NCBI GenBank assembly: GCA_001604135.1
Contig: LVAT01000022.1
Coordinates: forward strand, 1 to 64,000
Reading direction: 5' to 3'
Origin: Clostridiales bacterium Firm_14
Lineage (GTDB): Bacteria > Bacillota > Clostridia > Saccharofermentanales > Saccharofermentanaceae
Length of the DNA stretch: 64,000 bases
The notes beneath the pieces are model-generated. The model saw only the letters and a program-made list of their open reading frames with translations. It was not told the DNA's origin and ran no database searches. The position numbers and the translations under genes were made by a program. Each line of letters opens with the position of its first letter. The first letter of the stretch is position 1. Positions 1 through 64,000 of this stretch are shown here, one piece after another.

Positions 1-1752
1 ACTTGCATAAGATGTGACATCCTTGCTGATCGTTGTCTCTGTGCCATTCTTGTTGTACGCATAAGAATAACCTACAGAAACATCACTCTGTGCAGCAGAA
101 CCGAAATCGATATATGTCTTGAAATAGATCTCTCCGCCGATTCCGATAACATAGCCTGCTACCTTAGGTAATACTCCCTGCTTAAGCTTAATATAGTCGC
201 CTGATACATAAGCAATGTAGCCATCGTGATTGCTGATAAAGCTGTTCATGGAATATGTAGCATTGCTGATATCAAAGAAGTTGTTATTAATTTCTGCACC
301 GGCAAATACTAACTTTGCTGAAGCATCAAGATTGCCGACAACATGGATAGTAGTTTTATCATAGAAGAAAATGTCTGCTTTCTTGGAATCCTCAGAACAG
401 TTATTGCCATAAATCTGGGGATTGCCGCTCATTTCAATATAAGGGTTTCTCTTGATCTTAGAAATAAAGAGTGCACCACCGGCCTCGCCAGTGCCACCTG
501 TAGCTGTATTATCCGTGATGACACCACCGGTCATATAGAAATTGCATCTTAAGATTCTGACAGCACTGCCGGCTTTCGCGCTGTTTCCGGAAAGCTCTCC
601 GCCTTCGATCCTAACAGTCGAAACAAGGTTCATTCCATTTACTGTAGTACCGTTAGATGCAGCATGGCCTGCAATAGCACCACCGGCTACTTTTGCTGAG
701 CAATTAGTAATCTTTCCGCTCTTCATTGTGAAGAAGGAACCATTGGATACATGAATTGCACCACCTTCATCTTCAGCATGAAAGTTGCTGATCGTAACCT
801 TCTCAAGAATAACTTCGCTGCTGTTCCTGATCAAGATACAACCGCCTCTGTTAGCGTTTGTTCCGGTCGTTAAACCGGTTGCGTTATTATTGCAGCTGAT
901 CCAAACATCTGTATTACCCTTTGTAGTATTTGTTGCCGTGATCTTACCAGGTGTGCTGGAAGAATCCGTAATAGTCAGCTTTACAGCTGCTGAAACAGAA
1001 GTACCGTTGGTCGCTCCTACAATAAACAAACCTGTTGTACCGGTATATGTAAGGTTATAACCATTAAGATCGAGAGTGATTACAGCACCATCAACATTAA
1101 AGATAGTTGTTTCAGAAACAGAGATAGGTTCAACAAGCTTATATGTACCGGATTCTACAGGCAGCTTGCCAACATTATTATCAATGTAATCCTGATCGAT
1201 CTCAACGATGCCAGACCTCGTGAGGCCTTTAGAAGGCTCGACATTTTTGTCGTCTTCCTTATCGACTTCATTTTTCAGAGAAACTTTGTCAGCAGGCTCT
1301 TTTTCAGCAGAATCTTTGTCAACGGAATCCTTGTCATTAGGCTTTTTGTCAGCATCATTGACATCGTTCTCCTGACCATCTTCCTGCTGGACAACATCTG
1401 GTTGATCATTTACTGGTTGATCATTTACTGGTTGATCATTTACAGTTGGGACATCTTCCGGTTGAGCATCTGCTGCCAGATTATCATCTCCATCATTTCC
1501 CGGAACTGAACCTGCAACTGAACCTGTATCCGCAGATGCTCCAGCCTCATCAGATGCATTTCCTGAGACAGGAACGGTGTACTGACTCTGTGATTGAGGT
1601 AAACTGCCAGCCGCTTGAGGTTCATCCCCGGCAGCTTCTTCAGCAGCAACTTGTGGAATATCTGTTTCATCCGCAAATACATTAGCAGAGAACATGCCGA
1701 AGATCATAGCCATTGCACAGAATGCTGCAATTGTTTTTGTAAATCCCTTCAC
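1..1752 (-). CDS. Secreted beta-helix-type surface protein, C-terminus beyond window
   Basis: The frame is open from 1752 to base 1 (584 codons), so the 3' end lies outside. I chose GTG at 1750-1752 because GGAGGG (plus 1760-1765) sits 7 nt before it; the in-frame ATG at 1765-1767 overlaps that site and has none of its own. The protein opens with a signal peptide (KGFTKTIAAFCAMAMIFGMF...VFA), then an acidic, Gln/Asp/Lys-rich linker of about 150 residues containing three VNDQP repeats. After that come short beta-strand rungs with GGAI/GGAL turns (EDEGGAIHVSNG, KVAGGAIAGH, GEAGGALFI), typical of right-handed parallel beta-helix adhesins or polysaccharide-active proteins. I cannot assign a ligand or enzyme activity. 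It is probably exported and wall-associated. Confidence 0.8.
   Translation of the reverse strand, partial: MKGFTKTIAAFCAMAMIFGMFSANVFADETDIPQVAAEEAAGDEPQAAGSLPQSQSQYTVPVSGNASDEAGASADTGSVAGSVPGNDGDDNLAADAQPEDVPTVNDQPVNDQPVNDQPDVVQQEDGQENDVNDADKKPNDKDSVDKDSAEKEPADKVSLKNEVDKEDDKNVEPSKGLTRSGIVEIDQDYIDNNVGKLPVESGTYKLVEPISVSETTIFNVDGAVITLDLNGYNLTYTGTTGLFIVGATNGTSVSAAVKLTITDSSSTPGKITATNTTKGNTDVWISCNNNATGLTTGTNANRGGCILIRNSSEVILEKVTISNFHAEDEGGAIHVSNGSFFTMKSGKITNCSAKVAGGAIAGHAASNGTTVNGMNLVSTVRIEGGELSGNSAKAGSAVRILRCNFYMTGGVITDNTATGGTGEAGGALFISKIKRNPYIEMSGNPQIYGNNCSEDSKKADIFFYDKTTIHVVGNLDASAKLVFAGAEINNNFFDISNATYSMNSFISNHDGYIAYVSGDYIKLKQGVLPKVAGYVIGIGGEIYFKTYIDFGSAAQSDVSVGYSYAYNKNGTETTISKDVTSYAS
1399..1444. 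repeat. 15-bp tandem repeat, three copies, inside the surface-protein gene
   Basis: GTTGATCATTTACTG recurs at 1401, 1416 and 1431 and codes VNDQP three times on the minus strand. It lies in the low-complexity linker between signal peptide and beta-helix and may vary in copy number by slippage. Confidence 0.85.
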
Positions 1753-1801
1753 TCTAGTGCCCTCCATAAAAAGAATTTCACTTTTGGTTAAAATTACACA
1801 T

Positions 1802-1839
1802 CTCTAACGATATAATTATACATCAAATATCGTTTAGAG
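1802..1839 (-). promoter_or_regulatory. Inverted repeat over a TATAAT box upstream of the surface-protein gene
   Basis: Arms CTCTAACGATAT (1802-1813) and ATATCGTTTAGAG (1827-1839) pair with one bulged base around 13 nt. A minus-strand TATAAT lies in the middle (plus 1815-1820). This arrangement suits an operator over the -10 box. A convincing -35 is not visible. Confidence 0.45.
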
Positions 1840-1900
1840 TTCACATTTGAAACACAATTATTAACAAATCGGCAAAAAAATGCTCGATTAAAACAAAGAA

Positions 1901-3217
1901 TCACCCAAAGATGACAAAAATAATTTCCTTTTCTGCCCTTACGACAGTTCCTTTGACGATATCGCCACGCGAGAACTTATCCTTTTCGACTTCAGCAAAA
2001 GCTCTGACATAGTTCCCGGTATAGCCTTCAGCTATGGTCCTGCCGTCCTTCTCTTCGATCTTTTCTATGAGGATCTCAGTTTCTTTGCCTGTCATGGAAG
2101 AGGCGAACTCTGAAGCCAGCTCATCAGAGACTTCGATAAGCCTCTTTGCGCGGGCCTTGCGGATGCTCATGTCCATCTGGGGCATATCAGCGGCCTTCGT
2201 ACCTTCCCTTTCCGAGTACGGGAAAACATGGATCTTCGCAAACCCGAGCTTCTTTGCATATTCGATCGTCTCGGCAAATTCCTCTCCGGTCTCACCGGGA
2301 AAACCCGTGATAATGTCCGTCGTAAGAGACATGTCAGGGAATTCGGCTCTTAGAGCATTTACCCTGTCTTCATATTCAGCCGTGGTGTATTTCCTGTTCA
2401 TGCGCTTTAAGACAGTATCCGATCCTGACTGGAGCGAGAGATGGAAGTGCGGACACAAATGCTTAAGTTCCTTAAGACCGCTAATAAATTCAGGCGTCAT
2501 GGACTTGGGCTCAAGAGAGCCGAGCCTTAATCTCTCAAGTCCTTCTATGGAATCGATCTTTTTAAGGAGCTCTAAGAGCGCTGATATATCTTCACCCCGG
2601 TCTTTGCCGTAAGAACAGAGGTGGATGCCTGATACGATGATCTCCTTAAAGCCGCTTGATACAAGGAATTCGGCTTCCTTCAGGCATGACTCTTCGCTCC
2701 TGCTTACGACTCTTCCCCTTGCATAAGGGATGACGCAGTAAGTGCAGAAATTGTTGCAGCCGTCTTCGATCTTTATAAAGGCCCTTGTGCCTTCAGGCGA
2801 TAAGACTGTTCCGAAATCGTGGTACTCGTCTTTCTTGCTGACTTCAGGTCTTACATGGGACGCACTGTGGGTAAGTTCCTTTCCGCGGTGCGCGAAAAAC
2901 TCCTCTACCCTTGTAACCACGGTGTTCTTGTCCCTTGTACCGATCACGATATCAGCCGGCACTTCACCGTTCTTAAGCTCTGAAGCGCACCCCATCGCAA
3001 CGATGACGGCATCAGGGTTATTCTTGGCCATTCTCCTTAACATCTGGGATGACTTTCTGTCGGCTTCACCGGTTACCGAACAGGTGTTGACGATGCAGAC
3101 GTCGGCCTCTTCGGGGGTGTCCACATTTTCGTGCCCATTATCAAGAAACAGACGCCTTGCGGCATCTGTCTCATATTGATTAACTCTGCATCCTAATGTA
3201 AGGAAATATACTTTCAT
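1901..3217 (-). CDS. mtaB: tRNA t6A37 methylthiotransferase MtaB
   Basis: 438 residues, the usual length. It is a radical-SAM enzyme that converts t6A37 of ANN-decoding tRNAs to ms2t6A. The N-terminal UPF0004 domain carries the auxiliary cluster cysteines C10 (LGCRVNQYETD), C46 (VNTCSVTG) and C77 (MGCASE). The SAM cluster motif CNNFCTYC supplies C154, C158 and C161. The C-terminal TRAM-like domain ends near 435. CRVNQYE at the N-terminus favours MtaB over MiaB or RimO. Its ATG shares one base with the aspS stop (TAATG), so it is translationally coupled to aspS and probably under the same T-box. Confidence 0.93.
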   Translation of the reverse strand: MKVYFLTLGCRVNQYETDAARRLFLDNGHENVDTPEEADVCIVNTCSVTGEADRKSSQMLRRMAKNNPDAVIVAMGCASELKNGEVPADIVIGTRDKNTVVTRVEEFFAHRGKELTHSASHVRPEVSKKDEYHDFGTVLSPEGTRAFIKIEDGCNNFCTYCVIPYARGRVVSRSEESCLKEAEFLVSSGFKEIIVSGIHLCSYGKDRGEDISALLELLKKIDSIEGLERLRLGSLEPKSMTPEFISGLKELKHLCPHFHLSLQSGSDTVLKRMNRKYTTAEYEDRVNALRAEFPDMSLTTDIITGFPGETGEEFAETIEYAKKLGFAKIHVFPYSEREGTKAADMPQMDMSIRKARAKRLIEVSDELASEFASSMTGKETEILIEKIEEKDGRTIAEGYTGNYVRAFAEVEKDKFSRGDIVKGTVVRAEKEIIFVIFG

Positions 3218-4965
3218 TACTGTCTGATCTTGATGTGTGTCTCACGGAGCTGCTGCTCTGTTACTTCGCCAGGAGCGCCGCAGAGAAGATCCTGTGCATT
3301 GCCATTCATAGGGAATGCGATGACTTCTCTTATGTTCTCTTCGCCGCGGAGGATCATGATCATACGGTCAACGCCGGGAGCCATTCCTGCGTGCGGCGGC
3401 GCGCCAAACTGGAATGCGCCGTAGAGCGCGCCGAACTTGGTCTTGAGCTCATCTTCGGAGTATCCTGCGATCTCAAAGGCCTTCTTCATGATCTCAAGGT
3501 CGTGGTTTCTGACTGCGCCGGATGAGAGCTCGATACCGTTGCATACGATGTCGTACTGGTAAGCGAGGATCTCTTCAGGCTTCTTTGTATTGAGTGCTTC
3601 AAGGCCACCCTGAGGCATGGAGAAAGGATTGTGAGTGAAGATATACTTCTTTGTCTCTGTATCCCATTCGTACATAGGGAAGTCGTTGACGAAGCAGAAT
3701 CTGAAAGCGTTCTTCTCGATAAGGTCGAGACGTGCGCCAAGCTCATTTCTGATCTTGCCTGCGCACTCATTTGCACGCGCCTCATTATCAGCGATGAAGA
3801 AGATCGTATCGCCTGCCTGAAGGCCTGCAAGATCCTTAAGTTCAGCCTTCATGTCATCAGGGATGAACTTGTCGATAGGTCCCTTGTAGCTCATGTCTTC
3901 GAGGACTTCGAGGTAGCCAAGACCGCCCATTCCGAGGTCGTCCTGAGCGAACTTTAACATCTTCTCGTGCTGGCCCTTGGAGAGCTTGGCGTGAACGTTG
4001 ATAGCACGAACTGTCTTGCCATGGAATGCCTTGAATGTGCATCTTGAGAAGAACTCTGTAACGTCCTTGATGCGGAGCGGGTTTCTGAGGTCGGGCTTGT
4101 CGGAGCCGAACTCTTCCATGGCCTGCTTATAAGAGATGACCGGATAAGGTGCTGCAGTTACCTGTGCGCCCTCGGGTGCGAACTTCTCAAATGTTGCAGT
4201 GAGGACTTCCTCGCCTGCTCTGAAGACGTCTTCCTGTGTGGAGAAAGCCATCTCGAAGTCTAACTGGTAGAACTCTCCCGGGCTTCTGTCTGCTCTTGCA
4301 TCCTCATCTCTGAAACAGGGAGCGATCTGGAAATACTTATCGAATCCGGAAACCATCAGGAGCTGCTTGAACTGCTGAGGTGCCTGCGGAAGCGCATAGA
4401 ACTTGCCCTTCCACTTTCTGGAAGGAACGATATAGTCTCTTGCACCCTCAGGTGAAGAGCTTGTAAGAATAGGAGTCTGGATTTCCAAAAAGCCCATCTC
4501 AGTCATCTTCTGTCTCAAGAAAGCGATAACATTGGATCTGAAGATGATGTTGTCCTTAACCTTCTGGTTACGGAGGTCGAGATAACGGTACTTAAGTCTT
4601 ACGTCCTCTCTGATCTCCTTTGATGTCATGATCTCGAAAGGAAGCTGGCTGTATACTTTACCAAGAACATCAACTGAATGAGCCTCAAGTTCAATGGTAC
4701 CTGTAGCGATCTTGGGGTTATATGTCTCTTCGTCTCTGTGCTCGATCTTACCCTGAATGGAGATGCACTCTTCCTTAACGAGTCCGTCAAGAAGTGATGT
4801 GTCACGCATGACGACCTGAAGTGTGCCGTACATGTCTCTCAAGTCGATGAAAGATACGCCGCCGTGGTCTCTGATGTTCTCGATCCAGCCGCATACTCTG
4901 AGTTCGGTTCCAACGTCCTTCTCAGACAAAGAGCTGATGATCCTGTCTCTGTACTGGTTTGCCAT
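3217..4965 (-). CDS. aspS: Aspartyl-tRNA synthetase
   Basis: 582 residues from MANQYRDRIIS, a normal bacterial AspRS. Order: N-terminal OB-fold anticodon domain (CGWIENIRDHGGVSFIDLRD), class II core with motif 2 near FRDEDARADRSPGEFYQLD, a GAD-like insertion around 290-420, and motif 3 GMAPGVDRMIMILRG near the C-terminus. AAGGA 7 nt before the ATG at 4963-4965 fixes the start. The reading frame continues upstream, but that extension is the T-box leader and not protein. It charges tRNA-Asp, or tRNA-Asp and tRNA-Asn if non-discriminating, which I cannot decide from sequence. It heads an aspS-mtaB operon. Confidence 0.95.
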   Translation of the reverse strand: MANQYRDRIISSLSEKDVGTELRVCGWIENIRDHGGVSFIDLRDMYGTLQVVMRDTSLLDGLVKEECISIQGKIEHRDEETYNPKIATGTIELEAHSVDVLGKVYSQLPFEIMTSKEIREDVRLKYRYLDLRNQKVKDNIIFRSNVIAFLRQKMTEMGFLEIQTPILTSSSPEGARDYIVPSRKWKGKFYALPQAPQQFKQLLMVSGFDKYFQIAPCFRDEDARADRSPGEFYQLDFEMAFSTQEDVFRAGEEVLTATFEKFAPEGAQVTAAPYPVISYKQAMEEFGSDKPDLRNPLRIKDVTEFFSRCTFKAFHGKTVRAINVHAKLSKGQHEKMLKFAQDDLGMGGLGYLEVLEDMSYKGPIDKFIPDDMKAELKDLAGLQAGDTIFFIADNEARANECAGKIRNELGARLDLIEKNAFRFCFVNDFPMYEWDTETKKYIFTHNPFSMPQGGLEALNTKKPEEILAYQYDIVCNGIELSSGAVRNHDLEIMKKAFEIAGYSEDELKTKFGALYGAFQFGAPPHAGMAPGVDRMIMILRGEENIREVIAFPMNGNAQDLLCGAPGEVTEQQLRETHIKIRQ

Positions 4966-4990
4966 ATTCAAATCCTTTCTTCGGGGAAAC

Positions 4991-5031
4991 AAAAAACGCC
5001 CCGAACTTAAATCTCCTTTAAGTTCAGGACG
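4991..5031 (-). terminator. T-box regulated intrinsic terminator in the aspS leader
   Basis: A 15-bp hairpin with G-U pairs (loop GGAGA, plus about 4997-5031) is followed by TTTTTT on the minus strand (plus 4991-4996). It lies between the T-box sequence and the aspS ribosome site, so it is the conditional terminator. Confidence 0.9.
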
Positions 5032-5215
5032 AACAATACATGTCCGCGGTGCCACCTGATTTACTTCGCTAAAAAACGCGAAATCGCTTTATGCCGGTAT
5101 GCTGTTAGAGTTGTTATTCGTCAGTGGCCTCTTTCCGCTCTGCCTTACAGCCCGGGGGCAAAGCTCTCTGTAGGCGACATACCACGACTACTGGGTCTCC
5201 GTCATCGCAATTAAC
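4991..5215 (-). promoter_or_regulatory. T-box leader, Asp specifier, controlling aspS-mtaB
   Basis: The minus strand carries the conserved T-box core GGTGGCACCGCGGA (around 5042-5055) just before the terminator. The Stem I landmark ACAGAGAGC and a G-rich partner lie around 5140-5175. The candidate specifier GAC (plus 5120-5122, context CTGACGAA) is an Asp codon and matches the downstream aspS. Known mechanism: uncharged tRNA pairs with the T-box and stabilises the antiterminator. Confidence 0.92.
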
Positions 5216-5221
5216 GAGGCA

Positions 5222-5251
5222 ATAGTACATCATTGCCTCGTCCATTGTCAA
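5222..5251 (-). promoter_or_regulatory. Promoter of the aspS T-box transcript
   Basis: TTGACA (plus 5246-5251), an 18-bp spacer and TACTAT (plus 5222-5227) on the minus strand. The promoter is embedded in a perfect inverted repeat, ACGAGGCAAT / ATTGCCTCGT (5215-5242), which may be an operator or a residual rnr 3' hairpin. Confidence 0.75.
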
Positions 5252-5279
5252 CTTTGTTCTATAGGTAAAATGCCGAAAA

Positions 5280-7361
5280 TCAGCGTCTTCCTCTTGCAGG
5301 TCCCCTGCCCGATCTTCCCTTTCTCGGCTTGCCGACGAATCCGCCGGTGCCTGAGGGCTTTCTCACAGGCGCAGCTGCCCTGCTCTTCGTGGCGCCGCGT
5401 CTTACCTTAGCAGCACTCGCTTTGCCCTTCCTGCCCTTCTTTACGGGCGGTCTCGCGCCGCCCCTGTCGGTTCTCTCTTCTTCGAATCCGTACTCGAAAG
5501 AAAAATCGATCTTGTTCTCTTCAGTATCGACCTTCTCGACCACGATCGTAACAGGCATTCCGATCGACAATATCTTGCCGCCGTGAGCTCCGATCGCCCT
5601 GTATGTCCTGTCATCGAAGAAATAGTGGTCTCTTAATGTCCTGAACGGAACGAAGCCTTCGACGGTATTTTCGAGCCTTACAAAAACACCTGCTTCAATG
5701 ATCGAAGAGATGACGCCGTCGTAATGCTCGCCGATCTTATCAGCCATGTATTCGCAGATCTTGATATTGTCTGAAGCGCGCTCTGCGTCAACCGCATTTC
5801 GCTCCATGTCAGACGAGTGCTCCGCAGCGTTATCGACGAGGCCCGCAAAATGGCTTCTGGAATTCTCGCCATGCAGATAGCTCTTGATGATCCTGTGGAT
5901 ATAGAGGTCCGGATAACGCCTGATAGGTGAAGTGAAGTGGCAGTAATACTTCGAAGCAAGACCGAAGTGGCCGAGGTTATCAGAACAGTATCTCGCCTTT
6001 GCCATCGACCTTAACAGGAGCTCGTTTAAAGCCGGGAGCGCGGTCTTATCACCGATCGTATCCATGAATCTCTGTACATCCAGCGGCTTGATCCTGCCAA
6101 AGAGTCTTCCCGACGCACCGAAATACCTCGCGATATTCGAAAACCTCGCGATCTTGATCGGATCGGGATCCTCATGCACACGGTAAACAAACGGGTACTT
6201 CAGGTCGAAGAACTTCTTGGCGATGAACTCGTTCGCGCAGATCATGAAGGACTCGATGATGCCGTTCGTGAAGTTTATGGGGTAAGGCATGATGTCCTTG
6301 ACCGTGCCGTCGTCATTTAAGATGACCTTAGTCTCAGGCATCTCAAATCCGATCGCGCCCCTTCTCTCACGCATGGACTTCAGGATCTCTGCAAGTTCCT
6401 TCATGGTGATCAGCATCGGAACGATCTCGCCATACTCCTTCTCATCCTCAGGCTTCGGGTCCGTGAGAATCCTGTAGCACTCTGTATAGCTCATTCTCCT
6501 GTCGGACTTTATGACGCTCTCATAGACCTCGCCGCCATAGATTCCGCCCTCCCTGTCGACCAGCATCTCTGCGGTCATCGCGAGTCTGTCGACATTGGGA
6601 TTAAGGCTGCAAAGGCCGTTAGAAAGCTTCGGCGGCAGCATCGGAATAACGCGGTCAACGAGATAAACGGATGTCGCTCTGGAGAAAGCCTCAGCATCGA
6701 GCATCGTGCCTTCCCTTACATAATTCGATACGTCAGCGATATGTACGTAAAGCTTGAAATTGCCGTTCTTAAGCTTCTCAATGGAGATCGCGTCGTCTAA
6801 GTCCTTGGCGTCCTCACCGTCGATCGTGATCGTAAGCAGGTCACGCTTATCACGCCTGCCGCCAGCGATCTCCTTGATTATCAGTTCCGGATCAGGATTT
6901 ACCGGCAGAGGCTCGACTTCTTTTTGCACCGCCTCAGGAAAAGTCTGCGACAGGCCGAACTGCCTTAAGACGGTCATCATCCTGACGTCATTGTTGCCGT
7001 AGTCGCCCAGAACCTCAGTAATGGTGCCTCTTAAGTCACCCTTATCGCCGTTGGGATTCAGAACTTCGCAAACGACGACCATATTAAAAGGCGCGCCGTT
7101 CAAGTGATTCTTGTCGATCTCGATCGCGCCGTAATCAGTGCTCCTGAAAGAAGGATCGGGAATGACGGCAGCCCCTGTAGGCGTCTGTCTCAAAATACCG
7201 ATTACCTGGTTCTTGACCTGCAAAGGTCCTCTCGGTTCCTGGTCAGCCAAAGTCTCAGGAAGATCGTATTTTACTTCCTTCGCCTTGATTACTCTGTTTC
7301 TCTTTTGCTGGCTCTCGCTCATTCTTTCAGCGAAGCCGGATCTTTTCTTCTTGTTTTCCAT
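5280..7361 (-). CDS. rnr: Ribonuclease R
   Basis: 693 residues; a processive 3'-5' hydrolytic exoribonuclease. After a basic N-terminus come cold-shock-like OB folds (about 50-190), then the RNB catalytic domain starting around LTITIDGEDAKDLDDAIS, whose Asp cluster binds Mg2+. An S1 domain follows (YDGVISSIIEAGVFVRLENT, about residues 560-640) and the tail is very basic (GRKGKASAAKVRRG, GRSGRGPARGRR), typical of RNase R. The N-terminal helix-turn-helix of E. coli RNase R is absent, as in many Firmicutes. secG lies directly upstream, a common Firmicutes arrangement; smpB, often next, is not here. Confidence 0.94.
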   Translation of the reverse strand: MENKKKRSGFAERMSESQQKRNRVIKAKEVKYDLPETLADQEPRGPLQVKNQVIGILRQTPTGAAVIPDPSFRSTDYGAIEIDKNHLNGAPFNMVVVCEVLNPNGDKGDLRGTITEVLGDYGNNDVRMMTVLRQFGLSQTFPEAVQKEVEPLPVNPDPELIIKEIAGGRRDKRDLLTITIDGEDAKDLDDAISIEKLKNGNFKLYVHIADVSNYVREGTMLDAEAFSRATSVYLVDRVIPMLPPKLSNGLCSLNPNVDRLAMTAEMLVDREGGIYGGEVYESVIKSDRRMSYTECYRILTDPKPEDEKEYGEIVPMLITMKELAEILKSMRERRGAIGFEMPETKVILNDDGTVKDIMPYPINFTNGIIESFMICANEFIAKKFFDLKYPFVYRVHEDPDPIKIARFSNIARYFGASGRLFGRIKPLDVQRFMDTIGDKTALPALNELLLRSMAKARYCSDNLGHFGLASKYYCHFTSPIRRYPDLYIHRIIKSYLHGENSRSHFAGLVDNAAEHSSDMERNAVDAERASDNIKICEYMADKIGEHYDGVISSIIEAGVFVRLENTVEGFVPFRTLRDHYFFDDRTYRAIGAHGGKILSIGMPVTIVVEKVDTEENKIDFSFEYGFEEERTDRGGARPPVKKGRKGKASAAKVRRGATKSRAAAPVRKPSGTGGFVGKPRKGRSGRGPARGRR

Positions 7362-7442
7362 CTCTTTATTCCTCTTTTCATTTTCTATATCTTACTACAT
7401 GTTTGCGGCGGTGAGCTCGAAAAAAGCAACCGCCCGCAACAT

Positions 7443-7470
7443 AAAAAAGCCGCCTCGCACAGAGACGGCT
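7443..7470 (-). terminator. Intrinsic terminator after secG
   Basis: AGCCGTCTC / GAGGCGGCT stem (plus 7448-7470) followed by TTTTTT on the minus strand. It separates secG from rnr, so rnr depends on read-through or its own start. Confidence 0.88.
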
Positions 7471-7494
7471 TTGAAGTTCATGTTCTTAAGATTC

Positions 7495-7746
7495 TTACCA
7501 AGCCTTTACCATGGAAAGGTAGAGAACGACAGAAACGATCGCGAACAAAATGCAGCAGATAACTGTCCATGTCTTGAGCTGCTCTTCCAATGTTCTGCCC
7601 TTAGCCTTGTTGTAGTATGAGTCGGAAGAACCGCCTGCAACTACGCCGATACCCTGGTCATTACCTTCCTGAACGAGGAAGAGAATGATGATGGCAATTG
7701 CCAGGATTATATCTATAACAGTAAGAACGATATTCAAAGTTGTCAT
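7495..7746 (-). CDS. secG: Preprotein translocase subunit SecG
   Basis: 83 residues from MTTLNIVLTVIDI. Two membrane helices (about 4-25 and 60-80) flank a glycine-rich cytoplasmic loop (GNDQGIGVVAGGSSDSYY), the classic SecG layout. It assists SecYE-SecA protein export. The start at 7744-7746 follows GGGGG 10 nt upstream; longer in-frame starts would add a non-conserved leader and run through the promoter. Confidence 0.93.
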   Translation of the reverse strand: MTTLNIVLTVIDIILAIAIIILFLVQEGNDQGIGVVAGGSSDSYYNKAKGRTLEEQLKTWTVICCILFAIVSVVLYLSMVKAW

Positions 7747-7781
7747 CTGTTCTATGCCCCCTTTAATAGTTAAGCCTATGA

Positions 7782-7810
7782 ATAATAACACATGGCTTTT
7801 ACTTATGCAA
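7782..7810 (-). promoter_or_regulatory. secG promoter
   Basis: TTGCAT (plus 7805-7810), 17-bp spacer, TATTAT (plus 7782-7787) on the minus strand, about 35 nt before the secG start codon. Confidence 0.65.
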
Positions 7811-7816
7811 ACTGCA

Positions 7817-7852
7817 ATTATTGCCATTTTCCGTGGAGAAAACGGCAATAAT
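7817..7852 (-). terminator. Hairpin between the Ca2+ ATPase and secG, weak terminator
   Basis: ATTATTGCC (7817-7825) pairs with GGCAATAAT (7844-7852), extended by TTTTC/GAAAA. No clear U-tract follows, so it may protect the 3' end instead of terminating. Confidence 0.4.
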
Positions 7853-7860
7853 CACATAAT

Positions 7861-10650
7861 TTACTTCTTAGCGCCCTTAATGAGCTTGGATATCTCGCTT
7901 ACGGCAAATGGAACGATCGCCAGAGGCAGGATAATGAGCCATGCCATGGGGTTAAGTGCAACGTTGTTGAAGATCGAATTAACGCCAGGGATGTAGATAA
8001 CTGCTACGAGCATTACGAGCGAGAGACCTACGGCGATGTTCATCATCTTGTTGGAGAAGATGCCGAGCTTGAAGACTGAGATCTTCTCTGATCTTGCGGC
8101 GAAGGCTCTGAAGAGCTCAGCCAGGATCAACGTTGCGAAAGCTACCGTACGAGCGATATCGATAGGATGTACGCCCTTAACGCCGGTTTCAGCCAGAGCG
8201 CCTGAGAAGAAGAACGTGCTTCCGTTGTTTGTCATCATCAGGGCAACGATGAAAGCTGTTGCTACAGATACGAACAAGCCGATGGACTGCATTGCGATGT
8301 GGCGCATCATGCTCTTGTTGATGATGGGCTCGTGCTTTGATCTCGGCGGGACCTTCATGATGCCGGGTTCAGCCTTTTCGCGGCCTAAAGCGAGGGCCGG
8401 GAATGAGTCAGTGATGAGGTTGAGCCAGAGGAGCTGGATCGCGGTCAAAGGTGCAGCGATGCCGGGCACCAATGTCTTCGGAACGAGTGACAGGAGGAAG
8501 ATTACGAGGATCTCGCCTACGTTGCATGAGAGGAGGAATCCTACGAACTTTCTGATGTTCGAGTAGATCGTTCTGCCCTGCTCGACTGCCTTTACGATGG
8601 TCGCGAAATTATCGTCCATCAGGATCATGTCTGCAGAGTTCTTGGAAACGTCAGTTCCCGTGATGCCCATTGCGACACCGATATCAGCGGACTTCAAAGC
8701 CATGGCGTCGTTTACGCCGTCGCCTGTCATTGAAGCGATGTGGTCATTCTTCTTAAGAGCTGAGACGATACGCACCTTGTGCTCAGGAGATACACGCGCA
8801 TAAACGCTTGTCTTCTCAACTACTTCAAGGAGGTCATCGTCGCTCATCTTGTCGAGTTCTTCGCCGGAATAAGCATCCATGTGCTTCTCGTCGCGCATTT
8901 CGAGATTGTCGGAAATGGCAACAGCGGAATCCTTGAAGTCGCCTGTGATCATGACGGCTCTGATGCCTGCTTCCTTGCAGACTGCGATAGCGTCCTTGGC
9001 TTCCTTACGTGCAGGGTCGATCATGCCGATGAGGCCCAAGAATGTCATATTCTCTTCGTCAGCGAAAGTAGCCTTGGAACCGTCGCCGTGCTCCTTTGTA
9101 GCAAAGGCAAGTACACGGATGGCCTGGATCGCATAGTTGTGGTTTACCTCACGGATCTCAGCGAGCTTCTCGGGAGTCATCTTCTCGATGCCGTGATTTG
9201 TAAGGATCGAAGAGCAGCGCGAAAGAACGATGTCCGGAGCGCCCTTTGTGAAGCTGATCCACTTGCCCTCATCGATACCGGAGTGGTATGTGGTCATCAT
9301 CTTACGGTCGGAATCGAAAGGAAGCTCTGTCTCTCTGGGATATGTGTGCATTGTCTCCTCTCGGAGCATTCTTGCCTTCATGCCGAGAGTCGTGAGCGCG
9401 CCCTCCGTAGGGTCACCGATGCAGGAATAATCCTTCTCGCTCTCCTTAACGATAGAAGCGTCATTACAAAGGACTGAAGAAAGGATCAATGTATTAAGAA
9501 CTCCGTCGATCTTAACGGGCTTGCCGCCTTCGTCTACGATGTTGCCGTTGGGAGCATATCCGCCGCCTTCGACGTTGTATTTCTTCTCGCCGTCATAGAG
9601 AACCTTAACGGTCATCTGGTTCTGTGTGAGTGTACCTGTCTTATCGGAGCAGATAACGTCTACGCAGCCAAGAGTCTCTACTGCAAGGAGTCTTTTTACG
9701 ATAGCGTTGTTCTCTGCCATCTTTGTCATACCGATCGAAAGGACGATCGTTACGACTGCAGCAAGACCTTCAGGGATAGCTGCGACAGCGAGTGAGACAG
9801 CTGTCATGAGAGCGTCTTCCCAGGGCTGCTTCTGAACGAAGATGTCCACGAGAAGAACAATGATGCATACGAGGATGCAGACGACAGCAAGTATCTTGCC
9901 GAGCTTATTGAGGCTTCTCTGAAGAGGTGTCTCTTCGTCCTCCATGGTCGTAAGCTTTGTAGCGATCTTACCGAGCTCGGTATCCCTTGCCGTTGCAACA
10001 ACGACGCCCTTGGCTCTTCCGTATGTAACTGCAGTACCCATGTAGAGCATGTTCTTGCGGTCACCGAGTGTGCAGTCTTCAGGAAGGACAGCTGAAGCGT
10101 CTTTCTCGACTGCTACTGCCTCACCTGTAAGGGATGCTTCCTCAGCCTTAAGAGAGCTTGATTCGATAAGTCTCATATCTGCTGAGATAGAGTCGCCTGC
10201 GTCGATAGCGATGACGTCACCGACTACGACATTCTCGGAATCTACCATGTGGAGCTTGCCGTCACGGATGACCTTCGTCTGAGGTGAGCTCATCTTCTTA
10301 AGAGCTGCGAGAGCCTGGTCAGCTTTACCTTCCTGATAAACGCCGAGGCATGCATTAAGGATTACGATAGCAAGGATTACGATAACATCGATCCACTCTT
10401 CGAATCCGCCGCCGCTCTTAAAGGCCATGTATGCAGAGAGCGCTGCTGCTGCGATAAGGATTATTACCATCGCGTCTGCGAACTGCTGCAGGAATCTCTT
10501 CCAGAGCGGGACCTTCTTCTCTTCACCAAGAGAGTTCGGCCCGTTCTTGGCATATCTTAAGGATGCCTCATCCGAAGTCAGACCTTTGACCAGGTCTGTA
10601 TCTATTTCTTTTGCAATCTGTTCAGCGGTTACTGAATATGGTTTTGTCAT
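7861..10650 (-). CDS. Calcium-transporting P-type (IIA) ATPase
   Basis: 929 residues, ten predicted membrane helices. Domains in order: N-terminal cation-ATPase domain, M1-M2, actuator domain with the TGE loop (LTGEAVAVEK), M3-M4, phosphorylation site DKTGTLTQNQ (Asp near 333), nucleotide domain, hinge TGDGVNDA, M5-M10. Calcium-site residues typical of SERCA/PMR1 pumps are present: AAIPEGL in M4, NVGEI in M5 and NLITDSFPALALG in M6. It should pump Ca2+ (possibly Mn2+) out of the cytoplasm. GAGGA is 13 nt before the ATG, rather far. It has its own terminator-bounded unit. Confidence 0.94.
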   Translation of the reverse strand: MTKPYSVTAEQIAKEIDTDLVKGLTSDEASLRYAKNGPNSLGEEKKVPLWKRFLQQFADAMVIILIAAAALSAYMAFKSGGGFEEWIDVIVILAIVILNACLGVYQEGKADQALAALKKMSSPQTKVIRDGKLHMVDSENVVVGDVIAIDAGDSISADMRLIESSSLKAEEASLTGEAVAVEKDASAVLPEDCTLGDRKNMLYMGTAVTYGRAKGVVVATARDTELGKIATKLTTMEDEETPLQRSLNKLGKILAVVCILVCIIVLLVDIFVQKQPWEDALMTAVSLAVAAIPEGLAAVVTIVLSIGMTKMAENNAIVKRLLAVETLGCVDVICSDKTGTLTQNQMTVKVLYDGEKKYNVEGGGYAPNGNIVDEGGKPVKIDGVLNTLILSSVLCNDASIVKESEKDYSCIGDPTEGALTTLGMKARMLREETMHTYPRETELPFDSDRKMMTTYHSGIDEGKWISFTKGAPDIVLSRCSSILTNHGIEKMTPEKLAEIREVNHNYAIQAIRVLAFATKEHGDGSKATFADEENMTFLGLIGMIDPARKEAKDAIAVCKEAGIRAVMITGDFKDSAVAISDNLEMRDEKHMDAYSGEELDKMSDDDLLEVVEKTSVYARVSPEHKVRIVSALKKNDHIASMTGDGVNDAMALKSADIGVAMGITGTDVSKNSADMILMDDNFATIVKAVEQGRTIYSNIRKFVGFLLSCNVGEILVIFLLSLVPKTLVPGIAAPLTAIQLLWLNLITDSFPALALGREKAEPGIMKVPPRSKHEPIINKSMMRHIAMQSIGLFVSVATAFIVALMMTNNGSTFFFSGALAETGVKGVHPIDIARTVAFATLILAELFRAFAARSEKISVFKLGIFSNKMMNIAVGLSLVMLVAVIYIPGVNSIFNNVALNPMAWLIILPLAIVPFAVSEISKLIKGAKK

Positions 10651-10697
10651 TTTGTATTTCTATCCTCAATTTCTTTCTGGGGGTTACCCAAGAAAAA

Positions 10698-10703
10698 ATT
10701 ATA
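10698..10703 (-). promoter_or_regulatory. Probable -10 box of the Ca2+ ATPase gene
   Basis: Minus-strand TATAAT, 48 nt before the start codon and just after the upstream gene's terminator. The -35 candidate (TTATTT at 17 bp) is poor. Confidence 0.5.
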
Positions 10704-10721
10704 CTATATTTTTGAGGTTTA

Positions 10722-10762
10722 AATAAAAGAGCCCCCTCGTCATTTGTACGAATCGGGGGCTC
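10722..10762 (-). terminator. Intrinsic terminator after the ABC exporter gene
   Basis: GAGCCCCC / GGGGGCTC stem (plus 10729-10762, loop of about 18 nt) followed by TTTTATTT on the minus strand. Confidence 0.88.
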
Positions 10763-10798
10763 CTGGTAAATTTCCCTTAGGGATTTTGCATAGTTTCG

Positions 10799-10837
10799 GG
10801 CTGCCGGAGGCTTACCAGTCGGCTGCCGGAGGCTTAC
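10799..10837. repeat. 17-bp direct repeat spanning the stop codon of the ABC exporter
   Basis: GGCTGCCGGAGGCTTAC occurs at 10799-10815 and 10821-10837, a period of 22 bp. The second copy includes the exporter stop codon (plus 10834-10836), so the duplication copied the end of the gene into its 3' flank. Confidence 0.85.
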
Positions 10838-12735
10838 TCGTCTTCGTGCGGCTCGTCTCCGGGCTGGACGCCCCAGATGTATTTTTCGAGTTCGGAGACA
10901 GTATCTTCTTCCATGATCGCTTTGCTGAACTGTGTCTCGTAGAGTTCCCTGTAGACGCCTTCCTTGCCGAGGAGCTCCTTGTGGCTGCCGCGCTCGGCGA
11001 TCGTGCCGTCCTTAACGACCAGGATCTCATCGGCTGCAAGGATCGTGGACAATCTGTGTGCGATGAGGATGCTCGTCTTGCTCTTTATGATCGGATCGAT
11101 AGCATCCTGTATCTTCTTCTCTGAGATCGAATCAAGCGCCGATGTTGCCTCGTCGAAGATAAAGATCGTTGGGTCTTTGAGGATGATCCGCGCGATCGAG
11201 ATACGCTGCTTTTCACCTCCTGATAGCTTTAATCCGCGGTTGCCGACTTCGGTATCAAGGCCCTTCTCCTGCTTCTCTATGAAGTCCCAGATATTGGCTT
11301 TCTTGAGGGCCGCGATCATGTCGTCTTCGGTCGCGCCGGGCTTCGCGTAAAGGAGGTTCTCCCTGATAGTTCCGTTGAACAGATACGTCTCCTGCGATAC
11401 CACGCCGACCTGGTTCCTTAAGAATGTAAGATCCAATTTGCGCACGTCGATGCCGTCGAAAGTAACTGAGCCTGCGTCAACATCGTAAAGTCTCGGAATG
11501 AGGTTTACGATTGTACTCTTGCCGGAGCCCGAAGGTCCGACGATCGCTATGCTCTTGCCCGCATTCAGCGTGAAGTTGATGTCCTTTAATATCTTTTTGG
11601 ACTCATCGTAAGAGAATTCGACGTGCTCGAAAACAACATCTCCCGTAACTGTCTCAGGCGTTATCGCATCGTCTGCATTCTTGATATCCACAGGCATATC
11701 GAAATAGTCGAATATTCGTCTGAACAGAGCCATCGACCTGATCCACTCGACCTGGATATTAAGCAGGCTGTTGACCGGCATGTACATCCTTCCGAGGAGT
11801 GATACGAGGACCGTGATATCACCGATTGTAATGTTCGAATCGTACTTCATCATGAGGATGCCGCCTGCAAGGTAGATCAGCATAGGACCGACGCTCGTAA
11901 AAGTCGTAAGAACGACTCTGAACCAACGGCCTGCCATGCTCTCCTTGATGTTAAGACCGATCATATTGCGGTTGGCTTTCTCGTATCTGTCATACTCATA
12001 TTTCTCTTTGCCGAAGAGCTTTACAAGGAGCTGGCCGCTTACGGACAAAGTCTCATTTAAGATGCCGTTGACCTCGTCATTTACCTGCTGTGACTCATTG
12101 GTAAGCTTCCACCTCTGCTTACCCGCTTTCCTCGTCGGAACGGTAAAGATCGGCACGATAACGATGCCTACAAGCGCTAAGATCCAGTTTTTCTGGAACA
12201 TCGCGATCATGGCGATTATGAGCGTTATGGAATTCGACAGTATGCTGCTGAAAGTATTGGTTACGACTGCCTTTACGCCATCGATATCACTTGTCATTCG
12301 GGTGATGATGTCGCCCTGGTTATTGCTCGTAAAGAACTTCTGGCTCATCTTCTGCAGGTGCGAGTACATCTGGTTCCTCATGTCGAACGTAATGTGCTGC
12401 GCGATCCACGTATTTATGTATGTCTCTGCGACACCGATGAGGCTTGCGATGAGTGTTACAGCAAGGGAAAGAACAATGTAAAAGATAAGCGCTTTGAAGT
12501 CTTTTTTAAGGAGGCCGTCATCTAAGATCTTGCCGGTCAGGATCGACGGCAGGAGCGAGAAAAACGACGATACGATTATGCAGATGAGCACTAAGATCAG
12601 CTGCTTCGTGTAAGGCTTCAGATATGAGAAAACGCGCTTTAATAATTCAGGCGTGACCTTAGGCTGGTTCTTCTTCTCTTCTTCTGTCAGGTACTGCCCG
12701 CCCATCGGGCCGCCCATTCTTCCTCCGGGTGGCAT
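10834..12735 (-). CDS. ABC exporter half-transporter (multidrug/lipid type)
   Basis: 633 residues. A flexible Gly/Pro/Met-rich N-terminus (MPPGGRMGGPMGG) precedes six membrane helices (about 45-340, exporter type I fold). The nucleotide-binding domain follows with Walker A GPSGSGKST, signature LSGGEKQR, Walker B IFIFDEATSALD and switch AHRLSTI. As a half-transporter it must dimerise; no partner gene is adjacent, so a homodimer is likely. The substrate is unknown. AAGGAGGG precedes the ATG by 8 nt. The C-terminus is acidic and may have been altered by the 22-bp duplication at the stop. Confidence 0.92.
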   Translation of the reverse strand: MPPGGRMGGPMGGQYLTEEEKKNQPKVTPELLKRVFSYLKPYTKQLILVLICIIVSSFFSLLPSILTGKILDDGLLKKDFKALIFYIVLSLAVTLIASLIGVAETYINTWIAQHITFDMRNQMYSHLQKMSQKFFTSNNQGDIITRMTSDIDGVKAVVTNTFSSILSNSITLIIAMIAMFQKNWILALVGIVIVPIFTVPTRKAGKQRWKLTNESQQVNDEVNGILNETLSVSGQLLVKLFGKEKYEYDRYEKANRNMIGLNIKESMAGRWFRVVLTTFTSVGPMLIYLAGGILMMKYDSNITIGDITVLVSLLGRMYMPVNSLLNIQVEWIRSMALFRRIFDYFDMPVDIKNADDAITPETVTGDVVFEHVEFSYDESKKILKDINFTLNAGKSIAIVGPSGSGKSTIVNLIPRLYDVDAGSVTFDGIDVRKLDLTFLRNQVGVVSQETYLFNGTIRENLLYAKPGATEDDMIAALKKANIWDFIEKQEKGLDTEVGNRGLKLSGGEKQRISIARIILKDPTIFIFDEATSALDSISEKKIQDAIDPIIKSKTSILIAHRLSTILAADEILVVKDGTIAERGSHKELLGKEGVYRELYETQFSKAIMEEDTVSELEKYIWGVQPGDEPHEDE

Positions 12736-13251
12736 AATCAGCCCTCCTTATTTTCGCGCTTGATAAACCTATACGTTTGGTAGTTGTTCTATGCTACTTT
12801 TACCACAGAATGGAAATTTTGAAAATGCGTGTTGTCCCGGCCCGGTCAGACAAGGATCAGATCAGGTTAACAATGAAGTACTGTAATTGCCCTCGCCGTA
12901 TTTTTACCGGGAAATTGCAAAGCCTTAAATCGTACGTTTTTGGGGGTAAAAAAGGTACGATTCCATGCGTTGCAAATTTCTATTGCTGTTGGCTTCGAAA
13001 AAAATAGAAATGCAAACGCGGCTCCCTAACCGGAAGCCGCGCCTATGAGAAACAAAAAACATTTAAAACTAACTTAAATGTCGAGGGTTCCTATTCAAGT
13101 TCCCTTGTAAGCATTATATTCGATTTCCTCAAATTCCAACTGTGTCAAATTGCCCTTATCTTTTAGGTAAACTTTGGGCGAAAATATACCAAATCAACAA
13201 TTCGATTTTCAAAGCAATTTAGCCCTAAAACAGCCGCAAATATGCAGGAAA
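12736..13251. other. Gene-free 516-bp stretch with nested inverted repeats
   Basis: No convincing gene. Three inverted repeats lie in its middle: AATCGTAC / GTACGATT (12928-12935, 12955-12962); an 18-bp near-perfect arm pair starting GCGTTGCAA (12967-12984 with 13003-13019); and CGCGGCT / AGCCGCG (13017-13041). The last two share bases 13017-13019, so they cannot both form fully. The last may end the upstream EIIC transcript, since T-rich sequence follows on the minus strand. A 76-codon plus-strand frame at 12777-13007 has no ribosome site or family resemblance. Confidence 0.6.
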
Positions 13252-14352
13252 TCAGCCTTGGAGCTTCATGTAGCCTTCCTTGATCCAGCCGAGTTTCCTC
13301 ATGATCTCGCTGAAGAGCAAAGAGAGCACTGCAGGTGTGAAAATGCAGATGCAGAACATGCCGAGCCAAGCAAACCAGTTAAGTGTTCCGGACTCAGACA
13401 TAGCGGAGAAGCATCCGATAGGGCCAACGAGACCGCATGTGCCCATGCCTGCTGCAACGCCGTTGCACTCGAGCTTGAAGATCATTGTAGCCATAGGGCC
13501 TGTGATCGCAGAAGCCAAAGTAGCAGGGATCCAGATCTGGGGATGTGTCATGATGTTAGGCATCTGAAGCATTGATGTGCCGAGGCCCTGTGAAACAATT
13601 CCGCCCCACTTGTTCTCTCTGTAAGATGCTACAGCGAAGCCGACCATCTGGGCGCAGCAGCCTGCGAGAGCAGCGCCGCCTGCGATACCTGCGATACCGA
13701 TCGAAGCGCAGATAGCTGCAGAAGAGATAGGAAGTGTGAGAATGATACCGACAACAACTGAAACGATGATGCCCATGACGAACGGATGGAGCTGTGTGGT
13801 TGTATTGATGAATTCTCCGAGCCAGTTCATAACAACTGCTACGGCCGGGCATGTCAGATATGCGATAAGCGAACCGACGCCCAACGTAACGATAGGTGTT
13901 ACGAGGATATCTACCTTTGTTTCCTTGGAAACTGCTTTACCGAATTCAACAGCGAAGATAACGGCAATGAATACTCCCAAAGGACCGGCCGCATAGGGCT
14001 TTCCGGGATATGCATTTGCAAACATACCGATTGCTGCGGCACATGCCATAACGAGCATGGGTGCCTTCAGTGCAACCGCGATACCAACGCCGATTGCCGC
14101 ACCAGTTGCAGCGGATGCGAGCTTACCTGCTTCTGCAAGATAGTGTGCGAATCTTACCATTGGAGCGAAATCTACCATTCCGAGATACTTTGCCAATGTC
14201 GAAAGAATAGTTCCGATAAGAAGTGATGCGAAAAGACCCTGAGCCATGCCGCCCATAGCGTCTACGAAATATGTTTTTGCGGATATCTTAATATCCTTGG
14301 AAGCAAGGAACTCCTTAAATGTTCTCTTCTTCTTTTCTTTGGATTTACCCAT
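13252..14352 (-). CDS. PTS EIIC-like / PfoR-type membrane protein
   Basis: 366 residues from MGKSKEKKKRTFKEF. About ten hydrophobic segments with Gly/Ala-rich loops match the stand-alone EIIC family represented by PfoR, once proposed as a regulator of perfringolysin. The start at 14350-14352 follows GGAGGGG by 6 nt; an upstream TTG abuts that site and is unlikely. No EIIA or EIIB domain or gene lies nearby, so phosphotransferase sugar uptake cannot be claimed. The substrate and role are unknown. Confidence 0.82.
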   Translation of the reverse strand: MGKSKEKKKRTFKEFLASKDIKISAKTYFVDAMGGMAQGLFASLLIGTILSTLAKYLGMVDFAPMVRFAHYLAEAGKLASAATGAAIGVGIAVALKAPMLVMACAAAIGMFANAYPGKPYAAGPLGVFIAVIFAVEFGKAVSKETKVDILVTPIVTLGVGSLIAYLTCPAVAVVMNWLGEFINTTTQLHPFVMGIIVSVVVGIILTLPISSAAICASIGIAGIAGGAALAGCCAQMVGFAVASYRENKWGGIVSQGLGTSMLQMPNIMTHPQIWIPATLASAITGPMATMIFKLECNGVAAGMGTCGLVGPIGCFSAMSESGTLNWFAWLGMFCICIFTPAVLSLLFSEIMRKLGWIKEGYMKLQG

Positions 14353-14490
14353 GTTCAACCCCTCCGGATAAATTTATTGAGAAGATAATATCATTGAGCC
14401 TTTTTCTTTTGTAATAATACATTGGATATTTTCGGCTCCCCGCAAGCCTCCGTATGGGTGTAAGTTGCACAAAGCAGGCATATTTCCGCG

Positions 14491-14531
14491 CAAAATAAAA
14501 GCTGCGGCCATCTCATAAGAGTGACCGCAGC
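14491..14531 (-). terminator. Terminator after the LRR protein / small ORF pair
   Basis: GCTGCGGTCACTC stem with AGATGGCCGCAGC (plus 14501-14531), followed by TTTTATTTT on the minus strand. Confidence 0.85.
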
Positions 14532-14552
14532 CGGTAATCAGATTATCTCCGG

Positions 14553-14651
14553 TTAAGGATCTTCCCTGGGCGTCTCATCGCTTGTAACAATGACGTCCAG
14601 ACTCTCAAACTGTATAACGGCCAAATCTAATTTCTCATAAATCTCTTTCAT
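14553..14651 (-). CDS. Small 32-residue acidic peptide, unknown
   Basis: ATG at 14649-14651, stop at 14553-14555. The peptide begins MKEIYEKLDLAVIQFESLD and ends TSDETPREDP. GGGGGAG lies 7 nt before the ATG, 20 nt separate it from the LRR gene upstream, and a terminator follows 20 nt after the stop, so it looks like a translated last gene of that operon. From memory, the pattern MKExYExx..V..F...DVI.TS recurs in short Firmicutes ORFs whose function I do not know. It has no signal peptide and no cysteine. It could be a regulatory peptide or a modified-peptide precursor; neither is shown. Confidence 0.65.
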   Translation of the reverse strand: MKEIYEKLDLAVIQFESLDVIVTSDETPREDP

Positions 14652-14671
14652 GTTCTTCTCCCCCAATTAAA

Positions 14672-17422
14672 TTATGTTCCAATATACTTTTTTGCAGCCT
14701 CGCTGTAAAGATACAATGCCTTCATCAGATTCTTGAGTTCAGGCGTTCTTACTTCACTCTGCTCTCTTGAGATGATGTTATAAGCATAAGTCATCGGGCT
14801 GTAAGTTACAAAGTATTCCGTACTTTCACCTTCAACAACGATCTTAAGCTTAAAATCGCTATCCAGCTTGCCTGCCGGAATATTTGTGATCTTGATCAGT
14901 TTCTGACTGCCGGACGCTATAGGTGTAATCGTGGTTTCCTTTGTTCCGTTGACCACCTTGAAAGTAAGGTTCTTATTCGTATTGTCTGTAAAATACAGAT
15001 TAAGAGTTGTAGTAGTATCAAGCGTCAGACTGACATTGCTGAATTCAAGACCTGCCGGAAGATTAGTCTTGGAACTGTCATAAGGTCTTGTGAAAACAGC
15101 ATCATCAAGATTGTAGGTGTAGTCATTGATCAGGTCGGCATTAGCAAGCTTATCTGTCTTGTAATTGAAGAAGATCTGGGCATAAGCACCATAGTGAAGC
15201 ATTGCACGGACAAGAGGTTCTGCTGCCTTATACTGGAGCGGATTATCCAAAATATAGTCAGCGTACTGCTTTACGGACCACCATTTCCGTGCTACCCTCA
15301 CGCCATAAAGATAAAGCTGGGCATCAATAACAGCTGTCATTTTCTTCGCGGGAACACGGATTTTAAATACACTGTATGTTGTGCCCTGATACGTTACTTT
15401 TGACGCATCCTTAAGATATACGATCTGCTCGTCGGAACCGTCATCAAGTGTGAACTTAAGATAGTCTTTTTCAGGGTCATAATCTTCAGGAAATGTAGTG
15501 TAGTAATTAATTCCGATATCACCTTCAAGGCTTACTGTATAACCCCTGAAAAATGAATCTGATAGATCCTTGATCCAGCCCGCATAGATCCTTATATCCT
15601 TCGTAACAGGCAGGCTGAAGTCATAAGCCTGAGTGCATTTTTTATCACTGTACCATCCGGTAAAGATAAAGCCGGTTCTTGAAAGATCACTCGGTTTTTC
15701 AACTGTCTCACCTTCTTCGATAACGTTCCACGACTCACTGATCCCGTAATCGAAAACAACATCATATGCGCCGCCGATCGTTATGGTCGCATTGGGGAAA
15801 TCAGCGCCGGGATTCCTTTGGTCATAAATGCGCTGAGGACCATAAAAGTAGAAGCTGGTAATATTATCAAACACAAAGGAATCAGTGTCAGGATTGCCGG
15901 AATGCGTGTAGATACCATATCTGTAACCGAGAGTAAGATCCGTGACCTGACAGCCGCTGAATGCACCGTCTGAAATAACAGAAGCATACCTCAGATCAAG
16001 TGCAGTAAGCTTCGTGTTGCGGAATGCATATTTGCCGATTACAGACACTGAATCAAAATTCACCGTACTGAGATTTGTGCATCCGTCAAAGGCATAATCA
16101 GGAATATTCGTCAGTTGATTTCCTAATGTGACTGAAGTCAGTCCGGTACAACCCTGGAACACACCTTCGAAGTACATGTAACCGCCGCTCAGATCCAAAG
16201 ATGTGAGTGCTTTGCAGCCCTTAAATGCATACTTTTCCATATCAGAGCATTTGCTCAGATCAACATTATTCAAAAGAGCACAATCAGCAAAAGCCTCTGC
16301 ATAGATCTGCGTGATATTTCCAAGGTTAATGCTCTTCAGTGACGAACACTGTGAAAAAGCCTGCTTACCGATATAAGTAATATTAGAACCTAATACTACG
16401 GTTTCAAGAGACTTACAGGAGTAGAATACCCCGTAATTAAAAGATGATATCTTATCCGTATCGATCGTCGTCAGTTTTGAGCAGTTCTTGAATGCTTCAT
16501 CGCCGACAGATACGCTGTTGTTTCCGAACTTAACTGTTGTAAGCGAGGAACATCCGTCAAACGCATTTTTGCCGATAGAATTAACTGCAGGCAGATTGAG
16601 TGATGTAAGCCCTGTACAGCCTATGAAAGCATCAGAATCAATATGGCGTACTCTTGTCAAATTTACACTTCCTAATGAAGTACAGCCGTAAAAAGCGCGA
16701 CTTTGAATATTCTCAACATAATCAAGATCAATGCTTGACAATTTAGTACAGCCTTCGAAGCAGCCAAGCTTTACAATCAATTTATTGTTTCCCAAAACAA
16801 CTTTTTCAAGAGCTTTACAATTTCTGAAAGCATATTCGCCAACCGTATCAATTTTACTGAGATCGAGGGTTTTTAAAGCAGTTCCTTCAAAAGCCGCGTT
16901 TGCAATTTCAGTAAGACCGCCAAAATCAACGGAAGACAAGCTGGTACAGCCAAAGAAGGCATGAATACCAATTTTTATTCTATCGCCAAATGATACACTT
17001 GATAACTTTGGACAACCTTCAAAGGCATGATGATCAATTAATTCTACATTGGTAAGATTGATAGAGTTGAGGTTTCTGCAGTATTGGAACGCACCTTCCC
17101 CGATTGTCTTTACTTCACTATTCAGAGTTACAGTTTCCAGAGCCTCAAAACTTTCAAAGGCATGGGGTTTAATTCCGGAAAGGTTACTTTCCACAACGAG
17201 TTTTTTCACCGGATATTTATTCCGCAAATCCTTTACTTCATCAAAATCAACGCCTCCGCCTATGGTAAGCGTAAGATCATCACTCAGCGACCAGCCGGTT
17301 CCGGAGATGAGCTCAGCAGCCTTGACATCTCTTGATGCCAGCGCAATTCCCGCAAAAACAACTATTACTGCGAGAGCAAGGCATACGGCGATTTTCCTGC
17401 TGTTCTTGAAAGCGTGTACCAT
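14672..17422 (-). CDS. BspA-like leucine-rich repeat secreted protein
   Basis: 916 residues from MVHAFKNSRKIAV; GGAGG 7 nt before the ATG decides the start over a longer frame. A signal peptide (LALAVIVVFAGIALA) is followed by about twenty LRR_5-type repeats of roughly 23 residues (consensus AFxGCxxLxxVxL..V..IG..), up to about residue 540. One Listeria-Bacteroides-type repeat follows (residues about 570-630, ending RIYAGWIKDL), then a C-terminal region of about 280 residues without recognised domain. Such proteins are exported and bind host or other cell surfaces. No sortase motif or dockerin is visible. A TATAAT box lies near 17484-17489. Confidence 0.88.
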   Translation of the reverse strand: MVHAFKNSRKIAVCLALAVIVVFAGIALASRDVKAAELISGTGWSLSDDLTLTIGGGVDFDEVKDLRNKYPVKKLVVESNLSGIKPHAFESFEALETVTLNSEVKTIGEGAFQYCRNLNSINLTNVELIDHHAFEGCPKLSSVSFGDRIKIGIHAFFGCTSLSSVDFGGLTEIANAAFEGTALKTLDLSKIDTVGEYAFRNCKALEKVVLGNNKLIVKLGCFEGCTKLSSIDLDYVENIQSRAFYGCTSLGSVNLTRVRHIDSDAFIGCTGLTSLNLPAVNSIGKNAFDGCSSLTTVKFGNNSVSVGDEAFKNCSKLTTIDTDKISSFNYGVFYSCKSLETVVLGSNITYIGKQAFSQCSSLKSINLGNITQIYAEAFADCALLNNVDLSKCSDMEKYAFKGCKALTSLDLSGGYMYFEGVFQGCTGLTSVTLGNQLTNIPDYAFDGCTNLSTVNFDSVSVIGKYAFRNTKLTALDLRYASVISDGAFSGCQVTDLTLGYRYGIYTHSGNPDTDSFVFDNITSFYFYGPQRIYDQRNPGADFPNATITIGGAYDVVFDYGISESWNVIEEGETVEKPSDLSRTGFIFTGWYSDKKCTQAYDFSLPVTKDIRIYAGWIKDLSDSFFRGYTVSLEGDIGINYYTTFPEDYDPEKDYLKFTLDDGSDEQIVYLKDASKVTYQGTTYSVFKIRVPAKKMTAVIDAQLYLYGVRVARKWWSVKQYADYILDNPLQYKAAEPLVRAMLHYGAYAQIFFNYKTDKLANADLINDYTYNLDDAVFTRPYDSSKTNLPAGLEFSNVSLTLDTTTTLNLYFTDNTNKNLTFKVVNGTKETTITPIASGSQKLIKITNIPAGKLDSDFKLKIVVEGESTEYFVTYSPMTYAYNIISREQSEVRTPELKNLMKALYLYSEAAKKYIGT

Positions 17423-17575
17423 ATCATTTCCTCCAGTACAGAAAGCTTTAAATGAATCAACAAATACCCAATATAACCATTTTATTATACATAAAAATAT
17501 AAATTTTACTGAAATTTTTGATTTTTTGCTCCGATGACGTTCACTTGCGCTGCAGCTTTTCACCTGTTCCGTGTC

Positions 17576-18199
17576 TCAGAGAGCTCTAAGTAAATAGTTT
17601 ATCGATCCGAATGATAATAATATACAAACGACGGTTACGACCAGTAAAACCGCGCACTGAGCAACAGGTTTGTTTTTCAGCGCACGGTTGATAATAACAA
17701 ACACGGCACAAGAGATCGTAAATATAACCAAACCAATAGCAACAGTTTTCAAACAATCTATATAGAAGTCTTTCTTAGCTTTATTCTTCAGCGACTCAAA
17801 TACCTTAGCTAATTCATCACTGTTTTGCGCATCTTTTATTTCAGGATTAACAACCGGATTTACTCTGTGAATGTACGGATCTATGCCATATTGAATAGCA
17901 AGAGCATCACTTTCGCTTTCTACTCGAGTTGAAGTGTCATCAGCTATATAAATAGCCAGATCGCCATTATCAAACATTCGCCGCACTTCAAATACTGTAC
18001 CAGCAGGATATACTGTTCCGCTTACTTCTGCTATGTCAAATCCGAACGAGGTTTCTACATGACAATCATAAATACCCCATCTTGTGTATTCCTCATAATT
18101 CAGATAGACAGTTGTCAGAATAAAGGCCAACGAAACAACAGCCGCATCAATAATACTGATCAGCAAACCACCTTTTCCGATTATATCCCCGCTTTTCAT
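17576..18199 (-). CDS. Membrane protein of unknown function
   Basis: 207 residues. One membrane helix near 11-32, an extracytoplasmic domain of about 110 residues with a beta-rich segment (SGTVYPAGTVFEVRRMFDNGDLAIYI), then two helices near 145-170 and 180-203. I recognise no family. It lies between the LRR operon and the ABC importer on the same strand, but 153 bp upstream of the LRR start, so a functional link is unproven. Confidence 0.7.
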   Translation of the reverse strand: MKSGDIIGKGGLLISIIDAAVVSLAFILTTVYLNYEEYTRWGIYDCHVETSFGFDIAEVSGTVYPAGTVFEVRRMFDNGDLAIYIADDTSTRVESESDALAIQYGIDPYIHRVNPVVNPEIKDAQNSDELAKVFESLKNKAKKDFYIDCLKTVAIGLVIFTISCAVFVIINRALKNKPVAQCAVLLVVTVVCILLSFGSINYLLRAL

Positions 18200-18266
18200 A
18201 AGACAAATTCACCTTGGTGTTCAGGCCGTCAAACAATTCTTATAGTATCAGCAATCCGAAGAAAAA

Positions 18267-19019
18267 TCAGTTGTTAATATATCCCGCTACATCAAAATCG
18301 TAGACTTTGAGGAGCATCTCCGGCTTCATCGCATCATTGATGCCGCCGTCGAAAACGACCTTTCCGTCCTTCATCATGACAGCCCTTGTGCAGCATCTCT
18401 TAGCCTGTTCCAGGTCGTGGAAAACAGCGACAAGAGTGTTGTCGATCTCACCGGTCTTTCCAGCTGCCCATGTATTAAGTTTGTCGCAGAGTTCTGCCCT
18501 GTATTTGATATCAAGATTGTTGCCGGGTTCGTCTAAGAAAAGGAACGGTGAACCTTGCGCGAACGTCCTTGCAAGAAGGACTCTTTGGAGCTGTCCGCCT
18601 GAGAGTTCATCCAAGTGCCTGTCCTTAAGATCAAGTACATCACAGTCTTCCATACACTTGTTTGCGAACTGTGCTGCCTTTGCATCAGTACCAAAGAACG
18701 AATTTCCTGCCGATGCATATGTGCCCAGGAGCACTGTCTCATTAACCGTGTACGGGAAATAAATATCGCTCGTCTGAGGCATGAGCGCTATTAACTTAGC
18801 GACATCTTTGCGCTTCATTGAAGAGACTTCTCTGCCGTCAACTTTCACCTGTCCGTCGTAGGAGATTATTCCTGACACAGCCCTTAAGAGCGTCGTTTTG
18901 CCTGAGCCGTTGGCGCCGCCGATGAAGACTTTCTCGCCAGGTCTGATCGTTAGATCGATGCCCTTTAAGACTTCCGTCTTTCCGTATGAGACTCTGAGAT
19001 CCTTAACAATAATTTCCAT
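18267..19019 (-). CDS. ATP-binding protein of BtuD/FecE-type ABC importer
   Basis: 250 residues from MEIIVKDLRVSYGKTEV. Walker A GGANGSGKTT, signature LSGGQLQR, Walker B FLFLDEPGNNLD and the switch His in AVFHDLEQA are all present. Its ATG shares one base with the permease stop (TGATG) and GGAGG lies upstream, so it is coupled to the permease. It powers the type II importer of this operon; the neighbouring B12-dependent methionine genes make cobalamin the likeliest cargo, but haem or siderophore cannot be excluded. Confidence 0.9.
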   Translation of the reverse strand: MEIIVKDLRVSYGKTEVLKGIDLTIRPGEKVFIGGANGSGKTTLLRAVSGIISYDGQVKVDGREVSSMKRKDVAKLIALMPQTSDIYFPYTVNETVLLGTYASAGNSFFGTDAKAAQFANKCMEDCDVLDLKDRHLDELSGGQLQRVLLARTFAQGSPFLFLDEPGNNLDIKYRAELCDKLNTWAAGKTGEIDNTLVAVFHDLEQAKRCCTRAVMMKDGKVVFDGGINDAMKPEMLLKVYDFDVAGYINN

Positions 19020-20050
19020 CAGCGTTTCCTCCTTGAAGCGAAGAAAACATAGGCGAAGAACGGCGCTCCGATAAGGGCCGTAACTGCGCCTACAGGAATC
19101 TCGCGGGGCGATAACAAAGTCCTGGAGATGAGATCGCACAATGCCATGAATGCGCCGCCGTAGATGAATGACATCGGCAGTACGAGTTTATGTGAAGGTC
19201 CGAAGATCTTTCTTACGACGTGAGGCGCCGCAAGATCTACAAATCCGATAACGCCCGTGAATGCTACGGATACGCCTGTCAAGAGTGCGCACACGAGTAT
19301 CGCAGCGACCTTGGTCTTTTTCGAATCCACTCCCATAGCCTGCGCCTGAAGGTCGCCAAAGCTCATGATGTCCAGTTTTCGAGACATCAGCATAAGGAAG
19401 ATAAGACCGACGATGCATACCAGCAGCATGATAGCGCAGTGGGTCCAGCTCCTTGCGGAGAACGAGCCCATCATCCAGAGGTGGAGCTGCTTGGAATTGT
19501 CCGAATAGAGCGAGGATAAGAAGTTCATTATGCCGTTTACGAAAAGCGACAGGATCATACCTATCAGGACGACTGTCGTGTTAGATACGCTCCTGTCGAT
19601 CGCGGACGCCAGCATAAGTGCACCAACGACTGTTATGAGGCCGAATACGAAGCCTGCAAAAGGAAGCATGAATCCTGCAAGAACAGGAATTGATATCTCA
19701 AGGATGATGACGAGCGCCGCGCCGAGCGATGCGCCGGATGAGACGCCCAAAGTGTAGGAAGAAGCCAGAGGGTTCTGCAAAAGTGCCTGCATGCACGCGC
19801 CGCTTATCGAGAGCGCGCCTCCGACCATGAACGCCATGAGGGCTCTGGGCATTCTGATGGTCCAGAAAATGGAATCCAGCATCGGCTCGATGCCGTCTGG
19901 TGTTCCTCTGCCCGTGATGTGGCCTCCGATTATGCCGAATAGGTCTTTAAGCGAGATGTATACGCTTCCCTGCCTGATCGCTAAAAGCAATATAAAAAGG
20001 CACAGGACGGCCGATATTGCTATCTTTAGTCCTGTGCCTCTTTTAGTCAT
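19019..20050 (-). CDS. FecCD/BtuC-type ABC permease
   Basis: 343 residues with about ten membrane helices, the standard length for a type II importer permease that works as a homodimer. Family landmarks include RMPRALMAFMVGGALSISGA near the N-terminus, LASSYTLGVSSGASLGA, and the C-terminal GAPFFAYVF. It sits between binding-protein and ATPase genes. Cargo is inferred from context as cobalamin or another corrinoid. Confidence 0.92.
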   Translation of the reverse strand: MTKRGTGLKIAISAVLCLFILLLAIRQGSVYISLKDLFGIIGGHITGRGTPDGIEPMLDSIFWTIRMPRALMAFMVGGALSISGACMQALLQNPLASSYTLGVSSGASLGAALVIILEISIPVLAGFMLPFAGFVFGLITVVGALMLASAIDRSVSNTTVVLIGMILSLFVNGIMNFLSSLYSDNSKQLHLWMMGSFSARSWTHCAIMLLVCIVGLIFLMLMSRKLDIMSFGDLQAQAMGVDSKKTKVAAILVCALLTGVSVAFTGVIGFVDLAAPHVVRKIFGPSHKLVLPMSFIYGGAFMALCDLISRTLLSPREIPVGAVTALIGAPFFAYVFFASRRKR

Positions 20051-20080
20051 AACAGTTACTCGTCGGGTATTAACCGGAAA

Positions 20081-21148
20081 TTAACCGAAGACCTTTGAGA
20101 TGAAATCATTTGCAGTGTCATCAAAAGTCTTGGTGAAGTCGTTGAACTTATCGGAATAGATGAGCTTAGCCCACTCGAGTGTTGCCTCGGCAACGTGCTG
20201 GTTAGGACGTGAGCAGAGGTCCTCATTTACAGCATAGACAGCGCCGTTCTTGATGGCATTGACATTCTCCCAGCCGGGGAGAGCCTTTACCTGATCTGCT
20301 GCATCGGGCATCCAGTTACAGTCCATAAGGATGATGTCAGGATTTGCTGCGATAGCTTCCTCGATGGAGATGGAGAGCCATCCTTCCTTGTCGCCGAATG
20401 CATTCTTGGCGCCGATAGCTTCGAGCATCTCGTTCATGTATGTGCCCTTGCCGAATGTGTAGATCGTAGGAAATTCAGCGGAAGGAACGTTCATCATTAC
20501 GAGAACTGTCTTCTGCTCTTCAGCGGGGATGTTCTTGCCGATCTCTTCAATGCCTGCCATGAAAGCCGTAAAGCCCTTTGAATAAGCGAGAGCCTCCATG
20601 CCCTTGCCTACGCATGCACCGATGAACTCGAGATCTTCGCAGATACCGGAGATTGAAGAAGGTGAAGGAATGTCTGCAACACAGATTCCGCTGTCAACGA
20701 GAGACTGGAAAGGTGATGTGCCGCCGACAGAGCTCATGCCGGATACGAAAACGATATCGGGAGCAAGTGCTGCGATTGCTTCGTTGTCAGGGCTCATCAT
20801 GTCGAACTGGGGGATGTCTGCCTTAAGCTTATCAGCATAAGAAGCAGAGTTTGTGTCGATGCCGATGATCTTGTCTGCAAGACCTAAGTCGATGAGGAAC
20901 TGTGTCGTGGAAGGTGCCATGGATACGATCTTCTCGACCTTCTCAGGAACCTTGATGTCGTTGCCTGCACGGTCCTTTGTAGGGATTGCAACATTTAACT
21001 CATTTACGATCTCCTTGCCTTCAGATACGAGTGACTCGATCTCGGAAGGAACCGTTACTGAAGGAACAGTAACATTTGTGTTGTTGCAGCCTGTTGCAAG
21101 CGCCAATGTGGCTGCGGCTGCAAGGATAATTGAAAGAATCTTCTTCAT
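20081..21148 (-). CDS. BtuF-type substrate-binding lipoprotein
   Basis: 355 residues. The lipobox LALATGC puts the lipid Cys at residue 21, so it is anchored outside the membrane. The periplasmic-binding-protein class III fold is recognisable: KVEKIVSMAPSTTQFLIDLGL, then NPDIILMDCNW, and a C-terminal tail rich in Phe and Asp. It delivers substrate to the downstream permease and ATPase. The gene diverges from metF. I searched the 143-bp intergenic region for the cobalamin riboswitch core (GCCACTG) and did not find it. Confidence 0.9.
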   Translation of the reverse strand: MKKILSIILAAAATLALATGCNNTNVTVPSVTVPSEIESLVSEGKEIVNELNVAIPTKDRAGNDIKVPEKVEKIVSMAPSTTQFLIDLGLADKIIGIDTNSASYADKLKADIPQFDMMSPDNEAIAALAPDIVFVSGMSSVGGTSPFQSLVDSGICVADIPSPSSISGICEDLEFIGACVGKGMEALAYSKGFTAFMAGIEEIGKNIPAEEQKTVLVMMNVPSAEFPTIYTFGKGTYMNEMLEAIGAKNAFGDKEGWLSISIEEAIAANPDIILMDCNWMPDAADQVKALPGWENVNAIKNGAVYAVNEDLCSRPNQHVAEATLEWAKLIYSDKFNDFTKTFDDTANDFISKVFG

Positions 21149-21291
21149 TCTTAGTAAAACCTCCTAACAAAGCGAAAACGTCATTGTCTTCTTATTGTTC
21201 GACTAAATTATAATATTCAACCTACTTTTGAGGTATACTTATTGGCAACTGTTCTATATCTAAAATCTATGCGCAAATAAGGATTTTTATT
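21149..21291. promoter_or_regulatory. Divergent promoter region between the BtuF-type gene and metF
   Basis: TATAAT boxes overlap on the two strands (plus 21209-21214; minus over plus 21207-21212), so transcription of the importer and of metF may be mutually influencing. -35 boxes are weak on both sides. No riboswitch was recognised. Confidence 0.45.
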
Positions 21292-22155
21292 ATGAAGATT
21301 AACAACATACTTGCAGACAAGACCCCTACGATCTCTTTCGAGGTATTCCCTCCCAAGGCTGAGACAGGTCTTGATGACGTCAAAGCTGCCGCAGGCGCGA
21401 TCGCAGCACTGGGGCCCTCGTTCATGTCCGTCACATACGGTGCAGCGGGCTCTACTTCCAAGCTCACGGTCGAAGTCGCTTCGAGCATCAAGAGCCTTTA
21501 CGGAGTTCCCGTAATGCCCCACCTCACATGCGTTGCCTCCACCAAAGAGCATGTTGCTAATATGCTTCGCCAGATTCGCGAAAACAATATCGACAACATC
21601 ATGGCCTTAAGAGGCGATCTTCCCAAGGACGGCGTTGTCTGCAACGATTATGTACATGCATCAGACCTCATAAGGGACATCAGAGCTCAGGACCCCGACA
21701 TCTGCATCGGCGGCGCATGCTACCCCGAAGGGCATGTTGAGAGCGCACATAAGTCTGAAGACATTCACTTCTTAAAGGAGAAGGTCGACGCAGGCTGTGA
21801 TTTCCTTACGACGCAGATGTTTTTCGACAACAACATATTCTATAACTTCCTTTACAGGGTTAAGGACGTAGGCATCAATGTTCCTATCGTTCCGGGCATC
21901 ATGCCTATCACGACCGCAAAGCAGTTATCAAGGTCAGTCCAGCTCTCCGGCACCAGCGTTCCCGAGCGCTTTAAGGCTATAGTTGACCGCTTCGGCGACG
22001 ATCCTGTCGCAATGCGCCAGGCAGGCATCATTTATGCCACAGAGCAGATCATCGACCTCATCGCAAACGGCATCACGCACATTCACGTATATTCCATGAA
22101 TAAGCCCGACGTCGCTTCCGATATACTCTATAACCTCAAGGGGATCGTCGGATAA
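21292..22155 (+). CDS. metF: Methylenetetrahydrofolate reductase
   Basis: 287 residues, a normal bacterial MetF TIM barrel using FAD. It reduces 5,10-methylene-THF to 5-methyl-THF, the methyl donor for MetH downstream. Family landmarks: TISFEVFPPK at the start, FMSVTYGAAGST, ALRGDLPKDG, and DFLTTQMFFDN, including the catalytic-region Glu and Gln. AAGGA is 9 nt before the ATG. The stop overlaps the next start (TAATG), so the three genes are translationally coupled. Confidence 0.94.
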   Translation: MKINNILADKTPTISFEVFPPKAETGLDDVKAAAGAIAALGPSFMSVTYGAAGSTSKLTVEVASSIKSLYGVPVMPHLTCVASTKEHVANMLRQIRENNIDNIMALRGDLPKDGVVCNDYVHASDLIRDIRAQDPDICIGGACYPEGHVESAHKSEDIHFLKEKVDAGCDFLTTQMFFDNNIFYNFLYRVKDVGINVPIVPGIMPITTAKQLSRSVQLSGTSVPERFKAIVDRFGDDPVAMRQAGIIYATEQIIDLIANGITHIHVYSMNKPDVASDILYNLKGIVG

Positions 22156-22832
22156 TGCCTTTAGGAGTCGAGATACCTGTCAAAGAAGTCCAGCGCTACA
22201 TGGGTTACCGCGGTATGGTCGATATCGCGCCCGACATTCAGGCCAAGATCAGCAAAGCCATTGATATGCTCGGCGCCCAGTCGCACCCGAGGATCGTCAC
22301 CAAAGAATACCCCGTAAGAGTAAGAGGCAACGACATCACTATCTATAACGATACTGAAGAGATCGTCCTTACTTCCGAGTCACTTGCGAGGAACCTTAAA
22401 GGCTGCTGCGGAGCGATTCTTCTTGCGGCAACGATCGGTCCTGCCTGCGACAGGCTCGTAAGAAGGGCTGCCGTTACTTCCGCTGCGGACGCTTCGATCT
22501 ATCAGGCAGCAGGCGCTGCAGCTATCGAAGCATTTCTTGACGATCAGAACGCCAAGCTCGAGAAGGATTATGAATCACAGGGCTTGTTCTTAAGGCCCCG
22601 CTTCTCACCCGGTTACGGCGACTTGAAGCTCGACCACCAGAAAGACTGGTTCAGGCTCCTTGATATTTCAAAGCAGATCGGCGTGGAACTTACGGATTCG
22701 CTCCTTATGGTTCCCACAAAGTCCGTTACCGCGCTTATCGGTATCGGCATAGATAAGAGCAAGGTCGGCTGCTCCGGCTGTTCCGGCTGCAATAAGCACG
22801 ACACCTGCGCATTTTCGAAAGAGGACAAATAG
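22155..22832 (+). CDS. Stand-alone MetH reactivation (activation) domain protein
   Basis: 225 residues resembling the C-terminal S-adenosylmethionine-binding activation domain of cobalamin-dependent methionine synthase: EVQRYMGYRGM near the start and RPRFSPGYGDLKLDHQ in the middle. In E. coli this domain is fused to MetH; here it is a separate gene directly upstream. It presumably rebinds MetH for reductive methylation of oxidised cobalamin. The C-terminus carries four cysteines in CSGCSGCNKHDTC, which could bind metal or a cluster. It overlaps metF by one base and is followed by metH after 2 nt. Confidence 0.88.
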   Translation: MPLGVEIPVKEVQRYMGYRGMVDIAPDIQAKISKAIDMLGAQSHPRIVTKEYPVRVRGNDITIYNDTEEIVLTSESLARNLKGCCGAILLAATIGPACDRLVRRAAVTSAADASIYQAAGAAAIEAFLDDQNAKLEKDYESQGLFLRPRFSPGYGDLKLDHQKDWFRLLDISKQIGVELTDSLLMVPTKSVTALIGIGIDKSKVGCSGCSGCNKHDTCAFSKEDK

Positions 22833-22834
22833 AC

Positions 22835-25240
22835 ATGAACTTAAGAGACAGACTTGGCAAAGAATGGTTATTCTGCGACGGCGGCACCGGCTCCATCCTT
22901 CAGAAGATGGGACTTAAAGGCGGCGAACTGCCCGAGACCTGGAACCTTACAAGACCTGACGACATCAAGTCGCTTAACAGGGGCTATTTCGAGGCCGGAT
23001 CAAACATCGTAAATACAAACACTTTTGGCGCCAACAGGTTCAAATACGACAACGTAACCGAGATCGTTACCGCTGCAGTTAAAATCTGTCAGCAGGCTCG
23101 AAAAGAAGCAGGCCGCGAAGACGACGCCTATGTAGCTATCGACGTCGGCCCTACAGGAAAGCTCTTGGAGCCCATGGGAGATCTGCCCTTCAATGAGGCA
23201 GTCGATATTTTCGCAGAGATAATAAAAGCTGGCTACGAGGCAGGCGGCGACGTCGTCGTTATCGAGACGATGAGCGACTCATATGAAGCAAAGGCTGCTG
23301 TAGTTGCTGCAAAAGAAGTATGTGACCTGCCCATCATCGTCACGATGGTCTACGACGAGACAGGTAAGCTCCTTACAGGCGGCGGAGTCGAAGGCACAGT
23401 TGCGATGTTAGAAGGCCTTAAGGTCGATGCTATCGGCATCAACTGCGGCTTCGGTCCTAAGCAGATGCTCCCTATCGCAGAGCGCCTCGTTAAGTGCTGC
23501 TCACTTCCTATCGTTGTTAACCCTAATGCGGGTCTTCCCAGAACCGAAAACGGCGTCACTATATATGATGTCGATCCTGACGATTTTGCTTCCGTTATGG
23601 AGCAGATCGCTAAGCTCGGCGTACACGTTATGGGCGGCTGCTGCGGCACCACGCCAGATCACATCTGCAAGATGATAAATACCGTTAAGGTGCTTCCGTT
23701 CGTTGAGCCCACGGTCAAGAACGATACTTACGTTACGAGCTTTGCCGACTGCGTAAAGATCGGCAAAAAGCCCGTTATAATCGGCGAGAGGATCAATCCT
23801 ACCGGCAAGAAAAAGCTCCAGCAGGCCCTCCGCGACAACAACATCGATTATCTTCTTACAGAAGCACTGAAGCAGGAGGAAGCCGGTGCTCACATCCTTG
23901 ACGTCAACGTAGGTCTGCCTGAGATCGACGAGCCTTCCATGATGGAGGACGTTGTACTTAAGATCCAGTCCGTTACGAATCTCCCGCTCCAGATCGATAC
24001 GACCAATATCGAAGCTCTTGAGCGCGGCATGCGCATCTACAACGGCAAGCCCATGATCAACTCCGTCAACGGCAAGGAAGAGAACATCAAGGCAGTAATG
24101 CCTTTGGTCGCAAAGTACGGCGGCGTATTGGTCGCACTGCCTCTTGACGAAGGCGGTATTCCTGAGACTTCAGACGGCAGAATAGCTATCGCAAAGCGCA
24201 TCTACGAAGAAGCCGACAAATACGGCATTCCGCGCAAGGACATCGTCATCGACGGTCTTGCAATGACGATCTCATCAGACCCTAATTCCGCGATCGCCAC
24301 ACTTGATACGGTAAGGCGCGTAAGAGATGAATTCTCAGGTCACTCTATCCTTGGCGTATCGAATATCTCGTTCGGTCTTCCCGCGCGTGAACTCGTCAAT
24401 TCGCACTTTCTCACGATGGCCATGCAGAACGGCCTGTCGTGCGCGATCATCAACCCCTGCAACGGTCCCATGATGGCATCCTACAGATCATTTAACGCAT
24501 TGATGAACCTCGACCCCAATCTTCAGGAATTCATCACTGCATTCAAGGATTATGTTGCAGGCTCCACCACCGTTGCAAGCGCGAAGAGTTCCGCTTCCTC
24601 ATCCGGCGCTGTCCTGACATTAGGCGAAGCAATTGAAAGAGGCGTTGTCGGAAGAGCCGCCGAAGCAATGAAGGAAGCACTTGACTCAGGCAGAGATTCA
24701 CTCGAGATAATCGATGCAGAACTCATTCCTTCGCTTGACCGCGTCGGAAAAGGCTTCGAGAAAGGAACCGTATTCCTTCCCCAGCTCCTCATGAGCGCAG
24801 ATGCCGCAAAGGCAGCTTTTGCAGTCGTCAAGGAAGCCATGGCAGACAAACCCAGAAATACCAAGGGCCAGGTCATAATGGCCACCGTAAAAGGCGACAT
24901 CCATGACATCGGCAAGAACATCGTAAAGGTAATGCTCGAGAACTACGGCTACGACGTAATCGACCTGGGCAAGGACGTTCCGCCCGAAGTAATCGTAGAC
25001 TGTGCCATCGAGAACAACATAAGAGTCGTCGGTCTCTCCGCCCTAATGACGACAACGGTAGCTTCGATGGAAGAGACTATAAAGCTCATGCGTGAGAAAA
25101 AGCCTAACACCAAGATCGTTGTCGGCGGCGCCGTCATGACACCTGAATACGCAGACCAGATCGGCGCTGACGCTTATGCAAAGGATGCAATGGCAACAGT
25201 AAGATACTGCGATTCTGTTTTCGAGGGATTGGTAAGGTAA
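22835..25240 (+). CDS. metH: Cobalamin-dependent methionine synthase lacking the activation domain
   Basis: 801 residues against about 1,200 in E. coli. Domains: homocysteine-binding zinc barrel (1-290; Cys in GINCGFGP near 203 and GGCCGTTP near 268), pterin-binding barrel (about 310-570; INPTGKKKLQQAL), cobalamin cap (about 600-680), and B12-binding domain with DIHDIGKN (near 688-695), whose His ligates cobalt. It ends there; the reactivation domain is the upstream gene. It transfers methyl from 5-methyl-THF to homocysteine. GAGGA is 9 nt before the ATG. Confidence 0.96.
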   Translation: MNLRDRLGKEWLFCDGGTGSILQKMGLKGGELPETWNLTRPDDIKSLNRGYFEAGSNIVNTNTFGANRFKYDNVTEIVTAAVKICQQARKEAGREDDAYVAIDVGPTGKLLEPMGDLPFNEAVDIFAEIIKAGYEAGGDVVVIETMSDSYEAKAAVVAAKEVCDLPIIVTMVYDETGKLLTGGGVEGTVAMLEGLKVDAIGINCGFGPKQMLPIAERLVKCCSLPIVVNPNAGLPRTENGVTIYDVDPDDFASVMEQIAKLGVHVMGGCCGTTPDHICKMINTVKVLPFVEPTVKNDTYVTSFADCVKIGKKPVIIGERINPTGKKKLQQALRDNNIDYLLTEALKQEEAGAHILDVNVGLPEIDEPSMMEDVVLKIQSVTNLPLQIDTTNIEALERGMRIYNGKPMINSVNGKEENIKAVMPLVAKYGGVLVALPLDEGGIPETSDGRIAIAKRIYEEADKYGIPRKDIVIDGLAMTISSDPNSAIATLDTVRRVRDEFSGHSILGVSNISFGLPARELVNSHFLTMAMQNGLSCAIINPCNGPMMASYRSFNALMNLDPNLQEFITAFKDYVAGSTTVASAKSSASSSGAVLTLGEAIERGVVGRAAEAMKEALDSGRDSLEIIDAELIPSLDRVGKGFEKGTVFLPQLLMSADAAKAAFAVVKEAMADKPRNTKGQVIMATVKGDIHDIGKNIVKVMLENYGYDVIDLGKDVPPEVIVDCAIENNIRVVGLSALMTTTVASMEETIKLMREKKPNTKIVVGGAVMTPEYADQIGADAYAKDAMATVRYCDSVFEGLVR

Positions 25241-25248
25241 AGCGGCAG

Positions 25249-25467
25249 TTACTTTCCCATCTTCTTCGCCTTCACGAGATTAACTATACCCGCGATGATA
25301 AGGGCCAGAAGACCTGCAAGGCCGACGATGCCCGTTATGTTAACGATGAAGTTGGCCGGATTGTCATACTGATGAGCGAGATAATCGTAAAGTGAATACA
25401 GGGCCCATCCCCAGAACGGTGAAGCGATCAAGCAGGCTAACCCTTGTACTTTATACTTTTCATTCAT
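25249..25467 (-). CDS. Small two-helix membrane protein, unknown
   Basis: 72 residues with membrane segments near 8-28 and 40-63 and a basic C-terminus (KAKKMGK). GGGGG lies 10 nt before the ATG, inside the end of the upstream nucleoside phosphorylase gene, so it is coupled to it (4-nt gap). It converges with metH with only 8 bp between. No family recognised. Confidence 0.7.
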   Translation of the reverse strand: MNEKYKVQGLACLIASPFWGWALYSLYDYLAHQYDNPANFIVNITGIVGLAGLLALIIAGIVNLVKAKKMGK

Positions 25468-25471
25468 GGCG

Positions 25472-26227
25472 TTATACCCCCTCTATCCGCCCGGCGATCT
25501 TAACAGCGATATCGAATTTGTCAAAAGAATGGTTTGCTTCGCTAAGTCCATCCGGCGTGTAATCAGGCTGGTCGACTACATCACCTGCAACGAGGAAATC
25601 ATATAGCTCGAAGCCGTGGAAATCACATACCGCCTGAACTCCCGCAAGCTCCATCTCGACTGCGAGGCAGCCTTCTTCCTTGCGCTTCCTGACGTTCTCT
25701 CTCGTCTCGCGGTACAAAGCGTCAGTCGTCCACACTCTGCCCTTGATATAAGGATAACCGCACTCTTCGAAGAATCCTTCCATAAAGTCCACATTCTTAA
25801 TTGCAATATAATCAGCGGGCGGAGCGTAGTGATAGCTCATGCCCTCGTCGCGGTAAGCTTCAGTGGGAATGATGTATCTGCCTGAGGTCTTCTCAGGATC
25901 GAGCGCGCCGCAGGAGCCGAACAGGATGATCTTCTCTGCGCCGGTCAGCCAGTTGATCTCGATGACATCCGTCGCTGCCTGAGATGATCCCATCTCGGTA
26001 AGATAAAAGCCGAATCTAACGCCGTTAACATCGACCAGATAAACAGGTCTTATCTTGTTGACTGATCTCATTTCAGCGATCTGCTCATGCGGATATTTCG
26101 CGAGCACTGCAGCAAATATCTCGCGCGAGAATGTAGCTATTGCGGTCTTACAGATATCCTTGCGCTCTCCGAAGAAAGACTCGGGAGAGACTATTGCTTC
26201 GCTTAGATCGAACGAATCCGTGATCAT
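25472..26227 (-). CDS. Nucleoside phosphorylase (uridine/purine phosphorylase family)
   Basis: 251 residues of the PNP_UDP_1 fold, catalysing phosphorolysis of nucleosides. The phosphate/ribose-site segment is KIILFGSCGALDP; the base- and ribose-binding segment is EGCLAVEMELAGVQAV, with the usual MEL motif. TTDALYRETREN resembles uridine phosphorylase-like members. Exact substrate is undetermined. The ATG follows the tautomerase stop by 1 nt with AGAGG upstream. Confidence 0.87.
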   Translation of the reverse strand: MITDSFDLSEAIVSPESFFGERKDICKTAIATFSREIFAAVLAKYPHEQIAEMRSVNKIRPVYLVDVNGVRFGFYLTEMGSSQAATDVIEINWLTGAEKIILFGSCGALDPEKTSGRYIIPTEAYRDEGMSYHYAPPADYIAIKNVDFMEGFFEECGYPYIKGRVWTTDALYRETRENVRKRKEEGCLAVEMELAGVQAVCDFHGFELYDFLVAGDVVDQPDYTPDGLSEANHSFDKFDIAVKIAGRIEGV

Positions 26228-26228
26228 C

Positions 26229-26588
26229 TTAACCTCTTTGTTTGCCGCCGATTCCCCAGTTCTCCAGAGGCGGTTCGTTAATGACTATGAACACGTCGGC
26301 AGGATCTACCGACAGTCTGCTGTTAAGATTACCACAAATGCAGTCGATCAGTCTTCCCTTCATTTCCTTCGTCCGTCCTGGAAAGATCGAGAGTTCGATG
26401 ATCATGAAATCATCAGACTTGAAGTCCGGCCTCTCAAAATCATTTTTCGCGAACTCCTCCACGCGCTGAAAGCGGTCCCAGTCTTCTATTCCGATCGATT
26501 CGACCAGACCGTCATGGATCGAATCCAGAACGGTCTTCTTATATTCGGGAGTCTTCCCTTCAAGCATTGAAACTTTAACTATCGGCAT
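26229..26588 (-). CDS. Tautomerase-superfamily protein
   Basis: 119 residues beginning MPIVKVSMLEG. Pro2, exposed after Met removal, is the catalytic base of 4-oxalocrotonate-tautomerase-like enzymes. The length suits the double-length subgroup with two beta-alpha-beta units (1-60 and 60-119; second unit starts MIIELSIFPGRT). The ending PPLENWGIGGKQ resembles family members annotated as tautomerase. Substrate unknown. It is coupled to the phosphorylase downstream. Confidence 0.82.
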   Translation of the reverse strand: MPIVKVSMLEGKTPEYKKTVLDSIHDGLVESIGIEDWDRFQRVEEFAKNDFERPDFKSDDFMIIELSIFPGRTKEMKGRLIDCICGNLNSRLSVDPADVFIVINEPPLENWGIGGKQRG

Positions 26589-26614
26589 CCTTCTTTCCCT
26601 TCCCCAAAATACGA

Positions 26615-27850
26615 TCAGTCCAAAAGATATGCGTCATCAGGTGAGACGCGGTTCTCTTTGGTGAAGATCAGCCAGTCGGTAATATCCGAGAACGGATATG
26701 TTCCGGTGTCGCCCTGCTTCATGCCTGAGACATAGTAAGGCTCCTGTGTCAGTTCACCGACAACAGAATCGTTCTTGATATCCTTGATCTCGAACCAGAT
26801 GTGTTCTTTCTCGGGCTTATCCGGATTGCTCCAGTGCTCTTTGTCGATGGTAAGGCCGATCTTTGCGATGATGGCATTCTCCTTGTTCTCGAAAGCCTTG
26901 ATCATATAAGGAAGGCGTTCTCTTGCAAGCGCGCTCATACGCTTTGTCTCTTCAGTAGAGAAGTAGAACATGGGATTCTGGCCGAGGAACTGGTTGAAAT
27001 CATCGACGGGTGTATAGATCTTCTGCTCTTCGGCTCTCTCGTTCTTGTAGATCATGAGAACGCAAGTATCATCACTGTGCACGCCGTCATCGCGGTCTTC
27101 CTCAGTGCCTAATGTAACATCCGGATAGTGATCTAATGCTTCTTTCCAGTCGACTGCGGTAAGCGTAAGCTGCTTGCCTGCGGCCTGTCCGATAAATACG
27201 GCGTCACCTGGTTCTATCGGCTCGTCGCTTTCGAGCATTCTTAATGCAAATGCTTCGATCATCTTATAGTGGTCATTGAAGAATTCCTTGTTGGAATTTA
27301 ATATCTCGAGTTCATATAATCCGCAGCGCTTAAGGCCGTGCGTGTGAAGCCAAACTTCATCACCGCCGTCGGAAATTGCCTGAACGGTGAAAAGATATCT
27401 GGGCGCAGGAAGCACGGATGACTTAGCTGCCAAAGCTACCCACTTGCCCGAGAGGAGCTTTTCTGAAGGACAGTCAAGCACGGCAAGGAGCTCAGGGAAA
27501 AGCACATCCATGATCTTTAACTGATCGTGAAAACACTGATTGCTGTCGCCCTCATAATTAATGCAAATGGCAAGGCCGGCCTGAGCTTCATCAAGCATCA
27601 TGACTTCTTCATCCGTAAAAGCATGCTCAGGGCGGACAAAATCAGGGATCTCCACACCGGTGGGATTTAACTCGACCTCATAATCGTTGTCTCCGATAGT
27701 CAGATCTATAACGAGTCCTCTGGTTTCATCCATATTCATGTCATTGATCTTAATAAACTCACATGAGGTGAGATTTCCCATAAAATTCTTGGGATCCTCG
27801 ATGAGACTCTGATCCTTAGGTATGGCTATCATGTATGAAGGTTCCTGCAT
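26615..27850 (-). CDS. DUF4026/DUF2314-type cytosolic protein
   Basis: 411 residues from MQEPSYMIAIPKDQ; AAGGAG 9 nt upstream sets the start. The main part resembles DUF4026. The C-terminal about 80 residues (HIWFEIKDIKNDSVVGELTQ, then PFSDITDWLIF) match the DUF2314 pattern. No signal peptide or membrane helix. Both families have no established biochemical role. It lies in a same-strand run with the tautomerase, phosphorylase and lipoprotein genes. Confidence 0.75.
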   Translation of the reverse strand: MQEPSYMIAIPKDQSLIEDPKNFMGNLTSCEFIKINDMNMDETRGLVIDLTIGDNDYEVELNPTGVEIPDFVRPEHAFTDEEVMMLDEAQAGLAICINYEGDSNQCFHDQLKIMDVLFPELLAVLDCPSEKLLSGKWVALAAKSSVLPAPRYLFTVQAISDGGDEVWLHTHGLKRCGLYELEILNSNKEFFNDHYKMIEAFALRMLESDEPIEPGDAVFIGQAAGKQLTLTAVDWKEALDHYPDVTLGTEEDRDDGVHSDDTCVLMIYKNERAEEQKIYTPVDDFNQFLGQNPMFYFSTEETKRMSALARERLPYMIKAFENKENAIIAKIGLTIDKEHWSNPDKPEKEHIWFEIKDIKNDSVVGELTQEPYYVSGMKQGDTGTYPFSDITDWLIFTKENRVSPDDAYLLD

Positions 27851-27891
27851 AAGTATTCTCCTTAAATCAGTTATTTCGAAAGTCAGTAAGA

Positions 27892-28626
27892 TTATCCTAC
27901 CAAAAGTTCTTTGCAATCTGCAAAGATAAGTGTTGTTGCCACCAGATCATTATCGTTGCTGCCGGGTTCTGTAAAATCGCGGATCTCGACGTATGCAAAA
28001 CAATTAGCGGAAACGTTATACGAATAGTATATTGAATCCTCATCCCAAACCAGCGTATCCGTCTCGAACGCTTCTCCATAAGCCTTCGTAAGTTCCATAA
28101 TAAGATCCTGGTTCAGTTTTTTTATCTCTTCTCTGAATTCCGGAGTATCGTCGATGTGCACCTGCGTATAATCGGAATTGCTTAATGTAAATTCAACTCT
28201 TTTGACTAGTCCGGTTTCCTTGTCTGTTAAGATAACCAGTCCGTTAAACCTGACAGTATCTTTAGTCAGCATCTGAACATAAACGTGTTCTGTAGTAACA
28301 ACACCATTAATGGTTGTCGTGATGATATTGCCTGTTCTGTCAACAAGATCAACTCCGAAGTATTCACCGATCATCTTCTCGGCCGTGTCCAGATCTTTGC
28401 CTAATACATCTGAAGAAAGCTCGAAGATCTGGTTAAAAACGCTTCCGGATAAACCTGACGCACCCTGAAAATCCTCATCACCGGATTTAAACTGATCACT
28501 GCTGATAACCCTGACCGGGTTCTCGCTCTCATCCTCATCCTTCTCATTCTTGGCAGAACAAGAACAGAACGATACCATCATAAGGACGGCCATAAGAAGC
28601 GCCGCAAATCTGACAGCTCTTTTCAT
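27892..28626 (-). CDS. Lipoprotein of unknown function
   Basis: 244 residues. The signal peptide MKRAVRFAALLMAVLMMVSF leads to a lipobox at C21 or C23 (SFCSCSA). An acidic linker and an alpha/beta domain of about 190 residues follow, with no motif I recognise. GGGGAATG with a second G-run upstream marks the start. It is 41 nt upstream of the DUF4026-type gene on the same strand. Confidence 0.75.
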   Translation of the reverse strand: MKRAVRFAALLMAVLMMVSFCSCSAKNEKDEDESENPVRVISSDQFKSGDEDFQGASGLSGSVFNQIFELSSDVLGKDLDTAEKMIGEYFGVDLVDRTGNIITTTINGVVTTEHVYVQMLTKDTVRFNGLVILTDKETGLVKRVEFTLSNSDYTQVHIDDTPEFREEIKKLNQDLIMELTKAYGEAFETDTLVWDEDSIYYSYNVSANCFAYVEIRDFTEPGSNDNDLVATTLIFADCKELLVG

Positions 28627-28655
28627 TCCCCTATCCCCCTTTTTCAGTTTATGGA

Positions 28656-29222
28656 TTATTTATCGATTATCTTGTAGTTCGCTTTGAAATAATCAGCCTC
28701 TACGAAATTGAAACTTATCGAATCTATCTTGCCTGATTCATCCTTCTCAACAGAATATAAAACGATTACCGCATCAGATGCCGCTGTCTCCATGGTGCCC
28801 CACAAAAATGCGGAATAGTATTTATTTAGATCTTCGGAATGAATATTAAGCGCTCCGCTGTCTATGAGGAACTTGATCTCCTCAGTCTCGGGATCGTCCT
28901 TGCGCCATATCTTCAGAGGCTTTGCAACCTGCTCATACCAGTCGCCTTCGACGTGCTTATGGTTAGCAAAGAACCAGCTTCTCTCACAGGGGGACGGATA
29001 GCCTTCGCCGTCCACTTTGAAAAAGTCTCCCGCGTTTGCGATCTGGCCCTTGCCCTCAGTAGCTTCCCTGGTAAATACTTCGTAGATCCCGCCGTCGCGG
29101 ACCACGAGCTTGCCGGTCTTTATCAGCTCCTTTTCCATGTCAGAGCCCTTGCCGAGCTCCCATGCCTGACGCTTAGTATTCTTCTTGATCGCATAAGACC
29201 ACTTGTCATTTTCTGAACTCAT
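28656..29222 (-). CDS. Hypothetical cytosolic protein
   Basis: 188 residues from MSSENDKWSYAIK with GAAGG upstream; a longer in-frame start at 29273 lacks a ribosome site. The segment AGDFFKVDGEGYPSPCERSW and a later TMETAASDAVIVLYSVE look globular. No membrane segment or known family. It begins the run of minus-strand genes down to 25249. Confidence 0.65.
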   Translation of the reverse strand: MSSENDKWSYAIKKNTKRQAWELGKGSDMEKELIKTGKLVVRDGGIYEVFTREATEGKGQIANAGDFFKVDGEGYPSPCERSWFFANHKHVEGDWYEQVAKPLKIWRKDDPETEEIKFLIDSGALNIHSEDLNKYYSAFLWGTMETAASDAVIVLYSVEKDESGKIDSISFNFVEADYFKANYKIIDK

Positions 29223-29369
29223 TGCCTTCACCCTGTGCCTTAACCAATACCGAAAACGTTCCCTGATACACATCAGGTGAGAGCTGAGAATAGATCTGTG
29301 TATGGAAAAACTTAACCCTCACCCAATGAGAATTATAACAGATTTTTTAGACTTTTAGATAAATTATAA

Positions 29370-30515
29370 TCAGTATTCAGACGGGACGATTATTGCTTTA
29401 TAAGCATACACCGTCATGTCCGAAAACCGGTCGTCGATCATGTGGACTTCCGCTCTCAACAATCCGCGGTCATCATAATCGTATTTATACGTTGAAATAA
29501 AAGTTGATTCTTTTCCTTCAAAAATGTACCAGAAGTTGCTCGTCTCGGAGAGCTTGTTTCCTTTGCTGTCATACTCATAGACGGATGTCGCTTTATCTAC
29601 AAGTTTTCCATCCTCGTATCTCATATATGAAGTTCTGTCATTATGCTCATTATATTCCGACTTTTCCAGCAAATTGCCGTCTTTATCTATCTCTTCAACA
29701 AGACTGCCGCGGGCGTTCCACCTGATAGTTCTCCCCCACTCATCTATCCAGTACCAACCGGTCAGCGTATCGCCGTCATACTCAAAATAAGTAACTCTAT
29801 CGAAGTTATTCGTTTCTGTAAGGACACGCTCGAAAGTGTTGTCAGAATAAGTGCGCTTAACTATTTCGATTTCACTCATTGAATAGAACTCATCACTTAC
29901 AACCGCACAATAATCATAGAACTGTCCCTCGGTACTATAGTCATATGTTTTTGTACCGCTATCGGTTTCCTCGCTTTTCAGATGACCGTTCTCGTACGTC
30001 AGATTGTAGGTGGTTGGCGGCAAATGATCTTCTGATACAGTATATGAGATAAGCTGCTTGTTCTCGTTATATTTGTATTCGCCATAATACTCAGGGCCGA
30101 TATTCCCGGCTCTGGAATCTTTCTCTTTTGTGAATTCCTTTTTGGCGATCGTACCGTCACTATTATATGTCAGCTCATATTTCGTCTCGTTAATGCCATT
30201 GACGTCAATCATAACCGTCTGTCGGCCGGCATTATCATAGTCATAATGATACTCAATTCTGTTTTCGTTATCATCCATATAGACTTTTTTAACAACGACA
30301 TACCTGATCTCCATTCCGTCAGGAACTTGGCCGCTATAGTCTTGGACTGAATACTCTTTCAACAGTTTGTCGGAAGCTTCTTCATAACTTATTCCATTAC
30401 TGGATTTGCTCTTTCCGGAACTTCTCTTAAAAGGATTGAAAAAGCAGCCTGTCATGGAAAGCAGGCAAACTGCCACGCAAATGATACTGCCGATTCTTTT
30501 AGTAGTGATACGCAT
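29370..30515 (-). CDS. Lipoprotein with YD/RHS-like repeats
   Basis: 381 residues. Lipobox LSMTGC puts the lipid Cys at residue 23. The mature part contains repeated strand-turn units such as YHYDYDNAGRQTVMID, YNSDGTIAKKEF, YEYDSKGNKLSE and YKYDYDDRGLLRAE, about 20 residues each, as in wall-associated YD-repeat proteins. There is no toxin-like C-terminus. It is probably a surface carbohydrate-binding or scaffold protein. AAGGGGGAG precedes the ATG. Confidence 0.78.
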   Translation of the reverse strand: MRITTKRIGSIICVAVCLLSMTGCFFNPFKRSSGKSKSSNGISYEEASDKLLKEYSVQDYSGQVPDGMEIRYVVVKKVYMDDNENRIEYHYDYDNAGRQTVMIDVNGINETKYELTYNSDGTIAKKEFTKEKDSRAGNIGPEYYGEYKYNENKQLISYTVSEDHLPPTTYNLTYENGHLKSEETDSGTKTYDYSTEGQFYDYCAVVSDEFYSMSEIEIVKRTYSDNTFERVLTETNNFDRVTYFEYDGDTLTGWYWIDEWGRTIRWNARGSLVEEIDKDGNLLEKSEYNEHNDRTSYMRYEDGKLVDKATSVYEYDSKGNKLSETSNFWYIFEGKESTFISTYKYDYDDRGLLRAEVHMIDDRFSDMTVYAYKAIIVPSEY

Positions 30516-30597
30516 TTTAACACTCCCCCTTATTCCGTGTTCAAACGCCTGATACCCTCCAAATTACATATCTAAATTATAACAAAAATTTGAGATT

Positions 30598-30640
30598 AAA
30601 AAACTTACCGGCCTGACCTTTCGGGCGGCCAGACCGGTAA
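30598..30640 (-). terminator. Intrinsic terminator after the ThiT-aquaporin gene
   Basis: CTTACCGG...CCGGTAAG stem (plus 30603-30640, with inner CTG/CAG pairing) followed by TTTTTT on the minus strand. Confidence 0.9.
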
Positions 30641-30705
30641 GCAACGTGGAAGGGGAAATCATCCCCAAAATGGATTCAGTTTAATCGTCTGCTTTCACAA
30701 CAAAC

Positions 30706-32058
30706 TTATTTGGCAGTCTTCTCTTCCTTTGCCTTTGTAATTGCCTTATAAACAACTGCCGCAAGTGCCGCGCCTGCCAAAGGTCCGACGATGAATACCC
30801 ATAGATCGGTAAGTGCTGCTCCGCCTGCGAAAAGAGCAGGTCCGATGGAACGCGCAGGGTTAACCGATGTTCCTGTAAGGCTGATGCCAAGGATGTGTAC
30901 GAGAACGAGAGCAAAGCCGATTACGATTCCGCCGAATGAACCGTGCTTGAACTTCTCGTCAGTAACACCGAGGATAGCCAAAACGAAGATAAATGTGAGA
31001 ACTATCTCAACGATGAGTCCTGCAACAATGCTTCCGTTTACGCCTGCAAGACCGTTTGCGCCGAGCCCCCACTTAGCCATCTCGATATTGCCTTCAACTT
31101 CTTCCGTAACGCCTGTCATGTCGATCTTTCCTGCCTGTGAGAAAAGATACTGGAGAAGGCCTGCACCGGAGATCGCACCGAGAGTCTGGAATACGATGTA
31201 GCCCCAGAATTCAGTGACAGACAGTTTTTTCGAGATCAGCATCGCAAGAGATACTGCAGGATTGATGTGGCAGCCTGATACGTTGCCGATGGAGTAAGCC
31301 ATTGCAACGATAACAAGACCGAAAGCAAATGCTGTAAGGATATATCCGCTGCCGTTTGCAGAATCGCAGCCTACAGCCATTGCAGTGCCGCAGCCGACGA
31401 ATACGAGTACGAATGTACCGATGAATTCAGCCGTGAACTTCTGAATGTAATTGATCGTCGCATCTTCCTTGGAGGAAGGGATAACCATGTAGAGAACAAC
31501 GAGCACAACTGCAAGGATAGCAAGGTCAGCCAAAAGGAATGAACCGTTGTAGACCATCGAGTAAACGAGTGCGCTGTCGTAGCCTGCATCAGCAGCATAT
31601 TCAGAATAGAAAATTACGCCTGAAGCAACTGAGCCGAGCCATCTTACAAGATATGCAACGATAGTGAAAGCGATGATCTTAATGACAGATGCACCTCTGA
31701 ATCTGTTAAGCGCACCGTTCACCTTGATCCTGGAATCAGCCTTGAGTGCTGCAAATCCAGCAAATCCTAATGCCGTGTAACCGAGCGTATAGTCGAGGAA
31801 CACCTGGAAAGGTGTTACAAGCCAGCCGCCGATGAGCTGCAAAAGGCTGAAGATAAAAGCGATGATGAAGCCCCATACAGGTCCGAATGCAACACCGTAA
31901 ACGATGATAGGCAAAGTTGATGCCGGTGTTACCGTACCGCCCATGGGCATCTCAAAGAGCTTGAGCTGTGAGAGTACGAATGCAAGTGCCAGGCAAACGC
32001 CGCCCGTGGACACGCGCAGTATGTACTCGCGGTTTGAATTAAGTGATTGTTTGGACAT
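30706..32058 (-). CDS. Fusion of ThiT thiamine carrier and AqpZ-like aquaporin
   Basis: 450 residues in one continuous frame. Residues about 1-190 resemble the ECF S-component ThiT (TVTPASTLPIIVYGVAFGP, FQVFLDYTLGY, VIFYSEYA, VYSMVYNG). Residues about 206-445 are a complete MIP channel with both NPA boxes (GCHINPAVSLA and GTSVNPARSIG). The filter residues read as water-type: Tyr in MAYSIG, His in LVHILG, Thr and Arg in TGTSVNPAR. The linker PSSKEDATINYIQ joins them. A TPP riboswitch precedes the gene, supporting a thiamine role for the N-terminal half. ThiT would need an ECF module encoded elsewhere. I know of no characterised protein of this architecture. Confidence 0.88.
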   Translation of the reverse strand: MSKQSLNSNREYILRVSTGGVCLALAFVLSQLKLFEMPMGGTVTPASTLPIIVYGVAFGPVWGFIIAFIFSLLQLIGGWLVTPFQVFLDYTLGYTALGFAGFAALKADSRIKVNGALNRFRGASVIKIIAFTIVAYLVRWLGSVASGVIFYSEYAADAGYDSALVYSMVYNGSFLLADLAILAVVLVVLYMVIPSSKEDATINYIQKFTAEFIGTFVLVFVGCGTAMAVGCDSANGSGYILTAFAFGLVIVAMAYSIGNVSGCHINPAVSLAMLISKKLSVTEFWGYIVFQTLGAISGAGLLQYLFSQAGKIDMTGVTEEVEGNIEMAKWGLGANGLAGVNGSIVAGLIVEIVLTFIFVLAILGVTDEKFKHGSFGGIVIGFALVLVHILGISLTGTSVNPARSIGPALFAGGAALTDLWVFIVGPLAGAALAAVVYKAITKAKEEKTAK

Positions 32059-32134
32059 AAAAACACCTCCGTCAAATGGATTTCTGATCCCTTGAGATCA
32101 CACCAATTACAGGAGGCCAAAAGAATATATATAA

Positions 32135-32214
32135 GGTTCCCTACGCCGGCATTATCCGTCAGGTTCAGCGGGTCGGATGTCTGATCCCTCTCAGCTTTTT
32201 AAAGCTCCCCGATT
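32135..32214 (-). promoter_or_regulatory. TPP (THI-box) riboswitch
   Basis: Minus strand shows the THI core in order: CGGGGAGC, GCTGAGAGGG, GACCCGCTGAACCTGA, GGATAATGCC and GCGTAGGGAA. Downstream, GGCCTCC (plus 32112-32118) can pair with the GGAGG ribosome site (plus 32066-32070), so control may be translational. It represses the gene when TPP is plentiful. Confidence 0.95.
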
Positions 32215-32230
32215 TCCGTTTGTCGCCAAA

Positions 32231-32259
32231 AATATACTACTTGATCCGAATGAATACAA
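32231..32259 (-). promoter_or_regulatory. Promoter of the TPP-riboswitch transcript
   Basis: TTGTAT (plus 32254-32259), 17-bp spacer and TATATT (plus 32231-32236) on the minus strand, about 15 nt before the riboswitch. Confidence 0.75.
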
Positions 32260-32279
32260 TTATAAAACTGCCCAAAAAA

Positions 32280-33650
32280 TCAGGCCTTCGCACTGTACTT
32301 TTTCGCAGGGCGCTTTATGAGCAGCAGGATAAAGATCGCAAGCGCGTTCACGCCGAGGCTCAAAGGATATACTGCCATGATGCTCGTAAATGATCTGAAC
32401 TGCTCGAAAACAGTATATATCCAGATGATCCTTATTCCGCAGATGCAGCACATCGTAACGAGCGCGGGCGACAGCGAGATTCCGTAGCCTCTCATATAGC
32501 CGCTCATGACGTCATAGAAGAGCGATAAAAGGTGCGCGGTCGTAATGAACATGACCCTGATATAACCGATCTCAACGAGCTCGGGATCGCCGGGTCTGAA
32601 GATCGCTATCAGGTCCCTGCCGAAGAACAGGAGAAATGATACCATCAGCCCTTCGATGACAATGCCTTCAATAAGGCATAGCCTCAATGACTTCTTGCAT
32701 CTGTCGAACTTCCTTGCTCCGTAGTTCTGGCCAGTGAATGTCGTGCATGCCTGACCGAAGCTGTTGAGCACATAGTAAGAGAATATCTCGATGTTGAAAG
32801 CAGCCGAAGATGCAGCAGCAACAAGGGTTCCCAAACTGTTTATCGCTGACTGGATTATGATGTTTGCAGCAGAGAAAACGCATGCCTGAAGGCTTGAAGG
32901 AATGCCGATCTTAAGGATCTTCTTAAGGACGGACCCGCTGATCCTAAGCTTCTTCTCATTGAACCTTGCAGGGGTTTTGGACTTCTTTAAGAAAAGCAGC
33001 AGGACAATGCCGCTTATCATGTTCGATATAACCGTCGCAGTAGCAACGCCGTCAACGGTCCTTCCCATAAATACTACAAAGAAAACATTGAGACCGACAT
33101 TGATAATGCCTGCTATTACGAGCGCGAGGAACGGTATCCTGGTATTGCCGATGCCTCTGAATATCGCGGCTTCGAAATTATATAAAAGTATCACAGGTGT
33201 TCCTGCGATATAGATGCGGAAATAAAGCAACGCCATGCTGAATGCTTCATCTGAAATATTCTGCATCCTGAAGATCGGTTCAGCCAGAATTTCGCCTAAC
33301 AAAGCAATGATGACACCGCCTAATACAGCGACTATCATGGAAGTGTGCACGGCCTTCTGAACTGTCTCGTCATCCTTGCTTCCGACTGCATTTGCGATGA
33401 CGACATTGGTACCTAATGAGATGCCCAGAAAGCCATTGATTATGAAGTTTATTATCGGAGTATTGGCGCCGACTGCAGCCATTGCAGCCTTTCCGGCTTC
33501 ACCGGTGAAGTTGCCTACGACGGCAATGTCTGCCGCGTTAAATGCCTGCTGCAGGATTCCGGTCAATGCCAAAGGAAAAGCGAATCCCAGGATCTTATTC
33601 CAGAGACTTCCTTCTGTCATGGATTGTTTTCTTATTTTCTTGGCATTCAT
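32280..33650 (-). CDS. MATE-family efflux transporter
   Basis: 456 residues from MNAKKIRKQSMTEG; GAGGA is 7 nt before this ATG. Twelve predicted helices in two homologous halves, with family landmarks GSLWNKILGFAFPLALTGILQ at the N-terminus, AAMAAVGANTPI, GTNVVIANAVG and TFTGQNYGA. It should export cationic drugs or metabolites with Na+ or H+. The substrate is unknown. It lies upstream of the TPP-controlled gene, whose own promoter falls just beyond this gene's stop. Confidence 0.9.
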   Translation of the reverse strand: MNAKKIRKQSMTEGSLWNKILGFAFPLALTGILQQAFNAADIAVVGNFTGEAGKAAMAAVGANTPIINFIINGFLGISLGTNVVIANAVGSKDDETVQKAVHTSMIVAVLGGVIIALLGEILAEPIFRMQNISDEAFSMALLYFRIYIAGTPVILLYNFEAAIFRGIGNTRIPFLALVIAGIINVGLNVFFVVFMGRTVDGVATATVISNMISGIVLLLFLKKSKTPARFNEKKLRISGSVLKKILKIGIPSSLQACVFSAANIIIQSAINSLGTLVAAASSAAFNIEIFSYYVLNSFGQACTTFTGQNYGARKFDRCKKSLRLCLIEGIVIEGLMVSFLLFFGRDLIAIFRPGDPELVEIGYIRVMFITTAHLLSLFYDVMSGYMRGYGISLSPALVTMCCICGIRIIWIYTVFEQFRSFTSIMAVYPLSLGVNALAIFILLLIKRPAKKYSAKA

Positions 33651-33728
33651 ATGAATCCTCGCGAACAAACTAGAAGGTTATATCACCTTTTTCGCGAATC
33701 TCATATAAGGAAAATAAACAAAAGTGTC

Positions 33729-34742
33729 TTATAGACGACCAATCTTTACGAGTCTCACTACACAAGACTCAATAAACTTCTGGACCTCACGCTCGTACAT
33801 CGCCTGCGACTTCTCATAGCACTCCATGTGCTTGGCGTTGTTGACGATTACCATTCTCTTGCGTGATCTCAAGTTGTCATATATCTCACGGGAGCCTGAA
33901 GGCGGAGTAATGTCATCTTCGCCGCCCTGGAAGATCAGTACCGGCACCTTAATGGAGCTCGAGTGCAGAGAGCAGTCACAGCGGTTGATGTCGAACTTGA
34001 ATCTGCGCTGGGCATTTCTTCTTATCTGGCCGATTATCCAGTCAGGATTTACCTTTGTTGTCTGAGGGAGTGTAGCCTTCAGGAAGCTCGTAAGGGACGA
34101 CATCGGAGAGTCTGCGATGATTCCGCAGACGCATTCTTCGAAGCCCTTCTGCTGCGCTGCAAGGAGGCATGCCGTAGCGCCGGCGCCTCTGCCGACAAGA
34201 TAGATCCTGCAGTTATTGCCAAGACGCCTCTTCGTAAACGCAAACCATGCATCCAGGTCTACGCTCTCCATAAGGCCCCAAGTGAATGTCTTGCCGCCGC
34301 TCATGCCGTGGCCTCTCATGTGTGTCATGATGCAGTGGCACTGGACCTTGCGCATCATGAGTCGCGCATAGGCAGCCATCTCTGCGGGAGATTCGTCGTA
34401 GCCGTGAACGAGGATCACCATGTTGCGGCATGTACTGTCTGAAGAAGGCCTGTAATAGCCTGACAGCTGGCATCCGTCAAAGGTGTTGGTCCGAACGCCC
34501 AGCCACTCGTTATGGAATGTATAGAACCAGTTCTTACCGCGTCCGTTGATCGTGCTCCTGTCGATCTTTTTGGGGGATCTGTCAACCTGCGGAAGCGGCC
34601 TTGGCCTCTTGAAGAGTTTCTTATAGAGCTTATCCGTATAGGATAAGAACATCGCGAAAAGAACTCCCCCCACGAGGATCAGAATGAGCACTATAAGAAC
34701 CGCAACGAGAACAGCGGTGACTCCAGAACCGTTATCCGACAA
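33729..34742 (-). CDS. Membrane-anchored alpha/beta hydrolase-fold protein without Ser nucleophile
   Basis: 337 residues; TTG start with GGAGG 6 nt upstream, inside the end of the peptidase gene. One N-terminal membrane helix (about 9-34), basic segment, then a hydrolase fold: ILVHGYDESPAEM oxyanion strand, THMRGHGMSGG. Where the GxSxG elbow should be, the sequence is G184-R-G186-A-G188, so the nucleophile Ser is Gly. The acid (D276/D277 in GGEDDITPP) and His (H305 in NAKHMECY) remain. It resembles the YqkD-like hydrolases. It is either inactive as a serine hydrolase or works otherwise. Confidence 0.83.
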   Translation of the reverse strand: MSDNGSGVTAVLVAVLIVLILILVGGVLFAMFLSYTDKLYKKLFKRPRPLPQVDRSPKKIDRSTINGRGKNWFYTFHNEWLGVRTNTFDGCQLSGYYRPSSDSTCRNMVILVHGYDESPAEMAAYARLMMRKVQCHCIMTHMRGHGMSGGKTFTWGLMESVDLDAWFAFTKRRLGNNCRIYLVGRGAGATACLLAAQQKGFEECVCGIIADSPMSSLTSFLKATLPQTTKVNPDWIIGQIRRNAQRRFKFDINRCDCSLHSSSIKVPVLIFQGGEDDITPPSGSREIYDNLRSRKRMVIVNNAKHMECYEKSQAMYEREVQKFIESCVVRLVKIGRL

Positions 34743-35973
34743 TTATTCCCTCCGGGCTGTCACACCCGGAGCTCAGGAGCTGACAGCCATCTTTAGTAAC
34801 AAGAAGGTCATCCTCGATCCTGAAGCCGATATTCCACTCAGGGATATAGACACCGGGCTCCACGGCAAGGCAGTTACCTTCTTCAAATTCCTTGTCCCTC
34901 GGACCGACATCGTGAACGTCCAGACCGAGATAATGGGATGTGTTGTGCCAGTAGTAGCATTTTACATCCTCATTTGTAAAATTATCGGGTATTAAGCCTT
35001 GTCCCGCAAGCCATTTGCCTGCAATGTCATACATTTGTGAATTAAGCCCGGCAAAGGTTTTTCCGGGCGCTATGAAACCAAAAGCAGCCTTTCTCAATTC
35101 CTGGATCAGTCCCAAAAGCAGGATCCTCTTGTCGTCCTCCCCTTCCGGTTTTCCGACAAACAGAACTCTTGAGATATCCGCGCAGTAACCGTTATATCTC
35201 GCGCCGCAGTCGATCTGTATGATCGAGCCTTCCTTAGCGATCCCGTCGCCGTCATTTTCCGGATCCGAATGGTGCAGATAGAAAGCGTTTCTGCCGCATG
35301 ATACTATGGTCTCAAAGGCAAAGCTCATGGAACTCCTTTTTGCCATCTCATACTCGAGCTTTAAGTAGAGCTCATACTCGGAAACACCCGGCTTTATGAG
35401 CTTCTTCATCTCTTCTATTGCTTCCTCGGTGATCCTTGCAGCTTCCCTGATCGAATCGGTCTCGTGCTGAGACTTTACCATTCGCATGGGCGTTGTGATC
35501 TCAGAGAGGTCAGATGCCTTGCGGCCGTCCTTCTCGATCTGCTTCCTGATCTCCTTGGGCTTGGCCATTACGGTCGTAAAATCCAGAAAGATATTGATGT
35601 CCGTGTTCTTTATGAGCTCGTATTCTTTCTCTTCGTACTTCTCCAGGTCGAGAACGTCATCTTCCGCAACGCCTGAGATCGCCGCGATGTCCGCGAAATC
35701 CATGCGCTTGCCGTGCCAACGCTCCTTCATGGAATCGTGCGCGGGCGCGTAGATCCTGGAAGTTACCTGGCCGTCAGCTTTTTCGAGCACTAAGACAAGG
35801 CCCGGATATTCCAGTCCCGTAAGGTAGAAGAAGTTGCGGTCAGCGAAAAACCTGTAGTCTGAATCGAGCGACATTTGCTTTTGTTCGCCTGAGAAAAGTA
35901 AAGCCGCGGTGCGGTCCGGCAACGCGGCGGCAAAGCGCACTCTGTTGTCTATATAAAACGAAGGATTTACCAC
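34732..35973 (-). CDS. Xaa-Pro aminopeptidase (M24B)
   Basis: 413 residues; GTG start overlapping the acetyltransferase stop by 7 nt, with CGGAG upstream. An N-terminal creatinase-like domain (about 1-160) precedes the pita-bread catalytic domain. The five metal ligands are visible: two Asp in IQIDCGARYNGYCADISR, His in HNTSHYLGLDVHD, Glu in AVEPGVYIPE, and Glu in FRIEDDLLVT. It removes N-terminal residues preceding proline, using Mn2+. It is coupled on both sides to genes without obvious shared function. Confidence 0.92.
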   Translation of the reverse strand: MVNPSFYIDNRVRFAAALPDRTAALLFSGEQKQMSLDSDYRFFADRNFFYLTGLEYPGLVLVLEKADGQVTSRIYAPAHDSMKERWHGKRMDFADIAAISGVAEDDVLDLEKYEEKEYELIKNTDINIFLDFTTVMAKPKEIRKQIEKDGRKASDLSEITTPMRMVKSQHETDSIREAARITEEAIEEMKKLIKPGVSEYELYLKLEYEMAKRSSMSFAFETIVSCGRNAFYLHHSDPENDGDGIAKEGSIIQIDCGARYNGYCADISRVLFVGKPEGEDDKRILLLGLIQELRKAAFGFIAPGKTFAGLNSQMYDIAGKWLAGQGLIPDNFTNEDVKCYYWHNTSHYLGLDVHDVGPRDKEFEEGNCLAVEPGVYIPEWNIGFRIEDDLLVTKDGCQLLSSGCDSPEGIIVG

Positions 35974-36623
35974 TGCTTGACTCCGTCCGAACGAACATTA
36001 TATTCGTCGAAGAGGATTGTATTGTTGATGTAATTGAGCGTAGCACCGGGTGATCTTCTGATGAGACCGGGGTTGCCGATTACGATCGAGCCGTCCGGCA
36101 CATCGAAATTGACATATGCGCCGGGCGCGATAAGAACGTTGTTGCCGATCCTGATATTACCTACGATAACGGCATTCGCGCCAATCCATACGTAATTTCC
36201 GATATGCGGAGAGCCCTTCCTCTTACCTCTGAACTGCGTACCGATGACAACACCTGTGGAAACGTTAACGTTATGTCCGATAACGCTCTTCGGGTGAATG
36301 ATAACGCGTCCGAAATGGGCAAGATAGAAACCCTTGCCGATATCAGTGTCATAAGGGATCTGGAAGTGATACTTGCGGCTCAGCCTGTCCAGTCTGTAAT
36401 TGCTTACGCCGAACTTAAGCTGATAGAGCTTCTTCCTGATGCCGTCATACTTCTTGATCTGGTCAGCATAATAACGCGTACGTCTCATTACGCTGATATA
36501 GCTGAATTCAGGGGAAGATCTGCGCTCTTCGAGATAGCATGCATAGATGTTCTTGTAGCGGCGTGCATTACCGGTGTATCTGAACAAATCGGCATATATG
36601 ATGTCTTTAAGTTCATCAGTCAT
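35967..36623 (-). CDS. Serine acetyltransferase-like hexapeptide-repeat enzyme
   Basis: 218 residues from MTDELKDIIYADL; GGAGG lies 11 nt upstream, slightly far. A helical N-terminal part (1-95) is followed by a left-handed beta-helix (about 100-195): HFGRVIIHPKSVIGHNVNV, GTQFRGKRKGSPHIGNYVWI and NAVIVGNIRIGNNVLIAPGA. The layout matches CysE-type acetyltransferases making O-acetylserine, but related acyltransferases of sugars share it. No cysK is adjacent. Confidence 0.78.
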   Translation of the reverse strand: MTDELKDIIYADLFRYTGNARRYKNIYACYLEERRSSPEFSYISVMRRTRYYADQIKKYDGIRKKLYQLKFGVSNYRLDRLSRKYHFQIPYDTDIGKGFYLAHFGRVIIHPKSVIGHNVNVSTGVVIGTQFRGKRKGSPHIGNYVWIGANAVIVGNIRIGNNVLIAPGAYVNFDVPDGSIVIGNPGLIRRSPGATLNYINNTILFDEYNVRSDGVKQW

Positions 36624-36847
36624 AAACGCACAAACCTCCACTTTTGCTATCTTAAAAATTTTATTACTTTTTGGGCAAGAACTCAATAAGATTTTGCGCT
36701 CAAATCCCCTATTCTACGAGTTTGTAACATTTATTATTCCTACCTGCCAAGTCAATCCGCTTTACACAAACCAAAAAGAAATATAAAATTTTTATAACAG
36801 ATTTGATATCAGAAACTGTTTTTACGCAAACAACGAGGACAACGCTT

Positions 36848-37603
36848 ATGAATATTGAAAAAGAACTTGCAAAAAGGCTTATGGACGAAGGCGAGAATGG
36901 CAACCGCCAGGTCGCTTATAACCATGAGATCAGCTTCTACGAGCTCGTCGCAAGCGGCAACATGGCCCGCCTCGATGAAGCTCTGAAGTCTATCGGCTCC
37001 ACCCAGACTCTCGGCATCTTAAGCCCCGACAAGCTTCGAAACGTCAAATACCACACGGTCATCCTGACCGCCCTGGTCAGCCGCTTCTGCATCGAAGCCG
37101 GCCTCGAGATCTCCGTCGCCTATAACTTAAGCGACATCTACATCGAACTGATCGACGCCGCAAACTCCACCGACGAAGTCTACAGCGTCCAGAACGACAT
37201 GCTCCGCTCCTACTGCCGCAAGATGAGCGACCTTTCCAAGAACCGCGTCGTTTCGCGCCACATCGTCGTCGCCATCGACTACATCAGATCCCACATCCAG
37301 GAGAACCTCACAGTCGAATCCATCGCCGATTCCCTGTCCCTCAACTCCAGTTACCTCTCCAAGCTCTTCAAGCAGGAAATGGGCATAACCTTAAGCCGCT
37401 ACATCAGAGACCAGAAGATCAACGTCGCCTGCAACATGTTAAGGCACCTGGACGAGTCCTCCCTTACCATCGCAAACTACCTTGGCTTCTCGTCCCAGTC
37501 CCATTTCATCCAGGTCTTCAAGAAGTCCACAGGCTTAACACCCGAGGAATACAGAAGGCGCAATTACCACCAGAGCTGGATGAACGGTGAGACCGAAGAG
37601 TAA
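36848..37603 (+). CDS. AraC-family transcriptional regulator
   Basis: 251 residues from MNIEKELAKRL; GAGGA 9 nt upstream. An N-terminal domain of about 140 residues has no recognised sensor fold. The C-terminal AraC double helix-turn-helix (about 150-245) is clear: LTVESIADSLSLNSSYLSK, QKINVACNMLRH, and IANYLGFSSQSHFIQVFKK. It diverges from the acetyltransferase gene (225 bp between starts), so it may regulate that operon. The target and ligand are unknown. Confidence 0.88.
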   Translation: MNIEKELAKRLMDEGENGNRQVAYNHEISFYELVASGNMARLDEALKSIGSTQTLGILSPDKLRNVKYHTVILTALVSRFCIEAGLEISVAYNLSDIYIELIDAANSTDEVYSVQNDMLRSYCRKMSDLSKNRVVSRHIVVAIDYIRSHIQENLTVESIADSLSLNSSYLSKLFKQEMGITLSRYIRDQKINVACNMLRHLDESSLTIANYLGFSSQSHFIQVFKKSTGLTPEEYRRRNYHQSWMNGETEE

Positions 37604-37623
37604 TTGTTATGTTTGTTTTTACG

Positions 37624-37651
37624 GGCTGTCCGCGAACGGGCAGCCTTTTTT
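37624..37651 (+). terminator. Intrinsic terminator after the AraC gene
   Basis: GGCTGTCC / GGGCAGCC stem (37624-37645) with loop GCGAAC, followed by TTTTTT. Confidence 0.9.
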
Positions 37652-37717
37652 CTTGGGTGGTAAAAAACGCTGAACATGTCTCTTTACTCATCAAAACTTC
37701 TATTTGAACGTAGTAAT

Positions 37718-37905
37718 CATACGAAATCGGAGTTTTCCTCATTTTTGTCGGTACATTTTCTCGAAAAAGCAATTTGAGTGGTTCAAAAAGTCATACGAAA
37801 AGAGTGTTTTTACTAAATCTGTCGGTACGTTATTCCCATTAGGGTCTTTTCAAGCCCTGAACGGTCATACTAAATAAGCATTTTTCGAAAATTTGTCGGT
37901 CGCAT
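37718..37905. repeat. Array A: three units at exact 74-bp period
   Basis: CATAC(G/T)AAA starts at 37718, 37792 and 37866, and TGTCGGT starts at 37746, 37820 and 37894; both recur at exactly 74 bp while the bases between have diverged. The array lies between convergent genes (AraC and the FtsX-type permease). The right arm TGTCGGT equals that of the first unit of array B. The left arm is not its complement, unlike arrays B and C. Confidence 0.75.
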
Positions 37906-37963
37906 CATTCCTGACAGCACCACACACCTCTTATCCTAGTGCCCCACGCACAAAAACAGCCCT

Positions 37964-40900
37964 TTACTCTGCGCTCTTCAGCGACTCGGCCATGTCGATC
38001 TTCTCGATCTTGGCGCGCATGATGAGGTTAACGATCGTGGAGAACAGAAGGACGAACGCGAGCGAGTAGAAATAGCTAAGCGGTACGATCCTGACCTGGT
38101 ATGTGACCATGTCCATCGCGATCTGCGCCATGACGTAGCGGTGCAGCAGGAAGCCCAGCGGAATTCCCACAACGAAGCCCAACAAAACCAAGATGACATT
38201 CTCGCGGGTTACGTAGGCGCCGGTCTCGCGCTTGTTGAAGCCCATGACCTTCAAGGTGGCGATCTCCCTGATACGCTCGGTAATGTTGATGTTGTTGAGG
38301 TTGAAGAGCACGATGAAGGCCAGAGCGGCGGCGCAGGTGATGACGAGGACGATTACGTAATTCATACGCTCCATCGTCTTGGCGAAGCTTTCTCTGGAGT
38401 CATTCGGGGAGGACCATGTCTTGATGGTGTAGTTATCAGTCAGGTACGAAGCGACCTTGTAGGAGTCAGCGGAAGTCTTGGTATCAGTCTTGAAGAGGAC
38501 CGTCTCAGGAGTGTAAGGCTTGCCGAATGCCTGCCTGTAAGTGTTGGGGGTCATCATGACGTAGTGGAAGGTGTAGTTCGTGAAGATGGAGCCGACTTTG
38601 AGCGTAACTTCGTGCTCATCGTCGCCGTATAACAATGTTACACTGTCGCCGACCTTGACGTTGTTCTTGTCAGCGAGCTTGCCGGAGACAGCTATTTCGC
38701 CGTCGGCAGGCCAAGGCAATGCCTCCCCTGTCTTGACGTCTGTGAGGCCGAAGATCTTGCCGGTGTTGGGGTCGTCAGAGATGAACATTTCGAGGTCACG
38801 GACATAGCCGGAGCCGTTGTTCTTGGCGACGTCGTCTTTGACTATGACGTATTCGCAGTTGACGCCGGCATTCTCGGCGGCGGCCTTTGCGGCATTCTCG
38901 ATCTCGTACTGCCTGTACTTGTCGTCGAACATGACCTGGAGATCGTATTTCATGATGTCGTCGTACTGGATGTTGACGACGTTGCAGATCGAATCGTAGA
39001 GGCCGAACGCAGTAAGAAGGAGCGCGGTGCAGCCGGCGATGCCGACGATCATCATCCACATTCTCTTCTTGAAGCGGAAAACGTTACGCGCGGAAACCTT
39101 GTGGAGGAACTTCATCCTGGTCCAGATAAAGCCGATGCGCTCGAGCAAAATGCGCTTGCCCGGGAGCGGTGCCTTAGGCCTTATGAGTTCGGCGGGCATG
39201 CCGGTCAGGGCTGACATTGCGGTCACGACGGATACGCCGACCGTGCAGATGAGCGCGACGCCGAGCGCAATGACGAACAGCAGGGCGCTGCTCTTAAATG
39301 AGAGTTCGGTGAAGCCGTACATCATCGCATAGACTTCCCAGATTACAGCCGGGAAGAGTTTGGTGCCGCCCATAAATCCCAGGACGCCTCCGAGGACGGA
39401 AGCAGAACCCGCGTAGATCGCGTATTTCATGACGATGGCGGTATCGGTAAATCCGAGAGCTCTCATCGTGCCGATGATGCCGCGTTCATCGCTGACCATA
39501 CGGCTCATTGTCGTGGAGCATACGAGTGCGGCGATCGCGAAAAAGAATATCGGGAAGACTGCTGCGATTCCGTCTACGATCTTGGAGTCGTTGTCGAAGC
39601 AGACGTAGCCGGTGTTCTTGTCGCGGCCCAAAGTGTATGTGTCGGGCGCGTCTACAGCTTCGAGCAATACGTAGCCGTAGACCAGTTCTGATCTGAATGT
39701 CGTGTCGGCGGTATATGAGAATTCCGAATAGCCTTTCCAGAGCTCGAAAACACCGTCATTGTATTCAGCCCAGCCGTCGTCGACTTCTTTCTGGGCGTCT
39801 TCTAATTCCTTGAGGCCGTCTTTGTATTTTTTGAGGCCGTCGTTGTACTTCTTAAGTCCGGAATCGTACTCGGCCTTTCCCTTGTTGTATTCCTTTACAC
39901 CCTTGTCGTAAGTGTCCTTCTGAAGCTCATATTTCTGAAGATTCTCAGTATATTGGGCATACTGGGCATCCAGCTGGGTCTGCTTTTCGTTAAGAGCTGC
40001 TTCCTGTGCGTCAAAGCCTGCAGCGGCAGTCTCAAGAGCTGAAAGCTGTTGTTCGGATTCGGAAAGCTTTGCTTCAAGGTCACTCTTGTTATTCTGCTGC
40101 GTTTGGATCTGTTCTTCGATCTTGGCCTTCTCTTCGTCGGTCGTCGCCTGTTCAAGCCGTTCCCGGTTATTTGCGATTCCGGCTTCGAGTTCGGCTATCT
40201 GAGATTTAAGGCCCGAAATTGCCGTATTAAGACCTGAGATCATGGCAGGAGTGTTGGCCCTTGCTTCGCTTAACTGCGCTCTGCCGTCATTGATCTGCTT
40301 CTGGTAATCGTCCAGCTGCTGCTTGTAGTCGTCCAGCTGCTTCTTCGCATTCTCGAGCTGAGTCTTGCCTGCACCGATCTCGACACTGGCAGAATTCAGT
40401 TTCTTTTTGGCGTCATTGAGTTTCTTTTTCGAATCATCCAGAGTCTTCTTTGCATCAGCTAACTCTTTGCGGCCGTCGTTTATCTCTTTCTGGGCGTCTT
40501 CGAGTTCTTTCTTACCGTCGTTCAATTCTTTGCGGCCGTCTGTTATCTCGTCCCATGCGTCGCCGATCTCATCGTTGAATTCGTCGAAACCGTCGTAGAG
40601 CTTCTGATACTCGTCTTTAAGGAGCCTGTCGAACCTCTTGTTTATTACGTCTTCAACGATGCCGCCGTACTCGTCTTCAGCTTTGTCAGCCCACGCCTTG
40701 TACTCATCGGAATAGATATAAAGCCCGGTATTCGCATAAAGATATGCTTCTGTGAAATATTCGGAATCAAAAGCTTCGGGAAGCGCGCAGACAAAGTATG
40801 AGACGGTGCCGGATCCCTCATCGGACGTGCCTCTCTGGAAGTTCATGTAGACGGGCGTTCTGGCAGTTCCGACTACCGTATATTCTTTAAACTTGAACAT

Positions 40901-41380
40901 CTTGCGGGCGCTCTCGCTCGTCTCATCTGCGATGATGAGCTTATCGCCTATCCTCGCGGGAGAGGCCTTGTAACCGTCGATGACTATCTCGTCGGGCTTT
41001 TCCGGCATCCTTCCGCTCTCGAGCTTGAGCTTGTTCAGGTTTTGTGTGATGGACAGAAAACGCACTGTGTCAGCGCTCTCCGTCTCGCCCAGGAATGCCG
41101 CGCAGTCGGCCGTATAAGAGCCTTCGACGATGCAGTTCGTGCGCTTCGCGATCTCATCGATATCGTCCTGCTCAAAACCTATAGTCGACAGGAACTTAAA
41201 GTCGAACATCGAATATTCTTTGGTGTAGACATCAGCCGTATAGACGAAGGAAGGCGTCGTTACCTTAAGGCCCGAGAAAAATCCCACGCCAAGAGCGATT
41301 ATCGCGAAGATCGCGAGAAATCTCGGCAATGTCATTCTGATCGATCTTAATATCGTTTTAACGTAAGGCGTCATTACCAT
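37964..41380 (-). CDS. FtsX-type ABC transporter permease with long coiled-coil heptads
   Basis: 1,138 residues (ATG at 41380; an alternative ATG at 41374 shares one base with the ATPase stop). One N-terminal helix (about 20-40), then a large extracytoplasmic region with two runs of precise 7-residue repeats: about 278-375 (ELNDGKK, ELEDAQK, EINDGRK, ELADAKK) and about 485-542 (EYNKGKA, EYDSGLK, KYNDGLK). Two FtsX modules follow (helices about 605-720 and 775-795, then 1005-1130). Family relatives act with an ATPase in export or envelope signalling, not uptake. The heptads should form a long rod outside the cell. The cargo is unknown. Confidence 0.88.
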   Translation of the reverse strand: MVMTPYVKTILRSIRMTLPRFLAIFAIIALGVGFFSGLKVTTPSFVYTADVYTKEYSMFDFKFLSTIGFEQDDIDEIAKRTNCIVEGSYTADCAAFLGETESADTVRFLSITQNLNKLKLESGRMPEKPDEIVIDGYKASPARIGDKLIIADETSESARKMFKFKEYTVVGTARTPVYMNFQRGTSDEGSGTVSYFVCALPEAFDSEYFTEAYLYANTGLYIYSDEYKAWADKAEDEYGGIVEDVINKRFDRLLKDEYQKLYDGFDEFNDEIGDAWDEITDGRKELNDGKKELEDAQKEINDGRKELADAKKTLDDSKKKLNDAKKKLNSASVEIGAGKTQLENAKKQLDDYKQQLDDYQKQINDGRAQLSEARANTPAMISGLNTAISGLKSQIAELEAGIANNRERLEQATTDEEKAKIEEQIQTQQNNKSDLEAKLSESEQQLSALETAAAGFDAQEAALNEKQTQLDAQYAQYTENLQKYELQKDTYDKGVKEYNKGKAEYDSGLKKYNDGLKKYKDGLKELEDAQKEVDDGWAEYNDGVFELWKGYSEFSYTADTTFRSELVYGYVLLEAVDAPDTYTLGRDKNTGYVCFDNDSKIVDGIAAVFPIFFFAIAALVCSTTMSRMVSDERGIIGTMRALGFTDTAIVMKYAIYAGSASVLGGVLGFMGGTKLFPAVIWEVYAMMYGFTELSFKSSALLFVIALGVALICTVGVSVVTAMSALTGMPAELIRPKAPLPGKRILLERIGFIWTRMKFLHKVSARNVFRFKKRMWMMIVGIAGCTALLLTAFGLYDSICNVVNIQYDDIMKYDLQVMFDDKYRQYEIENAAKAAAENAGVNCEYVIVKDDVAKNNGSGYVRDLEMFISDDPNTGKIFGLTDVKTGEALPWPADGEIAVSGKLADKNNVKVGDSVTLLYGDDEHEVTLKVGSIFTNYTFHYVMMTPNTYRQAFGKPYTPETVLFKTDTKTSADSYKVASYLTDNYTIKTWSSPNDSRESFAKTMERMNYVIVLVITCAAALAFIVLFNLNNINITERIREIATLKVMGFNKRETGAYVTRENVILVLLGFVVGIPLGFLLHRYVMAQIAMDMVTYQVRIVPLSYFYSLAFVLLFSTIVNLIMRAKIEKIDMAESLKSAE

Positions 41381-42075
41381 TCGATCTTATCTACGTTTAC
41401 GGGATGCTCGTTGATTATGTTGCTTGTGATCTTTCCGTTCTTAACCTTGATGACTCTGTCAGCCATTGCGGTAAGTGCAGAGTTGTGTGTGATTATTACT
41501 ACTGTCATGCCCTTCTCGGTGCTGAGTGACTGCAGGAGTTTTAAGATCGCTTTACCGGTCTGGTAGTCAAGAGCGCCCGTCGGCTCGTCGCATAAGAGGA
41601 GCTTGGGGTTCTTGGCGATCGCTCTTGCGATTGCGACTCTCTGCTGTTCGCCGCCTGAAAGCTGCGCGGGGAAGTTGTTTTTCCGCTCAGCAAGACCTAC
41701 TTCATTCATGAGAAGATCGCAGCTGATCGGATCCTTTACGAGCTGCGCTGCCATCTCGACATTCTCATATGCGGTAAGGTTCGGAATGAGGTTATAGAAC
41801 TGGAAAACGAATCCGACATTCTCTCGTCTGAACAATGCGAGCTCGTTGGAATTAAGCTTTGAGATCTCGTTGCCGTCGAGAAATACCCTGCCTGAAGTGA
41901 GCCTGTCCATGCCGCCCAGGATATTGAGCAGCGTCGTCTTGCCGGCACCTGACTGTCCGACTATTACGCAGAGCTCACCCTTCTCGATGTAGAACTCAGC
42001 GCCGTCCAGCGCGGTTACATTAACCGAGCCTGTCTTATAGACTTTCTTAACATCACGAAATTCAATGTATGACAT
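41374..42075 (-). CDS. ABC ATPase partner of the FtsX-type permease (MacB/LolD type)
   Basis: 233 residues from [21 protein letters not shown] 8 nt upstream. Walker [10 protein letters not shown], signature LSGGEQQR, Walker [13 protein letters not shown] and switch His in IITHNSAL. This sequence type pairs with FtsX-type permeases, and the stop overlaps the downstream permease start (TGGTAATG), so the two form a complex. Its start is 11 bp beyond the transglutaminase stop. Confidence 0.93.
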
Positions 42076-42085
42076 AAATCTATCC

Positions 42086-43579
42086 TTATCTTCTTTCAAT
42101 ATACATTGGCTTGGTATTGTAGTCATCAGCAAAATCCGCGAAAAATTTAGGAACGCTGATATAAAGTCGCGGACACGCGTCGAAAGCACCCCTGCCGATA
42201 GTGTCACAGTTATCCGGAATTCTCACATAACTTAATTCGTCGCAGCCGACAAAGGCCCTGTCGCCGATGTACGTGCAGCCATCCGGAATATAAACATACT
42301 GCAGGTCTTCACAGGTATTGAACGCGTCAGATGCGATCAACGTGACTGATTCCGGAAGCACTATCGTGGTAAGCAGGTCGCAGTCGCAGAACCCGTATGA
42401 GCCAATGTCCGTAACATATGAACCCTCTTCGAAAACAACGGTGTGAAATCCCGTAACTCCCGCAGGCATCTTCAGCGTGCCCGAGCCCGTGATATGGCAG
42501 ACGCCGTCTCTCGTGATCTCGAACTTGGTGCCGCTCTTACCGTTTCCGCAATAGCCAGCAGCCGGAACGCCGTGCCTCGTGTCCGCATCGTAGATCCTGT
42601 GATCGTTCGAAAATGACTCAAGCGGCAGCAGGTAATATCTCGTGCTCTCTTCGTAAACTCTTAAGTCGCCGGGACCATGGTAGAATCTCGACATGTCATA
42701 TGTCGGATCCAGAAAGCGCCATTCTCCGCCCAAAAAGACTGCCGCCCATGCATGATCTGCAAGATCGCCTGAAGTAGGCTCCCTTGTCGTCATTTCCTTA
42801 TAGCTGGAAAAGCCTATTCCGAACTCAACTACCGCCGGTATTCCCTGCGCCCTGCACAGAGCTGCAAAAGCGTTCGAGAAGCCCTCGCAGACTGCCTTTC
42901 CGCTCCTTATGACATCGACGGCGCTGTCCTGAAATCCTGCAGAAGCATCTTCTGTAGCTTTCTGGTCGTATGCCATCTCGCTCGAAATGAACTTGTAGAT
43001 GCGGAATGCCTTCTCCCAGTCATCTTTCGCGCCCTCGCAAATGCGGTCCGAATAACCGATGAGGACCGGATCGTCGCATTCGATGTCATTCTGGGGCTCT
43101 AAGCACTCCTTCAAAGACTGCTCGTCAGTCCAGAGTTCCGCGCATGTCCCGAGATTATATTCGTAGTTTGAATTCTCCCAGAAATAAATGTCATTGCCGC
43201 GCTTGAAGATAATGTTGTCACCGCTGTTGACTTCCATTCCGTATGCTTCATAGGAAATGGTTACATCGTAGAGAATGTCTTCGTCCATGAAATTTCCGAC
43301 ATTAACATTGAACGAGCTTCCGCTTACTGTGAATGTCTTTATCTGCCTGTTGTTCTTTGCTTTCGAGAGGGTCACATAATATTTCTGATCGACACTCGAA
43401 CTAAAAAGAATGCGCCCGTCAGACAGGCGCATTCTTAATGTTTCACCATTTACAAGTGTTACTTCGTATGAGTCAAATGAAGCGGACGCAAAAGTGTCCT
43501 GCCTCCCCATAACGGGAACTGATCCGAGGGTAATAGATGCAATAAGCACCAAAGAAGCAATTACCCTGAAGACCATCAT
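42086..43579 (-). CDS. Secreted transglutaminase-like protein with C-terminal LRR repeats
   Basis: 497 residues. Signal peptide [19 protein letters not shown], a beta-rich domain, then a transglutaminase core with the full triad: Cys in GKAVCEGFSNAF, His in DLADHAWAAVF, Asp in FLDPTYD. The last about 140 residues are BspA-type repeats (TDIGSYGFCDCDLLTTIVLP, LIASDAFNTCEDLQYVYIP, YIGDRAFVGCDELSYVRIP). It is likely a wall-located peptidase or cross-linking enzyme. Its ATG shares one base with the proS stop (TGATG). Confidence 0.87.
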   Translation of the reverse strand: MMVFRVIASLVLIASITLGSVPVMGRQDTFASASFDSYEVTLVNGETLRMRLSDGRILFSSSVDQKYYVTLSKAKNNRQIKTFTVSGSSFNVNVGNFMDEDILYDVTISYEAYGMEVNSGDNIIFKRGNDIYFWENSNYEYNLGTCAELWTDEQSLKECLEPQNDIECDDPVLIGYSDRICEGAKDDWEKAFRIYKFISSEMAYDQKATEDASAGFQDSAVDVIRSGKAVCEGFSNAFAALCRAQGIPAVVEFGIGFSSYKEMTTREPTSGDLADHAWAAVFLGGEWRFLDPTYDMSRFYHGPGDLRVYEESTRYYLLPLESFSNDHRIYDADTRHGVPAAGYCGNGKSGTKFEITRDGVCHITGSGTLKMPAGVTGFHTVVFEEGSYVTDIGSYGFCDCDLLTTIVLPESVTLIASDAFNTCEDLQYVYIPDGCTYIGDRAFVGCDELSYVRIPDNCDTIGRGAFDACPRLYISVPKFFADFADDYNTKPMYIERR

Positions 43580-45273
43580 CAGATCTCCTTGGCAAGATTA
43601 ACAGCTTCTTCTACCGTGATCTCTGATGTCTCTGCCGAATCTCTTCTCTTGACTTCTACGATGCCCTCGCCGGCTCTTCTTCCGACAGTAATACGGAGCG
43701 GGATACCGAGGAGGTCTGCGTCCTTGAACTTAACGCCGGGACGCTCATTTCTGTCATCGATCAGGACTTCACAGCCAGCCTTTGTAAGATCGTCATAGAT
43801 CTTGTTAGCAACTGTCATGAGCTCTTCGTCATTAGCCTTTGTCGGAACAACGATGATCTTGTAAGGAGCAACGACAGCAGGCCAGATGATTCCGTCATCA
43901 TCGTGATACTGCTCGATGATCGCAGCAAGAACTCTTGAAACACCGATGCCGTAGCATCCCATTACCATGCTGTGTTCCTTGCCGTTGTTATCAAGATATA
44001 CGCAGCCCAGAGCATCAGAATACTTTGTGCCGAGCTTGAAGATATGTCCGACTTCAACGCCTCTTGCCATTCCGAGCTTGCCCTTGCCGCACTTCGGGCA
44101 GATATCTCCTGCCTTGGCATTAGTGATATCAGCAACCTTATCAGCTTCGAAATCTCTTCCGATATTAACGTTCTTGAAGTGATAGTCTGTCTCGCATGCG
44201 CCGACTACGAAGTTCTTCATGCCTGTAACTTCAGGGTCAACAACGATGTCGATCTTCTGCTTAAGTCCTACAGGACCAGCGAAACCAACCTTTGCGCCTG
44301 TGATCATCTCAACGTCAGCAAATGCTGCGAGCTCCATCTCCGTTGCATCGTAGAGGTTGCCGAGCTTTGTCTCGTTGATGTCACGGTCGCCTCTGCACAT
44401 AGCAGCAACGAACTTGCCGTCAATGTTATAGAGGATCGTCTTAACGAATGCGTCAGGTCCGCAGTTAAGGTAACCACAGAGTTCTTCAATAGTCTTAACA
44501 TCAGGTGTGTGGATCTTCTCGATCTCGAGCTCAGCTGCAGTATCAGCTGCACCTCTTGTCCAGCCTGCCTTCTCTTCGTTAGCAGCATAGCCGCACTCGT
44601 CGCAGAAGCAGATTGCATCTTCGCCGACTTCGCTCTTTACCATGAACTCCTGTGAACCGGAACCGCCCATCGCGCCTGAGTCAGCGTCAACGATCGTGTA
44701 ATCAAGTCCGAGTCTGTCGAAGATAGCACGGTAAGCGTCGTACATCTTCTTGTAGGAGATATCGAGACCTGCCTCGTCAACGTCGAAAGAATAAGCATCC
44801 TTCATGACGAACTCACGTGCACGGATAACGCCGAATCTCGGGCGCTTCTCGTCTCTGTACTTATGCTGGATCTGATAAAGCGTTACAGGGAGCTGCTTGT
44901 AAGATCTGATCGAATCTCTGACAGCCTCCGTGAAAGGCTCCTCGTGTGTAGGGCCTAAGCAGAAAGATCTGCCGCCACGGTCAGTAAGTCTGAACATCTC
45001 GGGTCCGAACTTCTCCCATCTGCCTGAACCCTGATATGCCTCAGCAGGAAGAAGTGCCGGCATGATGAGCTCCTGTGCTCCTGCCTTGTCCATTTCTTCC
45101 CTGATGACTGCCTCTACTTTTCTGTAGGTGCGGTAGCCCATCGGCATGAAGGAATAAACGCCGGATGCCATCTTGCGGATAAGGCCCGCTCTGAGCATCA
45201 GTCTGTGTGAAGGAATCTCTGCATCTGCAGGAATCTCTCTCTGTGTTGCTAAAAACAGTTCGGAAACTTTCAT
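43579..45273 (-). CDS. proS: Prolyl-tRNA synthetase, bacterial type
   Basis: 564 residues from [19 protein letters not shown] 8 nt upstream and a promoter just above set the start, excluding a longer in-frame extension. Class II core: motif 2 around [21 protein letters not shown], the large editing (INS) insertion about 220-380, motif 3 [15 protein letters not shown], and C-terminal anticodon domain. It charges tRNA-Pro and hydrolyses Ala-tRNA-Pro. No T-box was seen upstream. The transglutaminase, ATPase and permease genes follow in one run, an unusual set of companions. Confidence 0.95.
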
Positions 45274-45313
45274 TATCGTGCTCCCTATAATTATTAATAA
45301 TATTACGGGTGTA

Positions 45314-45342
45314 AGTATATACGAGAGGGGTGGTTTTTGCAA
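45314..45342 (-). promoter_or_regulatory. proS promoter
   Basis: TTGCAA (plus 45337-45342), 17-bp spacer, TATACT (plus 45314-45319) on the minus strand, about 40 nt upstream of the proS ATG. Confidence 0.75.
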
Positions 45343-45354
45343 TTTTCTTATACT

Positions 45355-45482
45355 GCAAATAATCCGGGCAATAATCCGGGCGGTGCCTGGAAAAACGCCC
45401 GGATTTTCAATCAAAAGCGCAAATAAACCGGGCGGAAATCTAGGCGGCGCCAAGATTTTTGCCTGGATTCAACTATATGCTT
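45355..45482. repeat. 64-bp imperfect tandem duplication with CCGGGCG inverted repeats
   Basis: GCAAATAA(T/A)CCGGGC recurs at 45355 and 45419 and GGCGG(T/C)GCC at 45379 and 45443, both 64 bp apart. The first copy holds a perfect 10-bp inverted repeat AATCCGGGCG / CGCCCGGATT (about 45374-45406). It lies upstream of the proS promoter and is not in its transcript. No coding function is visible. Confidence 0.7.
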
Positions 45483-45500
45483 TTTCGAGAGGGGGCCTCG

Positions 45501-45532
45501 AAAAAATAAAGCTGCCTCACATAAGAGACAGC
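45501..45532 (-). terminator. Intrinsic terminator after the 54-residue membrane protein gene
   Basis: GCTGTCTC / GAGGCAGC stem (plus 45511-45532) followed by TTTATTTTTT on the minus strand. A second hairpin, TTTTTCGAG / CTCGAAAAA (45481-45505), follows it. Confidence 0.85.
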
Positions 45533-45542
45533 TCGAAAAGGC

Positions 45543-45707
45543 TTATAAATCAAGTATTCCGACGAGGAAAACAACATCCAATATGCCGCAGAGAATAAGG
45601 ATCAGAGCACATATTATCAGGATCTTCGCACGCTTCTTCTCGACATCGTGCTCTGTTGTTCCGTAGCTAGCTCTCCTGGCCGGTTTGCGGACACGTCCCA
45701 ACGACAT
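45543..45707 (-). CDS. Small 54-residue single-helix membrane protein, unknown
   Basis: ATG at 45705-45707, TAA at 45543-45545. The sequence starts MSLGRVRKPARRASYG, continues with a charged stretch (EHDVEKKRAKI) and ends in one hydrophobic helix (ILIICALILILCGILDVVFL). GGGGGGTGAG lies 8 nt before the ATG and a strong terminator follows 11 nt after the stop, so it is probably a real one-gene transcript. I know no family; the basic head with a C-terminal helix suggests a cytoplasm-facing membrane peptide. Confidence 0.75.
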   Translation of the reverse strand: MSLGRVRKPARRASYGTTEHDVEKKRAKILIICALILILCGILDVVFLVGILDL

Positions 45708-45923
45708 TTGCTCTCACCCCCCTCTATTGTTCTCCCGTGTTGGTGTTTAGATTATAGACGCTCTGAATATGTCTTGCTTTGCAGTGTTGTGACAATCAAT
45801 TGACAAATTTCAAAAAACGCTTTACTCAAAATCACTTTTGCGGTAAAGGGCAAATAGGCGAATAAGGGAATAAACTTACAAAAATGCCCATTTTTCGCCA
45901 CGGGATAGCCAACATAATCGTTA

Positions 45924-45932
45924 TGATATAAT
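45924..45932 (+). promoter_or_regulatory. Extended -10 promoter of the 3D-domain gene
   Basis: TGATATAAT (45924-45932) is an extended -10 element, TGn-TATAAT, without a recognisable -35. Transcription should begin near 45939. Confidence 0.7.
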
Positions 45933-45998
45933 AATGTTGTAATTATGCCTTCACGTAAAACGGCGTTAAGGCACAGGAATATAGAGGAGAAAGTATCA

Positions 45999-47069
45999 TT
46001 GAAGCTGGTTGGAGTAAAGGAATTCTATAATATTACACGTGCTAAGATCATCTCAGCCGTTAACTGCTGCATAGTCATTTCGCTCTGTGCAACGGCTACT
46101 TTTGCCGTGGATTCCGCCATTGACCACGCTGAGGTTGCGGCACAGACTGTCGAGACCACCGCTGAAACAACAGAAGTAGTAGTCACAGTCGTTTCATATC
46201 CTGAAGGCTACGATCCCAATAACCCGGACCAGTCTGATCCTTCTGACACGACAGAGTCTGCAGCAGCTTCTTCATCCGGATCTTCGGAATCATCCGAGAC
46301 ATCAGCATCCGAAGGCTCTTCCGAGACATCGGCTTCATCATCAGCAAGCGATTCATCGACGGAAGGCACGACGACAACGGCAGCAACCACAACTACCAAG
46401 GAAACAACTAAGGAAACCACAAAGGCTACAACGGCTGAGACAACAAAGGAGAAGATCACTGAATCCGAAGTCTACAAGACCGTTTACGCCACAACGACAG
46501 TCAATGTCAGAAAAGGTCCCGGCACTGATTACGATAAGGTAAAGCAGGTCTATTCCGGCGACGCTATCGACGTTGTCGCTGAGACTTCCAACGGCTGGTA
46601 CAAGACAGCTAACAGCAACTATGTAAAGAAGTCCCTTACAACAGGCGAGAAGCCTAAGGCTACAGCAACTCCGAAGCCCAAGCCGAAGGCAACGAATACA
46701 CCGGTGCCCAAGCAGGCAACGGCAACACCCAAGCCGAAGGCTACAAGCACACCTGCACCTAAGCCCAACGGCGAAGGTGTAAGATGCAAGATCACTTTCT
46801 ACGGACCTCAGAAAATGAAGGACGGCTCATACAGCAAGAGCACCGCTTCCGGAACGACATGTACCGAAGGCCGCACAGTTGCTGCAGACTGGTCCATCTA
46901 TCCTAAGGGAACCGTAATCTACATCGAGAATGACCCGTTGGGCGGCGACGGCTATTATACAGTCGAAGATAAGGGCGGCGCTGTTAAGGGCTACATCATA
47001 GACATCTACGCTGAAGACGGTGAGACAGGCAACCACTCTACCTGTTACCGTACCGTATACGTCAAGTAA
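45999..47069 (+). CDS. Secreted SH3b and 3D-domain cell-wall protein
   Basis: 356 residues from TTG at 45999, chosen because GAGGAG lies about 9 nt upstream. An in-frame ATG at 45945 would leave a leader of only about 6 nt after the promoter and no ribosome site. A signal-anchor (IISAVNCCIVISLCATATFA) is followed by a Ser/Thr/Glu-rich linker, an SH3b domain (about 165-215; TTVNVRKGPGTDYDKVKQVY), a Pro/Lys/Thr linker of ATATPKPK type, and a C-terminal 3D (RlpA/MltA barrel) domain with catalytic-type Asp residues in TVEDKGGAVKGYIIDIYAED. Probable peptidoglycan lytic transglycosylase. Confidence 0.87.
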   Translation: MKLVGVKEFYNITRAKIISAVNCCIVISLCATATFAVDSAIDHAEVAAQTVETTAETTEVVVTVVSYPEGYDPNNPDQSDPSDTTESAAASSSGSSESSETSASEGSSETSASSSASDSSTEGTTTTAATTTTKETTKETTKATTAETTKEKITESEVYKTVYATTTVNVRKGPGTDYDKVKQVYSGDAIDVVAETSNGWYKTANSNYVKKSLTTGEKPKATATPKPKPKATNTPVPKQATATPKPKATSTPAPKPNGEGVRCKITFYGPQKMKDGSYSKSTASGTTCTEGRTVAADWSIYPKGTVIYIENDPLGGDGYYTVEDKGGAVKGYIIDIYAEDGETGNHSTCYRTVYVK

Positions 47070-47084
47070 AACAAAAGCTTATCC

Positions 47085-47123
47085 CAAATACTTTCGTGAG
47101 ACATGCGGAAAGTATTTGTATTT
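47085..47123 (+). terminator. Terminator between the 3D-domain gene and RNase J
   Basis: Perfect 11-bp stem CAAATACTTTC / GAAAGTATTTG (47085-47095, 47108-47118), then TATTTTTA. Confidence 0.75.
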
Positions 47124-47140
47124 TTATAGAGGGAACAATT

Positions 47141-48895
47141 ATGAGCAGCAATTCGAAAAGACACAGTTACAAAGACCCTAAGTACAAGAACACGAACCCC
47201 GTAAAGATCATTCCGCTGGGCGGCATCGGCGAGATCGGCAAGAACATGACCGCCTTCGAATACAACAATGACATCATCATCGTTGACTGCGGCATGAGCT
47301 TCCCTGAAGAAAACATGCCGGGCGTCGACTGCGTAATCCCTGATTTCACATATATAAGGCGCAATCACGAGAAGCTCAGGGGCATCGTCATCACCCACGG
47401 CCACGAGGACCACATCGGCGCTCTCCCCTATTTCTTAAGGGAGTTCAAGTGCCCTGTTTTCGGCGGCACGATGGCAATCGAACTCATCAAGTTAAAGCTC
47501 CAGGACAAGAACGTTCCTATGGAGGGCCTAAAGCTCTCGACATGCAAGAACGGCGACATCATCAGGTTCGGCAATTCATTCTCGGTTGAATTCATCAGAG
47601 TCAACCACTCGATCGCCGACTCTTACGCTCTCTGCATCAACACGCCCGTCGGCAGGATCGTCCACTCCGGCGACTTTAAGATCGACTACACGCCTATCAA
47701 CGGCAAGACCATTAACCTTCAGCGCCTGGGCGAGCTCGGCAAGGAAGGCGTCCTCATGTTCATGTGTGAATCAACGAATGTCGAGATCGACGGCTTTTCG
47801 CCCTCCGAAAAGCATGTCGGCGAAGCATTCTCCTCGCTCTTCCGCAAAGCTGAAGGCCGCATAATCGTTGCCACCTTCTCATCGCACGTTCACCGCATGC
47901 AGCAGATCATCACCGCAGCCGAGAAATACGGCCGTCACGTCTGCCTCTCCGGCCGTTCGATGGTCCAGGTCTTCAACATCGCAAACCAGCTGGGCTACAT
48001 CGACATCAAGCCCGACACGCTGATCGACATCGACTCGATAGACAACTATCCTGACAACAAGATCGTCGTACTGACAACGGGCTCACAGGCCGAACCGATG
48101 AGCGCGCTTACACGTATGGCATATTCATCCCACCGTTCCGTCGACATCACAAAGGGCGACACGGTAATCATCTCCGCTGACCCTATCCCGGGCAACGAGA
48201 AGCCCATCTACAGAGTCATCAACGAGCTCTACAAAAAGGGCGCGCACGTTATCTACCAGTCACTTGCCGACGTTCACGTATCAGGCCACGCTTACAGGGA
48301 CGAGCTCATGATGCTCCACACCCTCATTAAGCCTCAGTTCTTCATCCCCGTTCACGGTGAATACCGCATGCTCTGCCTCCACAAGGAGATGGCTGAGAGC
48401 CTCGGCATGAAGGAAGAGAACATCTGCATCCTCGAAAACGGCGCGGTATTGGAGCTCACCTCCGAAGAAGCCAAGATCGCAGACCACGTACCCGCAGCAC
48501 CCGTCCTTATCGACGGCACCGGCACTGTTGACGCTGACGACAGAGTTCTTACTGATCGTATACATTTGAGCGAAGACGGCTGCCTTGCGATCGCCATCAC
48601 GGTCGATGAAGAGACAGGCGATCTCGCCTGCTCCCCTGCCGTCAACTCCATAGGCTGCTTTGACGACGCTGAGAATTCCGATGTCCTCTATGAACTGATC
48701 TCCGACAAGGTCGACGACCTCTTAAAGCAGGCCAGCACCAAGGCCGGCAGCGTCGAAGCGTTCCTTCAAAAGCGCAACTTCAGAGAGCAGATCAAGAACT
48801 TCGTCTACTCCAAGTCCGGCCGCCGCCCGATGATAATCTTCAACATCAGCTACGTCGGCGGATACGATGACGACGAGTATTACGGTGATAAGTAA
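47141..48895 (+). CDS. rnj: Ribonuclease J
   Basis: 584 residues from MSSNSKRHSYKDPK; GAGGG 8 nt upstream sets the start. It is a beta-CASP metallo-beta-lactamase RNase with 5'-3' exo- and endonuclease activity in mRNA decay and rRNA maturation. Zinc motif THGHEDHIGALPYF near residue 90; other ligands in RVNHSIADS and VHSGDFKID. The beta-CASP part (ATFSSHVHRMQQII) precedes HGEYRMLCLHKEM, and a C-terminal domain starts near 470. A B. subtilis-like cell carries J1 and J2; which of these this is cannot be told. Confidence 0.95.
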   Translation: MSSNSKRHSYKDPKYKNTNPVKIIPLGGIGEIGKNMTAFEYNNDIIIVDCGMSFPEENMPGVDCVIPDFTYIRRNHEKLRGIVITHGHEDHIGALPYFLREFKCPVFGGTMAIELIKLKLQDKNVPMEGLKLSTCKNGDIIRFGNSFSVEFIRVNHSIADSYALCINTPVGRIVHSGDFKIDYTPINGKTINLQRLGELGKEGVLMFMCESTNVEIDGFSPSEKHVGEAFSSLFRKAEGRIIVATFSSHVHRMQQIITAAEKYGRHVCLSGRSMVQVFNIANQLGYIDIKPDTLIDIDSIDNYPDNKIVVLTTGSQAEPMSALTRMAYSSHRSVDITKGDTVIISADPIPGNEKPIYRVINELYKKGAHVIYQSLADVHVSGHAYRDELMMLHTLIKPQFFIPVHGEYRMLCLHKEMAESLGMKEENICILENGAVLELTSEEAKIADHVPAAPVLIDGTGTVDADDRVLTDRIHLSEDGCLAIAITVDEETGDLACSPAVNSIGCFDDAENSDVLYELISDKVDDLLKQASTKAGSVEAFLQKRNFREQIKNFVYSKSGRRPMIIFNISYVGGYDDDEYYGDK

Positions 48896-48923
48896 TCGTT
48901 TTTGTTGATTAATTTATAGACCG

Positions 48924-49254
48924 ACCGACAAAATCTCGAAAAAGTGTTTTTTTGTCGGTCGTTTTTGCATTTTTGTGCTCGAAATGATCCGCCCTACAGA
49001 CAATTTTTCGTGGTAGTAAGTAAATTGTCTGTAGTTTTTCGCTTTTAGTGCTCAAAACGATCCACTCTACAGACAATTTCGCGGATAATCGTGTTATTTG
49101 TCTGTATTTTTTCGTTTATTGGTGCCCGAAAACGCTCTAACTACAGACATTTCTCGTGGAAAATCGTTTAATTGTCTGTAAGCACACCTATTTGGGGAGG
49201 CTTAAGCATCAAAACTACAGACAAACCAGAGCATTTTCGCCAATTCTGTCTGTA
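48924..49254. repeat. Array B: five palindromic units at 72-74-bp period
   Basis: Four units have TACAGACA(A/T) starting at 48995, 49068, 49142 and 49216, and a matching (T/C)TGTCTGTA ending at 49033, 49106, 49180 and 49254: the arm-to-arm span is always 39 bp. A first unit, ACCGACA...TGTCGGT (48924-48960), has the same plan with different arms and, followed by GTTTTTGC, may end the RNase J transcript. Inner and outer spacers share only loose similarity (GTGGAxAATCGT; TGCTCGAAAACGATC). It lies between convergent rnj and rel. Confidence 0.88.
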
Positions 49255-49340
49255 CGCGTTTTTTTCTATAAAAATCAACTATCTGATTACGTCAACAACA
49301 GCAAATCTCAGTTTCCGATTACGCCAACAACCGTAAAATC

Positions 49341-51935
49341 TCAGTTCCGGATTACGTCGACGACATCCTTAACGCGCAGGATCCTGTCGCAGGTCCTGTC
49401 GAGCTGCTCTCTGCCCGAGATGTTGATCGTAACGAAGATCCTTGCTTCAGGGCCGTCAACGACGGTATTGAGCTTGACGATGTTGATCTTCTCTTCGTTG
49501 ATCTTGTCGAGCACGTCGATCAAAAGGCCGTTACGGTCCATTGCGACTACAACGAGCTGGACGTCGTAGCTAGAAAACTTCGCCTTGGAAAGCCATCTTA
49601 CGGCTACGAGGCGCTGGTACTTCTGCTCGTCCTTATCGGAGTTGCCGCGGTTCTTTATGATGTTAAGAATGTTCTTGCAGTTTACCTTGTGGATGCCGAC
49701 GCCCTTCTCCTGAGTGACGTAGCCGATGATCTCGTCGCCGAATACAGGATGACAGCATTTCGAAATATGCGTCGCGATCGTATCAAGTCCGTTGACAACA
49801 ACTGCGTCGTTGCTGTGAGCTCTTCTTGCGGCATCGGTCCTGGCGCTCCTGGAAGGCTTTGCGGAACCTGAAGCAGCAGCCTGGAGGTCGATGCCCGTCT
49901 GGTGCGGATCGACGCTCAATGCATTTATCTTTGCGACATCGTAATCGACAACTTGCTTGGAAGTCTCGGGAGCCTTTGTTTTCGAGCTCTTGGAATTACG
50001 TGTCTGGTCAGCCTTGCCGAGTTCGATTGGAAGCTCGTTCGGGCTGTAGGCGACGTTGCCGTCAGCGGTTACACGGTAGCCCAGGGCGCGGCGCTCTTCC
50101 TCGGAAATGTTGCGGATATAGTCGTCACGCAAACGCGAGAAGACCTTGCTTACGCTGATGGAACCATAGCCTAAAGCGGCAAACATGTCATCAAGATTCT
50201 GGAAATTGTTGCGTTTTAAGATGATCTCGATCGACTTGTGCATCAGGAGCTTAGAGGGATCGAAGCCGTTACGCGTGATCTCGTTCGTCAAAAGCTCACG
50301 GCCTGTCGTGATGTTGTCGGCACGTGCTTCGCGCTTGAACCAGGAATTGATCTTGGACTTCGCGTTCGCCGTGCGCGCGATCGCAACCCAGTCGCGCGAA
50401 GGACCCTTAACGAGCTTTGCGGAAGACTGGATCTCAACGATGTCGCTGTTCTTCAGTTCGTAAGACAGCGGCACGATACGGCCGTTGACCTTGGCGCCGT
50501 GCATGTGATTGCCGATGCCCGAATGGATCGCATAAGCGAAGTCGATAGGACAGGACCCCTTAGGGAGCTTGATGACTTCGTGCTTAGGCGTGTAGACGAA
50601 GATCTCGTCCGGCGCGATGTTCATCTTGAACGCTTCCATGAACTCGCCCGAGTCGGTAAGTTCGTTCTGTGAATCGATGATCTGGCGCATCTCGTTGATC
50701 TTTGTGTCGTATCTGTCAGCCTTGAATTCCTGTGAATTGCCGGCTTCTTTGTAATGCCAGTGTGCAGCGATACCGAACTCAGCGATCTGGTGCATCGCGA
50801 ATGTTCTTATCTGCACTTCGAAAGGCGTGCCCGTGTGGCTTACGACCGTCGTATGGATCGACTGGTACTTGTTCTCCTTGGGCATCGCGATATAGTCCTT
50901 AAAGCGGCCCGGAACGTGCTGGTACATCTCGTGGATGATACCCAGTACCTGATAGCACTCGATGACCTCGTCAACTATGATCCTGCACGCGAAAAGGTCG
51001 TAGATCTCATCTATCGTCTTGCCCTTCTCGTGCATCTTCTTGTAGATGCTGTAGAAGTGCTTCGGGCGTCCTTCAATGTCGTAATGAACTATGCCGTTCT
51101 CTTCTAGCTTTCCGCGGATCTCGGAGACAACGTCTTCCATAAAGTTCTCTCTCTGGGTGCGGTTTCCGTTAACAAGCTTTACGAGCTCATAGTAATCATC
51201 CGGATGGAGGTATCTTAAGCAGAGGTCTTCCAGTTCCCACTTGATCTTATAGATACCGAATCTTCCTGCGAAAGGAACGTAGATATCCAAGGTCTCCTGA
51301 GCCTTTTCGATCTGCTTCTCAGGGCTCATGGACTTTAATGTTCTCATGTTGTGAAGACGGTCAGCGAGCTTGATGAAGATGACACGGATGTCGTCGGTAA
51401 GCGCGATGAACATTTTTCGAACATTCGATGCCTGAATATCGACCTTGGAATTGTAAATAACATTATCGAGGCTCAGATTGAGCTTCGTAACACCGTCAAC
51501 GAGGCTGCATACAACGGGTCCGAATTTCTCCGTGACCATGGCATCGTCAACGATCGTATCTTCGATAGTATCGTGAAGGAGCGCTGCTTCGATCGTAGCG
51601 GAGTCAACCTTAAGGTCAGCAAGGATCAATGCAACAGCGACAGGGTGCGTAATATAGGGCTCGCCCGTCTTACGCTTCTGGTTGCGGTGCGCCTTGAATG
51701 CGAAGATAAACGCCTTCTCCATCTCGGCGTTGTCTTCTTCGATATCCTTCTCATCGAGATTTGCGGCTCTTGCGTACTCGTCGTAGAGCTTCAAGATTTC
51801 CTGGAATTTCTCCTCCAGGTCAGAAGGGATCTCGGGCTTAATGCTGTCGTCCTGAAGATAAGCGCGTTCGGCCTCAGCCTGCACTTCCTCTTCCGTTACG
51901 GCATTAAATTCTTTGTCATTCTTGCCCTTAGTCAC
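49341..51935 (-). CDS. relA: Bifunctional (p)ppGpp synthetase/hydrolase Rel
   Basis: 864 residues; GTG at 51933-51935 with AGGAG 8 nt upstream, overlapping the recJ stop by 8 nt. Domains: HD hydrolase (about 90-240; HPVAVALILADLKVD and HDTIEDT), synthetase (about 320-430; GRFKDYIAMPKENKYQSIH), TGS (about 470-530), helical region, zinc-finger/RIS part (ATHISKCCHPVFGDEIIGYV), and C-terminal ACT (VVAMDRNGLLIDVLDKINEE). Both active sites look intact, so it should make and degrade the alarmone. A low-complexity Ser/Thr/Lys/Ala insert of about 70 residues separates helical and RIS parts. Confidence 0.95.
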   Translation of the reverse strand: MTKGKNDKEFNAVTEEEVQAEAERAYLQDDSIKPEIPSDLEEKFQEILKLYDEYARAANLDEKDIEEDNAEMEKAFIFAFKAHRNQKRKTGEPYITHPVAVALILADLKVDSATIEAALLHDTIEDTIVDDAMVTEKFGPVVCSLVDGVTKLNLSLDNVIYNSKVDIQASNVRKMFIALTDDIRVIFIKLADRLHNMRTLKSMSPEKQIEKAQETLDIYVPFAGRFGIYKIKWELEDLCLRYLHPDDYYELVKLVNGNRTQRENFMEDVVSEIRGKLEENGIVHYDIEGRPKHFYSIYKKMHEKGKTIDEIYDLFACRIIVDEVIECYQVLGIIHEMYQHVPGRFKDYIAMPKENKYQSIHTTVVSHTGTPFEVQIRTFAMHQIAEFGIAAHWHYKEAGNSQEFKADRYDTKINEMRQIIDSQNELTDSGEFMEAFKMNIAPDEIFVYTPKHEVIKLPKGSCPIDFAYAIHSGIGNHMHGAKVNGRIVPLSYELKNSDIVEIQSSAKLVKGPSRDWVAIARTANAKSKINSWFKREARADNITTGRELLTNEITRNGFDPSKLLMHKSIEIILKRNNFQNLDDMFAALGYGSISVSKVFSRLRDDYIRNISEEERRALGYRVTADGNVAYSPNELPIELGKADQTRNSKSSKTKAPETSKQVVDYDVAKINALSVDPHQTGIDLQAAASGSAKPSRSARTDAARRAHSNDAVVVNGLDTIATHISKCCHPVFGDEIIGYVTQEKGVGIHKVNCKNILNIIKNRGNSDKDEQKYQRLVAVRWLSKAKFSSYDVQLVVVAMDRNGLLIDVLDKINEEKINIVKLNTVVDGPEARIFVTINISGREQLDRTCDRILRVKDVVDVIRN

Positions 51936-54069
51936 CTTGTATTCTCCTATAAACCTCAGAATCACTGAGTTTTACTTTGTCACCCGTCCTCAGGATGTTG
52001 AAGCAGACCCTCATGGGTTTTATCGTCCTAAGCCTTATCAGCCTGCAGTCAGCGAAAACCTCGAGGCACCGCTTAAGCTGGAACGGAGTCACCGATACAT
52101 CATAATTGTTAGACACCAATCTTGCAAGAAGGTCTAAGTCGACCGTCGACATCGCATTGCCTCCGAAACGCTCGATCGCCTTGTAACAAGCGCCATACTG
52201 CTCCGATGTCGGCCGCATCTGTCCCCTGATATCTTCGCCGGGTGCCATTTTCGCGATCTGGTCCATAGCAAGTCCGCTCGTATAAAGCTTCTCCGCGATC
52301 TCGGCCTTCTGCCACATGAATCCCGGCGCCTTCTCGGGCCTGATGTCCTCCAAGTGCAGGCTCAGCGAAGTCTCGCCCCTGTAGCAGTATTCGTTAAGCG
52401 TATAAGCGATATCGACCTTGTCGCCCGCTCTCAGGATATTGAAATAATCACCCATTCCGAAGCCAACCGCAGAAAGGCTCGTCTTGCCCTGCGCGTCTGT
52501 CAGGTCTAGCCTGATGTGAGCGCCCTGGCTCATCTGCGCAATGCCCGAGATAACAAGCCCCTTAGTAACAAACACCGGCTTGGGATTACCAATTCCGAAA
52601 GGCCTCAGCTTGCTTACCTCATAGTAAGCATCGAAGTCCAGTCCCTCCGGCGCGATCTCGCACTCGGCATTGATCGCATCCTCATCCGACTCTTCGCCGG
52701 ACTGGCCCTTCTCTTCAAAGATCTTCGCCGACTCAGTCTCGAGCGCCTCCATGAACGCGCCCATCTCAGTCTTCCTTACGAGAAGTCCGGCCGCCTTCTT
52801 ATGTCCTCCGAAGTTCACGAGCTTATCAGAGATCCTCTCCAGGCACTCATAAAGATCAAAGTCTCCAAAGGCTCTTCCCGAACCCTTCGCGCATCCGGGC
52901 TCAGTCGAATCATCCGTAAACACCAGAGCCGATCTGCCATAGAACTGCGACAGCTTGCCCGCAACGATTCCAAGCACGCCCTGGTGCCAATCCTTACCGT
53001 ATACAACGATCGGACCGCACGTATTCGTGAGCGACCATCTGTCAGGCCTCGTCGGGCTCTCCAATTGTGCCCTCGCCTCATCAAAGACCTTCGCCTCGAT
53101 CTCCTTACGCTCATCATTCTGCCTCGTAAGGTCCTGCGCAGCACTCTTTGCCTCAGTCGGGTTGTTCTCGAGGAAGAGCTTCAAGGCATCAGCCGAATCA
53201 TAAAGCCTGCCCGCCGCATTGATTCGCGGCACGAAATTAAACGAAATAAACGTCTCATCCAAAGTCTTTCCCGGTGCCAGAAGCATCTCGTTCATAACAC
53301 CGACGCCGACATTTGAAGGATTCTTCATGCTCTTAAAAGCACGCTTGATAATGGTCCTGTTCTCATTCGTAACGGACACCAGGTCAGCGATCGTCGCAAG
53401 TCCCGCAAGCTCAACCGCCTGACGCCAGATATTTCCCGTGACCTTGTACTTACCGTCCTTGCCCAATGCCTCAACGAGCTTCAATGCAACGCCCGCGCCG
53501 CAAAGATCGATGAACGGATAAGTATTGTCCGGCCTCTTCGCGCAGATAACGCAATCTGCCGGCGGCAGCTCATCCTTAACATTGTGGTGATCCGTAACGA
53601 TAACCTTGATTCCGCGGTTCTTAAGCTCCTGCACCGTATCAACATTCGTAACGCCGCAGTCAACCGTGATCACGAGATCAGGATTCTTCTCAATGACCTT
53701 GTCCATGATCTTCTCGGTAAGTCCGTAACCGTGCTCCGACCTGTGCGGCACGATGTAATACACCTTAACCGAATGGCTCCTGAAATACCTGACAAGTATC
53801 GACGTCGCAGTAACGCCGTCACAATCGTAGTCGCCGTAAACCAGTATCTTACCGTGGCGGTCCATCGTCTCATTAATGATGTCGACAGCCTTGCGCATGT
53901 CATTATAGAGGAACGGATCATGCCAGATACCGTCATCCTCAGCCAAAAACTGCTCTACGGATTGTCCTTCAGTTATTCCGCGATTCTTAAGCAAAACATT
54001 AAGGAGCGTACCGGCATCCCCTACTTTTTGGGACGCCGATAAGCGCCAGTTCTTACCGGTCAACAACAT
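51928..54069 (-). CDS. recJ: Single-stranded-DNA exonuclease RecJ
   Basis: 713 residues from MLLTGKNWRLSASQK; a longer frame would pass through the promoter. DHH phosphoesterase domain with ILVYGDYDCDGVTATS, ITVDCGVTNVD and VTDHHNVKDE; DHHA1 domain with NFGGHKKAAGL; C-terminal OB-like domain (RAGDKVDIAYTLNEYCYRG). It degrades ssDNA 5'-3' in recombination and mismatch repair. Its stop overlaps the rel start, a coupling I regard as co-transcription. Confidence 0.94.
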   Translation of the reverse strand: MLLTGKNWRLSASQKVGDAGTLLNVLLKNRGITEGQSVEQFLAEDDGIWHDPFLYNDMRKAVDIINETMDRHGKILVYGDYDCDGVTATSILVRYFRSHSVKVYYIVPHRSEHGYGLTEKIMDKVIEKNPDLVITVDCGVTNVDTVQELKNRGIKVIVTDHHNVKDELPPADCVICAKRPDNTYPFIDLCGAGVALKLVEALGKDGKYKVTGNIWRQAVELAGLATIADLVSVTNENRTIIKRAFKSMKNPSNVGVGVMNEMLLAPGKTLDETFISFNFVPRINAAGRLYDSADALKLFLENNPTEAKSAAQDLTRQNDERKEIEAKVFDEARAQLESPTRPDRWSLTNTCGPIVVYGKDWHQGVLGIVAGKLSQFYGRSALVFTDDSTEPGCAKGSGRAFGDFDLYECLERISDKLVNFGGHKKAAGLLVRKTEMGAFMEALETESAKIFEEKGQSGEESDEDAINAECEIAPEGLDFDAYYEVSKLRPFGIGNPKPVFVTKGLVISGIAQMSQGAHIRLDLTDAQGKTSLSAVGFGMGDYFNILRAGDKVDIAYTLNEYCYRGETSLSLHLEDIRPEKAPGFMWQKAEIAEKLYTSGLAMDQIAKMAPGEDIRGQMRPTSEQYGACYKAIERFGGNAMSTVDLDLLARLVSNNYDVSVTPFQLKRCLEVFADCRLIRLRTIKPMRVCFNILRTGDKVKLSDSEVYRRIQGD

Positions 54070-54102
54070 AAAACTATTCTCAACTTTATCTTTATTGACT
54101 TT

Positions 54103-54131
54103 ATTATAGCCGAATTGCCGCTCATTTACAA
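54103..54131 (-). promoter_or_regulatory. recJ-rel promoter
   Basis: TTGTAA (plus 54126-54131), 17-bp spacer and TATAAT (plus 54103-54108) on the minus strand, about 35 nt before the recJ ATG. Confidence 0.8.
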
Positions 54132-54149
54132 AAACGGCCTTTGTCGGTT

Positions 54150-54189
54150 TTGAGACTAGTCTCAATCTTCTGCCATTTAGTCTCAATCT
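54150..54189 (-). promoter_or_regulatory. Operator-like palindrome plus half-site upstream of the recJ promoter
   Basis: TTGAGACTAGTCTCAA (54150-54165) is a perfect 16-bp palindrome. Its half-site TAGTCTCAATCT (54157-54168) recurs at 54178-54189, 21 bp away, two helical turns. The palindrome centre is about 60 bp upstream of the predicted start of transcription, a typical activator position. Confidence 0.6.
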
Positions 54190-54289
54190 GCGCTGAAAGG
54201 GTTGATTTGTTGGTAAGGGGGGATAGGATAAGAGGTGTATACGTGGTTAAACATAGACATGACCTACATTTTTCAAAACAACACCTGAT

Positions 54290-54520
54290 TTGTCTGTAAA
54301 TACGATGCTTTATAAGCCTCTAGCGCCTAGATCAACAGACAAATTCAAAGTATAAACGTCTTTTTGTCTGTATTTTTGACCTGTTACTATCGTTATTTCA
54401 AACGATTTACAGACAATTTCAAGGATTTTATGGCTTGTTGTCTGTAAATCGGACACATCGACATCGTTTTTTCGAGAAAAATACAGACAAAAGTCCCCAC
54501 AAGAGAGAGTTTTGTCTGTT
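54290..54520. repeat. Array C: palindromic units at exact 74-bp period before the PD-(D/E)XK-like gene
   Basis: TTGTCTGTA occurs at 54290-54298, 54364-54372, 54438-54446 and, with one change, 54512-54520. Its complement (A/T)ACAGACAA occurs at 54334-54342, 54408-54416 and 54482-54490. Every step is 74 bp and each full unit spans 39 bp. Same arms as array B. The last arm ends 9 bp before the ribosome site of the next gene. A lone TTTGTCGGT at 54140-54148 may be a decayed earlier unit. Confidence 0.88.
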
Positions 54521-54541
54521 GACCCACAAAGGAGGCTTTTT

Positions 54542-55345
54542 ATGTTTGAATCACTGCCTGGAAAGATTGATTTGGATAACCTGAATAATGCTATGGAAGA
54601 ACTCATAGCCAAAATCAGCAAGCGTATTGAATCTGCTGCTCCTGGTTCTTTACGTATTAATAGCAAACAAGGTAAATACCAATACTACCACCGCGTTAAC
54701 CCGAGTGACCCGCAAGGTAAATACCTCACCAAAAAAGACCGCCATCTCGCCGAACAGCTCGCCCAAAAGGACTACGACACCAAGTTGCTCAAGGTGCTTA
54801 AGAAGCAGCAGAAAGCAATAGAGAATTTCATTGAAGACTACGATCCGGACGCGGCGGAACAGGTTTACATGATGCTGAACGAGCAGCGAAAAGCGCTGGT
54901 CACGCCGGAATTCCAGAGCGATGAGGAATATGTCAAGCAGTGGTTGAGCCAGCCTTACACGAGGCTGGGGTTCAAGAGCACGGATCAGGAGTTTTACACG
55001 GCCAACGGCGAGCGCGTGAGGTCGAAATCGGAGATCTTGATCGCCGATGCGCTTTTGAGGAACGAGGTCCCATATCTTTGCGAAGTTCCGGTGTACGAGA
55101 ACGGCGTGGTGTTTGCGGCGCCGGACTTCAAGTGCCTGAACAAGAGACTTCGAAAAGTCTTTTATTGGGAACATTTGGGGAAGCTCGGCGATGCGGAGTA
55201 TTCGGACCGCAATGCCAAAAAGCTCGAAAAGTACACGCTCGCAGAAGGTTTTGATGAATCGAGCCTGATACTGACGTTTGAGACGGACAATCACCCGCTG
55301 AACACAAAGGTCATAGAGGAAAAGATCCGCCGATACCTGCTCTGA
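54542..55345 (+). CDS. Putative PD-(D/E)XK nuclease-fold protein
   Basis: 267 residues from MFESLPGKIDLDNL; GGAGG 7 nt upstream. An N-terminal helical, lysine-rich half (1-150) with YQYYHRVNPSDPQGKYLTKK is followed by a region with the order of a PD-(D/E)XK core: SKSE (E164), ENGVVFAAPDF (D195) and YWEHLG (E210, H211). I recall similar Clostridia proteins of unknown role carrying RSKSE..PDF..WEH. The catalytic Lys is not obvious. No partner methylase or specificity gene is adjacent, so restriction is unlikely. Array C occupies its whole upstream region; no other promoter was found. Confidence 0.7.
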   Translation: MFESLPGKIDLDNLNNAMEELIAKISKRIESAAPGSLRINSKQGKYQYYHRVNPSDPQGKYLTKKDRHLAEQLAQKDYDTKLLKVLKKQQKAIENFIEDYDPDAAEQVYMMLNEQRKALVTPEFQSDEEYVKQWLSQPYTRLGFKSTDQEFYTANGERVRSKSEILIADALLRNEVPYLCEVPVYENGVVFAAPDFKCLNKRLRKVFYWEHLGKLGDAEYSDRNAKKLEKYTLAEGFDESSLILTFETDNHPLNTKVIEEKIRRYLL

Positions 55346-55347
55346 CA

Positions 55348-55372
55348 TGCACGGCACAACAAATGCTGTGCA
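55348..55372 (+). terminator. Weak hairpin after the PD-(D/E)XK-like gene
   Basis: TGCACGGCA / TGCTGTGCA stem (55348-55356, 55364-55372), no U-tract on this strand. The bS21 terminator just beyond may serve both. Confidence 0.4.
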
Positions 55373-55381
55373 CACTGCAAC

Positions 55382-55406
55382 AAAAAGGCCACCCTTGCAG
55401 GTGGCC
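55382..55406 (-). terminator. Intrinsic terminator after rpsU
   Basis: GGCCACC / GGTGGCC stem (plus 55387-55406) followed by TTTTTGTT on the minus strand. Confidence 0.88.
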
Positions 55407-55420
55407 TCGTTTAAGTCTTA

Positions 55421-55594
55421 TTAATGCTTTCTCTTACGAGCTGCTTCAGACTTCTTCTTTCTCTTTACAGAAGGCTTCTCGTAATGTTCTCTCTTACGAA
55501 CTTCTGCAAGAACGCCTGACTTTGCGCAAGAACGCTTAAATCTGCGAAGTGCACTGTCAAGGGACTCGCCTTCCTTAACTTTAATCTCAGACAT
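55421..55594 (-). CDS. rpsU: Small ribosomal subunit protein bS21
   Basis: 57 residues from [19 protein letters not shown]; normal bS21 size. The Arg/Lys-rich sequence ([20 protein letters not shown], then a tail [15 protein letters not shown]) is diagnostic. GGGGGGATAAAG precedes the ATG; the frame upstream is not conserved. It binds the 30S platform near the anti-Shine-Dalgarno end of 16S rRNA. It is monocistronic with its own terminator. Confidence 0.96.
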
Positions 55595-55690
55595 CTTTAT
55601 CCCCCCTCTCTTCGCGTGGATTTCAAACTCGCATATTATATAGGACGACTGCCTATAAGTCAAACACTATGGCTTTGATCCGTATAACTA

Positions 55691-57070
55691 TTATGTTCCG
55701 GCCTGTTTTTTCACATAGACAAAATAGGGTTCGGTGTCCAATTCGTTCAGTTTGTAGATCATGTGCCCGTCAAAACGGTGGAGGTCGTAATTCGATTCGA
55801 AGCCGTCGATTTCTTCGTGGGCGATCACGACATCCGGGAATTCTTCTGTAAACTTGTCATTGGCAACAGACGAGCTCCAGATATAGTACGGCTTTCCGTA
55901 AGGCTCGTTGGAATAGATAGGATCATCGTAGTAGGCCGAGACGGATACTGCATTAAAGCCGACTCTGTTTATGCTTGCGCCGGATTCAACGTAGGGCCTT
56001 ATGAATTCAGCGATATCCTTTGCAGGAGAATATTGGTTCCGGTAATCATAAAAGATCGAATAGGCTCCGGTTAGGCACTGGATCGCAAGGAGCGCGATGA
56101 CGATGGTGCTTGCTGCAATGTTCAGGCCTTTCTCGGGCTTGTGCGTTGTCTTTTTCGAGTCGTCATGGAAAATGATCATCAATGAAGCCAGGAGGTCGAA
56201 AAGATATGTCATGTGCCATTCGCGCTGGTAGAAAAAGGCCATAAACAGCACGAGCGGCGCGGCTATAACGACAGTCCGGATCAGATCGTGCCTGAAATAG
56301 TAAGCCAAAAGGATGAGCATAAATGCAAGGAACAAGTACTGGCCAACCTTGCTTTCCACATTGAACAGCAACGCGGTGGTGGCATTTTTCGCGAAAGAAG
56401 ACAGAACCAGGCCCGGAACGCAGTCGTCCGGCGGCAAAGAGAGAAAAGCGATGATCAGGATCAATATTCCTGTTGCGAAAAAGGGTATCCTGAATCTCTT
56501 ATAGAGCGGATCTCTGAACATCGTCTTCAGCATGACTATGAAATCCCACAGCATGAACGAGCACGATATTACCATGCCGTATGAACTGGTGAGAGCTAAG
56601 AACAACAACGCCAGATGATATCTGACAGGCTTTTCCAGACGATTCTTGTAGAACAGCACGATCAGCATCATCGCAGGGAAAACAAGCGCATACTGCCTTG
56701 CGATCACGGCATTCTGATAGATGACGAAGAACGAGAACGGCAGCATCACTTTTGCCAAGAGCGGCGCGTCGGTTAAGAAAAGCAGGATAACGCCGATCGC
56801 CGTTAACACTAGCGGGATAACGAATATGTGATCGTAATCGAGGCCGAAGAGCTGGAACGCCTTGTTTATCAGGTGCCAGGTGGGCAGCGTGCCTTCGTAG
56901 CGGACGGCTTTGAAGATGCCTACAAGGTCGTTGTCGCGCGCGATGAGCCAGCTCTGCGCTTCATCTGCCCAAGGCTCATGATGGAGTCCCGCGAAAACAG
57001 CGATGCCGAGAAAAGCAGCAAAGACTACGCCGTAGATTATCCATAGTTTATCGGGCCTCAGCTTGTTCAT
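55691..57070 (-). CDS. GT-C-like polytopic membrane protein
   Basis: 459 residues, ten or more hydrophobic helices. The N-terminal loop HHEPWADEAQSWLIARD with its Asp-Glu pair resembles the catalytic first loop of PMT/ArnT-type GT-C glycosyltransferases that use lipid-linked sugar. A C-terminal extracytoplasmic part (about 370-459) is soluble. The acceptor and sugar are unknown. ATG is 7 nt after the peptidase stop, so it is co-transcribed with it; a shared envelope role is possible. Confidence 0.7.
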   Translation of the reverse strand: MNKLRPDKLWIIYGVVFAAFLGIAVFAGLHHEPWADEAQSWLIARDNDLVGIFKAVRYEGTLPTWHLINKAFQLFGLDYDHIFVIPLVLTAIGVILLFLTDAPLLAKVMLPFSFFVIYQNAVIARQYALVFPAMMLIVLFYKNRLEKPVRYHLALLFLALTSSYGMVISCSFMLWDFIVMLKTMFRDPLYKRFRIPFFATGILILIIAFLSLPPDDCVPGLVLSSFAKNATTALLFNVESKVGQYLFLAFMLILLAYYFRHDLIRTVVIAAPLVLFMAFFYQREWHMTYLFDLLASLMIIFHDDSKKTTHKPEKGLNIAASTIVIALLAIQCLTGAYSIFYDYRNQYSPAKDIAEFIRPYVESGASINRVGFNAVSVSAYYDDPIYSNEPYGKPYYIWSSSVANDKFTEEFPDVVIAHEEIDGFESNYDLHRFDGHMIYKLNELDTEPYFVYVKKQAGT

Positions 57071-57077
57071 ATGCGAT

Positions 57078-57863
57078 TTAAGCGAGAATGACCGCCAGAA
57101 TGTCTTTTACAAGGAACGCAGCCACAAATCCGATGGAGATTGCTGGAGCGAGTGAGATCTTTCTCTTTTTGGATCTGCAGACTAGCGCGAAAACAATACC
57201 CAATACGACCGCAACACCCAGTGCGATGACAGAGCCTTTGAAACCCAGGAAAAGCATGAGGCACATTGCAAGTTTTGTGGGGCCGTAGCTGACTTTGTCC
57301 TTCATGATCTTGCCAATGATAGCGGTTGCTACAGCCATGAGAAGACCGCATGCTGCAGATGCGATAACGCCTTCGATCGCAAAGCGCTGCATGTCAGGTC
57401 TGAAGCCGACGCTCATGATCCAGACGACGAGGATAGCTGCGAGGAACCCGTCAGGAATGACGCCGGAATCCCAGTCTGCAAGCGAGAGACCGAGGAGCAG
57501 CATTTCAAGTGCCAGTGCTGCGATCACTGCAGCGTCGACAACGCCGTGGAGCGCGAGAGTTGCTACGAACAAAACGCCAAGGATTATCTCGAAGATCAGG
57601 TCTCTGGGCGGCACCTTGGAACCGCAGTATCTGCACTTGCCCTTGAGAGCGATGTATGAAACTATCGGGAAAAGATCAGCAGTCGATAATTCATGACCGC
57701 AGGTGTCACAGTGGCTGTGGCCCAGCATCCAGTCTTCGTGGCGGACGACGCGCCATGCGGTGCAGGTGATGAAGCTCGCGAAAACAGCTCCGAACAAAAA
57801 AGCCAAAAAGATCAGGTAATAACCAACAAACGGTATCTGAAATAACGGGTATGAAAAATCCAA
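57078..57863 (-). CDS. Prepilin peptidase-like protein lacking the second catalytic Asp
   Basis: 261 residues; TTG start with GGAGG 10 nt upstream. A24-type layout: methylase-type N-terminal domain with a zinc-like CDTCG...CRYCG pair (residues about 50-80), then membrane helices. The first aspartate is in place (LADWDSGVIPDG, D near 131), but the second motif, normally GxGDxKL, reads YGPTKL (P near 194). No pilin, ATPase or other type IV pilus gene lies in the window. It may be an inactive or diverged member; its partner is the GT-C-like gene downstream. Confidence 0.82.
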   Translation of the reverse strand: MDFSYPLFQIPFVGYYLIFLAFLFGAVFASFITCTAWRVVRHEDWMLGHSHCDTCGHELSTADLFPIVSYIALKGKCRYCGSKVPPRDLIFEIILGVLFVATLALHGVVDAAVIAALALEMLLLGLSLADWDSGVIPDGFLAAILVVWIMSVGFRPDMQRFAIEGVIASAACGLLMAVATAIIGKIMKDKVSYGPTKLAMCLMLFLGFKGSVIALGVAVVLGIVFALVCRSKKRKISLAPAISIGFVAAFLVKDILAVILA

Positions 57864-57996
57864 GCTCCTTTGCCCTCCTAAGCTGTCCTAATGCCCCAAA
57901 GACATATTTTTCTTCATAACTAATGTTTATTTTAAGTATGGGGTAATGAAGTGTCAAATAGTCATTATCTTTTCGCGGGCGGCAGCATCAATAAAG

Positions 57997-58033
57997 CAAA
58001 AAACGGGCTCTGTAACAATGTTACAAAGCCCGT
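57997..58033 (-). terminator. Intrinsic terminator after the GH3 gene
   Basis: ACGGGCTTTGTAAC stem with GTTACAGAGCCCGT (plus 58003-58033, one mismatch), followed by TTTTTT on the minus strand. Confidence 0.9.
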
Positions 58034-58061
58034 AAACCTTTATTTTATTATGGTCTCAAGA

Positions 58062-60149
58062 TCAGATCGTAAAGACCTCTGCCTTCTTGCCGGTGAGTCT
58101 TTCGGTGAGGCTGTCGGGCTGGCCGAAGCCTACATAGAACGTGATACCGCCTTCCGGGCCGACCTTTTCGCCCTTGTCGTTAACGACTTTGAATCTCTCG
58201 GCAGGGATTACGATCTCAGCTTCGCCTGAAGCGCCGGCCTCTAATGTGATCCTCTCAAATGCGGCAAGCCTTGTATTAAGGACTTCGTTGGGATCTTGAG
58301 CCTTCATGTAGACCTGAATGACTTCAGATGTCTTGATGCCGCCGTTATTCTCAACAGCAACCTTAATAGTGATGCCGCTCATCTTATCACCCGTGTGATC
58401 AACTGATGTGATGTCCATCTTTCCGTAAGTAAGGCCGTAGCCGAACGGATAGAGAGGCTCTGTCTCAAGATAGCGGTATGTTCTGCCCTTCATCGAGTAA
58501 TCCTCGAATTCAGGAAGATCGTTTGTGTCCTTATAGAAAGTAACCGGGAGCTTTCCGGAAGGATTTACCTTGCCGAAGATGATGTCGCCGATCGACTGGC
58601 CGCCCCTGGCGCCCGGATACCATGCCTGAATGACAGCTGATGCCTTATCGTTAAGAACGCTCAGATCCATTGCAGAACCGGCCATTACGACTGTAATGAA
58701 CGGTTTGCCGGATGCGATAACGAGATCGATAAGCTTGCGCTGGGTCTTGGGGAATAAGAGGTCCGGCTTGTCGCCTGACTTATACATGTTGCCCTGGTCG
58801 CCTTCTTCGCCTTCGAGATTCTCGTTAAGACCGATGACGAGAACGACGAGATCAGATCTGTTCATTACTGCCTTTGCTTCAGCAAGTCTGTGGTATTCGC
58901 GGGACAATACGTCCGGCTTCGGAGTGCTGATGTCGCAGCCTTCGGAGTAGAGGATCCTCACATTGTCTCCTGCGGCGTTCCTGATACCCTCTAAGGCCGT
59001 GATGTATTCAGATGATGTTCCGTAGTAGTTACCGATGAGGCAGGCTCTGGAATCAGCGTTAGGGCCGATTACGGAGATGACCTGAGCCTTATTGGCATCG
59101 AGAGGAAGAATGCCGTCGTTCTTAAGGAGAACGATGCTCTCGTCAGAAGCGCGCTTTGCGACGTTGAGATTATCCTTAGTCTCAACGTCAAGATAATTGA
59201 GACCGTCGAATTCGGTCTCGTCGAACATGCCCAGGATGAATCTTGTGGTAAAGAGCCTTACTGCAGCCTGACGGATTGTCTCCTCAGTGATGAGGCCCTG
59301 CTTGTAAGCGCTCATCAGGTGGATATATGTGCAGCCGCAGTTAAGGTCGCACCCCTTGTTAAGTGCGAGCGCGGCGCTCTCTTCATTAGTCTTTGTTACC
59401 TTATGATGCTCGTGGAAGTCTCTGATCGCCCAGCAGTCGGAAACGATGTGGCCTTCGAAATTCCACTTGTCGCGGATGACATCCTGCAGATAAGAGTGGC
59501 CGCAGCAGGGTTCGCCGTTGGTCCTGTTGTAAGCGCCCATTACGGACTCGACCTTTGCTTCCTTTACGCATGCCTCGAAAGCGGGCATGTATGTCTCATA
59601 GAGATCCTTGTCGTTGCATGTGGCGTTGAACTGGTGTCTTACAGCCTCAGGTCCTGAGTGGACTACGAAATGCTTTGCGCATGCGGCTGTCTTCATGTAT
59701 TCGCCGTCGCCCTGAAGTCCTTCGATGAAAGGGATCGCGAGCCTGGAAATGAGCACCGGATCTTCACCGTATGTCTCCTGTCCCCTGCCCCACCTGGGGT
59801 CACGGAAGAGGTTTACGTTAGGCGACCAGAATGTCAATCCCTTATAGATGTCACGGTCGCCGTTGGCCTTGTATTCGTTATATTTTGCACGGCCTTCATT
59901 GCCGCAGACCTCACCGACTTCGCCCATGAGTTCGGTATCGAAAGTAGCGCCTAATCCGATCGCCTGGGGGAAGCTCGTTGCCGTTCCGGCTCTTGCGACT
60001 CCGTGCAGAGTCTCGTTCCACCAGTTGTACTCAGGGATGCCCAAGCGGTCGATCGCAGGAGAATCATATCTGAGCTGCGAGCAGGCCTCTTCGATGGTCA
60101 TCTTACTTACTAATTCTTCGGCTCTTTGCTTAGCTTTTTGTCTGTCCAT
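58062..60149 (-). CDS. Glycoside hydrolase family 3 beta-glucosidase/beta-xylosidase
   Basis: 695 residues, no signal peptide, so cytosolic. The (beta/alpha)8 domain (about 20-300) has KHFVVHSGPEAVRH and the nucleophile Asp in GHIVSDCWAIRD (near 238). The C-terminal sandwich domain (about 330-560) has NADSRACLIGNYYG and a fibronectin-III-like end. The KHFxxHSGPE pattern and SDCWA loop resemble bacterial beta-xylosidase/beta-glucosidase subgroups; which sugar cannot be decided. GGGGAG is 10 nt upstream. It should cleave oligosaccharides imported by the adjacent CUT1 transporter. Confidence 0.92.
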   Translation of the reverse strand: MDRQKAKQRAEELVSKMTIEEACSQLRYDSPAIDRLGIPEYNWWNETLHGVARAGTATSFPQAIGLGATFDTELMGEVGEVCGNEGRAKYNEYKANGDRDIYKGLTFWSPNVNLFRDPRWGRGQETYGEDPVLISRLAIPFIEGLQGDGEYMKTAACAKHFVVHSGPEAVRHQFNATCNDKDLYETYMPAFEACVKEAKVESVMGAYNRTNGEPCCGHSYLQDVIRDKWNFEGHIVSDCWAIRDFHEHHKVTKTNEESAALALNKGCDLNCGCTYIHLMSAYKQGLITEETIRQAAVRLFTTRFILGMFDETEFDGLNYLDVETKDNLNVAKRASDESIVLLKNDGILPLDANKAQVISVIGPNADSRACLIGNYYGTSSEYITALEGIRNAAGDNVRILYSEGCDISTPKPDVLSREYHRLAEAKAVMNRSDLVVLVIGLNENLEGEEGDQGNMYKSGDKPDLLFPKTQRKLIDLVIASGKPFITVVMAGSAMDLSVLNDKASAVIQAWYPGARGGQSIGDIIFGKVNPSGKLPVTFYKDTNDLPEFEDYSMKGRTYRYLETEPLYPFGYGLTYGKMDITSVDHTGDKMSGITIKVAVENNGGIKTSEVIQVYMKAQDPNEVLNTRLAAFERITLEAGASGEAEIVIPAERFKVVNDKGEKVGPEGGITFYVGFGQPDSLTERLTGKKAEVFTI

Positions 60150-60327
60150 AGCGATATTCTCCCCTGTAAATAATGATGATTAGATTTTACAGTATCCAAA
60201 TTTGATTATGTATCACATTCTGCTTGATATTTTACAAATTTTGCTATTTTTATGCCCAAACAGGCTTGAAAATGACTAAATCAGTATATAGAATTGTATT
60301 ATTCACTTTTATGTATGGGGATTAATA

Positions 60328-61254
60328 ATGCAGTTTAACGATAACTCCGTTCCCGGTAAGTATCAGCAGCCTATCGGCAGTTTTGCAGGCAGAATCGTCA
60401 GCAATGATGTAGAAGAAGTTGATTTCATTCCGGGATCCAATATGCGCATCTGGTATAACAACCGTTCTGAGGACTACCCTGTCCACAAGCACAGTTGTCT
60501 GGAGATCACGATTCCGATCGAGAAATCCTATACCTATATTTTCGATGACAGAACGATAATCCTTAAGGAGAAAGAGATCCTTCTGGTACCGCCGGACATG
60601 CTTCACAAGATCGCAGGCACAAGATCAGGCATCAGGTTCATCTATCTGTTCAATATTGATTTTCTGCAAGGCCTCTTCGATTACGAGGAATTCAGAAAGA
60701 TAATCAAGGAACCCCTTCTCATCACTCCCGAGACACATCCGGAAGTTTACAGTCTCGTTTTCGAGAGATTCATGGAGATCAACGACCTCTACTTCTTCTA
60801 CTCGACAACGGTTAAGGAGATGGCCATCTTCAGTAAGCTCATGGATGTATTCGGCATGCTCATGAAGAAGGATTATTCAGACAGCCTCGTGGTCGTCCAG
60901 AACGATAAACAGCGCGAAGTCTACATCAAGTTCAAGTCACTTGCCGAATGGCTCGCAATGCACAGCTCTGAGAACGTCTCCATGGACGAGGCAGCTACTC
61001 ACGTCGGTTATTCGAAGTTCCACTTTGCGAGACTCTTCAAGGAGTATACCGGCATGACGTTTAACGACTATCAGACGACATTAAAGCTTAAGGAAGTCGA
61101 GAGACAGCTCACCGACACCGATCTCCAGATCAGTGATATTGCGATGTCCTGCGGCTTCAACAACCTGACTTCATTAAGCCGATGCTTCAAGAAGCAATAT
61201 GGGTGCTCACCCTCACAATTCAGGAACAGGATGAGACGACTGAAGAAGAAGTAA
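60328..61254 (+). CDS. AraC-family regulator with cupin sensor
   Basis: 308 residues; GGGGA 8 nt before the ATG. N-terminal cupin-like sensor (about 30-120) with paired His in YPVHKHSCLEITIP and MLHKIAG. C-terminal AraC helix-turn-helix pair (about 205-303): VSMDEAATHVGYSKFHFARL and ISDIAMSCGFNNLTSLSR. It diverges from the GH3 gene (178 bp between starts) and converges with the sugar ABC genes, so it probably senses a sugar and controls one or both. Confidence 0.9.
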   Translation: MQFNDNSVPGKYQQPIGSFAGRIVSNDVEEVDFIPGSNMRIWYNNRSEDYPVHKHSCLEITIPIEKSYTYIFDDRTIILKEKEILLVPPDMLHKIAGTRSGIRFIYLFNIDFLQGLFDYEEFRKIIKEPLLITPETHPEVYSLVFERFMEINDLYFFYSTTVKEMAIFSKLMDVFGMLMKKDYSDSLVVVQNDKQREVYIKFKSLAEWLAMHSSENVSMDEAATHVGYSKFHFARLFKEYTGMTFNDYQTTLKLKEVERQLTDTDLQISDIAMSCGFNNLTSLSRCFKKQYGCSPSQFRNRMRRLKKK

Positions 61255-61277
61255 AAGTGCTCCTTCACTTTTATTGG

Positions 61278-61318
61278 ATAAGGGCTGGTACGACTCCTCG
61301 TGTACCGGTCCTTATTTT
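61278..61318 (+). terminator. Intrinsic terminator after the cupin-AraC gene
   Basis: TAAGGxCxGGTACG stem with TGTACCxGxCCTTA (about 61278-61314, loop ACTCCTCG), followed by TTTTATT. Confidence 0.75.
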
Positions 61319-61376
61319 ATTGCCGGTCTCTATTTATGCAGCACGCATTCTTTTCGCGGCCTCGAAAAAACAGACA

Positions 61377-61419
61377 TAAAAAAACTGCGTCTTTGGGGAG
61401 GCAATGTCCAAAGACGCAG
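61377..61419 (-). terminator. Intrinsic terminator after the sugar ABC operon
   Basis: Perfect 12-bp stem CTGCGTCTTTGG / CCAAAGACGCAG (plus 61385-61419, loop 11 nt) followed by a T-run on the minus strand. Confidence 0.92.
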
Positions 61420-61477
61420 TGTGTTATTTTATTTGTTTAGCCGAGGCTAAAACCTACGTTGAATTGAGAAGCAAGTC

Positions 61478-62353
61478 TTATGACTTGACACCGCCCAATG
61501 CAACACCTTCTACGATGTACTTAGAAAGGAAAGCGTAAACAACGATAAGAGGAAGGACTGTGATAAGGAGTCCTAAGTAGATAGCGCCGTATTCCTTCTT
61601 ATAAATATCACCGTTGAGCAAGGATACCATGACCGGGAGAGTCTTCTTATTCTTGTCAGTAAGGAGGATCATAGGTGAGAAGAGGTTATTCCAGCTACCT
61701 ACATAAGCGAAGATTGCCTGTGTAGCAATAGCGGGCTTCATGAGCGGAATAACGATCTGGTTAAAGATTCTGAACTCGCCTGCACCGTCGATTCTTGCGG
61801 ACTGTACGATCTCCATGGAGAGGGAAGCCTGCAGATACTGACGCATGAAGAATACTACCATAGGAGCAGCGATGGAAGGGAGAATAAGAGCTGAAAGCTT
61901 ATTAACCAATCCGATCTTGTATGCCATCTGGAAGAAACCGATCATTGTAACTGTACCAGGGATCATCATGACTGCCATGATCATAGCGTTGAAGCCTTCT
62001 CTGAGCTTCCACTCATATGCTGTAATAGCATAAGCTGTGAGGCAGGAGAAGTAAACGTTAAGGACCGTACTCAATGTAGCTACGATAAAGGAGTTTCTGA
62101 AACCTACGCCAGGGTGGAAAGCGTCCTTACTTGTGATCTGCTTCCAGTTGAATGCGAGGTTCTTCAAAGGTTCCTTTGAATAGAGTGACAATGTGCTCGC
62201 CTGAACTTCGTATGTGCTCTTGTAAGAGTTACAGATCAACATAACGAAGGGGAACAGCGTCATGATTGAGAAAAAGATTGAGACGACGTAGATAACTACC
62301 TTAAGAGCTGTCTCATTCTTCTTGATAGAATGTAATTTTACTTCATTAGCCAT
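61478..62353 (-). CDS. Sugar ABC transporter permease, MalG type (CUT1)
   Basis: 291 residues, six helices. The EAA-type loop EIVQSARIDGAGEFRIFNQI followed by VIPLMKPAIATQAIF contacts the ATPase. The N-terminus after the first helix is periplasmic-facing. It pairs with the permease gene upstream (gap 11 nt). No ATPase gene is present in the operon visible here; CUT1 systems of Firmicutes often share a MsmX-like ATPase encoded elsewhere. GAGGTG precedes the ATG. Confidence 0.92.
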   Translation of the reverse strand: MANEVKLHSIKKNETALKVVIYVVSIFFSIMTLFPFVMLICNSYKSTYEVQASTLSLYSKEPLKNLAFNWKQITSKDAFHPGVGFRNSFIVATLSTVLNVYFSCLTAYAITAYEWKLREGFNAMIMAVMMIPGTVTMIGFFQMAYKIGLVNKLSALILPSIAAPMVVFFMRQYLQASLSMEIVQSARIDGAGEFRIFNQIVIPLMKPAIATQAIFAYVGSWNNLFSPMILLTDKNKKTLPVMVSLLNGDIYKKEYGAIYLGLLITVLPLIVVYAFLSKYIVEGVALGGVKS

Positions 62354-62364
62354 ATCTATTCACC

Positions 62365-63327
62365 TCAAAAACCTTTCTTCGCTGCTCTGAGCTCCTGCTT
62401 TCTAAGCTTCTTGAGCCTAGCTTCGTCCTTATCTCTGAGGATATAGAAAACGATAGCAGAAAGAATAACGATAACAAGGAACAAGATGACAGAAGCAGCT
62501 GCAGCTCTATTGTAGAGGTAACTACCGTCAAATGCCTGGTTTCTAATGTACATATTTGTTGTAAGAGCCGCGCCGTTAGCTGCCTTAGCGCCAACCAACA
62601 ACTGCGGAATATCGAACATATTAAGTCCGCCGATGAGTGATGTTACGAGAACGAACAACATGATCTGGCGAATACAAGGAATGGTTACCTTAAAGAATGT
62701 CTGAACTCTGTTCGCACCATCGATTTCTGCAGCTTCGAAGATCTCAGGGCTGATACCGATAACACCTGCGATGAGGTTTACCATTGTATGACCATACCAC
62801 TGGAAGAACTGAACGAAAGCAACGATGAGCTTAATAGGCCATTCATTGATTAAGAAGTTGTAGGGCTGGTTAGCGTTGAAGAGCTGGTTAACAGCACCTA
62901 CCGGGTAACCGAACAGCTTCTGGAACAAGATAGCCATTGAAGCTGCTGTGATGATGTTAGGCATGTAGAAGAGGATCTTGAATAAGCCTGTTCCCTTAAC
63001 CTTGGATCTTCTGTCTGTAAACCATGCGGTGAACAGGAGAGCGAATCCGATCTGGGGAATGAAGTTCAGGATCCAGATGATCCATGTATTTTTGAATGCC
63101 TTATGGAATGTCTTGGATGTTAATACATCAGTAAAGTTGGTAAAGAGATTCTTACCAACGGAAGGGAGCCAGTGCCACTCTGTGTTGCCTGCACCCTTTA
63201 AATCTGTGAATCCGAGCACGAATGTATAGATGACCGGATAAAGCGTAAATATGCAGAAAGTAAGGATAAACGGAATAGAGAAAAAGTATCCGTACTTAGC
63301 ATAATTGACAAGTCTTTTGTTTCTCAT
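62365..63327 (-). CDS. Sugar ABC transporter permease, MalF type (CUT1)
   Basis: 320 residues, six helices plus an N-terminal extension. The EAA-type loop EIFEAAEIDGANRVQTFFKV and FKVTIPCIRQIMLF mark the family; LFYMPNIITAASMAILFQ lies in an earlier helix. The C-terminus is strongly basic (KKLRKQELRAAKKGF). GGAGG is 7 nt before the ATG. It forms a heterodimer with the downstream permease. Confidence 0.92.
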   Translation of the reverse strand: MRNKRLVNYAKYGYFFSIPFILTFCIFTLYPVIYTFVLGFTDLKGAGNTEWHWLPSVGKNLFTNFTDVLTSKTFHKAFKNTWIIWILNFIPQIGFALLFTAWFTDRRSKVKGTGLFKILFYMPNIITAASMAILFQKLFGYPVGAVNQLFNANQPYNFLINEWPIKLIVAFVQFFQWYGHTMVNLIAGVIGISPEIFEAAEIDGANRVQTFFKVTIPCIRQIMLFVLVTSLIGGLNMFDIPQLLVGAKAANGAALTTNMYIRNQAFDGSYLYNRAAAASVILFLVIVILSAIVFYILRDKDEARLKKLRKQELRAAKKGF

Positions 63328-63346
63328 TACAGCCTCCTCTAAGTTT

Positions 63347-63384
63347 TAAAAAACGGCAGGGTAAATACCTGATCTACCCTGCCG
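63347..63384 (-). terminator. Attenuator-like hairpin between binding-protein and permease genes
   Basis: Perfect 10-bp stem CGGCAGGGTA / TACCCTGCCG (plus 63354-63384) followed by TTTTTT on the minus strand. It lies between co-directional operon genes, so partial termination would give more binding protein than permease. Confidence 0.85.
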
Positions 63385-63410
63385 TCACAGCATCTAAAAA
63401 TTAGATCCTA

Positions 63411-64000
63411 TTAGAAGGAGAGGTTATCCTGAACGTTCGTCTTGAACTGCTCGATAGCGCCATCTCTATCTACGTTGCCTTCTGCATACTGAGAAGCAGC
63501 ATCTGTGAAGTAACCATTGATGGTTTCATCATACTGTGTCATAGCCTTAGCAGAAGCATACTGGTTACCAGCGATGAATGCAGGGAATACGTTCTGGCCG
63601 CCGCAGAAGTCGAGCTTACCGTCGGACTTAGCCATAACTGTAGCAGAAGCTACTGTATCCTTAGCTGTAGCTGTGTTAGGATCGTTGTCCCAGTCTACAG
63701 ATCCGTTAGCCCAGAGATACTGGAGACCTGTATCAGAAGAGTCAAGAGTGATCCACTCGATGAGCTCTGCAACGCCTTCCTTCTTGCTTGTGTCCTTGTT
63801 ACCAAGAACCCATGTGCCGCCCCAGAAGAAGCCTACCGGCGGAGCGCAAACTCTCCACTGACCGAATGTGCCTTCACCAGCCTTGTTTCCACCGGAGTTA
63901 CCGATCATAACGTAGTTGATGAGCCAAGCAGGTCCGAAGAAAGCGAATACCTTCTGAGCGCCTTCGCCCTTCATGTCAGCATACCAAGCCTCAGACCAAC
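63411..64000 (-). CDS. Extracellular sugar-binding protein, N-terminus beyond window
   Basis: Stop at 63411-63413; the frame is open to base 64000 (about 196 residues visible), so only the C-terminal part is here and the lipobox is out of view. Landmarks of CUT1 binding proteins: FFGPAWLINYVMIGNSGG, CAPPVGFFWGGTWVLGN, KKEGVAELIEWI. It should capture the oligosaccharide for the two permeases downstream. Aromatic residues (Trp, Phe) are frequent, consistent with sugar stacking. Confidence 0.88.
   Translation of the reverse strand, partial: WSEAWYADMKGEGAQKVFAFFGPAWLINYVMIGNSGGNKAGEGTFGQWRVCAPPVGFFWGGTWVLGNKDTSKKEGVAELIEWITLDSSDTGLQYLWANGSVDWDNDPNTATAKDTVASATVMAKSDGKLDFCGGQNVFPAFIAGNQYASAKAMTQYDETINGYFTDAASQYAEGNVDRDGAIEQFKTNVQDNLSF

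Follow-up and report, generated by a model that had tools for sequence, protein, structure and literature searches.

The window, by which I mean the whole stretch of DNA that was analyzed (64,000 nucleotides, from contig LVAT01000022.1 of Clostridiales bacterium Firm_14), carries on its reverse strand the gene thiT-aqpZ (30706..32058), a frame of 450 codons without interruption that encodes two kinds of membrane protein in a single polypeptide. The N-terminal half (amino acids 1-195; 31474..32058, reverse strand) resembles the thiamine S-component ThiT, and the C-terminal half (amino acids 210-450; 30709..31431, reverse strand) is related to Aquaporin Z, as seen in an alignment to 1RC2 and others. 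Between them lies a tether, SKEDATINYIQKFT (amino acids 196-209; 31432..31473, reverse strand), of 14 residues, running from the IPS of the ThiT half to the AEFIG of the channel. Pfam recognizes both domains: Thia_YuaJ (PF09515) at amino acids 18-194 (E = 4.3e-34; 118.6 bits, with a cut-off of 25.8), where the match takes in positions 3-173 of the 177 in the profile, i.e., the whole domain, and MIP (PF00230) at amino acids 201-437 (E = 5.5e-51; 173.9 bits, with a cut-off of 25). The preliminary description had read the frame as a fusion of ThiT with AqpZ, and the open frame and the two domains above cut-off bear this out.

The names that NCBIfam places nearest to the halves are ThiT (TIGR02357) and AqpZ (PRK05420). 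The first is matched with 100.6 bits, below the equivalog cut-off of 108.45, and I therefore class the N-terminal half as ThiT-type, a member of PF09515. The second is matched with 197.7 bits, below the equivalog cut-off of 256, while the cut-off of the MIP family TIGR00861 is passed (176.8 vs. 171.25 bits), and the C-terminal half is accordingly classed as an AqpZ-type MIP channel. A family profile made from relatives of the ThiT half matches ThiT of Lactococcus lactis (3RLB; E = 6.5e-28), and a search of PDB sequences with the ThiT half alone, as a single sequence, gave nothing useful. An AlphaFold model of the fusion as a monomer, of moderate confidence (mean pLDDT 74.9, pTM 0.72), has helix 6 of ThiT at 163-192 and then the first helix of the channel at 201-230. 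Foldseek, given the whole model, returned aquaporins only among the 50 listed of 128 matches (E up to 0.001), and so the ThiT half draws no confirmation from its fold. The gene is a new domain architecture built from two known families. It had been said beforehand that no example was described, and a full-text search of PMC likewise gave no fusion of an S-component with an aquaporin in the titles and opening abstracts among the matches listed.

Ahead of the gene is the aptamer of a TPP riboswitch (RF00059; 32121..32221, reverse strand), as had been proposed, scoring 64 bits against a gathering score of 54.3. The leader containing it does not fold more stably than shuffled sequences (z = 0.54), a comparison that says nothing about the expression platform. 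A possible promoter, TTGTAT-17-TATATT (32231..32259, reverse strand), can be found by eye. The promoter had been called good, which was generous, since the candidate has 8 of 12 consensus matches, under the threshold of the scan, and the strict scan reported none ahead of the aptamer; a candidate exists, and it is a modest one. On the 3' side of the fusion gene is a terminator-like site (30603..30642, reverse strand) with a stem of 16 pairs and a run of T. Three such sites occur in the region, compared to a mean of 2.0 in shuffled sequences, and the stem of this one exceeds those of the other two. Upstream of the riboswitch is a gene for an efflux protein of the MATE family (32280..33668, reverse strand; Pfam MatE).

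Conservation of the two-domain architecture in related genomes, suggested early on as a check, was examined in the genus, where 25 of 85 genomes carry the fusion, in 26 copies that are 78-100% identical and match from amino acid 1 to amino acid 446-450. Counted between stops, each copy occupies one frame of 453-522 residues; the match in G044 runs past a TAA, at which the slightly shorter protein of that genome ends. The window's genome (3.12 Mb in 45 contigs) has the fusion once and a separate AqpZ elsewhere, at 73% identity. Searched with the fusion protein, 23 of the 25 fused genomes give exactly two matches, the fusion and an AqpZ (that of G063 being partial). There are three matches in G011 (two fusions and an AqpZ) and three in the window's genome, where the third is weak, at 25% identity. 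Since G011 has two copies along with 7% contamination, its bin may be mixed. Besides the weak match just mentioned, this search found no separate ThiT in the 25 fused genomes. Some of them contain weak extra matches to Thia_YuaJ (e.g., 25.5 bits in G001), which I take for other S-components. By the counts of matches per genome, the fusion is the only recognizable ThiT of its genomes, yet not their only aquaporin.

Twenty-four fusion loci are also present in a named collection, under titles giving Saccharofermentans, Ruminococcaceae, Clostridiales, Oscillospiraceae, or Clostridia. Several fusion-bearing records have titles that mention the gut, of ruminants or of other animals, and two of the loci, from Ruminococcaceae bacterium AB4001 and YAD3003, are in records without a MAG label. 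Beyond the genus, no fusion appeared among the matches listed for 30 other genomes of the family (115 searched in all) or among those listed in a search of the order with PF09515 (188 genomes in all), and none was seen, with E up to 1e-40, in even draws of 391 genomes from the class and 398 from the phylum. Two frames considered as fusions were rejected by eye. The 567-residue frame of G165, a candidate for a second, independent fusion of ThiT, owes the part before ThiT to an arginine-rich chance translation that overlaps another frame, and the 295-residue frame of G062 is a type of ThiT with extra C-terminal sequence and without an aquaporin. The other ThiT frames in the order, at 245-332 residues, have insufficient length for both domains.

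Within the genus, there are a few genomes whose status is ambiguous. G009, G010, and G072 (84, 77, and 89% complete, respectively) give no match to ThiT, yet their free AqpZ groups with that of the fused genomes, and G076 (84% complete) has a distant solo ThiT with a free AqpZ that likewise groups with that of the fused genomes. Missing sequence, mixed bins, or loss of the fusion are possible in these cases.

The pocket of the ThiT half was assessed by placing residues by hand from the alignment to 3RLB, at positions that I take to belong to the thiamine pocket of the lactococcal protein (E84, Y85, K121, G129, Y146, N151, Y74, W133, H125, and W34). The first six correspond in the fusion to D89, Y90, R139, G147, Y166, and N171, each the same residue or a conservative change, and these are found in all 26 fusions, except for Y166, found in 25. 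The positions of Y74 and W133 stay aromatic in the fusions (W/Y79 and Y/F151). H125 and W34 are replaced by S143 and G41, as is also true of the solo ThiT proteins of the genus. The preliminary description was correct in noting Asp (D89) at the place of lactococcal Glu84, but there is nothing special in it: D89 is invariant in an alignment of 42 rows (25 fusions and 17 solo ThiT), and in another alignment of 21 rows as well. The invariance in the 42 rows rules out the substitution as a mark of altered specificity. In helix 1, the presumptive docking motif reads G20xxxA24 (small-xxx-small) in 26 of 26 fusions, short of a strict AxxxA, with A24 invariant in the same 42 rows. Passages of PMC11109136 describe the AXXXA motif of helix 1 as the site of docking to EcfT and an effect on ThiT when the motif is mutated.

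The aquaporin half was described from the outset as a complete channel like AqpZ, with both NPA boxes and a filter of the water type, and this description has held up. The boxes, at N266 and N400, are both present in all 26 fusions. The residues F246/H388/T397/R403 align to the filter of E. coli AqpZ (in the alignment with 1RC2 and others), presumably F43/H174/T183/R189 in the numbering of that protein, and the same F/H/T/R filter is found in all 26 fusions and in all 40 standalone AqpZ proteins examined. Both halves of the fusion are under purifying selection, with a median dN/dS (Nei-Gojobori, 325 pairs) of 0.090 for ThiT and 0.112 for the aquaporin.

The relationships of the two halves were examined by means of trees (LG+G4, without a mixture model). 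Of the 60 unfused genomes in the genus, 19 contributed their solo ThiT to the ThiT tree, 20 their AqpZ to a first aquaporin tree, and 20 (19 plus G035) their AqpZ to a second. The standalone AqpZ of the fused genomes is represented in the first tree by 20 of the 25 (as it is in the comparison of dN/dS below) and in the second by 23, G020 and G063 being absent; the second tree also leaves out the standalone AqpZ of G055, owing to its long branch, and G868, for which no open frame with the motif was found. The ThiT halves of the fusions form one clade (99/98) inside the 19 solo ThiT of the genus, all of which fall outside that clade, with those of G043 and G035 nearest to it. The fused aquaporins also form one clade, with support of 100/100 in the first tree and 98/93 in the second. 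Rooted on five outside rows, they are a lineage apart, outside both the free AqpZ of the genus and nine external AqpZ, and since they are a separate lineage in both aquaporin trees, the idea that they are recent duplicates of the free AqpZ is unsupported. The distances of the ThiT and aquaporin halves correlate with each other (r = 0.58, a value as high being reached in 0 of 2000 permutations).

Unfused congeners have a riboswitch and a solo thiT at the syntenic place. The riboswitch scan covered 12 of the 19 solo thiT loci, and an aptamer precedes thiT in all 12 (5 at the gathering score and 7 at 47-54 bits), as it does in all 26 fusions (25 at the gathering score and one at 52.9 bits). The riboswitch is therefore older than the fusion. 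The neighboring genes were compared in 22 solo loci, a set that includes three selected because the ThiT frame was a different one or longer, one of these three being from another genus. The solo thiT directly follows a gene for an alpha/beta-hydrolase in 18 of the 22; in three of the remaining four, a larger frame on the opposite strand took the place of the hydrolase in the layout of genes used for the comparison, and one has no neighbor that clusters. In the fused loci, the MATE gene stands between the hydrolase and thiT-aqpZ (hydrolase and MATE having been identified by Pfam in the window). The MATE similarity cluster is present at 26 of 26 fusion loci vs. 0 of 22 solo loci, which places two gene gains on the same branch.

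The gene fusion in the window is genuine and has been inherited vertically. The orthologous locus and the riboswitch on the solo thiT indicate that an aquaporin gene was added at the 3' end of a thiT already governed by a TPP riboswitch, most simply once, with MATE gained upstream on the same branch. A different event may be seen in G062, where the gene for the type of ThiT with an extra C-terminal part (L170:1414-2268, reverse strand) adjoins the same hydrolase gene, which suggests that thiT was replaced in place in that genome.

In the window's genome, the shared ECF module is encoded on contig C6 by the genes for EcfA-A' and EcfT, which lie between rplQ and truA, with one more gene before truA. 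Both ECF ATPases of this contig lie in one frame of 601 residues with two ABC_tran stretches (L195:3780-5582, reverse strand), between rplQ and ecfT. There are six matches like S-components in the genome, four of them above cut-off, including the fusion and ThiW, and TPK is also present. The only other TPP riboswitch found in the genome precedes thiW-thiM-thiE-thiD-thiC (L087:6442-10436, on contig C12). A search for ThiG, which gives matches in all 14 control genomes, produced in the window's genome one partial match (25.9 bits, with a curated cut-off of 23) in a frame of 310 residues, which was rejected by eye as ThiG, for it lies between frames like FabD and FabH; it is probably an enoyl reductase, of what I take to be the FabK kind. 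To judge from its genes, the organism apparently makes the pyrimidine and salvages the thiazole, the latter being probable in view of the thiW-thiM-thiE-thiD-thiC genes and the lack of a convincing ThiG. With the ECF module, TPK, and ThiW-ThiM added to this, uptake of thiamine or thiazole is probably important to it.

The best explanation of the locus, and one I consider fairly probable, is that the gene encodes one bifunctional membrane protein, a thiamine S-component on a channel of the AqpZ type. From the single conserved frame, the selection on both halves, the single clade, the riboswitch, and the ECF genes, I infer the following working. The ThiT half would bind thiamine outside, dock on the shared ECF module, and get toppled. 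The aquaporin half would be an intact water channel, presumably in the usual tetramer, and there would thus be four units of ThiT per channel tetramer, hung by short tethers of constant length, on what I assume from the topology of both families to be the cytoplasmic side of the membrane. TPP would repress the whole protein by way of the riboswitch. The rigid tetramer might keep four S-components close and thereby improve their recapture of a limiting shared ECF module, and it may disturb the adjacent bilayer, making toppling easier. That S-components compete for a limiting module, associating with it and dissociating from it, is described in passages of PMC7755397 and PMC12075633, and that imperfections in the bilayer ease toppling is a speculation offered in PMC7755397. 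A physical reason of this sort for the retention of the tether is the one I prefer, yet it is conjecture, since there is a free AqpZ in each fused genome and a solo ThiT suffices in congeners. Toppling with a tetramer attached would seem mechanically odd, as the preliminary description remarked.

It is rather unlikely, though worth serious thought, that the aquaporin gene merely landed behind thiT and the stop was lost, leaving two halves that act independently, with a thiamine-regulated copy of an aquaporin as the sole effect. The constraint on the fused aquaporin is what one would expect in that case, the same as on its free relative and no more (dN/dS of 0.113 vs. 0.108 for free AqpZ, both from one set of 20 among the 25 fused genomes), and the residues of pore and pocket are the same as in free relatives. 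The sequence of the tether drifts, with a median dN/dS of 0.39 over amino acids 196-204 (147 of 325 pairs usable), but its length does not: 25 of the 26 copies have 14 residues here and the remaining one has 15, in contrast to the end of the protein, which from NPARS onward ranges from 47 to 69 residues across the fusions. Independence of the halves also sits poorly with the retention of all 26 copies as fusions and with the retention of the free AqpZ, which makes the fused copy dispensable as the sole water channel. Finally, the stretch from the third to the fourth membrane helix is 43-48 residues long in all 26 fused channels, as compared to 32-34 residues in 42 of the 43 free AqpZ of the genus, making the loop about 12 residues longer (amino acids 311-336 of the fusion, with Trp330 in 26 of 26). 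A long loop is not, however, a mark unique to the fusion, as the standalone AqpZ of G008 has one of 48 residues.

The fixed length of the tether and the long loop might tempt one to go further and view the halves as a single machine, in which the state of ThiT (with thiamine bound, docked, or toppled) is relayed through tether and loop to the pore (a water channel responsive to a vitamin) or the tetramer serves as a platform for efficient toppling of four S-components. I consider this improbable.

It is very unlikely that the message gives rise to two proteins, through internal initiation or through cleavage of the tether. It is true that 26 of 26 copies have an ATG in frame, coding for M191 in the window, 20 or 21 codons ahead of the EF(I/V)G of the aquaporin, but in none of them is there a stretch like a Shine-Dalgarno sequence ahead of any in-frame start codon up to 30 codons before the channel. 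Moreover, M191 sits at the end of helix 6 of ThiT in the AlphaFold model, and the same Met is found in the solo ThiT of G065. Slighter still is the chance that the aquaporin half passes, instead of water, a solute that belongs to thiamine metabolism, such as the thiazole alcohol that ThiM salvages. The probable salvage of thiazole would give such a channel a use, but the narrow filter of the water type is identical in all the fusions and all the free AqpZ examined, and the genome already has ThiW as an S-component for thiazole. As to an artifact of assembly or sequencing that deleted a stop and a start, where relatives would always have two genes, the worry raised in the preliminary description, it is refuted by the 26 intact copies spread over 25 of the 85 genomes, by the 24 loci of the named collection, of which two come from records that bear no MAG label, and by the purifying selection on both halves.

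The bifunctional protein that I favor may be set beside what is known of its parts. It is like ThiT/YuaJ (PF09515; 3RLB) in its S-component half, the TPP riboswitch upstream, the conserved acidic residue, the Tyr and Asn at presumed pocket positions, and the small-xxx-small form of the helix 1 motif, and unlike it in the complete aquaporin at the C-terminus and in having D, S, and G at lactococcal E84, H125, and W34, differences common to the unfused relatives in the genus. With Aquaporin Z (PF00230; 1RC2, E. coli) it shares the two NPA boxes, the F/H/T/R filter, and a full-length MIP domain, but it has ThiT at its N-terminus and a TPP riboswitch ahead, and it differs from the free AqpZ of the genus in the longer loop between the third and fourth membrane helices. 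The nearest parallel I can offer comes from passages of PMC11109136, which describe a 5TMR domain (the S-component fold) fused to a transporter like NRAMP. There too, a fold like that of an S-component is joined to an integral membrane transporter, but the 5TMR is of a sensor type, stands at the C-terminus, is prevalent in archaea, and has NRAMP as its partner.

The way in which S-components topple is still under investigation, and so is the question of whether each cycle requires them to leave the ECF module, as described in passages of PMC12075633. An S-component that is naturally attached to a large and rigid membrane protein has fewer possible motions, and if the fusion transports thiamine, then its tether and channel would place strict limits on models of toppling. 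For structural studies, the fusion also comes with a bulky fiducial already in place. For the organisms themselves, it places a water channel under a vitamin riboswitch.
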